Source: Geothrix limicola
GTDB lineage: Bacteria > Acidobacteriota > Holophagae > Holophagales > Holophagaceae
Reading direction: 5' to 3'
DNA length: 64,000 bases
NCBI RefSeq assembly: GCF_030268085.1
Contig: NZ_BSDE01000001.1
Coordinates: 682,001-746,000, forward strand
Position 1 is the stretch's first letter, and every line of letters begins with the position of its first letter. A program made the position numbers and the translations under genes. The notes below the pieces were generated by a model. It made no database searches. It saw only the letters and a list, made by a program, of their open reading frames with translations, and had not been told where the DNA came from. Below are positions 1 through 64,000 of the stretch, piece by piece.

Positions 1-3
1 GCA

Positions 4-1224
4 TCAATTGTTCTCATCGTCTTTCTCGACCTTCTTCTTGCTGGGGTCTTCCAGGCTCACCTGGTCGTTGGCCTTGAGGCCCGAAAGGATCTCCACGCGC
101 TCCAGGGTGGCGATGCCGGCCTTGACGGGCACGACTTCGAAGTATTCCTTCCAGTGGTCCGAGAGCCAGATGAACTTGCCGCGCCCCGTCAGGCCATCCT
201 TGGCTTTGGCGATGTCCTGGGGCGTGAGGTTCTCCTTCATGCGGTAGACGACCGTTTGGCCATCGCGGCGCTGCAGGGCCTCCAGCGGGATGCTGACGGC
301 CTTGGCGCGCTTCTCGCCGAGGATCTCCACGTTGGCGCTCATGCCGGTCTTGAAGGCATCAGTGAGTTCGTCCAGGGCGATCTCCACGCGGAAGACCTTG
401 ATCTTCTCCACGAGGTCGGCGGCGGGGGCGACGAAACGCACCTTGCCCGTGAAGGCGCGCTGCGGATAGGCGTCCAGGGTGATGCGCACGGGTTGGCCCA
501 CCTGTACCTTGGCGATGTCGACCTCGTTGAGGTTCACCTTCACGATGAGGGAGGCCAGGTCGGCCACGGTGAACACGACGGTGCCGGCGTTGAAGGAGCT
601 GACGCCAGAAGTGATGGTGTCACCCAGCTCGACGCCCCTCTTGATGACGACACCGTTCATGGGCGCCGTGACACGGGCGAGCTGAGTGGAGGCGTTGCCG
701 CTGATGGGAATGCCGCGATCCTCGACGATCTGGTAGCGAGTCTGGGCGCTCTTGTAGGTTTCTTCGGCGAGGTCACGGGCGGTCCTGGCACTGCGGTAGG
801 CCTGATCGGAAATGAGGCCAGCCTTGAAGAGCTCGGATTGCTGGGTGAAGTCGCGCTCGGCGTTCTTGAAACTCACCCGGGCCTGGGAGACGCTGCCCTG
901 CACGTCGGATAGCGTCTGCGCCTGGTTCACGTCGGGCTCCACCTCGGCGAGCACCTCACCGCTGCGCACGGTGGCGCCCTCGCGGACCTTCAGCCCCACG
1001 ATGCGCCCCGACACGGTGGACTTCACATCCACCTTGATGAGCGGATCCACCACGCCCACCTCGCGCACGCTGACCTGCAGATCCTCGGCCTGCACCTTGC
1101 CCACCCGGAACGGGGTGTTGGTCTCGGCTTTCTTGGCCTTGCCGTCGCCGCCCTTCAGGGTGAAGAACATGCCCGCCGCCAAGACCGCACCGGCCACGGA
1201 CACGATGACCCATCGCTTTTGCAT
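4..1224 (-). CDS. HlyD/MacA-type periplasmic adaptor subunit of an efflux pump
   Basis: Membrane-fusion protein that would bridge an inner-membrane RND or ABC exporter to a TolC-type outer-membrane channel. The 406-aa product opens with one hydrophobic anchor (about residues 5-22, MQKRWVIVSVAGAVLAAG), then a lipoyl/barrel-sandwich half (VSGRIVGLKVREGATVRSGE), a coiled-coil hairpin rich in Q/A/R/E (about 100-165), the second lipoyl half (TAPMNGVVIKRG) and a beta-barrel (VGQPVRITLDAYP). The start at 1224 is preferred over upstream in-frame ATGs because GGGAGG lies just upstream and it yields the anchor at the N-terminus. The pump partner would be downstream, beyond the left edge. The tail is very acidic/basic and low in complexity. 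Family assignment is firm; transported substrate unknown. Confidence 0.88.
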   Translation of the reverse strand: MQKRWVIVSVAGAVLAAGMFFTLKGGDGKAKKAETNTPFRVGKVQAEDLQVSVREVGVVDPLIKVDVKSTVSGRIVGLKVREGATVRSGEVLAEVEPDVNQAQTLSDVQGSVSQARVSFKNAERDFTQQSELFKAGLISDQAYRSARTARDLAEETYKSAQTRYQIVEDRGIPISGNASTQLARVTAPMNGVVIKRGVELGDTITSGVSSFNAGTVVFTVADLASLIVKVNLNEVDIAKVQVGQPVRITLDAYPQRAFTGKVRFVAPAADLVEKIKVFRVEIALDELTDAFKTGMSANVEILGEKRAKAVSIPLEALQRRDGQTVVYRMKENLTPQDIAKAKDGLTGRGKFIWLSDHWKEYFEVVPVKAGIATLERVEILSGLKANDQVSLEDPSKKKVEKDDENN

Positions 1225-1534
1225 GGAACCTCCCTGATGGGAAAGACGCCGGACTCGCCGGGATGATGGAATGCCTACGCGGCAGAGTCTGGGGTCGTTT
1301 AGAGGCCGGTTCTTCGGGGAATCGGCAAGCCGCCGCTCTCGACCGGCCAGTCCCCTTTTGAGGCCGCGGGCCGGGCCGTGGCGTCCCGCAACATGGCTGT
1401 GGCAAGGAACCGCAGTGTTGCCGTTAAACCTTTTCCTATTGCAGGAATAAGTGCGGATGTGGAATTGGCATGCCAAGCGCAATAAAGCCCGCGGGACGAT
1501 TCCCTCAGGCGGCGCCGCCGCATCAGGAGCAACC
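1225..1534. other. Divergent intergenic region with a sigma-54-like site
   Basis: About 310 bases without a credible gene, between the divergent efflux adaptor and the heptad-repeat protein. It must hold both promoters. A perfect 12-base palindrome TTGGCATGCCAA sits at 1465-1476; the same bases read as a -24/-12 element (GG at 1467-1468, GC at 1479-1480, 10 bases between) pointing toward the heptad-repeat gene. No other structure was recognised. Confidence 0.5.
1465..1481 (+). promoter_or_regulatory. Candidate sigma-54 (-24/-12) promoter or palindromic operator
   Basis: TTGGCATGccaaGCGCA fits the sigma-54 pattern TTGGCACG-N4-TTGCA with three mismatches and the required 10-base spacing between the GG and GC doublets. 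The initiation point would fall near 1492, about 43 bases upstream of the ATG at 1535. The overlapping perfect palindrome TTGGCATGCCAA is an alternative reading as a repressor operator. Sequence match only. Confidence 0.35.
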
Positions 1535-1990
1535 ATGTTCAACACACAGAAACGCATCGCCCTCGTCGTGGCGGCCGGCCTCATCGGGATGTCCCTGGCG
1601 GCCCAGCAGCCCCCGGTTCAGCCGCCGACGGGCCAGCAGGTCGAGCGGAAGGGCGAACGCATCGAGCGCCGTGGCGAAGCCCAGGAGCGCAACGGCGAGC
1701 GCCAGGTGAGACGGGGCGAGCGCAACGAGGTCAAGGGCGGGCAGAAGGAGCGCCAGGGTGAGCGGATGGAGAAGAATGGCGAAAAGCTCGTGGCCGAGGG
1801 CAAGGTGAACGCCGGCGAGTCCCTCGAGCGCAAGGGTGAGCGGCGCGAGGCGGCTGGCCAGGCCCAGCGGGCCAAGGGCGTTCGCCAGGAGAAGCGCGGC
1901 GAACGCAACGAGCGCAAGGGTGAGCGCAGGGAGAACCGTGGCGAGCGCGTCGAGAAGAAGGGCGAGCGCATGGAGGCCGCGGGCAAATAG
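1535..1990 (+). CDS. Exported Glu/Arg/Gly heptad-repeat protein, function unknown
   Basis: Hypothetical 151-aa protein. Residues 1-22 (MFNTQKRIALVVAAGLIGMS) look like a signal peptide, so the mature chain is probably periplasmic. After a short PPVQPPTG linker, almost the entire mature chain is a run of seven-residue units with consensus E-R-K/R-G-E-R-x: a glycine at position 4 of nearly every unit, about 16 units, with one five-residue slip (AGESL) in the middle and decayed units such as VAEGKVN and RAKGVRQ. Extremely charged, no Cys, few hydrophobics. The ATG at 1535 is chosen because of CAGGAG upstream and the signal peptide; an upstream ATG at 1451 adds unrelated residues. No enzymatic motif is visible; role could be structural or nucleic-acid/polyanion binding, but that is a guess. 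Confidence 0.75.
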   Translation: MFNTQKRIALVVAAGLIGMSLAAQQPPVQPPTGQQVERKGERIERRGEAQERNGERQVRRGERNEVKGGQKERQGERMEKNGEKLVAEGKVNAGESLERKGERREAAGQAQRAKGVRQEKRGERNERKGERRENRGERVEKKGERMEAAGK

Positions 1991-2007
1991 CCTTCGACCC
2001 TTCAACA

Positions 2008-2033
2008 GAACGGCCCCCGCTTGGGGGCCGTTC
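2008..2033. terminator. Bidirectional hairpin terminator between convergent genes
   Basis: Perfect 11-bp stem GAACGGCCCCC / GGGGGCCGTTC with a GCTT loop, between the heptad-repeat gene (+) and acetate kinase (-). It can serve both strands; no long U-tract. Confidence 0.75.
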
Positions 2034-2050
2034 TCGTGCGAGGCGAAGGT

Positions 2051-3232
2051 CTACCGCACGGTTTCCCGGGCGATCATCAGTTCCTCGTTGGTAGGAACGA
2101 CGGTGACGGTGACGCGCGAATCAGGCGTGCTGATGATGCGCTCCCCAGTGCCGTGTTCGTTGGCTTCGTGATCCAACTTGACGCCCAGGAAACTGAGCTT
2201 GCTGCAGACCTTGGCCCGGACGAAGGTGCTGTGGGTGCCGATGCCCGCGGTGAACGTGATGGCGTCGACGCCGTCGAGCACGGTGGCATAGGCGCCGATG
2301 TACTGCCGCACGTTGTAGGTCAGGAGGTCGCGGGCCAGGCGGGCGCGGTCATTGCCCTGCTCGGCGGCGCGCTCGATCTCGCGGAAATCGGAAGATACGC
2401 CCGAGATGCCCAGCAGGCCGGACTTCTTGTTGAGCAGATCCGTGATGCCGTTGTAGTCGAGGTGCTCGTATTCCATGAGCATTTCCACCACGCTCGGATC
2501 GATGGTGCCGCAGCGGGTGCCCATGATGACGCCCTGCAGCGGCGTCATGCCCATGCTGGTGTCCACGCTCTTGCCGTTGTGCACGGCGCAGATGCTGGTG
2601 CCGTTGCCGATGTGGCAGGTGACGATCTTGAGGGCCCGGAGGGGGCGGCAGAGCAGGATGGCCGTGCGGGCCGCCACGTACGAGTGGCTGGAGCCGTGGA
2701 AACCGTAGCGGCGAATGCCGTACTTCTGGCTGATCTCGTAGGGGATGCCGTAGATGCGGGCGTGATCCGGGATGTTGTGGTGGAAGGCCGTGTCGAAGAC
2801 GGCGACATGGGGCACATTCGGGAAGGCGGCCATGGCGGTGCGGATGCCCAGCGCGTTCGCGGGGTTGTGCAGGGGCGCGTACATCGCGAAATGGTCGATG
2901 TCCTGAAGCACCTCGTCGGTCACCAGGACCGAATCGCCGTACTTGGGGCCGCCATGCACCACGCGGTGGCCCACGGCGTGGATGGGGGTCTCGTGAAGCA
3001 CGGTCGCGCGCAGCTGCTCCAGGATGGCCTCCAGGGCCTCCTTGTGGGTGGGCAGGGGCAGGGTCTCCCTGTGCTTGTTGCCTTCGATGGTGGAGGTAAG
3101 GTTGGCCTCGCCCAGGCCGATGCGCTCGGCCATGCCCTCGGCGAGGGACGTTTCCTTCGCCATATCGAAGAGGTTGAACTTCAGGCTCGATGAGCCGGCA
3201 TTGAGTACGAGAACGAACACGGTATCCCCCAT
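2051..3232 (-). CDS. ackA: Acetate kinase
   Basis: Catalyses acetyl phosphate + ADP to acetate + ATP (reversible), giving substrate-level ATP or activating acetate in the cytoplasm. The 393-aa product has the usual family length and hallmark motifs: N-terminal NAGSSSLKFNLF (ATP/substrate fold), VGHRVVHGG, the catalytic-region block FDTAFHHNIP, YGFHGSSH, HIGNGTSI and the C-terminal FTAGIG. No phosphotransacetylase gene is in the window. It lies 61 bases downstream of the chemoreceptor on the same strand and could be cotranscribed. The ATG at 3232 gives the standard N-terminus although its ribosome site is weak. Confidence 0.97.
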   Translation of the reverse strand: MGDTVFVLVLNAGSSSLKFNLFDMAKETSLAEGMAERIGLGEANLTSTIEGNKHRETLPLPTHKEALEAILEQLRATVLHETPIHAVGHRVVHGGPKYGDSVLVTDEVLQDIDHFAMYAPLHNPANALGIRTAMAAFPNVPHVAVFDTAFHHNIPDHARIYGIPYEISQKYGIRRYGFHGSSHSYVAARTAILLCRPLRALKIVTCHIGNGTSICAVHNGKSVDTSMGMTPLQGVIMGTRCGTIDPSVVEMLMEYEHLDYNGITDLLNKKSGLLGISGVSSDFREIERAAEQGNDRARLARDLLTYNVRQYIGAYATVLDGVDAITFTAGIGTHSTFVRAKVCSKLSFLGVKLDHEANEHGTGERIISTPDSRVTVTVVPTNEELMIARETVR

Positions 3233-3293
3233 AACAGGATCAGTCTACCGGTCAGACCACGTGACCAATGCCGCATTGCTGACGCTAGGGTCA

Positions 3294-4892
3294 TCATGAG
3301 AGCCTGAAACGGCGGGTGAGGCTTTGCAGTTGCTGGGCCAGGTTGGCCAATTCATCCGTCGTCCGGGCCGTCTCCTGGACGGTGGCCGAAAGCTGGGTGG
3401 TGGCGGAGGCATTGCGCTCCACCATCTGCGTGGCGGAGTCCATGGCGCGCAGCACTTCCTCGCTGGCGCGTCCCTGCTCATCCATGGCGTGGGCGATCTC
3501 CTTCAGCTGGCCCGCATTGTCCCGGACGTGCCCGTCGATGCGCTCCAGGCTGCGGGAGGCCTCCCGCACGGAGTCCGTCCCCAGGTTCACGCGGTCGGTG
3601 CTTTCCTGGATGAGGGCCGTGATCTCCTTGGCCGCGGCCCCGCTGCGTTCGGCGAGCTTCCGCACCTCCTCAGCCACCACCGCGAAGCCCTTGCCCATGG
3701 CGCCCGCCTTGGCCGCCTCGATGGCGGCGTTCAGGGAGAGCAGGTTGGTCTGGCGGGCGATGTCCGTGATGACCGTGATGATCCGGTTAACTTTGGCGGA
3801 ACTCTCCTCGATGGCTTCCATGGCCTTGCCTGTGTCCTGGACGGCCATGAGGCCCTGGTGGCCGGCCTCCTGGGACCGCGCCGCCAATTCCTCCGCCCGC
3901 TGGGTGCTCTCCTTGACCTGCTGGATGTTGGCGTTCATCTGTTCAAGGGCGGCCGAAGAGCGGTCCATGGCCAGGCGCTCCTGCTCGGTGCTGCGGCGGA
4001 GTTCCTCCGCGGTGCGGTTCACCTGCTCGGTGGTGGCCGCGAGTTCCGTGGCGCTGGATGCGGTGCCCTCCGCCGACTGGGCGATGGCCTGGATGTCCTT
4101 GCGAAGGCCCTGAATGACCTCCGCCAGACCGGCCGCCACCCGGGCGAGCTCGTCCCGTCCCTCGATGTCGGGCGTCCTGGTCAGATCACCCTTGGCCACG
4201 GCATCCATGGCCGTTTCGATGTCCTGGGCCTTGTTGGCGAGCCGCAAGCCGATGCGGCGGCTCAGGAAGCCTCCGATCAGAATGGCCCCCAGGCCGACGC
4301 CGAGGATCCAGAGCTTGCCCCGGGCCGAACGTCCGAGGTCCGCCTTCATCATCTGATCGGCCGTGGTTTGGGCTTCCTGCTGGACCTTCAGCACCCGGTC
4401 CCGTGCGACGCGCACCTGCTCGACGTTGGCCTCCATCAGTTTGCCGATGGTTTTGGACGAATGGTCGGCCTGGGCCTCGGCTAGCACGGCCGGATAGGCC
4501 TTCTCGTAGGCGTCGAAGGCCTGGAGGCCTTCCGCCAGGAGGGTTTTTTCTTCCTGCGAAAAACCGAGGGCGCTGAGGGCCGCCCGGTTCTTGCTGAGCG
4601 ATTCCAGGCATTCCAGACGCCGTTTGTTCCGGGCGGTCAGATAGTCCGGATCCGCGGCTCCGCCGATCATGCTGACCTCGGTGGTCCGGATGATGTTGAG
4701 GTCATTCAGGACCTTCGACAGCGCGACCGTTTCGGTCAGATGCTCCGCCACCTCGACTTGGCCCGTCTGCAGCTGGGTCACCGTGAACCAGCCCAGACTC
4801 CCGACCAGCAGCAGGGCCAGCGTCTGGATAAGGAGAAGGAAGACGAACTTCCCGCGCATCCGGAAATTGTCGGTGAACCTTCCGAGATTCAT
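3294..4892 (-). CDS. Methyl-accepting chemotaxis protein
   Basis: Transmembrane chemoreceptor feeding CheA/CheW. The 532-aa chain starts with a short cytoplasmic tail and TM1 ([20 protein letters not shown]), followed by a periplasmic four-helix-bundle type sensor of about 150 residues, TM2 ([20 protein letters not shown]), a HAMP segment and the signalling hairpin. The tip sequence ([22 protein letters not shown], then [17 protein letters not shown]) is diagnostic. Methylation-region coiled coil flanks it. No C-terminal CheR-binding pentapeptide (chain ends RRFRLS). The start at 4892 has AAGGAG at good spacing; the ORF extends further upstream but without a membrane-protein start. A CCCGATAA box just upstream resembles a flagellar sigma-28 -10 element. 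Ligand unknown. Confidence 0.95.
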
Positions 4893-4967
4893 GTCCGGCT
4901 CCTTTTCGCCCTTATCGGGCTGGCGCGGGTTTCCGTGAATCTGGATGTCAGTGTCGCCAGGTCCGGA

Positions 4968-4990
4968 AGCCCGCCGAAAGGCGGGGCTCA
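4968..4990 (-). terminator. Possible hairpin after E1 alpha gene
   Basis: AGCCCGCC / GGCGGGGCT arms (one bulged G) with a GAAA loop lie immediately at the stop codon of the E1 alpha gene. There is no U-run after it on the minus strand, so termination is uncertain; it could also be a processing or stability element before the chemoreceptor gene. Confidence 0.35.
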
Positions 4991-5926
4991 GCTGGAGAAC
5001 ACACCCGCCTGGAGAGACGCGGGATCGGGCCAGGGGGCTTCGAGCGCCGCTTCCGCGGCCGCCAGGAGTTCCGCCTCGATCCTCGGTCCCAACCCTGCAT
5101 CGGGTTTCCATCCCCGCAACTGCATCCAGGCTTCGAAGCGGGGCAGGGGATCCTTGGTGGCCCATTCCGCGAGAAGCGCCGGATCCACGTAGCGCTGGTC
5201 GTCGTGCTCGGCGTGCCCCTTCATGCGGAAGGTTTCGCAGACGAGAAAGGCGGGGCCCTTGCCTTCCAGGCAGCGCTGGCGGGCTTCCGCGGCGGCCTGG
5301 TAGACGGCGGCGGCGTCGTTGCCATCCACCGTCAGGGTGAAGGCGCCCTGGGACCGCTGCGACATGCGGCCCACCATCTGGCGGTCCGGCGGGGTGGAAA
5401 AGGCGTAGCCGTTGGATTCCCCCACAACGATGAGGGGCAGCCGCTGCACCACGGCGAAGTTGAGGCCTTCGTAGAAGGCGCCTGTGGAACTGCCGCCATC
5501 GCCGATCCAGGTCATGGCCACGCGCCGTTCGCCCTTCTGCCGGAAGGAGAGCGCCACGCCCGACATCACGGGGATGAGGGCGCCCAGCATGGACGTGGGC
5601 GCGATGATGCCCCGCGCCACCGCACCGAAATGGTTGTTGTGCTCGCGCCCGCCCGTGGGGCCCGTGGCGCGGCCCAGGTATTGAAGGAAGATCTCACGGG
5701 GCGTGACGCCGCGGACGAACATGGAGCCTAGGTTGCGGATGAGCGGCGCGATCACGTCGTCAGGCCCCAGGGCCATGGCCGTGGCGCAGGCCGTGGCCTC
5801 CTGGCCCAGGCTTCGGTACACGCTGCCGAGGGTCTTGCCCTGGCGGAAGAGCTTCACCAGCCGCTCTTCCGTGAGACGGGTGAGCAGCATGGCCTCATAG
5901 AGGCGGAGGGCGGTCTCGCGGTCCAT
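4988..5926 (-). CDS. TPP-dependent dehydrogenase E1 component, alpha subunit (orphan)
   Basis: Alpha subunit of a pyruvate/branched-chain 2-oxoacid dehydrogenase E1 or acetoin-dehydrogenase type enzyme, a thiamine-pyrophosphate decarboxylase. The 312-aa chain carries the TPP/Mg motif [17 protein letters not shown] (GDG at 142-144) closing with [10 protein letters not shown] (about 170-179), where the family usually has NN rather than [11 protein letters not shown] (93-101) corresponds to the usual GR-x-G-x-H-like substrate loop, and [12 protein letters not shown] to the phosphorylation-loop region. No E1 beta, E2 or E3 gene lies nearby, which is unusual because alpha and beta are normally adjacent. 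The start codon is only 17 bases from the divergent GNAT start. Substrate cannot be told from sequence. Confidence 0.88.
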
Positions 5927-5943
5927 CGGGTTAGCATAGACCC

Positions 5944-6426
5944 ATGCTGACCCTCCGCCCCGCCGTTCCCGCCGACGCCCCCCTGATCCTCGAGTACATC
6001 CGCGAACTGGCGGAGTACGAGCGGGAGCCGGATGCGGCCAGGGCCACCGGGGCCGATCTGCAGCGGTACGTCTTCTCCGATCATCCCCTGGTGCGGGTGA
6101 CCCTGGCCGAGTGGGAGGGGGCGCCCGCGGGCTTCGCGCTCTGGTTCCTGAACTTCAGCTCCTGGGAAGGCAAGCCCGGCATCTACCTCGAAGACCTCTT
6201 CGTGAGGCCCAGCTTCCGGGGTCACGGCATCGGGAAGGCCCTGCTGAAGCATCTGGCGGGCCTCGCCGTGCAGGAGGGCTGGACCCGCTTCGCCTGGCAG
6301 GTGCTGGACTGGAACACTCCGGCCATCGAGTTCTACGAGGCCCACGGCGCCAAGGTCCTGCGGCCCTGGCTCAACTGCCGGGTGGAAGGCGAGGCCCTGC
6401 ACCGCCTCGCCGAGGAAGTCGATTGA
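5944..6426 (+). CDS. GNAT-family N-acetyltransferase (SSAT-like)
   Basis: Acetyl-CoA-dependent N-acetyltransferase of 160 aa. It shows the GNAT acetyl-CoA loop V-R-P-x-x-R-G-H-G-I-G (FVRPSFRGHGIGKALL, about residues 87-102) and the C-terminal W-x-V-L-D-W-N-x-x-A-I-x-F-Y-E-x-x-G-A block characteristic of the diamine/spermidine N1-acetyltransferase-like branch. The stop codon overlaps the start of the downstream CCA-adding enzyme by four bases, so the two are translationally coupled. The start lies 17 bases from a divergent start codon, leaving no room for a conventional promoter/ribosome site. Acceptor substrate (polyamine, amino acid or thialysine) is not determined. Confidence 0.88.
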   Translation: MLTLRPAVPADAPLILEYIRELAEYEREPDAARATGADLQRYVFSDHPLVRVTLAEWEGAPAGFALWFLNFSSWEGKPGIYLEDLFVRPSFRGHGIGKALLKHLAGLAVQEGWTRFAWQVLDWNTPAIEFYEAHGAKVLRPWLNCRVEGEALHRLAEEVD

Positions 6427-7778
6427 CCTGGCCGCCGCTGCTCCGGCTCAAGGAGGCCCTGGGACCCGGGGCCGAGCTGGTGGTGGTGGGCGGCGCGGTG
6501 CGCGACGAGCTGCTGGCCCGGCCGCACGCGGATTGGGACCTGGCCACCCGCCTGATGCCCCAGGCCGTCATGGACCGGGCGCGGGCCGCGGGTCTGAAGG
6601 TCATCCCCACGGGCCTCCAGCACGGCACCGTCACCGTGATCCTCGAGGATCGCCCCGTGGAAGTGACCACCTTCCGCAGCGACGGGGCCTACCTGGACGG
6701 GCGGCATCCCGAGTCCGTGCGCCTGGGTGTGGATCTGACGGAGGACCTGGCGCGGCGGGACTTCACCATCAACGCCATGGCCCTGCCGGTGGAGGGCGGC
6801 GATCTGATCGATCCCTTCGGCGGCCGCGCGGACCTCGCGGCCAGGACGATCCGGGCCGTGGGCGATCCACTCCTGCGCTTCGGCGAGGACGGGCTTCGGC
6901 CCCTGCGCGCCTGCCGCTTTGCGGCCCAGCTGGGTTTCGAGGTCGAAGGGAAGACCCTGGAAGCCATTCCGAAATGCCTCGAGGTGTCCCGGAAGGTGGC
7001 GGTGGAGCGGGTCTTCACCGAACTGGATAAGCTGCTGCGGGGGCTGGACCCTGGCCGCGGCATGCGGCTGCTGGCCGAAAGCGGGCTGATGGATCTCTGG
7101 TTGGCGGAGCTGATTCCCATGATCGGCTGCGGACAGAACCGCCATCACCGGTACGACGTGTGGACCCACACCCTGGAAGTCCTCCGTTTCGCACCGGCCG
7201 AACCCGGCCTGCGCTGGGCCGCCCTCCTTCACGATGCCGGAAAACCCGGCACGCGCACGGTGGGGCCCGATGGCGAGGCCCATTTCTACGACCACGAATC
7301 AAAATCCCTGGACCTGGCCGCCTCCATCCTCGAGCGCCTGAAGGCCAGCCATGCCCTCCGCAAGGAGGTGCTGGCCCTGATCCGCCACCACGGCGTACAC
7401 CCCACCCCCGAATGGAAGGATGCCGCCTGCCGCCGCCTCCTGCGCCGACTCGCGGAAGACGGGCTGCCCCTCGAGCGCTGGGCGGCCTTCCGCCTGGCGG
7501 ACCAGAGGGGCAAGGGGCTGGACGAAGGCGCGCGCGTGGAGGAGCACGGCCGGGTCATGGTCCGCCTGGAGGCCCTGGCGGCCGCAGCGCCCCCGCTGTC
7601 GGTGCGGGATCTGGCCCTGGACGGCGCGGCGCTCATGGCCCTGGCGGGGCGTGGGGGCGGGCCCTGGCTGGGGGAGCTTCAGAAGCGCCTGCTGGAACTC
7701 GTGCTGGACGCACCGGACCTCAACACGGCCGAGCGCCTGAGCGAGATCGTAAAGGAATGGCTCAAGCAACGGGATTGA
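6423..7778 (+). CDS. cca: CCA tRNA nucleotidyltransferase / poly(A)-polymerase family with HD domain
   Basis: Class II nucleotidyltransferase that adds or repairs the tRNA 3' CCA end (a poly(A) polymerase activity is possible within this family). In the 451-aa product the head domain has GGAVRD (23-28) and the metal-binding pair in ADWDLAT (37 and 39), then RRDFTINAMAL, followed by the neck (FGEDGLRPLRACRFAAQLGF). An HD phosphohydrolase domain follows (RYDVWTHTLEVL, LLHDAGKP, FYDHE, IRHHG). The start is inferred as the TTG at 6423 overlapping the upstream stop (TTGA); the long upstream open frame is an out-of-frame extension through the acetyltransferase gene. The alternative GTG starts fall inside the GGAVRD motif. 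Confidence 0.9.
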   Translation: MTWPPLLRLKEALGPGAELVVVGGAVRDELLARPHADWDLATRLMPQAVMDRARAAGLKVIPTGLQHGTVTVILEDRPVEVTTFRSDGAYLDGRHPESVRLGVDLTEDLARRDFTINAMALPVEGGDLIDPFGGRADLAARTIRAVGDPLLRFGEDGLRPLRACRFAAQLGFEVEGKTLEAIPKCLEVSRKVAVERVFTELDKLLRGLDPGRGMRLLAESGLMDLWLAELIPMIGCGQNRHHRYDVWTHTLEVLRFAPAEPGLRWAALLHDAGKPGTRTVGPDGEAHFYDHESKSLDLAASILERLKASHALRKEVLALIRHHGVHPTPEWKDAACRRLLRRLAEDGLPLERWAAFRLADQRGKGLDEGARVEEHGRVMVRLEALAAAAPPLSVRDLALDGAALMALAGRGGGPWLGELQKRLLELVLDAPDLNTAERLSEIVKEWLKQRD

Positions 7779-7799
7779 GCGGGGCGCTTCCCCCGCAGC

Positions 7800-8549
7800 C
7801 TAGATGCCTTCTCCCCGGGACAGCAGGCCCAGCAGGCCCTTCAGCTTGGGCACCGAGGCTCGGCTGACGGGCAGCACCCGGCCCCCGGTGACCGTGATGT
7901 CCCCGCGGCCGCCCATCAGCGGTTTGAAGCCGAGGATGGCCTGGGGCCGAACCAGGAGGTGACGGTGGACCTTCACCAGGCCCTCGTCGGGGAAGGCCTG
8001 CTCGATCTCCAGCAGGGTGGTCCAGGAGGTCTTGAAGCGCTCGCCGGACCAGGCGTAGACCACTTCATCTTCCACTTCGAAATGGCTGACTTTACGGAGA
8101 TCTAGGAAAACAAAGCCTTCACCTGCGCGCACGGGGAAGCGGGGCGACGGGGCGGGAATCAGGGCCGCCAGTTCGGCCCCCTTCCGGCGGGGGATCTGCT
8201 GGTGGTGGAGGCGTTCCAGGGTCTTCAGGAGACGATCCTCGGTGACGGGTTTCAGCAGGTAGTCCACGGCCGCGGCCTCGAAGGCCTGCACGGCGTACTG
8301 CACATGGGCCGTCACGAAGACGACGGGGGGCGGATCCTGCAGTTCCGCGAGGACCTCCAGCCCGCTGAGCCCCGGCATCTGGATGTCGAGGAACAGCGCA
8401 TCGCCCTCCCTGTTCTGCCCGAACCATTCCAGGGTGGCGGCGCTCCCGGTCAGTTCGGCCACCACCTCGCAGCCCGCCTCCCGCAGCAGTCGGGCGAGGC
8501 GCTTGCGGGCCAGGGGTTCATCATCGGCCAGCACCACGCGAAGGGTCAT
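7800..8549 (-). CDS. LytTR-family response regulator
   Basis: DNA-binding response regulator, 249 aa. N-terminal receiver with acidic pocket ADDE (8-11), phospho-acceptor Asp55 in LFLDIQMPG, the conserved Thr in FVTAH and Lys in LLKPV. After a linker comes a LytTR domain (about 140-245; FEVEDEVVYAW, VHRHLLVRPQAI, LPVSRASV), which binds direct repeats upstream of target genes. It is the third gene of an operon: its ATG overlaps the stop of the sensor kinase gene by four bases (ATGA). The cognate kinase is therefore the upstream LytS-type protein. Target genes are unknown. Faces the CCA-adding gene tail to tail with only about 20 bases between, where a weak GC hairpin (GCGGGG/CCCCGC) lies. Confidence 0.95.
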   Translation of the reverse strand: MTLRVVLADDEPLARKRLARLLREAGCEVVAELTGSAATLEWFGQNREGDALFLDIQMPGLSGLEVLAELQDPPPVVFVTAHVQYAVQAFEAAAVDYLLKPVTEDRLLKTLERLHHQQIPRRKGAELAALIPAPSPRFPVRAGEGFVFLDLRKVSHFEVEDEVVYAWSGERFKTSWTTLLEIEQAFPDEGLVKVHRHLLVRPQAILGFKPLMGGRGDITVTGGRVLPVSRASVPKLKGLLGLLSRGEGI

Positions 8550-9652
8550 GGCTTTTCCTCCAGGGGCAAGGTCAGGATGGCGCGGGTCCAGGGAGATTCG
8601 CGCACTAGGTCGAAGCTGGCCCGCGTGCCATAGGCCAATTCCAGGCGGGACTTGAGGTTCCGAAGACCGATGCCCGTGCCCTTCGATTTGGAAGGGCTGG
8701 GATGCTGACCCGTATTGGACACCGTGAGTACGAGACTGGCTCCCTCCCGTCGTCCGCTCACGCGGATGAGACCGCCCTGGGGATCTGCGGCCACGCCATG
8801 CTTGATGGCGTTCTCCACCAGGGGCTGCAGAAGCAGGGGCATCGCGGGCAGCGCGTCGAGCGCGGGGTCCCAGTCCCATTCCACGCGCAGCGCCTCGCCC
8901 AGCCTCAGCTTTTCCACGTCGAGGTAGCGCGACAGCAGCTTCCGTTCTTCGCCCAATGGGATGCTGGGCGTCTCTCCCAGGGCCAAGAGCTGGCGGTAGA
9001 TCTCCGCCAGGTCGCGCATGCCCTTGACCGCCGCCTCGGTGTCTTCCCGCACAAGTTCCGCCAGTCCGTTCAGGCTGTTCAGCAGCACGTGGGGCGACAT
9101 CTGCGCCTTGAGCAGGTTCCAGCGGGCCTCCTCGGAATGGCGCAGGGCTTCGGCTTTTTCCGCGTTCTTGGCCTCCCAGAAGGCGAGGGCGAAGCTGATC
9201 ACCACGGTGAATCCGAACCCCATCAGCAGGCCGAGCAGCATGATGGGATAGAGGTGGGGCCCCTTGGACTGGGCGGATGCGGTGGCGAATTCCAGGTATC
9301 TCCGCACGTTGGGCCAGCCGATGCTGAGGCTCGCGAGGGCGTGCATGGCGTGCAGCGCACAGGCCTGGAGGATGCCGCGCGCGGGCCGCGCCATCCGGCG
9401 GGCATCTCCGGTCCACTGCCAGCCGAAGGGGCTGATGATGAACAGGAACACGCAGCCGAGCAGCGTCGTGCTGACCATCCTGGCATTCAGGATGATGGGG
9501 GGCGTGGCGATCGAGTGGGGGCTCAGGCGCTGCACCACCAGGCTGAGCGCGAGCATGCCGAAGTTGAAGAGGCTCATGCCGCCGATGAGCCCGAGGATCA
9601 GGGGACGTCGGCTTCGGCGGGAAAGGGCCTGGAGGGCATCACGAAGGATCAT
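8546..9652 (-). CDS. LytS-type sensor histidine kinase
   Basis: Membrane histidine kinase of the His_kinase/HATPase (LytS/YehU) class, 368 aa. Four or so membrane segments in the first 160 residues include the block SPFGWQWTGD (74-83). The phosphoacceptor region is AQMSPHVLLNSLN, with His188. The ATP lid has the N-box LLQPLVENAIKHG (Asn281) and the glycine box KGTGIGLRNLKSRL (about 324-337), all intact. The ATG overlaps the stop of the upstream gene by four bases and its own stop overlaps the response-regulator start, so three genes are translationally coupled. It aligns along its whole length with the upstream gene product, indicating tandem duplication. Signal sensed unknown. Confidence 0.93.
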   Translation of the reverse strand: MILRDALQALSRRSRRPLILGLIGGMSLFNFGMLALSLVVQRLSPHSIATPPIILNARMVSTTLLGCVFLFIISPFGWQWTGDARRMARPARGILQACALHAMHALASLSIGWPNVRRYLEFATASAQSKGPHLYPIMLLGLLMGFGFTVVISFALAFWEAKNAEKAEALRHSEEARWNLLKAQMSPHVLLNSLNGLAELVREDTEAAVKGMRDLAEIYRQLLALGETPSIPLGEERKLLSRYLDVEKLRLGEALRVEWDWDPALDALPAMPLLLQPLVENAIKHGVAADPQGGLIRVSGRREGASLVLTVSNTGQHPSPSKSKGTGIGLRNLKSRLELAYGTRASFDLVRESPWTRAILTLPLEEKP

Positions 9653-10689
9653 GGTTCGGCTTCCCCTTCCGGGATCGGGATGCGCAGGGAGGCTTCCCAG
9701 CCGCCGGGACAGGGCGTGGACACGACGTCCGCATCGCGTCCGAGGTCGGATTGGAGGCGTTGTCGAAGGTGCTGAAGCAGGCGTTCTTCCGGGGGCGGAG
9801 CGGCGCCCCGGACGTTGACCTGAACTTCCAGGAGGCGCGGTCGTAGGCGCCTTTCGTTCAGATCCACTTCCAGGGTCGCCGAGGGGTCGGGTTCCAGGAT
9901 CGCTTCAAGGAGGGGCTGAAGGAAGAGGGGCGGGACCTGGACGTGGCCCAGTTCCGGAGCCAGGTGCCAGCGGAGCACCAGGTGGTCGCCCCAGCGGCCG
10001 CGCTCCAAGGCCAGGTACTGCTCGGTGAGGTCCCGGTCGGTGCTCAGGGAGACCAGCGGCAATTCCGCCTCCACGAGCCAGCGGCGGTAGAGGGAGGCCA
10101 GGTCCACGAGTCCCTGTTCCGCCGAGCGGGTGTTGCGGCCCGCAAGCGCCGCGAGGTGGTTCAGGTTGCTGAAGAGGAGGCGGGGGCTGAAGGCGCCGCG
10201 GTGGCTCATCCACTGGGTTTCCCGGGCCCTGGCCTGGGCCTCCCGGGTTTCCTGGGCCAATCGCTCGGCCTTGGCGGCGATCCAGCCCGCGGGGCCCATG
10301 AGAAGCAGGAAGGGCAGGGCCATGCCGATCATTTCACCCAGGCGGAAGGCGGTCTTGGGATCCGTGTCCGGGGCCCCGGCCAGACGGAGGGCGCCCGCGC
10401 TGAGCAGGCCCATGAGGAGGCCGAAGACCAGGAGCTGAAGCAACCCCCTCCACCACGGGGCCAGCGACCGGTCGTCGCCTGTCCATTGCCAGGGTGCGGG
10501 TGAAACGAAGAGGCCGAGGTTCAGGACCGGAATGATCAGGGCCAGACCCAGGAAGCGCCGGTAGGAAGGACCTCCCGACCCCAGAATCACGAAGAGGCTG
10601 GGGAAGACGGCCAGGGCGAGGCCCACCGCCCACCACCCGGGATGGCAGAGGCGGGCCTTCAGGGAGGATCGGATGGCGGGCAGGCGCAT
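9649..10689 (-). CDS. Degenerate LytS-type histidine kinase paralogue (pseudokinase)
   Basis: First gene of the LytS/LytTR operon, 346 aa from the ATG at 10689. The same architecture as its neighbour is visible: membrane N-terminus with SPAPWQWTGD (63-72 against SPFGWQWTGD), a linker helix, then a kinase-like region. Key residues are gone: the phosphoacceptor block reads FSPRLLFSNLN with Arg170 where the partner has His188; the N-box reads LLQPLLEAILEP with Ala at the Asn position; the GxGxGL box is absent (PPPEERLLQHLRQRLQ). It should therefore neither bind ATP normally nor autophosphorylate, but may dimerise with the active kinase as a sensor or modulator. The reading frame is intact. The ATG start is favoured because it aligns with the paralogue N-terminus; a TTG at 10749 is possible. 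Confidence 0.85.
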   Translation of the reverse strand: MRLPAIRSSLKARLCHPGWWAVGLALAVFPSLFVILGSGGPSYRRFLGLALIIPVLNLGLFVSPAPWQWTGDDRSLAPWWRGLLQLLVFGLLMGLLSAGALRLAGAPDTDPKTAFRLGEMIGMALPFLLLMGPAGWIAAKAERLAQETREAQARARETQWMSHRGAFSPRLLFSNLNHLAALAGRNTRSAEQGLVDLASLYRRWLVEAELPLVSLSTDRDLTEQYLALERGRWGDHLVLRWHLAPELGHVQVPPLFLQPLLEAILEPDPSATLEVDLNERRLRPRLLEVQVNVRGAAPPPEERLLQHLRQRLQSDLGRDADVVSTPCPGGWEASLRIPIPEGEAEP

Positions 10690-10892
10690 GGGCGGTGGGA
10701 TCTTGGCAGTCAGAAGGCTTGGTGTCGGGAGCAACAGGTCGAACCACAATGTCCTGAAGCGACGTGATCGGCTCCGACCTGATCATGGTTCGGTTCAGGG
10801 AAGGATGGTGGCTCCATGGTGGCATTTCCCGGCGAATGGCCGCCTAGGTCCGTTGAATGGCGGGACAAGGCCTGACGGATGGGGCGGCCAAA
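10690..10892. other. Intergenic region upstream of the LytS/LytTR operon
   Basis: About 200 bases holding the presumed operon promoter on the minus strand. No convincing -35/-10 pair, LytTR direct repeat or small gene was recognised. Confidence 0.4.
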
Positions 10893-10929
10893 CAAGAAGA
10901 ACGCCTGGCTAGGCCAGGCGTTCTTCTTG
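10893..10929 (-). terminator. Terminator of the first Oar-like receptor gene
   Basis: Perfect 16-bp stem CAAGAAGAACGCCTGG / CCAGGCGTTCTTCTTG with a five-base loop, 21 bases beyond the receptor stop codon. On the minus strand the U-containing TTCTTCTTGTTT side follows the GC core, as in an intrinsic terminator. Confidence 0.8.
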
Positions 10930-10950
10930 TGAAGCTGGGGTTCCGGTTGA

Positions 10951-13818
10951 TCAGAACTTGAAACCAGCCTGGGCGAGGACGCTCCGGGCTTCTCCAAAGT
11001 TGCTGGACCCGTGGGGCAGGCCGTTGCCTGAAACGGGGACCCAGCTCGCGGGATCATACAGGTTGCCGCCATTGGGGGATTCCCACTGGTTGCGCCAGGA
11101 ACGCAGCTGCTGATGGTTGAAGACATTCAGCACCGTGATTTTCGCGAAGAAGGCCACCGATTTTTCCGCGACCTTGAACAACGCGAAATCCTGGGTGACG
11201 GCGAAATCCGTGAAGGCCTGGGCCGGGTAGACGATGTTGCCCCGGGCATCGTTGCGGTACTGGGTCAGGCTGCTGATCTGCGTGAGGTTCGCATTGACGT
11301 CCGTGGCGGTTACGGTGCGGGTCTCGCTGTCATGCGCACCGGAATCGAAGCGGTAGATCAGGCCAAGGGTGGTCTTGCCCCAGGACCAGTCGAAGTGGTA
11401 GTCAGCGGTGGCGCGGATGCGGAGGGGGATGTGCCCCTGCAAGGGGCCGCTCGGCGAGAAGTGGCTGATGTCGTAGGTCGGAGTCCCATTGATGGAAGTG
11501 AAGTAGGCGAGACCCTGGCCGGAGGGGCCGACACCACTGCTTTCGCCCTGGTAGTTGCCTTTGAGCGAGGACCAGACCACGTTGCCCGACACGTCCCAGC
11601 TGGTCATGTGGATTCCGGATTCCAGTTCCAGATCCTTGTAGGTCCGCTTGGCCTGGTTGCTGTTCTCCCAGACCTTCACAAAGATGTCCCCGAGCCCGAG
11701 AGCAGGCGGGGGCGTGAAGGTTCCGTCGTTGCCGGAGCGGTAGTCGAAGAGATCCTTGTAATCCCGGCGGACAATGGTGGCCTTGGCATAAGCGTCGTGG
11801 CCCATCACCTTGTAGCCATGGGTCAGGCTCACCTGGTACTCGTTGGTGTGGGGCGCCTTCAGATTGGCCGCGAGCCTGGTCGTCTGCGGGCTGGCGTAGT
11901 TGTACGGCTGGGTCCAGTTGGCCGGATTGGTGACATCGGAAGGCTTCGCCGTGGCGCCAGGCGTCGCGCCGTTCAGAGGCCCGGTGTAGGCGTAGTCGAT
12001 CTCCGTCGGATTGCCCGCATTGCTCACAGAGTTGACGATGGCCGAGAGAGGCTTCGCATTGTAGCGGCTGAAACTGGCTGTGACCTGCCAGGAGGCATCA
12101 CCAAAGATGTCCCATTTGCCACCCATGCGCGGCGACCACCCAGAGGCGCCAGCGCTCGCCGAGGTGTCTTCGCTATAGGCGTGATAGCGGTCCCAGCGGA
12201 GGCCCAGGTTCAGAGACAGCCGGTCGTTGATGGACCACTTGTCGTTGATGTAGAAGCCAAGGCTGTTGTCATAGGCGGTAGCGGTGGATGACTGGTAGGT
12301 CTGGTAGACGTAGGGGACACCACCATCCGGCGTGCCTCCGAGGGTTCCGTTCGGATCCCATCCGGCCACGTTGAAGATGTTGTTGGTCGGAGACTGCTGG
12401 TTCTGGGCCCGGTGGCTGCCCTTCAGGTAATTGCCGCCGAATACCACCTGGTGGGAGCCGGCTCCCTCGAACAGCATCGTGAACTTAATGTCCGCGCTCT
12501 GGTTGTCCCGATGGTCACCGCCGTCGTAGTTGTTGAAGAATCCGTTCAGGTATCCGAGGCCGGAGTTGTAGTCATACACAGGCGTGACGCCGGGAATGGT
12601 GCCACCGCCGGTGAGGGCCTCCTTCTTCTCGCCGATGCGGGCCTCCATGGAGAGGTTCGATGCCCAGTTGGCGGACCAGTTCAGGCTCCAGGAACTGTCC
12701 TGGGAGAGCTGGGGTTCCAGCGCGGCGAGTTCACCTGCGAGAAAGTCGTTGTTGTTGACCATCTCCCGGTGGGTGACGTAGGCGAAAGACAGCGTGTGGT
12801 CCTGGTTGACCAGATAGGTGAACTTGGCCTGAAGCCGCTTGTCGTCATCCCCCTGGGCGTAGCCCTTGCCTGCGTCCACCGAAGAACCTGCATCAATGGT
12901 CTGGAAGGTCGACGTATTGCGCTGCTGGCCGGAGAGGAAGAACCAGAGCTTGTCCTTGATGAGGTAGCCGCCGACGCTGAGGCTGTCCGTGTGGTTCAGC
13001 TTGTTCGGTATGAGGGCCCGGCTGGCCGAAGTGGTGAAGGGCTTCACCGCATTCCAGGAGGCATTGCTCATCTGGGAGCGGAAGACGCCCGAGAATTCAT
13101 TGCCGCCGGTCTTGGTGACCGCGTTGATCACGCCGCCATCCACGTCGCCATACTCCGCGGAAATGGCGCCGGTGATGATCTGGATTTCATCGATGGCATC
13201 GTCGATGACGGAGATGCCACGGTTGCCGTACAGGCTGTCGGAGACTTCCTGGCCGTCCAGCATGAACCGGTTGTTGGAGCTCATGGCCCCGCGCACCTGG
13301 GCATAGCCATTCACGGTGTTGGAATCGACGACGCCTGGTGCCAGGGCCATCATGTTCTCGACGCTGCGACCAGTCGGCAGGTTGTTGACTTCCTCCATGC
13401 GGAAATTGGAGCTCGTGCTGGTCTCCTGCTTATCGACCTGGGCCAGGGTGCCAACGACGCTGACAATGGCGTTGCCCACGGGCTGCAGGGCGAAACGGGG
13501 GCTGTACCGCTGTCCCAGTTCCAAACGCTGGTTGGCCGTCAAGGTCTGGTGGCCAGCCTCCGAAATCTGGAAGGTGTAGGCGCCCGGGGGCAGCAAGCGG
13601 GCGGAGAACCGTCCGGTTGCGTCGGTCATATAGGTGCGCTGGCCCTGAAGTGAGGGGCTGGTGAGGACCACACGGGCGCCGGTGACAGGCTGGCCTTTGT
13701 CATCCACCACCAGGCCGGAAACATCCGAAGTCTGTACACCCTGCGCGAGGAGCGGGAGGGCGGCGCCCATCACGATGAGGACGGAGACGCGACTGAGCGC
13801 GCCAAAGGTTGTACGCAT
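10951..13818 (-). CDS. Oar-like TonB-dependent outer-membrane receptor
   Basis: Large outer-membrane protein, 955 aa. A signal peptide (about 1-26, cut near LLAQG) leads into a carboxypeptidase-regulatory-like beta-sandwich (VSGLVVDDKGQPVTGARV to SEAGHQT, about 30-105), then a plug domain (EVNNLPTGRSVENMMALAPG, RGAMSSNNRFMLDGQEVSD, EYGDVDGGVINAVTKTGGNEF) and a 22-strand-type barrel ending in a C-terminal aromatic (AGFKF). This is the Oar/CarboxypepD_reg receptor family expanded in Acidobacteriota; ligands are thought to be oligomers or peptides but are mostly unknown. Start at 13818 has GGAGG nine bases upstream. No TonB/ExbBD genes are close. Monocistronic, with its own terminator. Confidence 0.93.
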   Translation of the reverse strand: MRTTFGALSRVSVLIVMGAALPLLAQGVQTSDVSGLVVDDKGQPVTGARVVLTSPSLQGQRTYMTDATGRFSARLLPPGAYTFQISEAGHQTLTANQRLELGQRYSPRFALQPVGNAIVSVVGTLAQVDKQETSTSSNFRMEEVNNLPTGRSVENMMALAPGVVDSNTVNGYAQVRGAMSSNNRFMLDGQEVSDSLYGNRGISVIDDAIDEIQIITGAISAEYGDVDGGVINAVTKTGGNEFSGVFRSQMSNASWNAVKPFTTSASRALIPNKLNHTDSLSVGGYLIKDKLWFFLSGQQRNTSTFQTIDAGSSVDAGKGYAQGDDDKRLQAKFTYLVNQDHTLSFAYVTHREMVNNNDFLAGELAALEPQLSQDSSWSLNWSANWASNLSMEARIGEKKEALTGGGTIPGVTPVYDYNSGLGYLNGFFNNYDGGDHRDNQSADIKFTMLFEGAGSHQVVFGGNYLKGSHRAQNQQSPTNNIFNVAGWDPNGTLGGTPDGGVPYVYQTYQSSTATAYDNSLGFYINDKWSINDRLSLNLGLRWDRYHAYSEDTSASAGASGWSPRMGGKWDIFGDASWQVTASFSRYNAKPLSAIVNSVSNAGNPTEIDYAYTGPLNGATPGATAKPSDVTNPANWTQPYNYASPQTTRLAANLKAPHTNEYQVSLTHGYKVMGHDAYAKATIVRRDYKDLFDYRSGNDGTFTPPPALGLGDIFVKVWENSNQAKRTYKDLELESGIHMTSWDVSGNVVWSSLKGNYQGESSGVGPSGQGLAYFTSINGTPTYDISHFSPSGPLQGHIPLRIRATADYHFDWSWGKTTLGLIYRFDSGAHDSETRTVTATDVNANLTQISSLTQYRNDARGNIVYPAQAFTDFAVTQDFALFKVAEKSVAFFAKITVLNVFNHQQLRSWRNQWESPNGGNLYDPASWVPVSGNGLPHGSSNFGEARSVLAQAGFKF

Positions 13819-14048
13819 GTTCTGGAACCTCCGAAGGCCCCGGATCGCTTAAACCGGGGCGATGGGTTTAGGGAAGAGTCACAGTGGGTTAGGAATTAAT
13901 CGAAGTCAACCTACGAGGTAATATTATTTTCATATTGTCAAAAAACAACATGAGTTGCTGGAAATGAGAAGCTGGTTTTGATACGGCCTGCCTCATCTGT
14001 TCGAGAAGCACGGTGTGATTCAGTGGATTTCATCCGCTGGCCCACAAA
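13819..14048. other. Intergenic region, AT-rich promoter of receptor
   Basis: Region between sdhB and the receptor, markedly AT-rich around 13890-13960 compared with the surrounding GC-rich DNA. It holds the receptor promoter; no gene is seen. Confidence 0.5.
13921..13948 (-). promoter_or_regulatory. Candidate sigma-70 promoter for the Oar-like receptor
   Basis: On the minus strand TTGTTT (13943-13948) and TAATAT (13921-13926) are separated by 16 bases, inside the AT-rich tract, giving a leader of roughly 95 bases. An overlapping TTGACA has no well-spaced -10. Confidence 0.35.
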
Positions 14049-14077
14049 GGAAACGCCCGGCATCGCCGGGCGTTTCC
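14049..14077 (-). terminator. Terminator of the sdhCAB operon
   Basis: Perfect 13-bp stem GGAAACGCCCGGC / GCCGGGCGTTTCC with a three-base loop, 15 bases beyond the sdhB stop; the minus strand continues with TTTG. Confidence 0.75.
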
Positions 14078-14092
14078 ATGGAGCAGGCCGGT

Positions 14093-14881
14093 TCAGCCCA
14101 CGCCGCCGCCACCGCCGGTGGCGGGACGGTAGGTGAGGCTGGCCTTGATGAAGTCGCGGTTCATGCGCGCGATGTTCTCCATCTTGATGCCCTTGGGGCA
14201 GGCGGCTTCGCACTCGCCATGGTTGGTGCAGGTGCCGAACTGCTCGGCGTCCATCTGGGCGATCATGTCGCGGACGCGAATATGGCGCTCGGGCTGGCCC
14301 TGGGGCAGCAGGCCCAGGTGGCTGATCTTCGCGGAGACGAAGAGCATGGCGCTGGCGTTGGGGCAGGCGGCCACGCAGGCGCCGCAGCCGATGCAGGCGG
14401 CCGCGTCCATGGAGAGGTCGGCGTTCTCCTTGGGGATGGGCAGGGCATTGGCGTCCTGCGGAGTGCCCGCGGGGGCTGTGATGAAGCCGCCGGCGGCGAT
14501 GATGCGGTCAAACGAGCTTCGGTCGACCGTGAGGTCGCGCAGCACGGGGAAGCCTTCGGCGCGCCAGGGCTCCAGCGTGATGCTGTCACCGTCCTTGAAG
14601 CTGCGCATGTGCAGCTGGCAGGTGGTGGTGCGCTCGCGGGGACCGTGGGGGCGCCCGTTGATGACCATGCTGCAGGTGCCGCAGATGCCTTCGCGGCAGT
14701 CGTGGTCGAACTCGATGGGCTCCTCGCCTTTCTCGATGAGGCCCTCGTTGACGACGTCGAGCATCTCGAGGAAGGACATGTCGGGGCTGATGTTCGCGGC
14801 GGGGTATTCCACGAACTTGCCATCGCACTTGGCGTTCTTCTGGCGCCACACGTGAAGGGTGAGATTCATATGTTTGGACAT
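14093..14881 (-). CDS. sdhB: Succinate dehydrogenase iron-sulfur subunit
   Basis: Electron-transfer subunit of complex II/fumarate reductase, 262 aa. The [2Fe-2S] ligands are Cys62, 67, 70 and 88 (CREGICGTC ... TTTC). The second domain holds [12 protein letters not shown] (Cys163, 166, 169, 173) and [14 protein letters not shown] (Cys218, 224, 228), giving [4Fe-4S] and [3Fe-4S] sites. It passes electrons from the SdhA flavin to the haem b subunit SdhC. Last gene of sdhCAB, 11 bases after sdhA. The chain ends in a GGGGGVG tail, which is not typical of the family but does not touch a cofactor site. Confidence 0.97.
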
Positions 14882-14892
14882 GGATCAGTTCC

Positions 14893-16812
<1,920 letters not shown>

Positions 16813-16825
16813 GGCTGCTCCTGGA

Positions 16826-17521
16826 TCAGTGGATGATGCCGGCGAGGACGGCGATGGGATAGGTGATGTTCACGCCCACCACCAGCAGGGTCAGGCCGGT
16901 GGCGAAGCCGCGCCGGAGGCTGTCATAGCGGGGATGAGACAGTCCCAGGGACTGGGTGCAGCTCCACACGCCGTGCCACATGTGCAGGCCGAGGCAGAGC
17001 TGGGCCACGATGTAGAAACCGGCCGCGGCGGGCACCTTGAAGCCATTGACGAAATTCGCGTAGGGGTTCGCGGGATCGAAGTTCGGGTGGACGGTGCCCG
17101 TCGTGAAGTGAAGCAGGTGGTAGACGATGAAGACCGCCAGGATGGTGCCGCTCCAGCGCATGGTGCGCGAGGCGAAGGTGGATCCGACATTCTGCTGGGC
17201 GCGGTAGCCCACGGGACGGGCGGCCCGGTTGTCCAGCGTGAGGGTGACGGCGGCCCAGACGTGCAAGCCCGCGGCAGTCAGCAGGATGCTGCGGAAGATC
17301 CAGATGCCCCCGCCATGCAGCATGGTCTTGAGGAAGTGGGCGTAAGCGTTGAAATGCTCCGCACCCATGTAGGCCTGGGTGTTGCCGATCATGTGGACGG
17401 TGACGAATCCGAAGAGGACGATGCCCGTGACGGCCATCACCACCTTCCTCCCGACCGATGAGGCCAGGAAACCGTGGCCGCGGGCTTCCGCGCCCGCGAT
17501 GCTCTGTTCAGCGACGGACAT
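16826..17521 (-). CDS. sdhC: Succinate dehydrogenase cytochrome b558 membrane subunit
   Basis: Membrane anchor and diheme cytochrome b of a type-B complex II, 231 aa, with five predicted membrane helices. Likely axial haem ligands are His43 (TVHMIGN), His87 (GLHVWAA), His135 (VYHLLHF) and His180 (GLHMWHG), spaced 44-48 residues apart much as in Bacillus SdhC. Exchanges electrons with quinone; there is no SdhD, consistent with the three-gene operon. The ATG at 17521 has AAGGAG upstream; an upstream extension to 17665 lacks family similarity. First gene of the operon, divergent from the pyrophosphatase gene. Confidence 0.93.
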
Positions 17522-17894
17522 AGGTGGACTCCTTGAAGAAGGGGTGAGGGTGGAACTGAGGGCCCGCAGCGGCGGTGCACCTGGATCGAAGAACGGGCCG
17601 TAGGTGACCCGATTATCTTCCCCGGGGGGTGGATTCCCAAGTCCCTTGGAGCGGGCGTTGGTCACAGTGCATCTTGACCTGTCCTGATGAATAGAGGAAG
17701 GGCCCCCGGGGGCGGCCCAGCCTTGCGGGGAGACGCTGTTCCAGGCTAGAGTTGCTTACGATCCAACACGATCTTCGGTGGTTCGCTCCCGGTCGGGGGC
17801 TCGTGTCGCTTCAACACAGGCCGCCTGGGTTCCACGCTTCTCATCCACTTCAACATCCCTAGTTCCCCTTTCTGAATCCATTTGGAGGAAAACC
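17522..17894. other. Divergent regulatory region between sdhC and hppA
   Basis: About 370 bases with no credible gene. It must carry the sdhC promoter (-) and the hppA promoter (+). A GC-rich dyad GGGCCCCCGGGGGC lies near 17701-17714. The in-frame upstream extension of hppA through this stretch lacks a membrane or signal motif. No clear -35/-10 pair was identified. Confidence 0.45.
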
Positions 17895-20333
<2,439 letters not shown>

Positions 20334-20365
20334 GTCTCGCGCTCGATTCTTGGCGCGATCAACAT

Positions 20366-20396
20366 CCGGGCCCCTCAAGCGAGGGGCCCGGCCTTT
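20366..20396 (+). terminator. Terminator of hppA
   Basis: Perfect 11-bp stem CCGGGCCCCTC / GAGGGGCCCGG with AAGC loop followed by CCTTTTG; classic intrinsic terminator 33 bases after the stop codon. Confidence 0.9.
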
Positions 20397-20434
20397 TGTG
20401 GTACGGTGGACCGCATGCCTGACAGGAGCCTTCC

Positions 20435-22561
20435 ATGCCCCTTCATTCCTTCCGCTTGGCGGGCCTGGCGGTCCTTGTGAGCGCCTCGGGTCTGATGGCC
20501 GAGAACCCCGTTCCCCCCAGGGCCAAGACTGCTGAACACATCTCGGTCTGGCGGGGCGAGAAGGTGAACGACCCCTGGTTCTGGCTGCGCGAGAAATCCA
20601 ATCCCGAGGTGGTGGCTTATCTCAACGCCGAGAATGCCTACACCGAGGCCATGACCGCAGGGCTCAAGCCCTTTTCGGAAGCCCTGTACAAGGAGTTCCT
20701 CGGTCGCATCAAGCAGACGGATCTGAGCGTCCCCGTGCGCCGCGGCGCCTACTTCTACTACTCGCGCACCGAAGAGGGGAAGCAGTATCCCGTCCAGTGT
20801 CGGCGCAAGGCTGCTCCGGGGGGAAGCTACGACGAAAAGGCCGCCGAAGAGGTCCTGCTCGATCAGAACGAACTGGCGAAAGGGCTAGCCTTCCTCGGTC
20901 TGGGCGGCCTGTCCGTCAGCGATGACGACAAGACCCTGCTCTTCAGCACGGATGATACGGGCTTCCGTCAGTACAAACTCTTCACGAAGGACCTCGCCAC
21001 GGGCAAGGTCAGCATGGCCCTGGCAGAACGGGTGACATCCTTCACGTGGGCCGGTGACGCGCACCACGTATTCTATGTCACCGAGGACGCCACCACCAAA
21101 CGCTCCAACCAGCTCTGGCGCCTGGATCTGCGGACGGGGAAGCCGGAGCTCGTGTTCGAAGAAAAGGACGAACTCTTCCTGCTTGAAGTGAAGCGCACGA
21201 AGGATCACGCGTTCGTGATGCTGAGCAGCGAAGCCACCGACACCTGGGAAGTTCGCTACCTGGCCGCGGGTGATCCCGGAGGCGCCTTCAAGGCGCTGCT
21301 GCCCCGGGAGAAGGGGCACAAGTACGACCTCGAACACCGTGACGGCCTCTTCTACATCCGCACCAACAAGGGCGCCAAGAATTTCCGGCTGGTGTCGGCT
21401 CCGGTGGCCACACCCGATCCCAGGCACTGGACCGAGGTGCTGCCCCATCGTGCCGACGTGCTTCTGGAGGGCATGGAGCCCTTCCAGAATTTCCTGGTGG
21501 TATCGGAAAAGAGCCAGGGCCTGGACCGGTTCCGGATCCTGGATATGAAGACCAAGGCCTGGCGGGAGGTCCGCTTTCCCGAAAGCGTCTACAGTGCGGC
21601 GCTCGGCGATACGCCCGAATTCACCTCGGCCTCGGTCCGCCTCGGTTACCAGTCCATGGTCACGCCGCCGAGCGTCTATGACTGCGAGATGGCCACGGGC
21701 AAACAGACGCTGCTGAAGCAGACCGAGGTGCTGGGCGGCTACGACAAGTCCGCGTACGTCACGGAGCGCCTGTGGGCGACGGCGCGGGACGGCGTGAAGG
21801 TGCCGCTGTCCGTGGTCTACAAGAAGGGCATGAAGCGGGACGGCACGGCACCGCTCTTCCTCTACGGCTACGGCTCGTACGGCATCGGCATGCCCGCCAC
21901 CTTCAACATCCCTCGGCTCAGCCTCCTGGATCGCGGCATGGTCTACGTCATCGCCCACATCCGCGGCGGGAACGAGATGGGCGAGGCCTGGCACGACGAC
22001 GGCATGCTCTTGAAGAAGATGAACACCTTCACGGATTTCATCGATTCCGCCGAGTGGCTCGTGAAGGAGAAGTGGACGTCGAAGGATCGCCTCGTCATCG
22101 AGGGCGGCAGCGCCGGAGGCCTCCTGATGGGTGCCGTCACAAACCTGCGCCCAGACCTGTTCAAGGCCGTCCACGCCGCCGTGCCCTTCATGGACGTGAT
22201 GAACACCATGCTGGATGCGAGCCTGCCCCTGACGGTGGGTGAGTACCTGGAGTGGGGCAATCCCAACGAGAAGGCGGCCTTCGATTACATGCGCGCCTAC
22301 AGCCCCTACGACAATCTGCAGAAGAAGGCCTACCCGGCCATGCTCGTCACCAGCAGTTTCAATGACAGCCAGGTGATGTACTGGGAGCCCGCCAAGTACG
22401 TGGCCAAGCTTCGCACCTTGAAGACGGATCGCCATCCGCTGCTGCTGAAGATGAAGATGGAGCCCGCGGGTCACGGCGGCGCCTCGGGCCGCTACGACCG
22501 CCTGATGGATACGGCCTTCGAATATGCCTGGATGTTGTCCCAGGTGGGCCTGTCCAAATAA
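20435..22561 (+). CDS. S9A prolyl oligopeptidase family, oligopeptidase B-like, exported
   Basis: Serine peptidase of 708 aa cleaving short peptides, with an N-terminal hydrophobic segment (FRLAGLAVLVSASGLMA) that looks like a signal peptide, so probably periplasmic. The start of the mature chain (HISVWRGEKVNDPWFWLRE) and beta-propeller match oligopeptidase B, which prefers Arg/Lys bonds. Catalytic triad: Ser559 in GGSAGG, Asp644 in SSFNDSQV, His680 in AGHGGASGRYD. The start at 20435 follows CAGGAG. 24 bases upstream of the VOC gene, so probably an operon. Classical oligopeptidase B is cytoplasmic; export here is an inference from the N-terminus. Confidence 0.9.
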   Translation: MPLHSFRLAGLAVLVSASGLMAENPVPPRAKTAEHISVWRGEKVNDPWFWLREKSNPEVVAYLNAENAYTEAMTAGLKPFSEALYKEFLGRIKQTDLSVPVRRGAYFYYSRTEEGKQYPVQCRRKAAPGGSYDEKAAEEVLLDQNELAKGLAFLGLGGLSVSDDDKTLLFSTDDTGFRQYKLFTKDLATGKVSMALAERVTSFTWAGDAHHVFYVTEDATTKRSNQLWRLDLRTGKPELVFEEKDELFLLEVKRTKDHAFVMLSSEATDTWEVRYLAAGDPGGAFKALLPREKGHKYDLEHRDGLFYIRTNKGAKNFRLVSAPVATPDPRHWTEVLPHRADVLLEGMEPFQNFLVVSEKSQGLDRFRILDMKTKAWREVRFPESVYSAALGDTPEFTSASVRLGYQSMVTPPSVYDCEMATGKQTLLKQTEVLGGYDKSAYVTERLWATARDGVKVPLSVVYKKGMKRDGTAPLFLYGYGSYGIGMPATFNIPRLSLLDRGMVYVIAHIRGGNEMGEAWHDDGMLLKKMNTFTDFIDSAEWLVKEKWTSKDRLVIEGGSAGGLLMGAVTNLRPDLFKAVHAAVPFMDVMNTMLDASLPLTVGEYLEWGNPNEKAAFDYMRAYSPYDNLQKKAYPAMLVTSSFNDSQVMYWEPAKYVAKLRTLKTDRHPLLLKMKMEPAGHGGASGRYDRLMDTAFEYAWMLSQVGLSK

Positions 22562-22585
22562 AACCCATCCCGGAAGGAGGAAGCC

Positions 22586-23014
22586 ATGGTTCAGCCTGTG
22601 CCCGAGGGGTACCACACGGTGACACCCTACCTCGTCGTGGGCGATGGGGAGGGGCTGCTTGCCTTCCTGCAGGCGGCCTTCGGCGCGGTGGTCGTCAGCC
22701 GGGCCGTGCGCCCGGACGGCTCCATCGCCAATGCCGAGGTGCGCCTCGGGGATTCGATGGTGATGGTGGCCCAGGCGAAGGAACCCTGGGTGCCCATGCC
22801 TACGGGCCTCTACCTCTACGTGCCCGATACGGATGTCACCTACCGGGCGGCCCTGGCCGCCGGTGGGGTGTCGCTGCTGGAACCGGCCGACCAGTTCTAC
22901 GGAGACCGCAACGCCGGCGTACAGGATCCCTGGGGCAACAACTGGTGGATCGCCACTCATATCGAGGACGTGGACGAGGCCGAGGTCCAGAGACGCATGG
23001 CGATCCGGGGTTGA
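22586..23014 (+). CDS. VOC-family (glyoxalase/PhnB-like) protein
   Basis: Small 142-aa protein of the vicinal oxygen chelate fold, built from two beta-alpha-beta-beta-beta modules (VTPYLVVGDGEGLLAFLQAAFGA, then GLYLYVPDTDVTYRAALAAGG) with the typical ending DPWGNNWWIATH. Metal ligands are not obvious as a full set, as is common in the PhnB-like subgroup, so enzymatic activity is uncertain. Preceded by AAGGAGG, 24 bases after the oligopeptidase gene. Possible roles include antibiotic or small-molecule binding; no specific function is claimed. Confidence 0.85.
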   Translation: MVQPVPEGYHTVTPYLVVGDGEGLLAFLQAAFGAVVVSRAVRPDGSIANAEVRLGDSMVMVAQAKEPWVPMPTGLYLYVPDTDVTYRAALAAGGVSLLEPADQFYGDRNAGVQDPWGNNWWIATHIEDVDEAEVQRRMAIRG

Positions 23015-23021
23015 AGCCAAT

Positions 23022-23051
23022 CTCCAAAGGGCGCGGAAGCGCCCTTTGGAG
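23022..23051 (+). terminator. Hairpin after the VOC gene
   Basis: Perfect 13-bp stem CTCCAAAGGGCGC / GCGCCCTTTGGAG with a GGAA tetraloop, directly downstream of the stop. Short weak T content after it. Confidence 0.65.
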
Positions 23052-23052
23052 T

Positions 23053-23088
23053 TAGAATGGACATGGCGCGGCTCAGCCGCGCCTTTCT
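23053..23088 (+). promoter_or_regulatory. Leader hairpin with T-tract immediately upstream of prfC
   Basis: TAGAAT (23053-23058) resembles a -10 box; directly after it GGCGCGG / CCGCGCC (23065-23083, CTCAG loop) is followed by TTTCT. This could be the second half of the upstream terminator, or an attenuator/leader hairpin of prfC. No matching -35 is visible. Confidence 0.3.
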
Positions 23089-23100
23089 ATGTTGGAACCC

Positions 23101-24669
23101 ATGAACCTTGCGGAAGAAATCCAGCGGCGGCGTACCTTCGCCATCATCAGCCACCCCGACGCGGGCAAGACGACGCTGACGGAAAAGCTGCTGCTCTACG
23201 GCGGCGCCATCGACCGCGCGGGTAGCGTGAAGGCCCGCGAGGGTGGCGCGGCGGCCCATTCGGACTGGATGAGCATCGAGCAGGAGCGCGGCATCAGCGT
23301 CACCTCCGCGGCCATGCAGTTCGAATACATGGGCCGCGCCATCAACCTGCTGGATACGCCGGGCCACCAGGATTTCAGCGAGGACACCTACCGCGCGCTC
23401 ACGGCGGCCGACGCTGTGGTGATGCTGCTCGACTGCGCCAAGGGCGTGGAGGAGCAGACGAAGAAGCTGTTTCGCGTGGCCCGAGAGCGCCGGCTGCCCA
23501 TCTTCACCTTCGTGAACAAGCTGGACCGCCCCGGCCGCGAGCCGGTGGAGCTCATCGACGAGGTGGAGGAGCTGTTCGGCCTCCATGCAGTGCCCATGAC
23601 CTGGCCCATCGGATCGGGCACGGATTTCAAGGGCGTCTACGTGCGCGCCACGGGACAGATCCAGGTCTTCGAGCGCGCCAAGGCCGGCCGTAAGGCCCGC
23701 GTGGCCGGGCAGGGCGGGCTGGACGATCCCGAGATCGCGGCCCTGCTGACACCCGCCGAACTGCAGCAGCTCAAGGACGACGTGGACCTCATGGACCACG
23801 TGCTGCCGGCCTTCGACCGCGAAGCCTTCCTGCGGGGCGAGCAGTCGCCCATGTTCTTCGGATCGGCCGTGAACAACTTCGGTGTCGCCGAATTCCTGGA
23901 AGAGTTCCTGGATCTGGCCCCGGCGCCGGGCGCGCGGCCCCTCATGAACGGTGGCGTTGTCGAACCGGAGCAGCCCTTCACGGCCTTCGTGTTCAAGGTG
24001 CAGGCCAACATGAACAAGGCCCACCGGGACCGCGTGGCCTTCGCCCGCATCGTGTCCGGGAAGTTCGATCGGGGCATGGACGCGCTGCACGTGCGCGAAA
24101 AGAAATCCATCAAGCTGAACTACCCCCACATGTTCTTCGGCCGTGAACGGCAGATCGTCGACGAGGCCTATCCGGGTGACATCCTGGGCCTCATCAACCC
24201 CGGCCTCTTCCGCATCGGCGACGTGCTGAGCGCCGCCGGGGCCGTCGAATTCCATGCGGTGCCGCGTTTCTCGCCCGAGCAGTTCGCCTCCGTGCGCCTG
24301 GCGGACCCGGGCGCACGAAAGGGCTTCCTCAAGGGCCTGGGACAGATCGCGGAAGAGGGTGTGGTGCAGGTTTTCTGGCCCAAGGGCGGCGCGCCGCTGC
24401 CCATCCTGGGCGCCATCGGACGCCTGCAGTTCGAAGTGCTGCAGCACCGCCTCAAGGATGAGTACGCCTGTCCCGTGCTGCTGGAGCCCCGCGGCTTCCA
24501 GATGGCGCGCTGGCTCGAGGGCGGTTGGCCCGAACCCAGTCGCTTCTGGGGCGAGCTGGTGGAGGATGTGGAGGGCAATCCCGCCATCCTCTTCGAGAAC
24601 GATTGGCAGCGCCGAACCACGGCCGAAAAATGCCCTGGCCTGACCTTCCTGGAGCATCCGCCGAAATAA
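23101..24669 (+). CDS. prfC: Peptide chain release factor 3 (GTPase)
   Basis: Translational GTPase that recycles RF1/RF2 from the ribosome after termination. 522 aa, usual length. G1 SHPDAGKTT, switch II G3 DTPGHQDF, G4 NKLD, then the RF3-type domain II and C-terminal domain (RLQFEVLQHRLKDEY). The N-terminus MNLAEEIQRRRTFAIISHPDAGKTT parallels known RF3 proteins, favouring the ATG at 23101 (GGAA upstream); an ATG at 23089 directly abuts a hairpin and has no ribosome site. Sits alone between two terminators or leader hairpins. Confidence 0.96.
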   Translation: MNLAEEIQRRRTFAIISHPDAGKTTLTEKLLLYGGAIDRAGSVKAREGGAAAHSDWMSIEQERGISVTSAAMQFEYMGRAINLLDTPGHQDFSEDTYRALTAADAVVMLLDCAKGVEEQTKKLFRVARERRLPIFTFVNKLDRPGREPVELIDEVEELFGLHAVPMTWPIGSGTDFKGVYVRATGQIQVFERAKAGRKARVAGQGGLDDPEIAALLTPAELQQLKDDVDLMDHVLPAFDREAFLRGEQSPMFFGSAVNNFGVAEFLEEFLDLAPAPGARPLMNGGVVEPEQPFTAFVFKVQANMNKAHRDRVAFARIVSGKFDRGMDALHVREKKSIKLNYPHMFFGRERQIVDEAYPGDILGLINPGLFRIGDVLSAAGAVEFHAVPRFSPEQFASVRLADPGARKGFLKGLGQIAEEGVVQVFWPKGGAPLPILGAIGRLQFEVLQHRLKDEYACPVLLEPRGFQMARWLEGGWPEPSRFWGELVEDVEGNPAILFENDWQRRTTAEKCPGLTFLEHPPK

Positions 24670-24784
24670 TTCCAGTCATGACCGGGCGATTTTCGCGGGC
24701 ATGAAATATTAGATCTTTATTCCGTAAATTCATGATCCTCACGCGTCTTCCGATAGGTTCCCCAGACCTCAATAGGAGGGGACC

Positions 24785-26989
24785 ATGTTCAAGACGCGTA
24801 TCGCGTGTACTTGGTTGTGTTTGGCCCTGACGGCGGGAGGTGGACTGTGGGGGCAGTCCCAGAAGCCGAAGGAAGCAGTCGCCCATCCGAAGAACGAAGA
24901 AGATCCGGACAAGGATCTGCAGGAGCTCCAGGCGCTCCTGAACATCAAGATCATCAGCGTGTCGAAGGTGGCCCAGCGGCCCATCGATGCGCCGGGGGTC
25001 GTGGGTGCCGTCAGCCGAGATCAGATCACCGACTACGGTTGGACCAGCCTCAACGACGTGCTGGGCAACCAGCCGGGCTTCTCGCCCAGCCAGGATTTCG
25101 ACCGCCGGACCATCAGCGCCCGCGGGGTGTTCGAAGGTTGGAACAACAACCACCTGCTGGTGCTCGTCGATGGCATTCCCATGAACGACAACATCTACGG
25201 GACGGCCTACACCTGGGAGGTGACGCCGCTGTTCATGGCGAAGAACCTCGAGGTCATGCGGGGCCCGGGTTCGGCGCTCTACGGCTCCAATGCCGTGGCC
25301 GGCGTGGTGTCCATCAACACCGTGAAGGCCGAGGACATCAAGCAGGGCGGTCAGGCCCGCCTGCGTTTCGGTGATCGAGCCACCCGCTCGTTGGATTTCA
25401 TGACCGGCGGCAGCGCGGAACTGTTCACCTACGTGGCCTCGTACAGCACGATGGCGACCAATGGGAATGAATACGCCACGCTGGATGGATCGGGGCGCAC
25501 GCTGAGTTCCGGGGGGCTGTCCTCCTTCAACACGCGTGACCACCGGGACAACGATTACTTCTTCGCCAAGGTGGAGGGTCTCTACGGCCTGGAGGGACTC
25601 AGCCTGCAGTTCCACCAGCAGCGCTGGTCCTTCGATACGGGATATGGCTGGCTGTTCCAGATTCCCGATGTGCCCGAAAGCATGAACGAGCAGCGGCAGA
25701 TCATCGTGCTGCGCTACGGGCTTGAAACCGGAGATCTGACGCAGGAGTACAGCCTGCGCTACCAGACCCACGCCATCGACTGGAACACCCGCTACTACCC
25801 GGCCGGAACGGTCTACGCTCCGGGACTCACGGAGATCCTGAAGACGTCCGCGGACGAACTGTTCTTCCGGGCCCAGGCGACGCTGAAATGGGGGGAGAGC
25901 GGGTCGGTGGTGGGCGGGGTCGAGGTCAACCGCTTCACCTACGACGGCGACCGGGCCCACTACAGCAACGTGGATCTGAACACCAACGGCAGCTTCACCG
26001 CCTCACCGGACGGCAGCCCCATCCCACTCAAGGGCTTCCTCCAGTGGACCCAGAGGGATCCGGTGCTTCGGACCGCCGCCTACCTGCAGGCCGCCACGGG
26101 GCGGATCCTGAACGGGGTTCTCGATGTCACCGCGGGGCTTCGCTATGACAAGCAGAGCTCCGATTACAACGCCCTGGATCAGCCTTCGCCCACGCCAGGG
26201 ACCTACGTCCAGAACAAGCTGGAATATTCGAAGGTCAGCCCGCGACTGGGCCTGGTCTTCCACGCGGGCGATGACTACAGCTTCAAGGTGCTCGTGGGTC
26301 GCGCCTTCAGAACCCCATCACCCGCCGAGACCTTCGGCGCGAACACCTATGCCCTGGCCTCGAACATCCACCAGCTTCAGCCGGAGACATCGGACAGCGT
26401 GGAGCTGGCTTCGGACTGGATCATCAGCAAGAACCTGAATTGGCGGATCAATGCCTACCAGGCCAAGATGAAGAACCTCATCGGCTACAGCGTGGCCAAC
26501 GCGAACCTGAGCACGAATCTGTACACGCTCACGACGCGGGGCCTGGAAACCGAACTGTTGTGGGCCAGCGGCGCCTGGAGCGGCTACGGGAACCTGTCCT
26601 ACGCCAAGCGGGTGGATGAGACCATCCTCGATCCCACCATCCAGTCCAGTGGGGACGTCACATGGCTGCCTTCCGAAACGGCCAACGTCGGAGTTTCCTG
26701 GAAGCGGGAGAACCTGAGCCTGAGCGCTGCCGTGCACTACCAGGGCAAGGTGCTGCGCCGCTCCAGCGACAACAACGTGCCGCTCTTCGCGGCCCAGCGG
26801 CCCGAATCCGTGGATCCCTGGACTTCGGCGAATCTGCGTGTCGCCTACCGCTTCGGCCCGGCGGTGGAAGTCGAACTCGGCGCCAGCAATGCCTTCGATC
26901 AGAAGGGGTACTTGGCGAAGAACTTCCAGTTCCCCTTCGATTACCGCATCGATCCGCGGACGTTCTGGATCGGCATCCGGCTGAGGTAA
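24785..26989 (+). CDS. TonB-dependent receptor (BtuB/siderophore-like)
   Basis: Outer-membrane active-transport receptor, 734 aa. Signal peptide about 1-23 (ending GGLWGQ), a charged linker, then a plug domain (ISVSKVAQRPIDAPGVVGAVS, VLGNQPGF, LLVLVDGIPMND, EVMRGPGSALYGSNAVAGVVSINT) and a barrel ending in a terminal strand (RTFWIGIRLR). Unlike the two larger receptors in the window it has no carboxypeptidase-regulatory domain and more resembles vitamin B12/catecholate receptors. AGGAGGGGACC precedes the ATG. The roughly 115 bases upstream are AT-richer and presumably hold the promoter; no Fur box or cobalamin riboswitch was recognised. Ligand unknown. Confidence 0.92.
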   Translation: MFKTRIACTWLCLALTAGGGLWGQSQKPKEAVAHPKNEEDPDKDLQELQALLNIKIISVSKVAQRPIDAPGVVGAVSRDQITDYGWTSLNDVLGNQPGFSPSQDFDRRTISARGVFEGWNNNHLLVLVDGIPMNDNIYGTAYTWEVTPLFMAKNLEVMRGPGSALYGSNAVAGVVSINTVKAEDIKQGGQARLRFGDRATRSLDFMTGGSAELFTYVASYSTMATNGNEYATLDGSGRTLSSGGLSSFNTRDHRDNDYFFAKVEGLYGLEGLSLQFHQQRWSFDTGYGWLFQIPDVPESMNEQRQIIVLRYGLETGDLTQEYSLRYQTHAIDWNTRYYPAGTVYAPGLTEILKTSADELFFRAQATLKWGESGSVVGGVEVNRFTYDGDRAHYSNVDLNTNGSFTASPDGSPIPLKGFLQWTQRDPVLRTAAYLQAATGRILNGVLDVTAGLRYDKQSSDYNALDQPSPTPGTYVQNKLEYSKVSPRLGLVFHAGDDYSFKVLVGRAFRTPSPAETFGANTYALASNIHQLQPETSDSVELASDWIISKNLNWRINAYQAKMKNLIGYSVANANLSTNLYTLTTRGLETELLWASGAWSGYGNLSYAKRVDETILDPTIQSSGDVTWLPSETANVGVSWKRENLSLSAAVHYQGKVLRRSSDNNVPLFAAQRPESVDPWTSANLRVAYRFGPAVEVELGASNAFDQKGYLAKNFQFPFDYRIDPRTFWIGIRLR

Positions 26990-26991
26990 AG

Positions 26992-27019
26992 GAAAAGCGG
27001 CGCAGATGCGCCGCTTTTC
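26992..27019 (+). terminator. Terminator of the TonB receptor gene
   Basis: Perfect 12-bp stem GAAAAGCGGCGC / GCGCCGCTTTTC with AGAT loop, starting just after the stop codon; the right arm ends in a CTTTTC run. Confidence 0.8.
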
Positions 27020-27023
27020 ATAT

Positions 27024-27046
27024 CGCGGAACGCGCAGCGTTCCGCG
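27024..27046 (-). terminator. Hairpin after the class I aldolase gene
   Basis: 10-bp stem CGCGGAACGC / GCGTTCCGCG with GCA loop, one base beyond the aldolase stop codon on the minus strand and back-to-back with the receptor terminator. No U-run, so it may be a stability hairpin. Confidence 0.5.
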
Positions 27047-27047
27047 C

Positions 27048-27971
27048 CTACCTGGCGTTCTTGTGCAGATCCATCACCGCATGCAGTAGCTCGATGGCTT
27101 CGGCCCTGGGGCGCTGGAAGGCGTTGCGGCCCATGATGCTTCCGAACGCCCCGCCCGCCGCGATCTCCGCCACCTCGGCCAGGACTTCGTCCGTGCCCTT
27201 GGCTTCGCCGCCGCTGAAGATGACGATGCGCCGTCCGTTGAAGGCGCTGCGCACCACTTCCTTCACGCGCTCGGTGAGGGTGCCGATGGGGATGGCGTGC
27301 TTCTCGAAGACCTTCTTGGCCTCGGCCTGCTCGAGGTGCATCTTGGGGGGCTTCACCTTGATGATGTGGGCACCGAGCTGGGCGGCGATCTGGGCGGCGT
27401 AGCCCGAGACGTCGATGGCGGTTTCGCCTTCCTTGGTTAGGCCGATGCCACGGGGGTACGACCACACGACGGAAGGCAGCCCCACGGCTTTGGCTTCGAG
27501 GATGAGTTCGCGGAGGGCCTCGTACTGCTCGTTGCGGGCGCCGCTGCCGGGGTAGATGGTGTAGCCGATGGCGGCGCAGCCGAGGCGCAGCGCGTCTTCT
27601 ACGCTGCCGGTGATGGCGCTGCAGGGCTCGTGGCCCTTGCTGAGGCCATCGCTGTTGTTGAGCTTGAGGATGAGCGGGATGTCACCGGCGTAGTCGGAGG
27701 CCACGTGCTCGATGAAACCGAGGGGTGCCGCGTAGGCGTTGCATCCGGCCTCGATGGCCAGCTCCACGTGGTAGCGGGGATCGTAGCCCGCCGGGTTGGG
27801 CGCGAAGCTGCGGGCGGGCCCGTGCTCGAAGCCCTGATCCACGGGCAGGATCACGAACTTGCCCGTGCCCGCGAGGCGGCCGGTGTTCATGATGCGGGCC
27901 AGGTTCGCCTTCACGCCGGGGTTCTCTGAGGTGTACCAGGAAAGGATTTCGCGGACTCTCGCCGTGGCCAT
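27048..27971 (-). CDS. fbaB: Class I fructose-bisphosphate aldolase (DhnA/FbaB type)
   Basis: Schiff-base aldolase interconverting fructose 1,6-bisphosphate with dihydroxyacetone phosphate and glyceraldehyde 3-phosphate. 307 aa. Family blocks: [15 protein letters not shown] near the N-terminus, [36 protein letters not shown] with the likely Schiff-base lysine region, FSGGEAKG and [16 protein letters not shown] (phosphate loop). Cytoplasmic, fits with the GAPDH and pyruvate kinase genes at the right end. The ATG at 27971 has AAGGAG; the frame is open upstream through the neighbouring gene but without homology. Lies 80 bases downstream of the DUF3187 gene on the same strand. Confidence 0.95.
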
Positions 27972-28051
27972 GGGGACTCCTTGGATGGGGGGTGAATGCC
28001 CGCATTCTACCGGTTCGCCTAGCCTCTTCCTCGATTTCAGGCGATGGCCGG

Positions 28052-29119
28052 CTAGAAATGTGACGTAAGGCTGAGGCCCAACCCCATGTCGGCGGTATTG
28101 CCCTGATGGGTGATGTTGTTCAGGTAGTGGAAACTGAGGGTGATGTGCGGCGTCCAGTGCCAGTGGGCTCCGAGGTCGTGCTGGAGGCTGGGCCGGTCGA
28201 AGGCCTGGTGCGGCTGGGCGGCCATGAACCCGCTCTGCCAGTAGAGCTGCAGGAAGGGCTGCACCCGGGGCCAGCGCCGGTACTCCCAGGTGGCGTGGGC
28301 CCCGGTGCCATCGTGGAACCCGATGGTGTTGTAGTCCGCGCTGCCGGGGGGACGATGCAGGTAGGCGCCCCCGAAGTAGAAGGCGTGGCGGCCGCCATTC
28401 CACCAGGCGCCCGTGAGGCCGTAGCTCTGGTCCCAGCCGGATTGATACACGCCATAGGTGCATGTGAGGGGCGGTTTCAGACTGAAGGTGGCGGAGAGGG
28501 TCCAGGGGCCGCGATTCAGCAGCCGGTGTGTGAGGCCGAGGACGGGATCCTGGGGTTTGCCGAGGATCCTCTCGTTGTTGAAGAAGATGAGTTTTCCGTG
28601 CTGGACGACGACGAGCGTCACCTGGTTCTGCAGGACGAGATCCCGGCCGTACTGCTCGAAGCCGATCTTGTGGAAACCTTCGATGAGGGGGTCGAGAAAG
28701 CCGCCCGTGTGGTTCTGCACGGGAAACCGCAGCCACAGGTCGGTGTCGTCGGTGAGTCCGTAGCGGCCTTCCACCTCGAACCGCGCGATCTCCTCGTCGA
28801 AGAAGTAGACCGTGGGCAGATCCGCATAGTCCTTGAGGCGGGCTTCGACGTACTCGCGGGTGACGGCCACGCGGCCCTGGGTGTCCCGGGGCGGGTTCTG
28901 ATCGAAGACATCGGAAAACTGGAAGGTGTTCGCCTCCATCCAATGCAACGCCCAGCGCCAGCGCCCGCCTCCGAGGGGGCGCGGGTCGGCGGGCTGGTAG
29001 GCGATGGGCGGCAGGAAGAGGGGGAACATCTCCCGCGTGGAGGGCGGCCCCATCTCGTGGAGGGGCTCCTCCGCGAGCAGCCGCTGAAGGGCCAGCAGGG
29101 CCAGCGCCGCGCGACGCAA
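28052..29119 (-). CDS. DUF3187-family outer-membrane beta-barrel protein
   Basis: 355-aa protein of unknown function matching the DUF3187 family by its overall pattern: short signal-like N-terminus ([15 protein letters not shown]), a region with [12 protein letters not shown] and HWMEANTF, then many alternating amphipathic strands ([40 protein letters not shown]) and a terminal aromatic (SLTSHF) typical of outer-membrane barrels. The only start giving the signal sequence is a TTG at 29119, 12 bases after the upstream stop, so translation may be coupled to the dehydrogenase gene. Role unknown. Confidence 0.8.
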
Positions 29120-29131
29120 GGCGGATCCGCG

Positions 29132-29989
29132 TCAGGCCTTGGCGTAGTCGTAGAAGCCGCGGCCACTCTTCTTGCCGAGCCAGCCCGCATCGACGTACTT
29201 GATCAGCAGGGGGCAGGGTCGGTACTTGGGATCGCCGAGCCCCTCGCGCAGCACGTTGAGGATGAAGAGGCAGGAGTCCAGGCCGATGAAGTCCGCGAGG
29301 GCGAGCGGGCCCATGGGATGGTTCATGCCCAGCTTCATGATGCCGTCGATGCTTTCCACGCTGGCCACGCCCTCGTAGAGCGCGTAGATGGCTTCGTTGA
29401 TCATGGGCATGAGCACGCGGTTGCTCACGAAGCCCGGGAAGTCGTTGCAGGGGATGGGGGTCTTGCCGAGCTTCCGGGACAGCTCCATCACGGCCTCGAA
29501 GGTGGCCTCGCTGGTGGCCAGGCCGCGGATGACCTCGATGAGCTGCATGACCGGCACGGGGTTCATGAAGTGCATGCCGATGAAGGCTTCGGGGCGCTTG
29601 GTGACGGCGGCCAGCTTGGTGATGGAGATGCTGCTGGTGTTCGAGGCGAGGATGGTGCCGGGTTTGCACGCCGCATCCAGCGTTTCGAAGATCAGCTTCT
29701 TGACCTCCCACTTCTCGGTGGCGGCCTCGATGACGAGGTCGCAGTCTGCCAGATCCTCCAGGCGGGTCGTCAGCTTCACGCGGCCGAGTACGGCGGTCTT
29801 TTCCTCGGCGCTCATCTTGCCCTTGTCCACGCCACGCTGCAGGTTCTTGTCGATGGTGGCCAGGCCCTTCTGGGTGAAGGCTTCGCTGATGTCCTGCATG
29901 AGGACCTGGAAGCCCGCCTGGGCGAAGACGTGGGCGATGCCGTTGCCCATCTGACCCGCGCCGATGACACCGATGGTCTGAATGCTCAT
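29132..29989 (-). CDS. hbd: 3-hydroxybutyryl-CoA dehydrogenase
   Basis: NAD(P)-dependent 3-hydroxyacyl-CoA dehydrogenase (short-chain), 285 aa. Rossmann [10 protein letters not shown] (9-18), NTSSISI, catalytic His in [10 protein letters not shown], and C-terminal dimerisation block [16 protein letters not shown], closing with KSGRGFYDY. Acts in butyrate/PHB-type or amino-acid acyl-CoA oxidation, complementing the crotonase and acyl-CoA dehydrogenase elsewhere in the window. AGGAG precedes the ATG at 29989. First gene of a run with the DUF3187 protein and aldolase. Confidence 0.95.
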
Positions 29990-30138
29990 GGAGAACTCCT
30001 GAAAGAAAGGGCGTTGGGAATGGACGTCTGGATGGCGCAAGGAAGGCGCTCGGCTGCTGTCGGTGTGGACCTCAACGGGCATGGTAGCGCCGGTGCCCTG
30101 AGGAGGGCGTCATCAACCCGGAGCCACTTTCCCGGCCG

Positions 30139-30975
30139 TCAGGAGGTCTTGCCCGCATGCGTGGCGGCTTCCACCCAGGCCTGGATGGCGGGCAGGGAGG
30201 CCCCACTGACCATGGGCAGGTCCTCGTGGCCGATGCCCGGCAGCCGCAGGTAGCGCTTCCACGCGGCGGGGCTCACCTCGTTGAAGGTGTCGCCACAGGC
30301 CACGGGCAGGGTCTGGTCGGCCTCGCCATGGATGATGAGGGTCGGCGCCTTCACGGTGGCGACCAGATCCCGTGCCTGGGGTTTGGCGGTGAGGATCGGG
30401 TCGAAACTGAGGCGCGTGAAGGGGCGCACCAGCAGAGGCACGCGGGCGCGGAAGGAGGGCAGGACCTCCTCGAAGCTGGAGGCCCCGGCCAGCAGCGCGA
30501 GGCCGTCGACGGGCCGATTGGCGGCGAGGTAAGCCGCGCTCTGGCTGCCCAGGGAGTAGCCCATCACCAGGGTGGGCAGGCCCTCGCGCCTCGCACTGTC
30601 GAAGATGCGCAGGCAGTCCTCCCGCATGGCCTGGAAGCCCATGGCGCCATCGCTGAACCCGTTGCCCCTGTAGTCGAAGCAGACCACGTCCACCTGGTAG
30701 GTTTCTGCCAGTGACCAGAGGCGGCGTCCCACGTTCCACAGCGAATCGCCATTGCCGTAGAAGTAGATGAGAGTGGCCTTGGGTGCCGGGTGCGCGAGGC
30801 GCCAGCCACGCAGCTGCCCGCCACCCGCCAGGGCCAGTTCCAGAGGCTGGCGGGCGATGCGCTCGGGCAGGGGCTGGACCTTGCGGCCGGAGAGGAGCCG
30901 GGTCTCCGTGATGGGAAAGGCGCAGCCCATCAGTGCAAGGAGGAGGCTGGCGCTCAGGGCGGGGACAAGCTTCAC
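30139..30975 (-). CDS. Alpha/beta-hydrolase lipoprotein
   Basis: 278-aa predicted lipoprotein: signal MKLVPALSASLLLALMGC with lipobox LALMGC (Cys18). The rest is an alpha/beta-hydrolase fold: GNGDSLWNVG oxyanion region, nucleophile Ser in GYSLGSQ, Asp in HGEADQTLP and His in GIGHEDL. Resembles BAAT/FrsA-like or serine-aminopeptidase-like hydrolases of the COG1073 type. Start is a GTG at 30975 with GGAG five bases upstream. Flanked by noncoding gaps of 100-150 bases, so probably monocistronic. Substrate (ester, peptide or lipid) unknown. Confidence 0.88.
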   Translation of the reverse strand: MKLVPALSASLLLALMGCAFPITETRLLSGRKVQPLPERIARQPLELALAGGGQLRGWRLAHPAPKATLIYFYGNGDSLWNVGRRLWSLAETYQVDVVCFDYRGNGFSDGAMGFQAMREDCLRIFDSARREGLPTLVMGYSLGSQSAAYLAANRPVDGLALLAGASSFEEVLPSFRARVPLLVRPFTRLSFDPILTAKPQARDLVATVKAPTLIIHGEADQTLPVACGDTFNEVSPAAWKRYLRLPGIGHEDLPMVSGASLPAIQAWVEAATHAGKTS

Positions 30976-31076
30976 GATGACTCCATGGGAAAGTCCAATC
31001 CTACTACAGACAAGGCATCAGAACAGGCATGAAAGCAAGCCTGGGTGCGGGTTTGCAAAGATAGCTCTGGGTGGCG

Positions 31077-31769
31077 CTATGAGGAATGGGCCGCCAGCCA
31101 GGCGGGCAGATCGCGGATGGAATCCAGCACGGGGAAGGGGGATTCGACGGGCTCGGCGACCACTTCATGGGCCCAGGTGAGGTGATAGGGGATGTGGACC
31201 GCGCGGGCCCCGAGGGCGAGCACGGGCAGGATGTCGGATTTCACCGAATTGCCCACCATGGTGAAGGCGTCTGGCGCGATGTCGTGGCGGTCGAGGATGG
31301 CGACGTAGGCGGCCTCGTCTTTTTCGGAGACGATCTCGATCTTCGAAAAATGGCCGCCGAGGCCGGATTTCGCCAGCTTGGTCTCCTGGTCGAAGAGGTC
31401 GCCCTTGGTGATGACCATGAGGTCGAAGGATCGGGCCAGCTGCTGCAGCACCTCGGCCACGCCGGGCAGGGGCTCCACTGGCTTGGCGAGCATGGCCTTG
31501 CCCAGCTCGACCACCTGTCGGATGCCCGCGCCGTCCAGGCGGTCCTCCGTGAGTTCCAGGGCTGTCTCGATCATGGAGAGGGTGAAGCCCTTGATGCCGT
31601 AGCCGTAGTGGCCGAGGTTGCGCATCTCCGTGTCGTGCAGGCGGGCGTCGATCCAGGCGTCGTCGTGGAAGGGGCGCAGCAGGGCGCGGAAGGCCTCCTG
31701 GGTTTCGGCGTAATAGGTCTCGTTGTGCCAGAGGGTGTCGTCGGCGTCGAACGCGAGGGTGCGCATCAT
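31077..31769 (-). CDS. HAD-superfamily hydrolase
   Basis: 230-aa haloacid-dehalogenase-fold phosphatase. Motif I is FDADDTLW (nucleophile Asp8, acid Asp10), motif II Thr in VITKG, motif III Lys in FSKIEIVSEKDE, and motif IV GNSVKSDI with the metal Asp. A helical cap sits between motifs I and II. Probably a phosphoglycolate- or nucleotide-phosphatase-like enzyme. ATG at 31769 (MM start) is divergent from the DoxX-like gene with 53 bases between; the upstream frame to 31832 runs into that region and is not used. Confidence 0.88.
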   Translation of the reverse strand: MMRTLAFDADDTLWHNETYYAETQEAFRALLRPFHDDAWIDARLHDTEMRNLGHYGYGIKGFTLSMIETALELTEDRLDGAGIRQVVELGKAMLAKPVEPLPGVAEVLQQLARSFDLMVITKGDLFDQETKLAKSGLGGHFSKIEIVSEKDEAAYVAILDRHDIAPDAFTMVGNSVKSDILPVLALGARAVHIPYHLTWAHEVVAEPVESPFPVLDSIRDLPAWLAAHSS

Positions 31770-31771
31770 GG

Positions 31772-31802
31772 TTGATCCCGGGCAGATTCCCAAGCCTACA
31801 AT
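31772..31802 (+). promoter_or_regulatory. Candidate promoter for the DoxX-like gene
   Basis: TACAAT (31797-31802) is a near-consensus -10 box; TTGATC at 31772-31777 is a possible -35 but with a long 19-base spacer. Confidence 0.35.
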
Positions 31803-31822
31803 GGACGATACACGGAGACACC

Positions 31823-32179
31823 ATGGCCGCATCCAAGACCCGCATCGACTGGGCCCTGTTCCTGCTGCGGCTGGCCGTGGGCGGCATGGCCGTGATGCAA
31901 GGCTTTTCGGTGCTCCGTGGCGCCCACGGCGCCATCACCATGGCCCACGCCTCGACGTGGGGGCTGGCCCTGGGCGAGCTGGTCTGCGGCGTGCTGATCC
32001 TGCTGGGCATCTGGGTATCCCTGGCGGGTGGCATCCTCGCGGCAGTGCTGGGCTGGCCCCTGGTGCACGGATGGATGCACGGCGCCGGTCTTCTGTCGAA
32101 CCTGAGCGCGCTTTTCCGCCTGCTCGTGGGCCTCGCCTGCGCCCTGGGTGGCGGCGGCAAATGGGCCTTGGACCGGTAG
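31823..32179 (+). CDS. DoxX-like small membrane protein
   Basis: 118-aa integral membrane protein with four predicted helices (ALFLLRLAVGGMAVMQG, WGLALGELVCGVLILLGIWV, LAGGILAAVLGWPLV, ALFRLLVGLACALGG). The opening RIDWALFLLRLAVGGMAVMQG-like helix resembles DoxX/DoxD family proteins, which associate with oxidoreductases or thiosulfate:quinone enzymes, but no function can be assigned. ATG at 31823 chosen for GGAG upstream and because the longer reading from 31772 adds a non-membrane tail. Followed by a REP-like palindrome. Confidence 0.72.
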   Translation: MAASKTRIDWALFLLRLAVGGMAVMQGFSVLRGAHGAITMAHASTWGLALGELVCGVLILLGIWVSLAGGILAAVLGWPLVHGWMHGAGLLSNLSALFRLLVGLACALGGGGKWALDR

Positions 32180-32193
32180 GAACCCTATAAAAG

Positions 32194-32315
32194 TTCCACC
32201 ACGGAGGCACGGAGGGCGCCGAGGAACTCACGGAGAAAAAGGGAGAAAACCAGGCTCAGGCCATGTTCTTTTCTCCGTGTTTTCCCTCGGTGAGCTCAGT
32301 GTCTCCGTGGTGAAT
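32194..32315. repeat. REP-like long imperfect palindrome, copy 1
   Basis: The intergenic DNA is a large inverted repeat with arms of about 45 bases: it opens TTCCACCACGGAGGCACGGA and closes with the inverse CTCCGTGGTGAA, the inner parts pairing CACGGAGAAAA with TTTTCTCCGTG. The second copy at 60416-60537 shares CACCACGGAGACAC, CACCGAGGAA and TTTTTCTCCGTGTCTCCGTGGTG elements. Dispersed, non-coding, after a plus-strand stop codon; consistent with a REP/MITE-type element. Confidence 0.8.
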
Positions 32316-32340
32316 TGGTTAGGTCATTTGGGGAGAATCC

Positions 32341-33156
32341 ATGCTAAGACCGCCTCACCACCAGATCTTCGCCTTCGACGCAGAGTGGGTGCCCGACCCC
32401 GCCACGGGCCGGCGGGTGCTGGACCTGCCGAAGGAGATGCCTGACGAGGACGTGATGATGCGCATGTGGACCTACGGCGGCGCCACGGAGGCCGATCCGC
32501 GACCCTACCTGAAGACGATCCTTTGTCGCGTCGTGTCCATCGCGGCGGTGATCCGCACCGTGAAGCACGGCGAGGTCACGCACCGCCTCTATGCGCTGCC
32601 GGAGGGGCCGGAGGCCCTGCCGGAGGACGATCTGCTGCGGCGCTTCCTGGTGGCCATGGGCGACAAGAAGCCGCAGCTGGTGGGTTTCAACTCCCGCGAT
32701 GCGGACCTGCCCATCCTCGTGCAGCGGGCCATGGTCCACCGCCTGTCGATCCCGGGCCTGGGTCGCAGCGCGGAGAAATGGGCCGCGGGGGATTTCTTCG
32801 ACCGCTACGGCAACCAGCACATCGACCTCCGCGAAATCACCGGCGCCTGGGGCAAGGCCTCGTCCACGCTCCACGAACTGGCCACGGCCTGCGGCATTCC
32901 CGGCAAGCTGGGCACGGACGGCAAGAGCGTCATCGACCTGTGGCGGGCGGGGGACATCACGGGCATCGTCCGCTACAACCAGTTCGACGCCCTCACCACC
33001 TTCCTGGTTTGGCTGCGGGCCATGACCCTGTCGGGCCATCTCACGCCCGAACAGATGGAAGCCGAGGAGGCTCAGATCCGGGCGCTGGTCGAGCAGAAGG
33101 CGACCATCGATCCCCTCTTCAACCTCTTCCTCGAGGGTTGGACCCGACTTTCCTGA
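32341..33156 (+). CDS. Predicted 3'-5' exonuclease, PolB-like (DnaQ/RNase H fold)
   Basis: 271-aa predicted 3'-5' exonuclease of the stand-alone 'PolB-like' group (Pfam DNA_pol_B_exo2). DEDDy motifs: Exo I FDAEW (Asp13, Glu15), Exo II LVGFNSRDADLPIL, Exo III YNQFDALTTF in which Tyr and Asp sit four residues apart. A DIDLREI-like segment (HIDLREITGAWGKASSTLHELA) and KSVIDLW complete the family signature. No polymerase domain follows. Start at 32341 has GGGGAG upstream, directly after the REP-like palindrome. Nucleic acid substrate unknown. Confidence 0.88.
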   Translation: MLRPPHHQIFAFDAEWVPDPATGRRVLDLPKEMPDEDVMMRMWTYGGATEADPRPYLKTILCRVVSIAAVIRTVKHGEVTHRLYALPEGPEALPEDDLLRRFLVAMGDKKPQLVGFNSRDADLPILVQRAMVHRLSIPGLGRSAEKWAAGDFFDRYGNQHIDLREITGAWGKASSTLHELATACGIPGKLGTDGKSVIDLWRAGDITGIVRYNQFDALTTFLVWLRAMTLSGHLTPEQMEAEEAQIRALVEQKATIDPLFNLFLEGWTRLS

Positions 33157-33167
33157 TCCGCAAAGAC

Positions 33168-33195
33168 TTGAACCCTCGTTCCGCCCGGATAGACT
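33168..33195 (+). promoter_or_regulatory. Candidate sigma-70 promoter for aquaporin
   Basis: TTGAAC (33168-33173) and TAGACT (33190-33195) are separated by 16 bases, about 45 bases upstream of the aqpZ start. Confidence 0.45.
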
Positions 33196-33243
33196 GACTC
33201 CGATATTTCCACCCATCGGACGTTTTCTTCCCAGGAGGGACGT

Positions 33244-33921
33244 GTGAACAAGCGCATGGCGGCGGAATTCTTTGGAACGCTCTGGCTGGTGCTGGGCGGA
33301 TGCGGCAGCGCGGTGCTGGCGGCGACCTTCCCGGGTGTGGGCATCGGGCTCCACGGTGTAAGCCTGGCCTTCGGCCTCACGGTGCTGACCATGGCCTATG
33401 CCATCGGGCCCATTTCCGGATGCCACCTGAACCCGGCCGTGACCCTCGGTCTGGCCGTGGGCGGGCGCTTTTCCTTCAAGGACGTGCCCGGCTACTGGCT
33501 GGCCCAGGTCCTGGGGGCCGTGGCGGCCTCGGCCCTGCTCTACGTCATCGCCACGGGCAACGGATCCGCCATCGGCGGTTTCGCCAGCAACGGATTTGGC
33601 GACCATTCGCCCGGGAAGTACGGCCTGGGCGCCGCCTTCCTGACCGAAGTGGTCATGACCTTCTTTTTCCTGATGGTGATCCTGGGCAGCACGGCCAAGA
33701 AGGCGGCTCCCGGTTTCGCGCCCATCGCCATTGGTCTCTGTCTGACTCTCATCCACCTCATCAGCATCCCCGTTACGAATACGTCCGTGAATCCGGCGAG
33801 AAGCACCGGGCCGGCCTTGTTCGTGGGCGGGTGGGCCCTGTCCCAGCTCTGGCTGTTCTGGGTGGCCCCGCTGATCGGCGCCGCCCTGGCCGGGACGCTC
33901 TTCCCCAAGCTGGAGGAGTGA
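33244..33921 (+). CDS. aqpZ: Aquaporin Z-type water channel
   Basis: Inner-membrane water channel, 225 aa, six helices plus two half-helices. Both NPA boxes are present: [11 protein letters not shown] and [29 protein letters not shown] places the selectivity-filter His and Arg as in orthodox aquaporins, not glycerol facilitators. Begins [22 protein letters not shown], close to E. coli AqpZ. The start is GTG at 33244 with AGGAGG upstream. Possibly followed in the same transcript by the 100-aa unknown gene, although that gene has its own promoter-like site. Confidence 0.96.
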
Positions 33922-33945
33922 GTTCGGGGTTCAGACTGGCATGGC

Positions 33946-33974
33946 TTGAGCAAACCCCTTTCCGGGCCGATACA
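33946..33974 (+). promoter_or_regulatory. Candidate promoter for the 100-aa unknown gene
   Basis: TTGAGC (33946-33951) and GATACA (33969-33974) with a 17-base spacer, 21 bases upstream of the ATG at 33996. Confidence 0.4.
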
Positions 33975-33995
33975 CTTTTGACCCGAGGAGTTGCC

Positions 33996-34298
33996 ATGAG
34001 CCAAGAGATCCGCCCCGAGGACCTCATCGTCACCGAACAGGATGGCACCCGTCGCATCAACCATGACGTGATCGAGAGCTATGGCCTCTTCAACCTGCCC
34101 CGCGCCACCATGCGCCAGGCCCTGATGGTCTACTACGACAATGCCAGCCGCCAGGGCCGCGGCCCGGCCCAGATCGTGCGCACCTTCATCACCCTCGCCA
34201 GCTCCATCACCCGCTTCCCCAAACAGGTCGCCATCAACTTCACCCGAGGCGTAGCCTACCGAAGGAATATGCGGATGTTGAGGCGCTTCAGCCGCTGA
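33996..34298 (+). CDS. Small conserved-looking protein of unknown function, 3' end formed by a repeat
   Basis: 100-aa protein starting MSQEIRPEDLIVTEQDG, soluble, with a folded-looking alpha-helical middle (RATMRQALMVYYDNASRQG, IVRTFITLASSITRFP). CGAGGAG sits upstream of the ATG at good spacing and codon use matches neighbours, supporting a real gene. I do not recognise the family. The last four codons and the stop (RFSR then TGA) lie inside the first unit of the tandem-repeat array at 34283, so the repeat appears to have supplied or replaced the original C-terminus. Confidence 0.7.
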   Translation: MSQEIRPEDLIVTEQDGTRRINHDVIESYGLFNLPRATMRQALMVYYDNASRQGRGPAQIVRTFITLASSITRFPKQVAINFTRGVAYRRNMRMLRRFSR

Positions 34299-34640
34299 AG
34301 GCGGCTGACGGGTCGCGGAGCACGCGGCTGAATGCCGCGCGCGAAGCGGGGCACCCGTGCGCCGAGAATGCGCTTCAGCCGCTGAAAGCGGCTGAAGGGT
34401 CGCGGAGCACGCGGCTGAATGCCGCGCGCGAAGCGGGGCCCCGTGCGCCGAGAATGCGCTTCAGCCGCTGAAGGCGGCTGACGGGTCGCGGAGCACGCGG
34501 CTGAATGTCGCGCCCATGCGGGTCGCTGCATGCGCGACAGAAGTCGCGTATGCAGCGGGGACCCGCAGGAAGCGAATCAGATTTTGGCGAAGCGGGGACC
34601 CGTGCGCCGAGAATGCGCTTCAGCCACCTGAATCGGAATC
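34283..34640. repeat. 86-87 bp tandem-repeat array with hairpin in each unit
   Basis: Units begin GCGCTTCAGCCGCTGAA at 34283, 34370 and 34456, with a broken fourth at 34615. Units 1 and 2 are 87 and 86 bases and nearly identical; unit 3 is stretched to 159 bases by an insert of about 73 bases that itself forms an imperfect hairpin (TGCGGGTC..GCTGCATGCGCGAC against its inverse). Each unit starts with TCAGCCGC-tgaag-GCGGCTGA, an 8-bp stem. Lies between convergent genes. No spacers of the CRISPR kind, no ORF across it. Confidence 0.88.
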
Positions 34641-34657
34641 AGTTGTATGGACTGGGC

Positions 34658-35314
34658 CTAACGCCGGCCGGACCAGCCGCCACGGAACCCACCGCGGAAA
34701 CCACCTCCGCGAAAGCCGCCGCCAAGGTAGCCGCCACGGAAACTCCGGGCCGTCCCGCCGTAGTACCGGGTCACGCCGTGCCAGCGGCCGCCGCCCCAGT
34801 ACGCGGGTCCGTGCCAACCCCAGCCCCAGTAGGCGCGGTGGAAGCCGTACCAATGGCCCCATCCGTACCCGTACCACCCGTAGTAGGCCGGGCCCAGCAC
34901 GCCGAAATAGGGCATGGGGCCTAAGCCCCATAGCCACGGCGCCAGTACCCAGCACCAGCCGTTGTCCGGGTAGTAGACGTACATGCTGGGGGTTGAATCA
35001 TCGGGGGGCCTGTACGTGTAGGCCTCTCCATAGGGCATCCACACCCAGCCGTACTGCTCGGTGTGCACCCACTGGCCATCCCGGTCGGCGGGCTTTCGCT
35101 GGGTGGGAGGCGCCGCATCCGTGGGCGGAGCGGGGCGGGCGGCCGGGGGAGGGGGCAGTTCCGCGGGTGGCGGTGTGGGAGGCTTGGTCGCTTCGGGGGC
35201 CTGAGGATCCGCGCGAACCACCCGCTCAGGCCGTTCGGGCTCCTGCGGGGTGGCCATAATGGGCATGGAATTCAGGGTTGCGAGGATCAGCAATGTGTTC
35301 AGTGCGGATGTCAT
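34658..35314 (-). CDS. Exported Pro-rich / Tyr-Trp-Gly-rich protein
   Basis: 218-aa hypothetical protein. Start at 35314 has GGAGG. A hydrophobic N-terminus (TSALNTLLILATLNSMPIMA) may be a signal peptide; next a Pro/Ala/Glu-rich linker (about 24-80), a W/Y module (QWVHTEQYGWVWMPYGEAYTY) similar to YXWGXW-type repeats of exported proteins, then an extreme Tyr/Trp/Gly tract and a Gly-Arg-Phe tail (GGGFRGGGFRGGFRGG). Such composition suggests an extracellular or envelope-associated sticky protein; no catalytic motif. Isolated between the repeat array and ymdB-like gene. Confidence 0.75.
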   Translation of the reverse strand: MTSALNTLLILATLNSMPIMATPQEPERPERVVRADPQAPEATKPPTPPPAELPPPPAARPAPPTDAAPPTQRKPADRDGQWVHTEQYGWVWMPYGEAYTYRPPDDSTPSMYVYYPDNGWCWVLAPWLWGLGPMPYFGVLGPAYYGWYGYGWGHWYGFHRAYWGWGWHGPAYWGGGRWHGVTRYYGGTARSFRGGYLGGGFRGGGFRGGFRGGWSGRR

Positions 35315-35437
35315 GGCTGCACCTCCCTACCTCATTAGACCGCAGTTGAGCCTGGCGGGTTGAGTCAGGAAATCCAGCCGGATCAACTCCTTCCAAAAAG
35401 TAAGTCCAACCCGGCGAGCCTTCAAGTAAAGCCTGTG

Positions 35438-36208
35438 TCAAAGCGTCCGCAAGATCCGCTGGATGCTCGTGGCCTTGCGGCCTTCGGTGGTGATGAGCAC
35501 GGCGTGGAGCTGCAGGTCACCCTCGGCCACCTCGTACTTGGGTCGCTGGACCTTGAGGAAGCGGCCCAGGCTGGCCTCCTTCTTCATGCCGATGACGCCG
35601 TCGTAAGGGCCGGTCATGCCGATGTCCGTCACGTAGGCAGTGCCGCCGGGGAGCACCTTGGCGTCGAGGGTGCCCACGTGGGTGTGGGTGCCCACCACCG
35701 CGGCAGCTCGGCCATCGAGGTGGAATCCCATGGCCTGGGCCTCGCTGGTGGCCTCGGCGTGCATGTCGACGATCACGAGGTCGGCGCGTTCCCTCTGGAG
35801 GATGGTGTCCACGCAGCGAAAGGGACAGTCGCAGGGGGGCATGTGCACCCGGCCCATGAGGTTGATGACCAGCACTTCGGCGCCCGAGGGGGTGTGCAGC
35901 TTCACCCAGCCGTTGCCGGCCGTTTCAGGGGGATGGTTCGCCGGGCGCAGGATGCGCGGTTCCTGGCGGAAGTAGGTCTCGATGCCTTTGACGTCGAAGG
36001 CATGGTTGCCCGTCGTGATCACATCCACGCCGAGGCGTTCGAACCATTCGCGGGCGATGGGCTCGGTGATCCCATGTCCGTGCGCGGCATTCTCGCCGTT
36101 GATCACCACGAAATCGGCGCCGGTCTCGCGCCGGAGTTCGGGCACAAAAGCCTCCACCAGGCGCCGGCCCGGTTCACCTACGACATCGCCCAGGGCAAGA
36201 ATTCGCAT
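35438..36208 (-). CDS. YmdB-like metallophosphoesterase (TIGR00282 family)
   Basis: 256-aa calcineurin-fold phosphoesterase; characterised relatives hydrolyse 2',3'-cyclic AMP and affect RNA turnover and cell-fate choice. Metal-site motifs: GDVVGEPGR (first Asp), INGENAAHGHG, TTGNHAFD, DMHAEATSE and VVGTHTHVGTLD. Ends close to the family's usual length of about 260. Directly downstream of the Oar-like receptor gene but separated from it by a strong terminator, so it has its own promoter or relies on readthrough. Start at 36208 has a weak ribosome site. Confidence 0.93.
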   Translation of the reverse strand: MRILALGDVVGEPGRRLVEAFVPELRRETGADFVVINGENAAHGHGITEPIAREWFERLGVDVITTGNHAFDVKGIETYFRQEPRILRPANHPPETAGNGWVKLHTPSGAEVLVINLMGRVHMPPCDCPFRCVDTILQRERADLVIVDMHAEATSEAQAMGFHLDGRAAAVVGTHTHVGTLDAKVLPGGTAYVTDIGMTGPYDGVIGMKKEASLGRFLKVQRPKYEVAEGDLQLHAVLITTEGRKATSIQRILRTL

Positions 36209-36226
36209 GGATCAACCATAACGAAA

Positions 36227-36252
36227 AAGGGCGGCGCTTGCGCGCCGCCCTT
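36227..36252 (-). terminator. Intrinsic terminator of the second Oar-like receptor gene
   Basis: Perfect 11-bp stem AAGGGCGGCGC / GCGCCGCCCTT with TTGC loop; on the minus strand it is followed by TTTTTCG. It sits between receptor stop and the ymdB-like start. Confidence 0.9.
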
Positions 36253-36267
36253 GGGTGCTGATTCGGA

Positions 36268-39132
36268 CTAGAAGCTGAGGCGCGCGCCGAGCTGCACCTG
36301 GCGGGGGCTGGAGGTCGCCTGCTGGCCATAGGCCAGGACGGGCGCGGCATCGGTGCCACTGGTCCAGCGGACCTGGGCATAGCGATCCACGTGGTTCAGG
36401 AGGTTGAACACTTCGCCGGAGAGGCCGAGCTTGACACGGCGCACCAGGGTCCAATCCCGGCTGATCTTGAGGTCGAGGTTGGTGATGGTGGAACGGCGGA
36501 ACCCATTGCGCTGGGTGCCGAGGAGCCGGTCGTTGCTGGTGTTGCCGTCTCCGTTCAGGTCCGTGGTCCGGAAGACGCTGTAGGGGCTGCCGCTGAGGTA
36601 GCGGACGTTGAGGCCGAAGTTGATGCCTGTCCACCGCCGTTCGTGGAAGTTGAGGTAGCCGGTGAGCGTGTTGCGGCGGTCCGTGTCGGCCCAGCTCCAC
36701 TCTGCGTCGAGGTTCCGGCTGTTCTGGGCGCCGTAGCCGGAGAAGTTCCGCTCGTTGGAGTCGTTGTCCCGGTTCTGGGCGAAGGTGTAGAAGAACTGTG
36801 CCGTGAAGGGAGAATCATCCTTCTGGTACTTGGCGCTCAGAGTCAGTGCGCTGTAGGTGCTGGAGACGTCGCTGGTGTACTGCGCCAGCCAGCGGAACTT
36901 GGTGTTGGGCCGGGTTCCGAAGACCTCGCGGCCCTGGGCGTTGAGGGTGGGGTTGGGAAGGTTGATGTCGTTCAGACGCTCCAGATTCTCACCCTTGGCA
37001 TAGGCGGCCGAGGCGCCGAGCACCCAACCGCCGTAGGTCCGCTCCACACCCACGTTGACCCGGTCCGTGTAGGGGTTCCGGAAATTGGGGGAGAAGGTGA
37101 AGACGTCGAGGGCAGGCAGAGCGACTGTCGGCAGGCTGGCGAGCACGAAGGGGTTCGCGGGATCGAAGCCGGCACCGCGGGGAACGCCTCCCGTCGCCGT
37201 CGGCGTGAAGGTGATGCGGGCCGCCCGCACGCCGTTCTCCGCATAGACCTGGAAGAGGAAGACCGACGGGGTGCGGCTCACGTAGCGGCCCACGTTGGCG
37301 CGGACGACCGTGCGGCCGTTGTCTTCTTCGGGGGTCCAGACGACGCTGAGGCGCGGCGAGTAGCGGCTGTCGTTCGGGATGTGGGCGGTAACGGGCATGG
37401 AAGTCGCCATGGGGTTGCTGAAGTCCGCAATGAGGAAATCCGGGTGCTCCTGGCGGTCCCATCGGAGGCCGAGCCCGACCTTGACGCCATTGGTCGGAGT
37501 CCAGTCAGTCTGGACGAAGAGAGCGGTCTCCTTTTCCTTCGCGGAGAAGGTGCCCGAATCCTTGGCGGTCAGCCCAGGAATCAGGCTGAAGCGCTGCTGG
37601 TACTGGGACCAGTTGCCGGCCCGGAAGCTGGCGATGTCGGAGAAGCTGTAGGAGCCGTACTGGGTGCTGGCGAAGACTTCCGAGACGTCCGTATTGTTGA
37701 GGTCGACGCCGCCCTTCACCTGCAGGCTGGGCGTGACGTAGGTCAGGGTCTCGGTGATCTGGGTGCGCTTGGTCTCGAACTCGCGTTCGTAGTTGGGGCC
37801 GCTGCCGTAGGTGATCACGCTCGAGACCGACACCTGGGGCAGGGTGCTGTTGGGGTGCCGGGGCTGTTCATCCTTGGTGGAGGTGATGCGGAATTCATTC
37901 ACCCAGTTCGCGCCGAGGGTCCAGTTCCACTGGCCAACGAGGGAGGTGGTCTTGATGTCATCCGAAGACACGGCGTCCAGGGAGTTGAAGGTGCCGGTGT
38001 TGACGTTGCCCTTGAAATCCGAGTGGTTCACGCGGAACTGCAGGCTGTGGTCGTTGTTCACGATCCAGTCGAACCGGGTGAAGACCGTGGTGGAATCCGC
38101 CTTGGTCTTGTAATCGGCGTTCCTGGCGATCAGGGCCGCGTCCGCGGGAACGGCAGGGTTCAGGGGGAAGAGACCGGCCGGCGGGGTACTGCTGCCGAGC
38201 AGGAAGCCATCGGGGCGGTTTTCCTTCTGACCGTCGACGGCCACGAAGTAGAAGAGCTTGTCCTTGACGATGGGGCCGCCGACGGAGAACCCGAACTGCT
38301 CGGTCTTGAAGTCGGTCAGTTCAAGGCCCGTGGTGTGATCCTTGGCCACCAGGCTGTGGGGGCGCGTGTAGTAGAAGAGGCTGCCCGCGAGATCGTTGGT
38401 TCCGTTCTTGGTGATGGCGTTGACGTAGCCGCCGCCCATGCGGCCGAACTCGGCGCTGGCGCCGTCGGTGATGACCTGGAATTCGCGGATGGCTTCGATG
38501 GATACCGTGAAGGGCGTCTTGCCTTCAGCCGAACCGGTCATGCCGCCGAAGAAGGCCTGGTTGTAGTCGCCACCATCGATGTTGATCGAGGTGTTGATGC
38601 CGCGCTGGCCGGCGATGGCCAGGTTGCCGCGGCTGGAATCCACCTGCACCTGGGGGGTGAGGGTTGCGAAATCGATGAATCCGCGGCCCTTCACGGGGAG
38701 GCTGGCCAGGGCATCGGGGCTGATGCTCGTGGCGGCGGTCGCGCGATCCGCATCAAGCTGCGTGGCGCTGGCCGTCACTTCCACCACGGCTCCGGTTTCA
38801 GCGGCGAGACGGATGGTCAGGGGGGCGGCATCGCCGAGGTTCAGGTTCACCTTCACGTTGCTGGCGGTCTGGAAGCCGGCCTTGGTGACGGTCACCGTGT
38901 AGGGGCCCACGGGCAGCAGGGTGGCCAGGTAGCGGCCCTCAGAGCTGGTCTGCTGGGTGCGGGTCAGGCCCGTCTCCTGGTTGTGGATGACCACCGTGGC
39001 GCCGGCGATGGCCTGGCCCTTGGCGTCCAGGACCCGTCCGCCGAGCTGGGCGGAGACGCCTTGGGCGAGCAGAGGGGTCGAGGCCACCAGTAGGGCCACC
39101 AGGGATGAGCTGTGCAGATGCCTTGAACGCAT
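36268..39132 (-). CDS. Oar-like TonB-dependent outer-membrane receptor (second copy)
   Basis: 954 aa, same family and nearly the same length as the receptor at 10951-13818 but clearly divergent. Signal peptide (LVALLVASTPLLAQG), carboxypeptidase-regulatory domain (AQLGGRVLDAKGQAIAGATV to VTVTKAGFQTA), plug (LDADRATAATSISPDALASLPVKG, INTSINIDGGDYNQAFFGG, SAEFGRMGGGYVNAITKNGTND) and barrel, ending GARLSF with terminal Phe. GGAGGAAC precedes the ATG at 39132; the open frame upstream reaches into the divergent promoter region and is discarded. Likely transports or secretes a polymeric or peptide ligand; unknown. Confidence 0.93.
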   Translation of the reverse strand: MRSRHLHSSSLVALLVASTPLLAQGVSAQLGGRVLDAKGQAIAGATVVIHNQETGLTRTQQTSSEGRYLATLLPVGPYTVTVTKAGFQTASNVKVNLNLGDAAPLTIRLAAETGAVVEVTASATQLDADRATAATSISPDALASLPVKGRGFIDFATLTPQVQVDSSRGNLAIAGQRGINTSINIDGGDYNQAFFGGMTGSAEGKTPFTVSIEAIREFQVITDGASAEFGRMGGGYVNAITKNGTNDLAGSLFYYTRPHSLVAKDHTTGLELTDFKTEQFGFSVGGPIVKDKLFYFVAVDGQKENRPDGFLLGSSTPPAGLFPLNPAVPADAALIARNADYKTKADSTTVFTRFDWIVNNDHSLQFRVNHSDFKGNVNTGTFNSLDAVSSDDIKTTSLVGQWNWTLGANWVNEFRITSTKDEQPRHPNSTLPQVSVSSVITYGSGPNYEREFETKRTQITETLTYVTPSLQVKGGVDLNNTDVSEVFASTQYGSYSFSDIASFRAGNWSQYQQRFSLIPGLTAKDSGTFSAKEKETALFVQTDWTPTNGVKVGLGLRWDRQEHPDFLIADFSNPMATSMPVTAHIPNDSRYSPRLSVVWTPEEDNGRTVVRANVGRYVSRTPSVFLFQVYAENGVRAARITFTPTATGGVPRGAGFDPANPFVLASLPTVALPALDVFTFSPNFRNPYTDRVNVGVERTYGGWVLGASAAYAKGENLERLNDINLPNPTLNAQGREVFGTRPNTKFRWLAQYTSDVSSTYSALTLSAKYQKDDSPFTAQFFYTFAQNRDNDSNERNFSGYGAQNSRNLDAEWSWADTDRRNTLTGYLNFHERRWTGINFGLNVRYLSGSPYSVFRTTDLNGDGNTSNDRLLGTQRNGFRRSTITNLDLKISRDWTLVRRVKLGLSGEVFNLLNHVDRYAQVRWTSGTDAAPVLAYGQQATSSPRQVQLGARLSF

Positions 39133-39289
39133 AAGAAGTTCCTCCGATTCCCAAAGAGTAGCGGGCTCCAGTCGTCTTACGAGGGTTGACCTTGGGTCTA
39201 GGAACGAATGTGACGTAAATGGCACAGGATGGTCACAGGGGGATCCGCCCGGGCCGTCTGTTAGGCTTCTTACTTTCCTTGAGATCCCC

Positions 39290-41029
39290 ATGAAACTGGC
39301 TGTTCTGGCTCCTTTATTCCTGTCCGTGTCCTCCCTATGCGCTCAGGGACCCGGCACCCTGGGGGTGTCCGAGATCCGGGCGGGCATGAAGGGCTATGGC
39401 CGCACCGTGTTCCAGGGCGGGAAGATCGAACGGTTCGAGTTCGAGGTTCTGGGCGTGCAGAGGAACGCCGCGCCGGGCCGGAGCCGCATCATGGTGCGGG
39501 CCTCGGGCGGTCCCTTGGCGGAGACGGGCATCCTGGCCGGCATGAGCGGCAGCCCCTGCTACATCGACGGCAAGCTGATCGGCGCCCTGAGCACGGGCAT
39601 CCTCTTCGAGAAGGAGCCCATCGGTGGCATCACACCCATCGCGGAAATGCTCGAACAGCTGCGCGACATCCCTGAGACGGCGCCTAGCCACACTCCGCTG
39701 ATCCTGCCCAAGCTGGAACCCCCCAAGGTGCTCAAGGCGGCCCTCCAGGGTCAGATGCTGGATTTCAAGTCGCTGATGGGGGACCAGGACCCTCAGGCGC
39801 TGCCCATGGCCATGGCGGGAACCCCGCTGGGGCCCGAGGCCCAGCGCTTCTGGTCCGGGTGGCCTGTGACTTTCACGGCGGGCCCGTCCCTGTCCGGCGG
39901 CAAGGAGGACGCCAGTCCCCTCGAACCCGGTGGCATGGCGGCCATCACGTTGATGCAGGGGGACCTGGATCTGGCCGCCTCCGGCACCATCACCTATGTC
40001 TCCGGCAAGCGCGTGCTGATGTTCGGCCACCAACTGTTCAACCTCGGGGCCGTGGACCTGCCCCTCTGGTCCGCCACGGTGGCCACCACGGTGGCGAGCT
40101 ACCAGAGCTCGTTCAAGATGGCCATGCCCGTGGCACCCATCGGCGCCCTCCGGCTGGATCGCAGTTCGGGCGTGGCGGGCATCCTGGGGGCCGAGGCCCA
40201 CATGGTGCCCATGCGGATCGGCCTGAACCTGGGGGGCAAGCGCACCCAGAATTTCCGCTTCGAGATCATGGACCATCCCGTCGCCACGGCGGCCCTGGCC
40301 GCCACGGCCGTGGCCCAGACCCTGGATGCCCACACCCGCGGGCTGGGCCTGCAGAGCCTTTCGATGCAGGGCAACATCAAGCTGGTGGGGCATCCGGCCA
40401 TCCAGATCGAAAACGTCATCGCGGACCTGAACCCCGGCCGCATCGCCCAGTACCTAGGCGCCATGCTGCAGGCCATCTGTCTGAACCCCTACGAAAAACC
40501 CGTGTTTGAGGGCATCTCGCTCACCATCAAGGCCGAGGAGCGCCTCGACCTGACGGCCATCGCGGGCGTGCGCCTGCTCAAGGCCCGGGCCAAGCGGGGC
40601 GAGATCCTGCCCGTGCTGGTCACCCTGCAGAACATCCAGGGAGTTCGCGAAACGGCCACCTTCAACATCCAGGTGCCCTCCTCCGCCGCCAAGGGGAAGG
40701 CCATCCTCATGGTGGGGGACGGCTTCAGTCTCACCGCCGCCGATCCCGACGAGCGCATGGTCGAAACCGCCTCCCTGGGCGACGTGGTGCGCATCCTGAA
40801 CGGCGCCATGCGGAACAACCACGCCTATGCCCTGCTGGTGCAGGCGCAGCCGGGCGCGGGCCTGCGTGGCAGCCGCATCGAAGGCATTCCCCCCTCCGTC
40901 GCCAGCCTGGTGAATGGCGACGGCTCCAGCAGCGACAACCGGCTCCAGCGCCGCATCGTGGGGAGGGCCCTGCTCCCTCTGGAACGCGAGGTGCGCGGAA
41001 TCAGCCAGATGGAAGTGGAGATCGAGTAG
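39290..41029 (+). CDS. SpoIVB S55-peptidase-domain exported protein
   Basis: 579-aa exported protein, signal peptide about 1-19 (PLFLSVSSLCAQG). S55 hallmarks: the serine motif GMSGSP at residues 84-89 followed by YIDGKLIGALSTG, and FGH at 245-247 in KRVLMFGHQLFNLG. The region from MKGYGRTVFQGGKIERFEFEVLG (32-54) to RGLGLQSLSMQG is conserved in Acidobacteriota/delta-proteobacterial proteins of this kind. Substrate unknown; these genes often sit beside the propeller protein that follows 28 bases downstream here. Start at 39290 is divergent from the Oar receptor and has only a weak GAG site. Confidence 0.85.
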   Translation: MKLAVLAPLFLSVSSLCAQGPGTLGVSEIRAGMKGYGRTVFQGGKIERFEFEVLGVQRNAAPGRSRIMVRASGGPLAETGILAGMSGSPCYIDGKLIGALSTGILFEKEPIGGITPIAEMLEQLRDIPETAPSHTPLILPKLEPPKVLKAALQGQMLDFKSLMGDQDPQALPMAMAGTPLGPEAQRFWSGWPVTFTAGPSLSGGKEDASPLEPGGMAAITLMQGDLDLAASGTITYVSGKRVLMFGHQLFNLGAVDLPLWSATVATTVASYQSSFKMAMPVAPIGALRLDRSSGVAGILGAEAHMVPMRIGLNLGGKRTQNFRFEIMDHPVATAALAATAVAQTLDAHTRGLGLQSLSMQGNIKLVGHPAIQIENVIADLNPGRIAQYLGAMLQAICLNPYEKPVFEGISLTIKAEERLDLTAIAGVRLLKARAKRGEILPVLVTLQNIQGVRETATFNIQVPSSAAKGKAILMVGDGFSLTAADPDERMVETASLGDVVRILNGAMRNNHAYALLVQAQPGAGLRGSRIEGIPPSVASLVNGDGSSSDNRLQRRIVGRALLPLEREVRGISQMEVEIE

Positions 41030-41056
41030 ACCATGTGCCATGTACGAAAGGGATCT

Positions 41057-43165
41057 ATGCGCTGGATGACCTTCCTCCTGTCCGCAGCCGTGGGTGTGTC
41101 CGCCCTGGCGGACCAACCCTCGGCCACCTTCTCGGGCTTCAACGACTGGCTGGGCTCCGAGGCGCGCGGTGTGCGCATCGGCGCGGATGGTCGCCTGCGC
41201 CTGGCGCCCAATCTGCGCCGGGTGGCGCAGTTGCCCGAAGGCGTGATCTGGGCCGCGGTGCCGGACGGCACGGGCGGCGCCTACCTTTCCGCGGGCACGG
41301 ACGGAAAGCTATTCCACTACGTGGGCGGCCAGATGAAGCCTTTGGGCCAGGTGAAGGGAGGCATCGTCTTCGCCATGGCGCGCCTGGGCCAGGATCTGAT
41401 CGTCGCCCCCACCGGTGAAGGCAAGCTCTTCCGCGTGACGCCCTCGGGTGATGTGAAACCCTTCGCCGACATCGACGCCCGCATCGTCTGGTCCCTCGCC
41501 GTCGAGGGCGACGCCGTGCTCGTGGCCGGCGGGGCCGAAAAGGGCGCGGTGCTCGTGCAGGCCCGCGAAGGGTCGAGCCGACGCCTGGCCGAACTGGCCG
41601 ACGAAACGGCCTTCACGGCCATGACTCCGGATGGGCAGGGGGGATGGTACCTCGGCAGTCATGGCCGTGGCCTCGTGCTTCGCTACAACCGCCTGGGCGA
41701 CCACCTGGAAACCCTGATGGACACGCCCTTTGAGGAAGTGCGGGCCCTGACGCTCGTGGACGGCCAGCTCTACATCGGCGCCGACAACGGCCTGACGCCC
41801 AAGTTCAGCACCGGCCAGTTGGAGCGGCGCGAAGGCTACCTCCAGGCTGACACCTCGGCCACCACCCGCTCGGCCGTGATCCGCCTGGACAAGAATCGCG
41901 TGCCCGAAACCCTGTGGCAGAGCGCCCAGAGCCAGGTCTACGCCCTGACCGCCTGGAAGGGCCAGCTGCTGGTGGGCACGGGCAACCGCTCCCGTCTCTT
42001 CGCGCTGCCCCTCGGCAAGGCCCGTGACACCGACCCCTTCGCCGTGGTGCAGGAACTGGGCACGGCCCAGGCCACGGCCTTCCTGCCCGTGGGCGGCGAC
42101 CTGCTGGTGGTGGGATCGAACCCCGCCGAACTGCATCTCCTGTCCGAGGCCCAGGCCACCGAAGGCACGCTGGAATCCAAGATCCTCAAGGGGGCTCCCA
42201 TCGCGGACTGGGGCCGGGCCTACCTGGACGCCGAGGCGCCGACGGGCACCAATGTGGAACTCCAATTCCGCACGGGCAGCACGGAAACCCCCGACGCCAC
42301 CTGGAGCACCTGGACGCCGCCCCTTCGCAGTGGCGAGCGCCCCGCGCTGCCGCCCGCGCGTTTCGCGCAGTTCCGCCTCCGCCTCAGCAGCACCCGCGGC
42401 GGCGCCACGCCCATCGTGGAGACCGTGAGCCTCTACTGGGCTCACCGCAATCTCGCGCCGGTCTGGGAGGGCGTGGACATCATGCCTCCGGGCCTCGTCA
42501 TCACGCGCACCGCGCCGCCCGATGACATCGGCATCGAGCGGGTGCCGCTGGAAACCCAGAAGCTCATCCCGGCCCTGGGCTACATGGGCGCGGAGAAACG
42601 CAGCTTCCGCCGGGGCGGCCAGAGCTTCCTTTTCCGCGTGAACGATCCCAACGGTGATGCGCTGCAATTCACCATCCAGCTGGTGCCCGAGCACGGCTCG
42701 CCCATCCTGCTGGAGAAGGCCTGGAAGGAGCGCTTCTTCAGCTTCGACACCCTGCCGGTGCCCGATGGGCGCTACCGGCTGGAGGTGACCGCCTCGGACG
42801 CCCCCTCGGCGCCCTTCAACGCGGTGCTCACGGGCACCTGGCGCACCGCGCCCTTCACGGTGGACCACACCCCGCCCGCCCTGGCCGAGCTCAGCGCCGT
42901 GCCCGAAGGCGGGGGCGTGCGCCTGAAGTTCGTGGCCCGCGACGAGACTTCGGTGCTGAAGGAGGCCGCCATCAGCGCGGACGGCGAGCACTGGCTCCAG
43001 ATCGTGCCCGAGGATCGCGTCTTCGATCAGAAGGAGGAGCGCTTCGATGTCCTGGTGCCCCGGGAGGCGCTGCGTGGCGACCGCCTGCTGGTGAAGGTCG
43101 TCGATCAGTACAACAACGAGCAGTCCGCGGCTGTCAGCCTTTCCGAGGCAGGCAAGAAGCGCTAG
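41057..43165 (+). CDS. Exported beta-propeller/Ig-like protein, partner of the S55 protein
   Basis: 702-aa exported protein of unknown function. Signal peptide MRWMTFLLSAAVGVSALA, then repeated blade-like strands (AVPDGTGGAYLSAGTDGKLFHY, ARLGQDLIVAPTGEGKLFRV, TPDGQGGWYLGSHGRGLVLRY) consistent with a propeller of the NHL/SMP type over residues 40-380, and C-terminal Ig/FN3-like modules with PNGDALQFTI, DTLPVPDGRYRLEVTASD and a triple-beta ending (KVVDQYNNEQSAAV). ATG at 41057 (AAGGG upstream) gives the signal peptide; an ATG at 41033 is possible. Probably cotranscribed with the S55 gene. Ends three bases from the convergent kinase. Confidence 0.8.
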   Translation: MRWMTFLLSAAVGVSALADQPSATFSGFNDWLGSEARGVRIGADGRLRLAPNLRRVAQLPEGVIWAAVPDGTGGAYLSAGTDGKLFHYVGGQMKPLGQVKGGIVFAMARLGQDLIVAPTGEGKLFRVTPSGDVKPFADIDARIVWSLAVEGDAVLVAGGAEKGAVLVQAREGSSRRLAELADETAFTAMTPDGQGGWYLGSHGRGLVLRYNRLGDHLETLMDTPFEEVRALTLVDGQLYIGADNGLTPKFSTGQLERREGYLQADTSATTRSAVIRLDKNRVPETLWQSAQSQVYALTAWKGQLLVGTGNRSRLFALPLGKARDTDPFAVVQELGTAQATAFLPVGGDLLVVGSNPAELHLLSEAQATEGTLESKILKGAPIADWGRAYLDAEAPTGTNVELQFRTGSTETPDATWSTWTPPLRSGERPALPPARFAQFRLRLSSTRGGATPIVETVSLYWAHRNLAPVWEGVDIMPPGLVITRTAPPDDIGIERVPLETQKLIPALGYMGAEKRSFRRGGQSFLFRVNDPNGDALQFTIQLVPEHGSPILLEKAWKERFFSFDTLPVPDGRYRLEVTASDAPSAPFNAVLTGTWRTAPFTVDHTPPALAELSAVPEGGGVRLKFVARDETSVLKEAAISADGEHWLQIVPEDRVFDQKEERFDVLVPREALRGDRLLVKVVDQYNNEQSAAVSLSEAGKKR

Positions 43166-43168
43166 GAC

Positions 43169-45616
<2,448 letters not shown>

Positions 45617-45633
45617 CGGGGAATCAGCGGGGC

Positions 45634-46410
<777 letters not shown>

Positions 46411-46414
46411 GGGG

Positions 46415-46452
46415 ACTCCGGGTTTGGAATGATTGTAGGCTGAACCCGGAGT
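46415..46452. promoter_or_regulatory. Inverted repeat in the crotonase/nadC divergent region
   Basis: Perfect 10-base arms ACTCCGGGTT (46415-46424) and AACCCGGAGT (46443-46452) around an 18-base spacer fill most of the 47-base intergenic gap. Each arm contains the ribosome site of one gene (CCGGAGT). Confidence 0.5.
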
Positions 46453-46457
46453 GATCG

Positions 46458-47306
46458 ATGTTCCATCCGCCGCACCCCGAAACCTACCGCGACCAGCTCC
46501 GTGCCTTCCTGCGCGAGGACTGGGGCACCCAGGACTGGACCACGGCAGCGGTTCCGGACCGGCCCATGACGGCCCGGCTGACGGCCAAGGAGAACCTCGT
46601 GCTGGCGGGTCTTCCCATGGCGGCGGAGGTCCTCCGCCTGGCCTGTCCCGCCATCACCCTCGAAGTGCCCCGGGGCGACGGCCAGAAGGTGCTGGCGGGC
46701 ACGGAAGTCATGCGCCTCCGCGGGTCCAGCCACGGCATCCTCCTCGTCGAGCGCGTGATGTTGAACCTGCTGCAGCGGCTGTCCGGTACGGCCACGCTCA
46801 CCCGGAAATTCGTCGATGCCATCGAAGGCACGGGGGCCCGCGTGCTCGACACGCGCAAGACCACGCCCGGCCTCAAGCTGCTGGAGAAATACGCCGTGCG
46901 TTGCGGCGGCGGCGTGAACCACCGGCTCGGCCTGGGTGACGGAGTGCTCCTCAAGGAGAACCACCTGGCGGCCGTGGGCGGCATCCGGGCGGCGGTGGAG
47001 GCGGCGCGGCGCGTGGCGCCCAACCTGGTGAAGATCGAAGTCGAAGTGGAGAACCTGGGCCAGCTCAAGGCCTGCCTGGAACTGCCGGATGTGGACGGTG
47101 TTCTCCTCGACCACATGGATCTGAACCAGATGCGGGAGGCCGTGGCCCTCCGCGACCGGAGCGGGCGGCGGCTCTTCCTGGAGGCCAGCGGCAATATCAC
47201 GCTGGACCGGGCGCGGGCCGTAGCCGAGACGGGCGTGGATTTCCTCAGCGTCGGGGCCCTCACGCACAGCGCGCCCTCCGTGGATCTCAGCCTGCGCATG
47301 GACTGA
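46458..47306 (+). CDS. nadC: Nicotinate-nucleotide pyrophosphorylase (carboxylating)
   Basis: Quinolinate phosphoribosyltransferase of NAD biosynthesis: quinolinate + PRPP to nicotinate mononucleotide, PPi and CO2. 282 aa, standard length. Signature blocks LTAKENLVLAGL, NLLQRLSGTAT, DTRKTTPGLKLLEKYAV, RCGGGVNHRLGL, LLKENHL, EVEVENLGQL and LEASGNITL. No nadA or nadB here. Divergent from the crotonase gene and 52 bases before an S9 peptidase gene on the same strand. Confidence 0.97.
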   Translation: MFHPPHPETYRDQLRAFLREDWGTQDWTTAAVPDRPMTARLTAKENLVLAGLPMAAEVLRLACPAITLEVPRGDGQKVLAGTEVMRLRGSSHGILLVERVMLNLLQRLSGTATLTRKFVDAIEGTGARVLDTRKTTPGLKLLEKYAVRCGGGVNHRLGLGDGVLLKENHLAAVGGIRAAVEAARRVAPNLVKIEVEVENLGQLKACLELPDVDGVLLDHMDLNQMREAVALRDRSGRRLFLEASGNITLDRARAVAETGVDFLSVGALTHSAPSVDLSLRMD

Positions 47307-47358
47307 AGCCTGGCATCCGGCCATGATGAAAGCCTCAATTAACGAGGCAGGAGGGGGC

Positions 47359-49608
47359 ATGCGTTCGATGCGATGGGCGGGGATCCTGGGAGCCCTGGTG
47401 TGGATGGGTTCCCTGACGGCCCAGACGGCGGTTCCGGCTGCGGCGCCAGCCACCGTTCCGGGGACGCGCCCCATGACCTTCATGGATGTGATGGAGATGC
47501 GCGCCGTGGGCGGTGGCCAGCTCTCGCCGGATGGTGCCCGTGTCGTCTACACCGTGAGCATCCCTCATTGGAAATCAGGCAAGGCCTATACGGACCTCTT
47601 CGTGGCGGACGCGGCCACTGGCGCGGCGCGGCAGATGACCTTCACGCGGGAGAAAAATGAAACGGCCCCGCAGTGGGCGCGGGACGGCAAGCGCGTCGCC
47701 TTTCTCAGCGACCGCGACGGCGCCCAGCAGGTCTACCTGATGTCGATCGAGGGCGGCGAGGCGCGGAAGCTGACGGAGGCCAAGGACGGCGTGCACGCCT
47801 TCGCCTTCAGCCACGATGGGAAATGGCTGGCTTTCAGCGCCGGGAAGGCTGAGGACCGTCAGATCTCGCTCATCGATCTGGCCTCGGAGGACCTCGCGGT
47901 GGCGGCCCTTCCCAAGCACGCCACGCCCATCCGGGATTTCGCCATCAGCGATGATGGTGCGCGGATCTACTTCACCAGCGCCGACCGGCTGGACAAGGAT
48001 GACGTCAAACGCAAAGAGAAGAAGTTCGACGTGCGCGTCGCGGATCCGGAGCAGCCCCCGGTGCATCTCTGGTCCATCGGACTGAAGGACCGGACGGAGA
48101 AGCGTTGGACCGAAGGGGGCGACCTGACCCTCACCTCCTTCCAGATCTCGAAGAACGGCCACTGGGCCTCGTACCGGGCCCACCCCGCCGGGCGCCGCAC
48201 GGGCGACATCACCCAGGAGGAGGCGAGCCTCCACCTGCTGGACCTGGAATCCGGCAAGACCCGTCAGGTGCAGGAGAAGTTTGCGGGCTTTTCGGCCTTC
48301 TCCCCGGACGGCCAATGGCTCGTCTACGCCGCGCCCGAGCGCTTCGACCGCCTTCGCAACGAAAAGCTCTGGGCGCTGCCCACGGCGGGAGGAGCGGCCC
48401 GGAACCTGATGGCCGGGAAGGATATGAGCGTTGCCAGCGCCAGCTGGAGCGAAGATTCCAGCACCCTCTACTTCACCGAGGGCCTGGGTGCGGACCAGCA
48501 CCTCTTCTCGCTGTCGCTGGGCACGGGCGCGATGACCCAGCTGACGCACATGACGGGCGTGGTTGGAGGGGCCTACCACGCGGAGGCGAAAGCCTTCCTG
48601 CTCAGCTTCAGCACGCCGAAGCAGCCCCAGGACTACTACGTGGCCAAGCCGCAGACGGTGGGATCTTCGGCGGCCTGGGTGAAGGTGTCGAACGCGAATC
48701 CCCAGGTGGCCAAGTTCTCCCTGGCGGAGACGGACACGATCCGGTGGAAGGCGAAGGATGGCGTGACGGTGGAAGGTCTGCTCATCAAGCCCCTCGATTA
48801 CGTGAAGGGGAAGCGCTATCCGCTCATCGTGCAGCTCCATGGAGGGCCCGCCTCCGCGGAGATGAACGGGTTCCAGGCCCGCTACGTGACCTACCCGCAC
48901 ATCTATGCGGCGGCGGGCTACCTGGTGCTGCAGCCCAACTACCGCGGCTCGACGAATTATGGCGAGGCCTTCATGCGCCAGATCGGCGGCAACTTCATGC
49001 GCCTGTCCTACGGCGACATCCTGAGCGGCGTGGACCACCTGATCGAGATGGGCCTCGCGGATCCGGACAAGCTCGGCATGATGGGCTGGAGCGCGGGCGG
49101 GCACCTGTCCAGCTGGACCCTCACCCAGACGGACCGCTTCAAGGCCATCAGCACCGGGGCAGGGGCCGTGAACTGGATTTCGATGTACGCGGAAAGCGAC
49201 GTGCAGAGCGTCCGCGAGTTCTATCTGGGCGGGAAACCCTACGAGGCCTGGGACAACTTCATCCAGGAATCGGCGCTGAAGTACATCAAGAACGCCAAGA
49301 CGCCCACCCTGATCCATGTGGGCGAGGCCGATCAGCGCGTGCCCAAGCCGCAGAGTGACGAGCTCTACATGGCCCTCAAGAAGCTGGGGGTGCCCGTGGA
49401 GTACCTCGTCTATCCCGGCATGCCCCACGGCCTCACCGAGCCCCGCTACCAGATGGTGAAGATGGTCGCCGAGTTCAACTGGTTCCAGAAATGGATCAAG
49501 GGCCAGAAGGAATGGTTCGACTGGAAGACACTGCTGGACACGCTGCCCGCGGACGCGGAGACCAAACCGGAAACACCGGCAGGCTCCGCCACTGCGCGGC
49601 GGAGGTAA
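47359..49608 (+). CDS. S9 family peptidase (dipeptidyl-peptidase / acylaminoacyl-peptidase-like), exported
   Basis: 749-aa serine peptidase. Signal peptide MRSMRWAGILGALVWMGSLTAQ after a strong GGAGGGGG site (ATG at 47359); an ATG at 47323 is less likely. N-terminal WD/TolB-like propeller (LSPDGARVVYTVS, FSHDGKWLAFSAG), C-terminal alpha/beta-hydrolase with Ser578 in GWSAGGH, Asp658 in GEADQRVP and His690 in GMPHGL. Probably degrades peptides in the periplasm or outside, like the oligopeptidase B-like protein at 20435. Followed by a strong bidirectional terminator. Confidence 0.93.
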   Translation: MRSMRWAGILGALVWMGSLTAQTAVPAAAPATVPGTRPMTFMDVMEMRAVGGGQLSPDGARVVYTVSIPHWKSGKAYTDLFVADAATGAARQMTFTREKNETAPQWARDGKRVAFLSDRDGAQQVYLMSIEGGEARKLTEAKDGVHAFAFSHDGKWLAFSAGKAEDRQISLIDLASEDLAVAALPKHATPIRDFAISDDGARIYFTSADRLDKDDVKRKEKKFDVRVADPEQPPVHLWSIGLKDRTEKRWTEGGDLTLTSFQISKNGHWASYRAHPAGRRTGDITQEEASLHLLDLESGKTRQVQEKFAGFSAFSPDGQWLVYAAPERFDRLRNEKLWALPTAGGAARNLMAGKDMSVASASWSEDSSTLYFTEGLGADQHLFSLSLGTGAMTQLTHMTGVVGGAYHAEAKAFLLSFSTPKQPQDYYVAKPQTVGSSAAWVKVSNANPQVAKFSLAETDTIRWKAKDGVTVEGLLIKPLDYVKGKRYPLIVQLHGGPASAEMNGFQARYVTYPHIYAAAGYLVLQPNYRGSTNYGEAFMRQIGGNFMRLSYGDILSGVDHLIEMGLADPDKLGMMGWSAGGHLSSWTLTQTDRFKAISTGAGAVNWISMYAESDVQSVREFYLGGKPYEAWDNFIQESALKYIKNAKTPTLIHVGEADQRVPKPQSDELYMALKKLGVPVEYLVYPGMPHGLTEPRYQMVKMVAEFNWFQKWIKGQKEWFDWKTLLDTLPADAETKPETPAGSATARRR

Positions 49609-49640
49609 CGAAAACGGGCCCCGATCGGGGCCCGTTTTCG
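49609..49640. terminator. Strong bidirectional terminator
   Basis: Perfect 14-bp stem CGAAAACGGGCCCC / GGGGCCCGTTTTCG with GATC loop between the convergent S9 peptidase and TolC-like genes; A-tract on one side and T-tract on the other make it work in both directions. Confidence 0.92.
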
Positions 49641-49655
49641 CAAGGTGAGAAGCTC

Positions 49656-51188
49656 TTACTTCACGGACAATTTGCGTGCTTCGAGCAGGTTGCCCACGGC
49701 CTGTTCGAGGGCCGTGACACCCTTGGCGTAGTTGATCTGGGCCTGGAGTTCGTTGCCCTTGGCCGTGTTGAGGTCGTTCAGCTTGGAGAGGACGAGGAAG
49801 TTCGTGCTCATGCCGTTTTCGAACTTCTTCTTCTCGGCGTCGAGATCCTTCTCGCGGAAGATGCGGGTCTTTTCCGCGGCCTTCACGCCCTTTTCGGCGG
49901 CCTCGATGTTGCGGATGGACTGTCGCACCTGGAGGCGGATGGCCAGTTCCTGGTCCTGCAGGTTCAGCTCGCTGCTGTGACGGGCGGCCCGAGCCTGGTA
50001 GAGGCTGCCCCTGGCCGCGTGGTTCTGGATGGGCATGGAGAACTGGAGCCCGATGGAGTAGCCGGGATTCTTGCCCTGGGTCAGGTCCTTGTTCACGGGG
50101 GAGAGGGTGTCGTAGTTGGAGGCCGTGCCGTTGTAGCCGAGGCTGAGGTCCAGCTGAGGCAGGAGGCGGTTGTTCGCGGCGTTCTCGAGGACGTTCTTGG
50201 ACTGGAGATCCAGGCGGGCGTTCTTGAGTTCCACACGGCGGTCGAGGGCCATGCGTTCGGCCTCGTCCTCCTTGAGCGCGGTATGGCTGAGGGTGGGCGC
50301 GTCGGTCAGTTCGAGACCGGCGGGGCGTTCCGAGCCGGGATAGAGCGCGCGGATGAGGGCATCCTTGGCGTTCAGCAGCTGGGCCTCGGCGGCGATGATG
50401 TCCTGCTCGGCCTGGGCGACGGAGGCCTCGGAGGAGGTCACTTCGATGGGCGCCAGGGTGCCGACGTCCACGCGGATCTGGTTCTCCTTGAGCTGCTTCT
50501 GGGCCAGCTCCAGGGCCTGCTGCTTGTTCTCGAGGTTGCGCTGGGCGAAGACCACATCCCAGTACTGGGATTCGGTGCTCGCCACCAGGTTGATGATGGA
50601 GAGCTGGAAGGCGTAGTCCGCGGACTTGGAACCCAGCTTGGCCACGATCAGGTTTGCGCCGGTGACATCGCGCCCGAAGCCCCGCAGCAGGTTCTGCGTG
50701 TAGGACGCGCCGAAGGTGCCCGTGTAGGGGAGCGAGCTCGAAACGTTGGCGCCGGGGAAGGTGCTCGTCGCCAGGTAGTGCGAGGTGCTCGAGTTGTAGG
50801 TCGGGTTGTAGTTCAGCTGGAAGGTGCCGCCCCAGTCGAAGGGCTTGTTCAGGCCCAGGCTCCAGCTGCGATAGTCGTTGGTGGTGTTGCCCGAGGCCGT
50901 CTGCAGGCCCAGCTGCTTGTCCTCGAAGGTGGACTTCGAGTGGCTGATGCTAAGGTTGCTGCCCAGGTTCCAGTCGAAGCTGCCGAGGGCGAGGGTCTCG
51001 CCCGCCTGGGTGGAGATCCGGGACTGCTTGGCGATCTCGACCTGCAGATTGTTCTTCAGCGAGGTCTCGATGGCATCCTGCAGGCTCAGTTTGATGCCCG
51101 CGGCTTTCGGAGCATCGGCCTTGGGAGCGTCCTGGGCCACCAGGGAGAAGGCCACCAGCAGGGCCGGGAGGATCGGAAGACGCGTCAT
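49656..51188 (-). CDS. TolC-family outer-membrane efflux protein
   Basis: 510-aa outer-membrane channel/tunnel protein. Signal peptide (LPILPALLVAFSLVAQ), then two repeats of long coiled-coil helices (ESQYWDVVFAQRNLENKQQALELAQKQLKENQIRVDVGTLAPIEVTSSEASVAQAEQDI being the first OEP helix pair) alternating with barrel strands (FEDKQLGLQTASGNTTNDYRS). Start at 51188 has AAGGAG. No pump or adaptor is adjacent; the adaptor at 4-1224 is far away but could use it. Outer-membrane component for efflux or type I secretion. Confidence 0.92.
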   Translation of the reverse strand: MTRLPILPALLVAFSLVAQDAPKADAPKAAGIKLSLQDAIETSLKNNLQVEIAKQSRISTQAGETLALGSFDWNLGSNLSISHSKSTFEDKQLGLQTASGNTTNDYRSWSLGLNKPFDWGGTFQLNYNPTYNSSTSHYLATSTFPGANVSSSLPYTGTFGASYTQNLLRGFGRDVTGANLIVAKLGSKSADYAFQLSIINLVASTESQYWDVVFAQRNLENKQQALELAQKQLKENQIRVDVGTLAPIEVTSSEASVAQAEQDIIAAEAQLLNAKDALIRALYPGSERPAGLELTDAPTLSHTALKEDEAERMALDRRVELKNARLDLQSKNVLENAANNRLLPQLDLSLGYNGTASNYDTLSPVNKDLTQGKNPGYSIGLQFSMPIQNHAARGSLYQARAARHSSELNLQDQELAIRLQVRQSIRNIEAAEKGVKAAEKTRIFREKDLDAEKKKFENGMSTNFLVLSKLNDLNTAKGNELQAQINYAKGVTALEQAVGNLLEARKLSVK

Positions 51189-51333
51189 CACCACTCCTTG
51201 AAGATCGAAAAGAGCTGCCACAGGGACAGGCTGCCTACGGACGAGTGCAGGGGCCGGTTTAGATTAACCCAGCAAGCAGGATGCCTCCCTCGCTAGATGA
51301 GGGCAAGTTCTATTTCATCAGATGTTGAAAAGT

Positions 51334-51358
51334 CGATTCGCGGCTTGACCGTGAATCG
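51334..51358 (-). terminator. Possible terminator of the acyl-CoA dehydrogenase gene
   Basis: Ten-base arms CGATTCGCGG / CCGTGAATCG (one G-T pair) with CTTGA loop, about 86 bases past the stop; minus strand continues ACTTTTC. The rest of 51189-51444 shows no gene and presumably holds the TolC-gene promoter. Confidence 0.5.
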
Positions 51359-51444
51359 GCGTGGGGGCCCGGGGTGTGCGCAAAGCGCGCCCATAGGTCC
51401 TCGTGACGCATGCGTTGCGAGGGGAACCCCCGGAGCAGAAATGT

Positions 51445-52584
51445 CTACTTCAACAACTCCCGGGCGATGACCATGCGCTGGATCTCGCTGGTGCCTTCGT
51501 AGATGGTGGTGACGCGCACATCGCGATAGAGGCGCTCGACGAGGTATTCGCGGGAATAGCCGTAGCCGCCGTGAATCTGCACGGCGCGGTCGCAGAGCCA
51601 GACGGCGCTTTCGGTGGTGAAGAGCTTGGCCGTGGCGGCTTCCACAGTGCAGGTCTTCCCCGCCTCCTTGAGCGAGGCGGCGCGGTAGACCAGCAGGCGC
51701 GAGGCCTGGAGGCGGGCCTCCATCTCGGCCAGGTAGGTCTGGATCATCTGATGCTCGCCGATGGCCTTGCCGAAGGAGCGGCGGGCCTTGGCGTAGGTCA
51801 CGCTCTCATCCATGGCCCGCTGGGCGATGCCGAGGGCCTGGGCCGCGATGCCGATGCGCCCGCCGTCGAGGCCGCCGAAGGCCACCTTGAGGCCGTCGCC
51901 GGGCTTGCCCAGCATGGCGTCCTCGGGTACGAAGGCGTCCTCGAGGGCCACCATGACGGTCTTGCTGGAGCGCAGGCCCATCTTTTCTTCGGGGCGGCCC
52001 ATGACGACGCCAGGCTGGTCGGCGTCGAGGATGAAGGCGCTGATGCCCTTCTTGCCCTTGTCGGGATCCGTGCGGGCCATGGTGACGAAGTAGCGGCCCA
52101 CGCCGCCGTTGGTGATCCAGGCCTTCGCACCGTTCAGTTTCCAGCCGCCGTCCACCTTGGTGGCACGGGTCTTCAGGGCCGCGGCATCCGAACCCGCGTC
52201 GGGTTCGGTGAGCATGAAGCCGCCCAGCAGCTCGCCGCTGGCCAGAGGCTTGAGGTACCTCTGCTTCTGGGCCTCGTTGCCGAAGGCCAGGATGGGCGCG
52301 CAGGCCACAGAATTGTTCACGCTCATGGTCACGGCCACGGAGGCATCCGCGTAGGCGATCTGCTCCAGGGCGAGAATGTAGCTGAGGAAGTCCACACCCG
52401 CGCCACCGTAGGCCTCGGGCACGGTCATGCCGAGAAATCCCATCTCGCCCAGCTGCTTCAGGATGGCCTTGGGAAATTCACCGCTGGCGTCGCGTCCCGC
52501 GGCGCCGGGATCGATTTCGGACATCGCGAAATCGCGGGCGGCCTCACGAATCGCAGACTGATCCTCAGTGAATTGGGGAAACAT
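51445..52584 (-). CDS. Acyl-CoA dehydrogenase
   Basis: FAD enzyme of 379 aa introducing the 2,3-double bond in acyl-CoA (short-chain/butyryl or branched-chain type). Blocks: GGFMLTEPDAGSD (FAD/substrate), AWITNGG, YAKARRSFGKAIGEHQ, QIHGGYGYSREY and the catalytic Glu in IYEGTSEIQR. Start at the ATG 52584 has GGAG five bases upstream; an in-frame GTG at 52590 overlaps the ribosome site. Electrons would go to ETF, not encoded here. Fits with crotonase and hydroxybutyryl-CoA dehydrogenase. Confidence 0.96.
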   Translation of the reverse strand: MFPQFTEDQSAIREAARDFAMSEIDPGAAGRDASGEFPKAILKQLGEMGFLGMTVPEAYGGAGVDFLSYILALEQIAYADASVAVTMSVNNSVACAPILAFGNEAQKQRYLKPLASGELLGGFMLTEPDAGSDAAALKTRATKVDGGWKLNGAKAWITNGGVGRYFVTMARTDPDKGKKGISAFILDADQPGVVMGRPEEKMGLRSSKTVMVALEDAFVPEDAMLGKPGDGLKVAFGGLDGGRIGIAAQALGIAQRAMDESVTYAKARRSFGKAIGEHQMIQTYLAEMEARLQASRLLVYRAASLKEAGKTCTVEAATAKLFTTESAVWLCDRAVQIHGGYGYSREYLVERLYRDVRVTTIYEGTSEIQRMVIARELLK

Positions 52585-52726
52585 GGGCACTCCGGAGAAT
52601 GCCTTAGGTTAGCAAGCCCCCTTCCTGGCCCGGCTGGAGCGCGGGTAGCGAGGCCGCGAACCACAGACCGCAGTCAAAGGATGTGGCGGTGGGTAGTCCT
52701 GACGGCGCTCGGTCTGTGCGGCTTTG

Positions 52727-54448
52727 TCAGCCGGCCGGGGCGAACCGCAGCGTGAACCGAGAGCCCAGGCCCGGCTGGGAATCCACCTGGATGGAGCCTC
52801 CGGCTTCTTCCATCAGGTAGCGCACCGAGGCCAGGCCGAGGCCCGTGCCCTTTCCGGCGATCTTGGTGGTGAAGAAGGGCTCGAAGATGTGGGCCTGGAC
52901 CTCGGGTGGCATGCCCTCCCCCGTGTCGCTGACTTCCAGGCAGGCAACGGGAGGGACAGCCTGGTCATCCAGCCAGACCCTCAGGCTGATGAGTCCCCCC
53001 TTCGGCATGGCGTCGCGGGCGTTCCCTACCAGGTTCACGAGGATCTGTTCGATCTGGGGCCGCGATCCGCGGATCCGGATCGGTCCTTCGCCCAGGTCCA
53101 GCTTCAGGGAGAGCTTTCGCGTGAGCAGCATGCGCAGGATGGGTTCGAGGCTGGAGACCTCCTCCACCAGCTCCAGGCTTCCAAGAACCTCCTCCTCCTG
53201 GCGCGCGAAGGCCATGAGCCGGCCAGTCAGGGCGGCGGACTGATCCGCGGCCACCAGGATCCGGTCCAGATCCGACACCGAAGGGGTCTCCCCCTCTTCC
53301 ACCTGCATGCGCGCCAGCTCCGCGCAGCCGCGGATGCCGGTGATCGCGTTGTTCAGATCGTGGGTCAGGCCCGCCCCGAGTAGGCCCAAGGCGTTCATCC
53401 GCTCATTGCGCAGCATGATCCGCTGCAGGTCCTCCAGGGAGCGGGTTCGCGAGAGCACGCGCTCCTCCAGCTTTTCATTGGCGTTCCGAACGGCGCGGAT
53501 CAGCAGGAACTGGCGGACGAGCATGAGGGCACTGATGGTCATGAATCCGGCCAGTGGCGCCGGGAAGTGATTCTGGCGCCGGAAATCCGAGGCGATGAGC
53601 ACTCCGCCGGCGGCGATGAAGGGCAGGTAGAGCAGACCATCCACCATGGGAAAGCGCAGGCGGGGCGCCTCCTCGGGGACTTCGACCGGCGCCCGCAGCC
53701 AGGCCGCCGCGACGTAGGACAGGGGCGCGCTCACCACCATGCCGAAGAAGGGCGAGGGCTGGATCATGGCCCGGGCGTCGAAAAGGTAGGGACGAAGCAA
53801 CACGAGGATCGTGACGGTGGCCACCGCGGCCAGGAAGATCCACCCCACGGGGCCCCGCACGCGACGGGGATCGTCGGCCAGGAGGTAGGTGACCACGCCG
53901 CCGACGATGGCCACGCGGACTCCCAGCCCCATCATGCGGACGTAGAGGGGCCACTGGCCGTGATCCAGTTCCTGGAAGAGCGCCGTCGTCCAGAGCACCA
54001 GGAAGAGAGAGCACCCGAAGATCAGGCAGCCCAGGAGGTTCATGTACCGGTGGCTCGTTCGCGCCGAGGTCTGCAGGGGCCAGCTCAGCAGCGCCCAGGC
54101 CTGCATCAGGGCGATGACCAGTTGAAGCAGGAAGTAGAGCCGCTCAGCCGTGGACACCTCGATGAGGGGTGATGGGGTGAAGAGCAGCACGGCATTGGAG
54201 CCCATGACGCCCAAAAAGCTGAGGGTCAGCAGCAGCCAGCCCCGTTGCTCGGGCCCGGGTTCGCGGGCGCGGACGACGAGGAAGGCGAAGGCCACGAGGT
54301 TGGATAGGCCGAGACCCAGGCCCACCGCGGGTTGGACCAGCCTCGGCGGCAACCCCGAGACCAGCCAGCCAAAGGCGGCCATCAGCACCAGGGCTCCCGC
54401 CAGGAGGAGGAGCGGGCGAAGGGCCCTGGCTGGCGAAGGAGGGATCAT
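52727..54448 (-). CDS. Membrane sensor histidine kinase (tandem paralogue 2)
   Basis: 573-aa kinase. About eight membrane helices over residues 10-315, no recognised periplasmic domain, then a short coiled coil and HisKA with LGAGLTHDLNNAI (His363), and HATPase with QILVNLVGNARDAMP, DTGEGMPPE and GKGTGLGLASV intact. No receiver. Its catalytic half is strongly similar to the upstream kinase (54547-56340) while the membrane half is divergent, indicating duplication and sensor divergence. Start inferred at ATG 54448, 98 bases after the upstream stop; the frame is open further upstream. Cognate regulator not in the window. Confidence 0.9.
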   Translation of the reverse strand: MIPPSPARALRPLLLLAGALVLMAAFGWLVSGLPPRLVQPAVGLGLGLSNLVAFAFLVVRAREPGPEQRGWLLLTLSFLGVMGSNAVLLFTPSPLIEVSTAERLYFLLQLVIALMQAWALLSWPLQTSARTSHRYMNLLGCLIFGCSLFLVLWTTALFQELDHGQWPLYVRMMGLGVRVAIVGGVVTYLLADDPRRVRGPVGWIFLAAVATVTILVLLRPYLFDARAMIQPSPFFGMVVSAPLSYVAAAWLRAPVEVPEEAPRLRFPMVDGLLYLPFIAAGGVLIASDFRRQNHFPAPLAGFMTISALMLVRQFLLIRAVRNANEKLEERVLSRTRSLEDLQRIMLRNERMNALGLLGAGLTHDLNNAITGIRGCAELARMQVEEGETPSVSDLDRILVAADQSAALTGRLMAFARQEEEVLGSLELVEEVSSLEPILRMLLTRKLSLKLDLGEGPIRIRGSRPQIEQILVNLVGNARDAMPKGGLISLRVWLDDQAVPPVACLEVSDTGEGMPPEVQAHIFEPFFTTKIAGKGTGLGLASVRYLMEEAGGSIQVDSQPGLGSRFTLRFAPAG

Positions 54449-54546
54449 GGCGACCTGCACCGGGTGGCCGGCAAGGAAGGGCTGGATCGGGATGTGGCTC
54501 GGAGGGGCAGGGGTGATTGTAGGCGCTTCGCAGGCCGGGAAGACGA

Positions 54547-56340
54547 CTAGCCCTCGGCTACAGGAAACCGGAGCATGAAGGTGGTGCCCACGCCCGGCTG
54601 GGAGGTCACGCTCAGATCCCCGCCCAGGTTGTGCATCAGCTGGCGCACCGAAGGCAGACCCAGACCCGTGCCGCGGCCCGGGGCCTTGGTGGTGAAGAAG
54701 GGGCTGAAGATTTTGGCCTGCACCTCCGGCGGCATCCCTTCGCCCGTATCCTCCACCTCCACGCAGGCCAGGGGTTTTCCGGCGAAGAGGATCCGGGAAA
54801 GCCGGATGGTGATATCGCCGCCCTGGGGCATGGCGTCCCGGGCATTGGACACCAGGTTCACGAAGATCTGTTCGATCTGGGTGCGGGAACCGAGGATCGG
54901 CACGGTGGTCTCGCCCAGCTCCAGGCGCAGGCTGCACTGCCTTCCGAGGAGCATGCGCAGGATCGTCTCCATGTGCGAGAGCTCGTCCCGCAGGCAGATC
55001 GAGGCGTGGGGCTCATCCTCGCTGCGTCCAAAGCTCATGAGCCGGCGGGTGAGCGCGGTCGACTGGTCCGCGGCGACGAGGATATGCGCCAGATCCTTGC
55101 CTTCGGGGGCCTGGCCCTCTTCGAGCCTGGCCATGGCGAGTTCGGCGCAGGCCCGGATGGTGGCCAGGGCGTTGTTGAGATCGTGAGCCATGCCAGCGCC
55201 CAGCACGGCCATCGCATTCATGCGTTCGGTCCTGAGCATGGTTTCCTGCATGGCTTCGAGATCATGGGTTCTCGCCATCACGCGGGATTCCAGGGCCGCG
55301 GAAAGCCGCTGGAGGTCGCGCAACGCGAGCATGCCGCGGAAGAGCCCCAGACCCGCCATGGTGGTGCCCATGGCGAGCAGGGGTGCATCCAGGGTGGAGG
55401 GCGCCCAGGCCAGAGCCGCCAGGACCACGGCCAGGGCGAGGGCGGCGGGCAGCATGGGCAGCATCAGCGCGCCGATGGACCGGTCCTGGACCTCGACGTC
55501 CGGGGGATGTCCCGGCTCCACGGGGAAGGGCGCCATGGGGGCCAGCAGGATGAAGATGGCCGCCAGCAGGACCAGCAGATCGAGGGAATCGCCGAGGCGG
55601 TACTGGCCGACGAGGACGAGCGGAACCTGAAGGGTGATCTGGAGCAGGGAGGCCGCGAAGCCCATCGTCACCCATCCGAGGGGTCCCCGGAACCGCGAGG
55701 TCCGGCGTGCGCCAAGGTAGACGCAGATGCCCAGGATCGTCGCGTTGCCGAGGAAGAAGACCACCATGGCGCCGCGCTCTTCGGGGGAGGATCCGGGCCT
55801 GTGGAAGAGCGGGCCCAGGGCCAGGAACCAGCCGATGAAGAAGGCCGACATGCCTGCGCCGAGGCCATCCATGCCCTTGCGCCAGCGCTCCGATCCCGAG
55901 GCGGAGGCCAGGGGCCAGGCGAGCAGGGAGGCGGCGATCAGGATCAGGGTAAGGACGGAGAGCAGATCGCCCCAGGACGGGAAGGGCGGTGCGGTTCCGT
56001 ACCGCAGGATGCTGAAGGTGGCCCAGGCCTGGTTGAGCGTCTGCGCGAACAGGCCCGCGGCGATGCCCTGCCAGCCCCACCGGGCGTCGCGCTCCTTGCG
56101 GGCGCGGGCAAGGGCGAGGATGCCCGCATGGGCGAAGATGATCGTGTTCAGGGCGTTCAACGCCAAGCCCCGGGCGCCCGGCGCGAGGACGAGCAGCAGG
56201 GCCGGGCCCAACAGTCCGTAGGCCAGGACCAGCCAGGGCGCGGACTTCGGCCAGGAGCCGAAGGCGTCGGGCGGAGGGTGGGTGTCCGGGGGGAGCATGT
56301 CGGTTCTCAGGAATCCATCGGTCCAGCTGAGCCGCGCCAT
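54547..56340 (-). CDS. Membrane sensor histidine kinase (tandem paralogue 1)
   Basis: 597-aa kinase with a membrane domain of about eight to nine helices (35-335), linker coiled coil (SAALESRVMARTHDLEAMQETM), HisKA GAGMAHDLNNALATI (His386), and HATPase QIFVNLVSNARDAMP, DTGEGMPPE, GRGTGLGLPSV. No PAS, HAMP or receiver was recognised. Starts 22 bases after the LipB-NUDIX stop, so probably transcribed with it. An in-frame ATG at 56298 is an alternative start. Signal unknown; hydrophobic sensor suggests membrane state or quinone, but that is speculation. Confidence 0.9.
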   Translation of the reverse strand: MARLSWTDGFLRTDMLPPDTHPPPDAFGSWPKSAPWLVLAYGLLGPALLLVLAPGARGLALNALNTIIFAHAGILALARARKERDARWGWQGIAAGLFAQTLNQAWATFSILRYGTAPPFPSWGDLLSVLTLILIAASLLAWPLASASGSERWRKGMDGLGAGMSAFFIGWFLALGPLFHRPGSSPEERGAMVVFFLGNATILGICVYLGARRTSRFRGPLGWVTMGFAASLLQITLQVPLVLVGQYRLGDSLDLLVLLAAIFILLAPMAPFPVEPGHPPDVEVQDRSIGALMLPMLPAALALAVVLAALAWAPSTLDAPLLAMGTTMAGLGLFRGMLALRDLQRLSAALESRVMARTHDLEAMQETMLRTERMNAMAVLGAGMAHDLNNALATIRACAELAMARLEEGQAPEGKDLAHILVAADQSTALTRRLMSFGRSEDEPHASICLRDELSHMETILRMLLGRQCSLRLELGETTVPILGSRTQIEQIFVNLVSNARDAMPQGGDITIRLSRILFAGKPLACVEVEDTGEGMPPEVQAKIFSPFFTTKAPGRGTGLGLPSVRQLMHNLGGDLSVTSQPGVGTTFMLRFPVAEG

Positions 56341-56362
56341 GAGTCCAGGGTGCGGCGCGCCC

Positions 56363-57505
56363 TCAGGCCTCCAGGGCCTTCCTCAGCAGGCCTACGGCGG
56401 CCTTGGAGCCCTCCCACTTCATGCGCTCCTGCGCCTCGTCCAGGCCGCACCACAGGTATTCGCTGTGCTCGGCCGGCTCCAGGCGGACCTCGGCCCCGGG
56501 CGCGACTTCCATCGAGAAACAGGTCTCGGTGTTGAAGCGCGGTTCCCCGTCGGGGAAATGCACGATGGAGGGATCCACCCAGAAGCTGTGGGACAGGCCC
56601 AGGGGCCTCAGGGTGCCCGCGAGGCCCGTCTCTTCCATCAGTTCGCGGTGGGCGGTCTGTTCGGGGACCTCGCCGGGCTCCATCATGCCGGTGACGCTCT
56701 GCCACCAGAGCCCGTGGGCGGGTACGCGCAGCATCATGAGGATCTCCGGGCCCGAGGGGCCCCGGCGCCAGGTGAGGGCCGACACGCTGTGGCTGGGCTC
56801 CCGCGTGGGCTGGAGGTCCAGGGCCAGGCAGGCGATGAGGTGGGCCTGCAGGTGGTCCGCGGCCTCCTGCCAGGTGGGCGCGGCGTCGCCCAGCAGAGAG
56901 GCCAGGCTGCACACGCCCTTGTCCGTGAAGCCGCAGGGCGTGATCCAGCGGAAGTGATCGAGGTTCGGCCGCACGTTGAAGGCGATGCCGTGGGTGCTGA
57001 TCCAGCGGCTGAGGTGGAGGCCGATGGCGCCGAGCTTTTCCAGGCCACCGCCCGGTCGGTATTTGGCCGTCTCGACCCAGATCCCCGGCGCGCCCTTGAG
57101 GCGGTCGGCCACCACGCCGAAATCCGCGGCCGTGCGGATCATGGCCTCTTCGAGCCCGCGCACGAGCTTGCCCACGTCTTCGCGGCCGCCACGCAGGTTG
57201 CAGATGGGGTAGGCGACGATTTGTCCGGGGCCGTGGTAGGTCACCTCGCCCCCGCGATCCGTGCGGTGCACGCTGACGCCCTGGGCGCGGAGGAAATCGT
57301 CACTCATGTGAATGTCGGCGGGCGTCGCATTGCGGCCGAGGGTGAAGACCGGGTCGTGCTCCAGGATCACCAGCTGATCGGGCCGGTTCTCGGCGTTGAC
57401 GTATTCGGCCAGGGCCTTTTGCATGCGGAGGCCGGCGGGATAGAACACCCTTCCGAAGCGGCGCAGCTGGGCAGGGCGGGGGACGGTGAAGCCGATCTCT
57501 GACAT
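56363..57505 (-). CDS. lipB: Octanoyltransferase LipB fused to a NUDIX (NudB-like) domain
   Basis: 380-aa two-domain protein. Residues 1-225 are lipoyl(octanoyl)transferase, moving octanoyl from ACP to E2/H lipoyl domains: RTDRGGEVTYHGPGQIVAYP, KLGAIGLHLSRWISTHG (Lys157) and acyl-enzyme Cys191 in TPCGFTDKGV. Residues 238-380 are a NUDIX hydrolase with a complete G-x5-E-x7-REU-x-EE-x-G-U box (273-295). WWQSVTGMMEPGE and RFNTETCFSMEV with EHSEYLW strongly recall NudB, the dihydroneopterin-triphosphate pyrophosphatase of folate synthesis. One continuous frame, no stop or frameshift. Upstream of two sensor kinases, divergent from the Ser/Thr kinase. Confidence 0.92.
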   Translation of the reverse strand: MSEIGFTVPRPAQLRRFGRVFYPAGLRMQKALAEYVNAENRPDQLVILEHDPVFTLGRNATPADIHMSDDFLRAQGVSVHRTDRGGEVTYHGPGQIVAYPICNLRGGREDVGKLVRGLEEAMIRTAADFGVVADRLKGAPGIWVETAKYRPGGGLEKLGAIGLHLSRWISTHGIAFNVRPNLDHFRWITPCGFTDKGVCSLASLLGDAAPTWQEAADHLQAHLIACLALDLQPTREPSHSVSALTWRRGPSGPEILMMLRVPAHGLWWQSVTGMMEPGEVPEQTAHRELMEETGLAGTLRPLGLSHSFWVDPSIVHFPDGEPRFNTETCFSMEVAPGAEVRLEPAEHSEYLWCGLDEAQERMKWEGSKAAVGLLRKALEA

Positions 57506-57588
57506 GGGGGTAGTGTACCCGCAGGCCGGGACCTGCCACCTCAGCCTTCATCTCTCTGCCATCATCCCCCTAGCATCATCGAGGTGCG

Positions 57589-59136
57589 ATGAGTCCGGAA
57601 CCTTCCACCATCGGCCGCTATCAGGTCCGCGGCGTACTCGGCTCGGGGGCGATGGGGACGGTCTACCTGGCCGAGGATCCCCTGCTCAAGCGTCCCCTGG
57701 CCATCAAGGTGGTGCGCGAGGGGACGGGTGGGGACGAGGTGCTGCAGCGCTTCAAGCGCGAGGCCGAGGTCTCCGCCAGCCTGAACCATCCGAATGCCAT
57801 CACGGTCTTCGACGTGGGCGAGGAACCGGGCCTGGGGCCATTCCTGGCGATGGAATACATCGATGGAGAACCCCTGTCCGATCGGATCAGGCGGGGCCCC
57901 CTGGGTCCGGACGAGGCCGTGGGGCTGCTGCTGCAGGCGGGAGCGGCCCTGGAGGCCGTGCACGCCCTCGGCATCGTCCACCGGGACATCAAGCCCGAGA
58001 ACTTCATGGTGGCTCGCGATGGCCGCCTGAAGCTCATGGATTTCGGCATCGCCCGGGGCGATCAGGCTCGGCTCACCAGCACGGCGACCTTCCTGGGAAC
58101 CCCGGCCTACGCGGCCCCGGAGGTGCTGAACGGCGCCCGGGCCACGGAGGCCACGGACCGCTGGTCCCTCGCGCTCACGGCCCTGGAGATGCTCAGCGGA
58201 CGTCTGCCCTTTTCGGCTGATAGCGTGGGCGCGCTGGTCTACCGCATCGCCCACGAGGATCCCGTGTTTCCCGAGGGCATGGACCCCGGGCTGCGGCGGG
58301 TCTTCCAACAGGCCCTGGCCAAGGATCCCGCCGCCCGCTTCCCGGATCAGAAGCGCTTTATGCGGGCCCTCATCGAAGCCCTGCCGCTGAGTCCCGACGT
58401 CATGCGCAGCAGCCTGGCCCACCTGGAATCCCCCGCCGTGGTAAAGCCCGCCGCCACCCTGCAGATGGAGCTTCCGGCCAGACCCTCGCCGAATCGCCGC
58501 TTCCGCTGGTTGTGGATCGGTGCGGGGTTGGGATTGGCCCTCCTCATGGGGATCGCCTACCTGCTCCTCGAGCCGAGTCGGGAGCTGTCCATCGAATCCC
58601 AGCCCAGCGGCGCGGAAGTCTACCTCGACGGCCGGCCGCTGGGGAGAACGCCGCTGCGCCAGGTGGTGAAGGGCAAGGCCGACCGGGTGCGGGTGGAGCT
58701 GCCGGACTACCTGCCGGAGGAGATCGCGCTGCGTCCCGAGGATCGGCAGCTCGGCGTCAACCTCGAGCCCGCGCCCTTCGAGGTGGCCGTCGCCACCGAG
58801 CCGCCCGCAGCGGAGGTGTTCCTCGATGGGGCCTCCAAGGGACGCGCTCCCATGTCGGTCGAAGTGCCCGGCAGTGGCACCCATCAGCTGCGCCTGGTCC
58901 TGGAAGGCTACGAGCCCTGGAGCCTCATCCCCGAGCGTCGCAAACCCCTGCCCAATCCCGTGGTCCTCCAGAAGATCCCGGCCGAGACAGCTCCTGTGCC
59001 GGTCCGGAAGGTCGAGGAGAAGAAAGCTCCGACCAAGAAGCGTCCGCCTCGAAAGGCCGAAGCCAAGACAGAGCCGGCGCCTCCGGAAGAGGAAAGCAAG
59101 GTCAAGAAATTCTTCCGGGACCTTCTCAAGAAGTAG
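57589..59136 (+). CDS. Membrane Ser/Thr protein kinase with PEGA domains
   Basis: 515-aa Hanks-type kinase. Glycine loop GSGAMGTVY (18-26), Lys40 (AIKVV), catalytic HRDIKPEN (Asp133 in the loop), DFG 151-153, and GTPAYAAPEV. Kinase domain ends near 270; one transmembrane helix (about 305-327, WLWIGAGLGLALLMGIAYLLL); extracytoplasmic part has two PEGA modules (SIESQPSGAEVYLDGRPLGRTP and VATEPPAAEVFLDGASKGRAP), then a Lys/Pro/Glu-rich tail ending KKFFRDLLKK. GAGGTG precedes the ATG. 41 bases upstream of the flavoprotein gene. Targets unknown; PEGA modules often bind envelope components. Confidence 0.94.
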   Translation: MSPEPSTIGRYQVRGVLGSGAMGTVYLAEDPLLKRPLAIKVVREGTGGDEVLQRFKREAEVSASLNHPNAITVFDVGEEPGLGPFLAMEYIDGEPLSDRIRRGPLGPDEAVGLLLQAGAALEAVHALGIVHRDIKPENFMVARDGRLKLMDFGIARGDQARLTSTATFLGTPAYAAPEVLNGARATEATDRWSLALTALEMLSGRLPFSADSVGALVYRIAHEDPVFPEGMDPGLRRVFQQALAKDPAARFPDQKRFMRALIEALPLSPDVMRSSLAHLESPAVVKPAATLQMELPARPSPNRRFRWLWIGAGLGLALLMGIAYLLLEPSRELSIESQPSGAEVYLDGRPLGRTPLRQVVKGKADRVRVELPDYLPEEIALRPEDRQLGVNLEPAPFEVAVATEPPAAEVFLDGASKGRAPMSVEVPGSGTHQLRLVLEGYEPWSLIPERRKPLPNPVVLQKIPAETAPVPVRKVEEKKAPTKKRPPRKAEAKTEPAPPEEESKVKKFFRDLLKK

Positions 59137-59177
59137 TCGCCAGCTCTGGTGGTGACCGCATGGGCCATGATGGAGGC

Positions 59178-60407
59178 ATGGCGAAGATTATCGTGGTGGG
59201 CGGAGGCGCGGCGGGGCTGGTGGCGGCCTGGCGGGCAGCCTCGCTGGGGCATGCGGTCCAGTTGCTGGAGGCGAACGGCCGCCTGGGCGTGAAGCTCCGC
59301 ATCAGCGGTGGCGGCAAGTGCAACATCACCCACGATGGCCCGCCGAAAGCGCTGCTGTCGGCCTTCTCTAAGGCGCAGGCGCGGTTTCTCCGTCCCTCGC
59401 TGCACGCCTTCGACAACGCCGCGGTGCTTGATCTGCTGCGCCGTGAGGGCGTGGAGACCTACACACGCGACAACGGCCGCGTCTTTCCGCTGGACCGTCC
59501 GGGCAGCGCCGGCGCCGTGGTGGCGGCCTTCGAGACCCTGGCGCACCGGGTCGGCGTAGATGTGCGGACCGGTGCCCGCGTGACGGCCCTGCAGGGGCGC
59601 GCGCCCCGGCTGGAGGGGCTGCTTCTCAATGGGGAGCCTCTCCACTGCGATGTCTACGTGCTGGCCACGGGGGGCGCCAGCTATCCGGAAACGGGCACGC
59701 GCGGCGAGGTGCTGGGCTGGCTCAAGGGGCTGGGGGTGCCCGTCCTGCCTTGGTTTCCGGCCCTTGCGCCCATCCCGTTGCAGCGCCCGAGGCCCAGTTG
59801 GGAAGGCGTGTCGCTGCGGGAGGGCGACCTGCGTCTCCAGGCTGGGCCCGAGGGCCGGCGCCTGGAGACCTTCGCGGGCGACATCGTGTTCACCAAGGCT
59901 GGCATCAGCGGTCCCGCGGCGCTGGAGCTGAGCCAGGCCACGGAACGCGCCCGCCGCGAAGGCGCGGCTTGGCTGACCTATGCCTCGATCCGGGAGCTTC
60001 CCGAAGCGGTGGACGCGGCCCTGCAGGCCGAGCAGCGCACCAATCCGCGCCTGCTGGCGGCCACCTGGATCCAGCGTCACCTGCCGGAACGCCTCGTTGA
60101 ACCGCTGCTGCAGGAGGCCGGAATCGACCGCGGCCTGATGCTGAAGGACCTGTCGAGAAGCGCGCGGAAGGCCCTGGTGGCGTTGGCCACGGCGCTGCCC
60201 CTGGGCGAACCCCAGGCGGTGCCCCTGGCCCGCGGCGAGGTGGCCGCGGGCGGCGTCGACCTCGGCGCCGTCGATCCACGCACCATGGCCCTGCGCGGCT
60301 GGGACAACCTGCGCATCTGCGGCGAGCTGCTGGATATCGACGGCCCTGTGGGCGGCTACAACCTGCAGGCCGCCTTCAGCACGGGCTACGCTGCGGGCAC
60401 GCTTTAG
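59178..60407 (+). CDS. HI0933-family NAD(P)/FAD-dependent oxidoreductase
   Basis: 409-aa flavoprotein of the HI0933/BaiN-like group. N-terminal Rossmann IIVVGGGAAGLVAAWRAA (4-21), RISGGGKCNITH (characteristic of the family), RVFPLDRPGSAGAVV, VLATGGASYPETGTRG, and C-terminal LAGGEVAAGGV-type plus ICGELLDIDGPVGGYNLQAAFSTGYAAG. Substrate unknown; characterised members reduce bile-acid or other unsaturated substrates or act in RNA modification-like roles. ATG at 59178 gives the canonical N-terminus although its GGAGG is unusually close; an in-frame ATG at 59160 would add six residues. Confidence 0.9.
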   Translation: MAKIIVVGGGAAGLVAAWRAASLGHAVQLLEANGRLGVKLRISGGGKCNITHDGPPKALLSAFSKAQARFLRPSLHAFDNAAVLDLLRREGVETYTRDNGRVFPLDRPGSAGAVVAAFETLAHRVGVDVRTGARVTALQGRAPRLEGLLLNGEPLHCDVYVLATGGASYPETGTRGEVLGWLKGLGVPVLPWFPALAPIPLQRPRPSWEGVSLREGDLRLQAGPEGRRLETFAGDIVFTKAGISGPAALELSQATERARREGAAWLTYASIRELPEAVDAALQAEQRTNPRLLAATWIQRHLPERLVEPLLQEAGIDRGLMLKDLSRSARKALVALATALPLGEPQAVPLARGEVAAGGVDLGAVDPRTMALRGWDNLRICGELLDIDGPVGGYNLQAAFSTGYAAGTL

Positions 60408-60415
60408 AAACGGAC

Positions 60416-60537
60416 TCACCACGGAGACACTGAGGGCACCGAGGAACCGCGGAGGTGAATAAAGAGAGGTGTGCGAAGGGCCTAACCCAACTTCGCCCCA
60501 CTGAGTCTCCCTGTTTTTCTCCGTGTCTCCGTGGTGG
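60416..60537. repeat. REP-like long imperfect palindrome, copy 2
   Basis: Second copy of the element seen at 32194-32315: left arm CTCACCACGGAGACACTGAG, right arm TTTTTCTCCGTGTCTCCGTG then GTGG. The arms pair as an imperfect hairpin; the centre differs from copy 1. It again lies directly after a plus-strand stop codon and separates convergent genes, so it may serve as a terminator or RNA-stabilising element. Confidence 0.8.
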
Positions 60538-60549
60538 ATCTTTATCCGT

Positions 60550-61560
60550 TCAGATCCGTCCCACCAGATCCATCACGAGGTCGCAGAGCCTTGCGGCGTA
60601 GCCGGTCTCGTTGTCGTGCCAACCGAAGACCTTCACGAAGCGCTTTCCCAAGGTCATGGTGAGGTCCAGGTCCATCACGACGCTTTCGGTGCGGCCCGTG
60701 ATGTCGCAGCTGACGGTGTGGGGTTCGGCGAGGGCGACGAGGCCCTTCCACGGGCCCCGGGCGGCGGATTCGAAGGCGGCACGGAGGCTCGCGACGTCGA
60801 CGTCCCGGCGGAGGGTGGCGACCAGATCCACGAGGTTGACGCTGAGGGAGGGCACGCGGATCGCGGCGCCGCCGAAGCCCGTGGGCAGGGTCGGCATGAC
60901 GCGGTGCAGGGCGCCGAAGGCGCTCGACGTGGTGGGGATGATGCTCTGGAAGGCCGCGCGGCTCCGGCGGCGATCCTTGTGGGGCAGATCCAGCAGGCGC
61001 TGATCGTTGGTGACGACGTGCACCGTGCTCATGCCCGCCTGGTCGAGGCCGAAGGCGTCTTCCAGGATCTTCAGCATGGGGGCCGTGGCGTGGGCCGTGC
61101 AGCTGGCGTTGGAGATGACGCGATGGCGCGCCAGGTCCAGCTCGGCGCCGTTCACCGGGGCGATCACGGTGAGATCGGCATCGGGGCTGGGGGCGCTGAT
61201 GACCACGTGGGACACGCCGGCTTTCAGATGCCGGGCCGCGTCCGCGCGGTGCGTGAAGCGGCCGCTGGCCTCCACCACCAGGCGCGTTTCATCCGGGAAG
61301 GGGATCAGGGCGGGATCGAGGGCGTGGTAGAGGGGCACGCGGCGCTCGCCGAGAATTAAATAGTCCTGGCCGGATTCGGTCTGGCCTTCGATGGGCAGGG
61401 CGCTGGGGCCGTGCACGGAATCGCGGCGAAGCAGGTGGACGACCTGATCGAGGGGCGCGGGATCGTTCACGGCGCAGAGGCATTCGGGCGCCCCGGCACC
61501 GAGGCGCCGGACCGCGAGGCGACCGATGCGGCCAAGACCGTTGAGGGCGATGTGCTTCAT
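60550..61560 (-). CDS. Divergent glyceraldehyde-3-phosphate dehydrogenase paralogue
   Basis: 336-aa type I GAPDH-fold protein, tandem with a canonical copy just upstream (3-base gap). Rossmann NGLGRIGRLAVRRL is intact, catalytic Cys154 and His181 are kept, but the active-site block reads SNASCTAHATAP instead of SCTTNC, the next reads VHVVTNDQ instead of HSYTNDQ, and the phosphate-site PTSTGAA-K/R reads PTTSSAFGALH. The C-terminal VKVFGWHDNETGY carries the usual NE but has H for Y and T for W. It might prefer a different aldehyde or work as a regulatory subunit. Followed by the REP-like element. Confidence 0.88.
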   Translation of the reverse strand: MKHIALNGLGRIGRLAVRRLGAGAPECLCAVNDPAPLDQVVHLLRRDSVHGPSALPIEGQTESGQDYLILGERRVPLYHALDPALIPFPDETRLVVEASGRFTHRADAARHLKAGVSHVVISAPSPDADLTVIAPVNGAELDLARHRVISNASCTAHATAPMLKILEDAFGLDQAGMSTVHVVTNDQRLLDLPHKDRRRSRAAFQSIIPTTSSAFGALHRVMPTLPTGFGGAAIRVPSLSVNLVDLVATLRRDVDVASLRAAFESAARGPWKGLVALAEPHTVSCDITGRTESVVMDLDLTMTLGKRFVKVFGWHDNETGYAARLCDLVMDLVGRI

Positions 61561-61563
61561 CGT

Positions 61564-62568
61564 CTACACCCGATCCAGGACATGGAGGCAGAGGTCCTTC
61601 AGCCGCGCGGCATAGCCCCACTCGTTGTCGTACCACGCGAAGATTTTGACCATCCTCGGCCCCAGCACCTTGGTGAGGAAGGGGTCGTAGAGGCAGCTGG
61701 CGCTGTTGCCCACGAGGTCGGCGCTGACGAGTTCGGCTTCAAGAACGTCCAGGTAGGGCGCCAGGGGGCCTTCCGATGCGGCCCGGTCGAAGGCCGCGTG
61801 CACGGCCTCCAGGCTGACCTCGGACCTCAGTGTGGCGGTGAGGTCCACGATGCTCACGTCCGGCGTGGGCACGCGCACGGCGAGGCCGTCGAGGCGACCA
61901 TCGAGGTGGGGCAGCACCTGGCCGATGGCCCTGGCGGCGCCGGTGCTGGTGGGGATCATGCTGAGGGCGGCGGCCCGGGCGCGGCGCAGATCCTCGTGGG
62001 GCAGGTCGAGGATGCGCTGATCGTTGGTGTAGCTGTGGACCGTCGTCATGAATCCGTAATCGAGGCCGAAGGCGTCATCGAGCACCTTCACCATCGGGGC
62101 GAGGCAGTTCGTCGTGCAGCTCGCGGCGGAAATGACCCGATCTCTACAAGGATCCAGGTTTTTTTCATTCACGCCGAGGACCACCGTGCGGTCCGCGTCC
62201 TCCGAGGGTGCGCTGATGAGCACGTGGCCGAGCCCATCGCGGAGGTGCGCGGCGGCCTCGGCCCTCCCATTGAAGCGGCCCGTGCATTCGAGAACGAGCT
62301 GGGCACCCTGGGCGCCGAAGGGAATATTCCGAGGATCCTGCTCCGCGTAGACCCGCACGCGCCGGCCATCCAGAAGGAGCCATTCACCGTCGGAAGCCAC
62401 GGAGAATTCCGCCCGGCCGTGCATGGAATCGTAGGTCATCAGGTGGGCCAGGGTGGCGGCGTCCGCGAGATCATTCACGGCCACCACCTGGATCCCGGGG
62501 ACCTTCATGAGGTGGCGCAGCGCCAGCCTTCCGATCCGTCCCAGCCCATTGATGGCGACCTTCTTCAC
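61564..62568 (-). CDS. gap: Glyceraldehyde-3-phosphate dehydrogenase, type I
   Basis: Phosphorylating GAPDH, 334 aa: glyceraldehyde 3-phosphate + NAD + Pi to 1,3-bisphosphoglycerate. NGLGRIGRLALRHL, cofactor-site VNDLADAATLAHLM (Asp33 suggests NAD), SAASCTTNCLAP with catalytic Cys151, TTVHSYTNDQRILDLPH with His178, IPTSTGAARAIG and WYDNEWGYAARL. All canonical except Arg for the common Lys in TGAAK. First gene of a two-gene gap-gap operon. With the aldolase and pyruvate kinase of this window it covers lower glycolysis/gluconeogenesis. Confidence 0.96.
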   Translation of the reverse strand: MKKVAINGLGRIGRLALRHLMKVPGIQVVAVNDLADAATLAHLMTYDSMHGRAEFSVASDGEWLLLDGRRVRVYAEQDPRNIPFGAQGAQLVLECTGRFNGRAEAAAHLRDGLGHVLISAPSEDADRTVVLGVNEKNLDPCRDRVISAASCTTNCLAPMVKVLDDAFGLDYGFMTTVHSYTNDQRILDLPHEDLRRARAAALSMIPTSTGAARAIGQVLPHLDGRLDGLAVRVPTPDVSIVDLTATLRSEVSLEAVHAAFDRAASEGPLAPYLDVLEAELVSADLVGNSASCLYDPFLTKVLGPRMVKIFAWYDNEWGYAARLKDLCLHVLDRV

Positions 62569-62619
62569 GCGCCCTCCGAATCCTTGTTGTAACGGGCTAA
62601 GGGGGCCCTGTCGAAAGAA

Positions 62620-62643
62620 AAAGCCCGGCGCGGGCCGGGCTTT
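62620..62643 (-). terminator. Intrinsic terminator of the Fis-type gene
   Basis: Perfect 10-bp stem AAAGCCCGGC / GCCGGGCTTT; the minus strand continues with TTTTTCTTTC. Lies 20 bases past the small regulator stop codon. Confidence 0.9.
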
Positions 62644-62662
62644 GACGGATGGACAAGAGGGC

Positions 62663-62887
62663 CTAGCTCGCCAGACTCACGCGGCGGAGGCGGCTTTGCG
62701 GGGCCTCGAGTTTCTTGGCGAGCGTGTTCCGGTGGATGCCCAGCTCGCGGGCAGCGGCACTGTGGTTGCCTTCGTGGGCAGCCAGCACCTCCTCCAGGTA
62801 CACCCGTTCAAACTCGCGTCGAGCCAACTCCAGCGGGATGCCTCCACGCACCATCTCTGCCACGAGAATCCGCAGCTTTTCGCGCAT
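62663..62887 (-). CDS. Small Fis-type helix-turn-helix protein
   Basis: 74-aa protein consisting mainly of a Fis/NtrC-C-terminal-like HTH: FERVYLEEVLAAHEGNHSAAARELGIHRNTLAKKL (about 26-60) is the HTH_8 signature (dimer helix plus HTH). The first 22 residues (MREKLRILVAEMVRGGIPLELA) resemble the short helical tail of sigma-54 activators without the AAA domain. Probably a DNA-bending or regulatory protein acting as a dimer. GGA at good spacing before the ATG at 62887; own terminator. Divergent from pyruvate kinase with 141 bases between. Targets unknown. Confidence 0.85.
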   Translation of the reverse strand: MREKLRILVAEMVRGGIPLELARREFERVYLEEVLAAHEGNHSAAARELGIHRNTLAKKLEAPQSRLRRVSLAS

Positions 62888-63028
62888 TCCATCTTCTCCA
62901 ATGACCGTATCGGGAGAACGAAGGTATCACTGTGATGACCGCAGGGAAAGACCTCGTGATAACTTTGTAACTCGAGCGCGGGCTGTGGAAAAGTGTGTGG
63001 AATGCCTGTGCAAGACATAGGGGGCGCT

Positions 63029-64000
63029 GTGCGCAAGACTAAACTCGTGATGACCTTGGGTCCCGCTTTGATGCAGGGCGATCGGCTGCGGGAAGCGCTG
63101 AAAGAGGCCGATGCCGTCCGCCTGAATGCCAGCCATGGCGACCCCGAATCCCGGGTTGTCGCCCTCGAGAAGGTCCGGTCCATCTCCCAGGAGCTGGGCC
63201 GCGCGATTCCCGTGTTCCTCGATCTGCAGGGTCCCAAGTGGCGTGTGGGCCTGCTGGAGTCCCCGGTGGACCTGGCCACCGGCAGCGAGGGTGTCTTCTA
63301 CGCGCCCGGCACCGAGGTTCCGACCGGCTTCGCCTGGGCGGCCCCGCTGCCTCACCCCGAGTTGTTCGAAGGCGCCGAGCCCGGCCAGCACTGGCTTCTG
63401 GATGACGGTGCCATCACGGTGAAGATCCTCGCCAAGGGCTCCGAACTGCTCAAGGCCGAGGTCGTCATCGGTGGCCCCCTGAAGGCCCGCAAGGGCGTCC
63501 ATCCCATCGGCATGGACATCAACGTGGATCCCCTCACGGAAAAGGATCACGCCGACATCCGCTGGGGCGTGGAGCACAACGTCGACCTCTTCGCCCAGAG
63601 CTTCGTGCGTCGCGCCTCGGACGTGCAGCAGCTGCAGGCCATCATCCACCACCTGGGCGGTACCCAGCCCATCATCGCCAAGATCGAGCACCCCACGGCC
63701 CTGGCGCACCTGGCCGAGATCCTCGACGTCTCCTGGGGCGTCATGGTGGCCCGCGGCGACCTGGGCGTGGAACTGGGCGTGGAGCGCGTTCCCGGCCTGC
63801 AGAAGCAGATCATCAAGGCCGCCCGCAAGGCGCTGAAGCCCGTGATCACCGCCACCCAGATGCTGGAGAGCATGATCGAGCACGCGCAGCCCACCCGCGC
63901 CGAGGCCAGCGACGTGGCCAACGCCATCTGGGACGGCACCGACGCCGTGATGCTGAGCGCGGAGAGTGCCTCGGGCGCCTATCCCGTGGAAGCCGTGCAG
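63029..64000 (+). CDS. pyk: Pyruvate kinase (3' end beyond the window)
   Basis: Glycolytic phosphoenolpyruvate + ADP to pyruvate + ATP. At least 324 codons, open at the right edge. N-terminus [12 protein letters not shown], then [22 protein letters not shown], the B-domain, [46 protein letters not shown], and the Mg/PEP-site [43 protein letters not shown]. Start is taken as GTG at 63029 with AGGGGG upstream, giving the standard N-terminus; an in-frame ATG at 63002 adds nine residues. Some positions differ from common pyruvate kinases (PKWRVG where PEIRTG is usual). Confidence 0.93.

What the first reader, a model, noticed from the sequence alone, without database searches (positions are those of the whole stretch)
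7800..10689. LytS/LytTR operon led by a tandem pseudokinase
Three genes overlap by four bases each (ATGA). The first two products align along their length (SPAPWQWTGD against SPFGWQWTGD in the membrane domain). The second keeps His188, N-box Asn281 and the GTGIGL box; the first has Arg170 in place of His, Ala for the N-box Asn and no glycine box, yet an intact frame. Established: LytS-type kinases act as dimers. Inference: an obligate heterodimer or a sensor-only subunit that tunes the active kinase, a three-component LytTR system.
Basis: partly seen in the sequence, partly recalled or inferred. Interest (0 to 1): 0.65.

Follow-up and report, generated by a model that had tools for sequence, protein, structure and literature searches.

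The report
Dead sensor kinase paired with live one
A bacterium carries an operon in which a sensor kinase that has lost its catalytic parts is kept by selection next to a working kinase and its gene switch, which points to a two-headed sensor with only one working half; related arrangements are known in other bacteria, so this is an uncommon variant rather than a new kind.

Summary
Window 7800-10689 (minus strand) holds three genes joined by ATGA overlaps: a degenerate PF06580-type kinase (PK), an intact paralogue (HK) and a LytTR regulator. PK is not a dying duplicate. Six of 77 genomes of the family, in three genera, carry it with an open frame directly before an HK; the five full-length partner HKs form one clade. 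All six PKs lack the N-box Asn, an intact GxGxGL box and the Asn four residues after the acceptor. The acceptor drifts (Arg 4, His 1, Asp 1). Of 119 aligned kinases, 111 keep both His and N-box Asn. Against its same-genus relatives the window's PK is most conserved in linker and dimerisation helices (78-81% identity, dN/dS about 0.2) and least in the ATP-domain remnant (46-50%). A second intact/degenerate pair arose separately in another genus. A 21-bp-period repeat 115-139 bp upstream of PK in the three same-genus genomes suggests autoregulation. Most likely PK is a non-catalytic membrane sensor subunit that heterodimerises with HK; dimerisation, ligand and sign of control are untested. FasBCA of Streptococcus pyogenes is the closest functional precedent, but its pseudokinase keeps the acceptor His. 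New variant of a known kind.

The parts
9649..10689 (-). PK: degenerate PF06580-type histidine kinase (pseudokinase), 346 aa, four TM spans read from the model + DHp + CA remnant with shortened lid
   Evidence: conserved start MR[LF]PA in three genomes
10180..10182 (-). codon 170 of PK, CGC Arg, at the phosphoacceptor His position
8546..9652 (-). HK: intact PF06580/HATPase_c histidine kinase, 368 aa
9089..9091 (-). codon 188 of HK, acceptor His
8810..8812 (-). codon 281 of HK, N-box Asn
8663..8680 (-). GTGIGL glycine box of HK (residues 325-330; coordinates derived from the codon numbering)
7800..8549 (-). RR: receiver (Asp55) + LytTR DNA-binding response regulator, 249 aa
9649..9652 (-). ATGA overlap PK/HK
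8546..8549 (-). ATGA overlap HK/RR
10829..10860 (-). candidate LytTR operator: CCATTCAACGG-N10-CCATTCGCCGG, direct repeat of 21-bp period, 139 bp upstream of the PK start
   Evidence: sites of the same kind 126 bp (G020) and 115 bp (G029, one mismatch) upstream of the orthologous PK
10892..10930 (.). 18-bp perfect inverted repeat (3-nt loop) between the upstream TonB receptor gene and the operon; terminator-like, suggesting separate transcription
   Evidence: the consensus terminator scan did not call it

Best explanation
PK is a conserved, non-catalytic membrane sensor subunit. It pairs with HK through their related DHp helices and lets its own membrane domain gate the one working kinase. HK supplies the only ATP-binding domain and, in this genus, the only acceptor His; HK-P phosphorylates the LytTR regulator, which probably binds the direct repeat upstream of PK and controls the operon itself. 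Because the acceptor position in PK drifts (R, H, D) while the DHp stays conserved, PK's own acceptor is probably not used: control is allosteric, and a working heterodimer would need HK to phosphorylate its own His in cis. Shown here: conservation, selection, loss of motifs, co-inheritance, predicted fold, upstream repeat. Inferred: heterodimer, ligand sensing, cis route, autoregulation. The sign (activator or brake) is open.
For: Orthologues in 6 of 77 genomes of the family, three genera, all with open frames. PK clade support 1.0 and clade of the five full-length partner HKs 0.997, with the same branching where both are full length. In a search of the 77 genomes with HK, the hits clearly above the paralogues (73, 72, 56%) lie in PK-bearing genomes. 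Window against same-genus relatives: PK linker+DHp 78-81% identical (dN/dS 0.17-0.22), CA remnant 46-50%, TM 54%. N-box Asn and H+4 Asn lost in 6 of 6 PK and kept in 111 of 111 non-degenerate kinases; lid 9-10 versus 11-18 residues. AlphaFold2: pLDDT 90.5, DHp helices kept, N-box helix and lid shortened relative to HK; best solved matches are histidine-kinase cores. Upstream 21-bp-period repeat in 3 of 3 same-genus orthologues, G029 being the one not used to draw the pattern. Second, separately derived intact/degenerate pair in G089 and G090.
Against: No dimerisation or phosphorylation datum exists. PK is patchy: 3 of 47 genomes of the genus. The Gly of the NxG motif is kept in all six PKs, the N-box Glu in five, and His four after the N-box Asn in two, so the ATP pocket is not erased in every column. 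G084 keeps the acceptor His, so a FasC-like use of it there is not excluded. PK evolves faster than HK (60% versus 73% identity, window-G029). G094's HK (43%) is no closer to the window's HK than paralogues are. The repeat belongs to a site family found at other loci, so the regulator bound could be a paralogue; at up to one mismatch G083 has no site at all, and G084 and G094 have none on PK's contig.
Confidence: 0.62

Rival explanations
1. Dominant-negative brake: HK autophosphorylates in trans, so HK:PK heterodimers are dead and PK titrates HK; ligand binding to PK releases HK to form active homodimers (as in RetS, which among other things inhibits GacS autophosphorylation).
For: In this genus PK has neither acceptor nor ATP site, so a trans heterodimer would be inactive; PK precedes HK in overlapping genes, so both are probably made together.
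Against: Under trans chemistry, G084's His would behave differently from Arg or Asp within one conserved clade; whether this family works in cis or trans was not tested.
Confidence: 0.2
2. FasBC-like split kinase: PK supplies the acceptor and sensor, HK supplies the ATP domain.
For: G084's PK keeps His with a dead ATP site, as proposed for FasC (PMC12675982, passages).
Against: The acceptor is Arg or Asp in 5 of 6 PKs including the window, and H-4 Gln and H+4 Asn are lost in all six.
Confidence: 0.06
3. PK docks or sequesters the response regulator, or senses its phosphorylated form, like DivL with DivK-P.
For: Conserved DHp stretch around the dead acceptor, WMSHRGAFSPRLLF, identical in the three same-genus genomes.
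Against: No test of RR binding; the conserved stretch would serve dimerisation as well; the H+4 Asn, by recalled analogy with other kinases a candidate phosphatase residue, is lost in all six.
Confidence: 0.08
4. Decaying tandem duplicate without function.
For: Faster evolution than HK and patchy presence.
Against: Six open frames across three genera, dN/dS 0.23-0.43 overall and 0.10-0.22 in linker+DHp between the three same-genus genomes, and joint inheritance with HK.
Confidence: 0.04

Closest known systems
FasBCA of Streptococcus pyogenes (PMC12675982: abstract, outline and passages seen; PMC8234341: passages)
   Same: Two kinase-like membrane proteins and one response regulator in one operon; one kinase proposed to be a pseudokinase; reported as a three-component system with a heterodimer.
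   Different: FasC keeps its acceptor His246, which is required; [quoted passage not shown] in the window PK has lost both the acceptor and the ATP site and comes first; here the kinases are PF06580 type. That FasA's ComE-like family is a LytTR family is recalled.
LytS/LytTR-type systems such as BtsS/BtsR (PMC10653868, passages)
   Same: Kinase plus LytTR regulator; BtsS dimerises in a two-hybrid assay.
   Different: The 5TMR-LYT domain called characteristic of LytS-type kinases was not found here; a second, dead kinase is added.
DivL pseudo-histidine kinase of Caulobacter (PMC4211667, passages)
   Same: Histidine-kinase fold with the acceptor replaced, working as a regulator or sensor.
   Different: DivL retains the N, G1, F and G2 motifs and senses DivK-P; PK lost the N-box Asn and the GxGxGL box and is a membrane protein beside its likely partner kinase.
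RetS/GacS of Pseudomonas aeruginosa (PMC5992135, passages)
   Same: A kinase with a degenerate HATPase controls another kinase, also by inhibiting its autophosphorylation.
   Different: RetS has REC domains and uses phosphotransfer and phosphatase activity; no receiver domain was found in PK.

Membership tests
PF06580/LytTR two-component system | HK with His_kinase and HATPase_c, RR with receiver and LytTR, above curated cut-offs | tested here: met
LytS-type kinase in the strict sense | 5TMR_LYT membrane domain | tested here: not met
   no such hit for PK or HK at E up to 1; definition from a PMC10653868 passage
Pseudo-histidine kinase (general) | histidine-kinase fold retained with catalytic residues lost, frame under selection | tested here: met
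   fold by prediction only, activity not assayed
DivL-type pseudokinase | only the acceptor replaced, N and G boxes kept | tested here: not met
FasBCA-type three-component system | two kinase-like genes and one regulator in one operon | tested here: met
   (gene overlap; co-transcription not measured)
FasBCA-type three-component system | pseudokinase keeps the acceptor His used for phosphotransfer | tested here: not met
   Arg170 in the window; His only in G084, 1 of 6
FasBCA-type three-component system | the two kinases heterodimerise and do not homodimerise | not testable with these tools
   no complex prediction or binding assay available
FasBCA-type three-component system | six-TM membrane domains | tested here: not met
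   AlphaFold2 helices read as four TM spans; no dedicated TM predictor run
RetS-type | hybrid kinase with REC domains | tested here: not met

The most novel reading that the evidence does not exclude
A receptor half-subunit: a histidine kinase stripped of ATP site, acceptor and the conserved Asn after it, kept only for its membrane sensor and DHp bundle, making the partner kinase an obligate heterodimer. It evolved at least twice in this family, with different catalytic losses first (ATP site in PK; acceptor, with the N-box Asn still present, in G089/G090).
Probability: 0.35. Interest if true: 0.65.

Novelty: new variant of a known kind. Interest (0 to 1): 0.5.

Why it matters
Histidine kinases are normally treated as homodimers. 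Here nature offers a series, with the same dead ATP site but Arg, His or Asp at the acceptor, plus a separate pair where the acceptor went while the N-box Asn stayed. That makes a clean test of what each half of a kinase dimer contributes and whether this family autophosphorylates in cis or trans. It also warns that a PF06580 hit alone would call PK a working kinase.

Tried and rejected
Recent decay of PK: rejected by six open frames, selection and co-inheritance. PK as a phylum-wide family: a sample of 396 genomes of the phylum gave PK only in G000, G020, G029 and G084, but only the five best candidates per genome were scored. A regulon from the upstream repeat: at up to three mismatches the three same-genus genomes give 14, 14 and 17 sites against 5, 1 and 3 for the reversed control pattern, so some are chance. 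Some sites lie before an ABC transporter gene pair and before a protein of about 470 aa in all three genomes. At up to one mismatch the family gives 132 sites in 57 of 77 genomes against 17 for the control, and 52 of those 57 genomes have no PK. In 12 genomes such a site lies 1.5-2.0 kb upstream of the matched stretch of another PF06580 kinase, same strand, counted by hand from the lists, the first of which was cut short. So I do not assign the distant sites to this RR. In the window itself one match at up to three mismatches stands against 0.17 expected, 16 of 100 shuffles having one; the pattern was drawn partly from this site. The TonB-dependent receptor as target: adjacent in the window and in G020, but G029 has another gene there, so not claimed. 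Sigma-70 and terminator consensus scan of 10600-11000: nothing found. Literature: nine searches of the open-access library, judged from their listings, showed no paper on a tandem intact/pseudokinase pair in Acidobacteriota; most subscription papers and bioRxiv preprints are not held. YN00 dN/dS failed on 4 of 9 pairs, so NG86 is quoted; synonymous divergence is high and the DNA GC-rich, so the ratios are rough.

Full report
Observation. The three minus-strand genes exist as described: PK 10689-9649, HK 9652-8546, RR 8549-7800, each junction an ATGA overlap. PK and HK are paralogues (31% over 283 columns, E 8e-28; 34% in the global alignment). HK carries His188, Asn281 and GTGIGL; PK carries Arg170, Ala at the N-box Asn and no GxGxGL box. 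Pfam finds His_kinase plus HATPase_c in HK, His_kinase without HATPase_c in PK, and receiver plus LytTR in RR. RR has Asp55 and Lys100 at the usual receiver positions (that these are the usual positions is recalled).

Not chance within the genome. The window's genome gives 9 PF06580 hits and 8 LytTR hits. Apart from PK, the 8 kinases keep acceptor His and N-box; one of them (L006) deviates at the glycine of the NxG motif.

Orthologues. Among 60 genomes (own included) PK orthologues stand out at 61% and 58% in G029 and G020. Across the family, 77 genomes including the own one, the profile finds PK in 6: 3 of 47 genomes of the window's genus, 2 of 4 of genus g21 (G083, G084) and 1 of 2 of g24 (G094). 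Each lies directly upstream of an HK: ATGA in G000, G020, G029 and G094, GTGA in G084, and overlapping frames in G083, by 7 bases or 1 depending on the start. In G084 the HK is cut by the contig end after 189 residues, so its regulator was not seen. Of the 39 named hits, 31 are titled Holophagaceae or Geothrix, so the family is taken as Holophagaceae and the genus as probably Geothrix (inference).

What is lost and what is kept. I collected loci around kinases chosen mainly by similarity to PK or its profile, plus the own-genome hits: 171 loci, 168 with a kinase hit, 121 distinct kinase frames, 2 truncated frames dropped, 119 aligned. Of these, 111 have His at the acceptor and Asn at the N-box; 8 deviate. 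The 8 are the six PKs and two others. In the six PKs the acceptor is R, R, R, R, H, D. The N-box Asn is A, S or Q in all six. H+4 Asn, invariant in the 111, is S, G or R in all six, and H-4 Gln (108 of 111) is A or P in all six. The ATP-lid span is 9-10 residues against 11-18. Kept in PK: the Pro before the acceptor (6 of 6), the Gly of NxG (6 of 6), the N-box Glu (5 of 6) and the His four after the N-box Asn (2 of 6). So an impaired ATP site is the shared loss; the acceptor is variable; and G084's His sits in an otherwise broken H-box. Five of the 111 also deviate in one glycine-box column and two in the NxG glycine, so those columns are not strict. The sample is biased towards PK-like kinases and is not a census.

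Selection. Between the window and its two same-genus relatives, whole-gene dN/dS (NG86) is 0.39 and 0.43 for PK, 0.26 and 0.25 for HK, and 0.14 and 0.12 for RR; between the two relatives it is 0.23, 0.13 and 0.06. By region against the window, PK linker+DHp is 78-81% identical (0.17-0.22), TM 54% (0.45-0.52), CA remnant 46-50% (0.44-0.60); HK's CA is 80-81% identical. PK thus kept the dimerisation part and relaxed the catalytic part.

Ancestry. In a FastTree of the 119 kinases the six PKs form one clade (support 1.0) and the five full-length partner HKs another (0.997). Both join G029 with G020, then G000, G083 and finally G094; in the PK clade G084 joins between G083 (node support only 0.41) and G094 (0.85 for the five without G094). 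A search with HK over the 77 genomes at E up to 1e-60 gives 73, 72 and 56% in G029, G020 and G083. G094's HK is at 43%, no higher than the paralogue hits of 39-47% in other genomes (seen as L002 in the own genome), so its assignment rests on the tree and gene order; G084's truncated HK did not reach the threshold.

Second pair. G089 and G090 (genus g23) carry, in one run of adjacent genes, an intact kinase, then a degenerate one, then a LytTR-like regulator. There the acceptor is Arg or Gly and H+4 is Glu or Asp, but the N-box Asn is kept. In the tree these four form a group of five with one other kinase (0.954), apart from PK. Among the loci examined, the 8 same-strand adjacent kinase pairs each contain one degenerate member, and the 8 degenerate kinases are all in such pairs; two further loci hold two kinases on opposite strands (many loci have short flanks).

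Structure. AlphaFold2 models: PK pLDDT 90.5, pTM 0.71; HK 90.4, 0.72. Both show a helical membrane part that I read as four spans, a long helix into the DHp, and an alpha/beta CA domain. The N-box helix is 8 residues in PK (258-265) and 13 in HK (275-287); the span after the second CA strand is 6 residues in PK (296-301) and 14 in HK (314-327). Foldseek's best solved matches for PK are GanS and DesK, followed by phytochromes and other histidine-kinase cores, with modest TM-scores over the whole query (0.36 at best in the list), as the membrane part is unmatched. The PK model was made with an alignment that includes intact kinases (A5, 63 rows), which may pull it to the kinase fold.

Cis element. 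The window has CCATTCAACGG-N10-CCATTCGCCGG at 10829-10860, and G020 has the same arrangement; the pattern was drawn from these two. The independent case is G029: a one-mismatch site, one of three in that genome at up to one mismatch, lies 115 bp upstream of its PK. Sites of this kind occur in 57 of 77 family genomes, 132 against 17 for the reversed control, some before ABC transporter genes and at least 12 within 2 kb upstream of other PF06580 kinases. So it is probably a LytTR operator type, not unique to this RR. A resemblance to E. coli YpdB sites is recalled only. An 18-bp perfect inverted repeat separates the operon from the upstream TonB receptor gene.

Mechanism. A protein whose ATP site is broken, which keeps its DHp and membrane parts and is co-encoded and co-inherited with one intact kinase, most likely works as that kinase's partner subunit. 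Drift at PK's acceptor argues that it is not used, hence an allosteric role and, if the heterodimer is active, cis autophosphorylation of HK. The brake reading remains the main rival. Precedents seen in passages: FasBC heterodimer with FasC as proposed pseudokinase, RetS on GacS, DivL. None of these has the same set of losses in a PF06580/LytTR operon; this is a new variant, not a new kind.

Noticed in passing
window 10951-13818 (-): Large TonB-dependent receptor with an N-terminal carboxypeptidase-regulatory-like domain and plug ('Oar-like' is recalled), directly upstream of PK; shared with G020 (82%) but with another gene there in G029. Similar-looking receptors, judged by eye, lie near the second pair in G089 and G090.
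   Followed up: partly
L113 3770-5928 (-), L114 3205-5411 (+): Separately derived tandem pair in G089/G090: intact kinase first, degenerate kinase second (acceptor Arg or Gly, N-box Asn kept), then a LytTR-like regulator.
   Followed up: partly
L212, L234, L211 and L221, L219, L220: Conserved CCGTTCGCCGG-N10-CC[AG]TTC..CGA direct repeats upstream of an ABC transporter gene pair (NatAB-like, recalled) and of an unknown protein of about 470 aa in all three PK-bearing genomes of the genus.
   Followed up: partly
   Followed up: no
window 7800-9416 (-): The RR frame stays open far upstream into HK, giving a 538-codon ORF; probably a high-GC artefact, as the ATG at 8549 with its ATGA overlap is conserved in G020 and G029.
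   Followed up: partly
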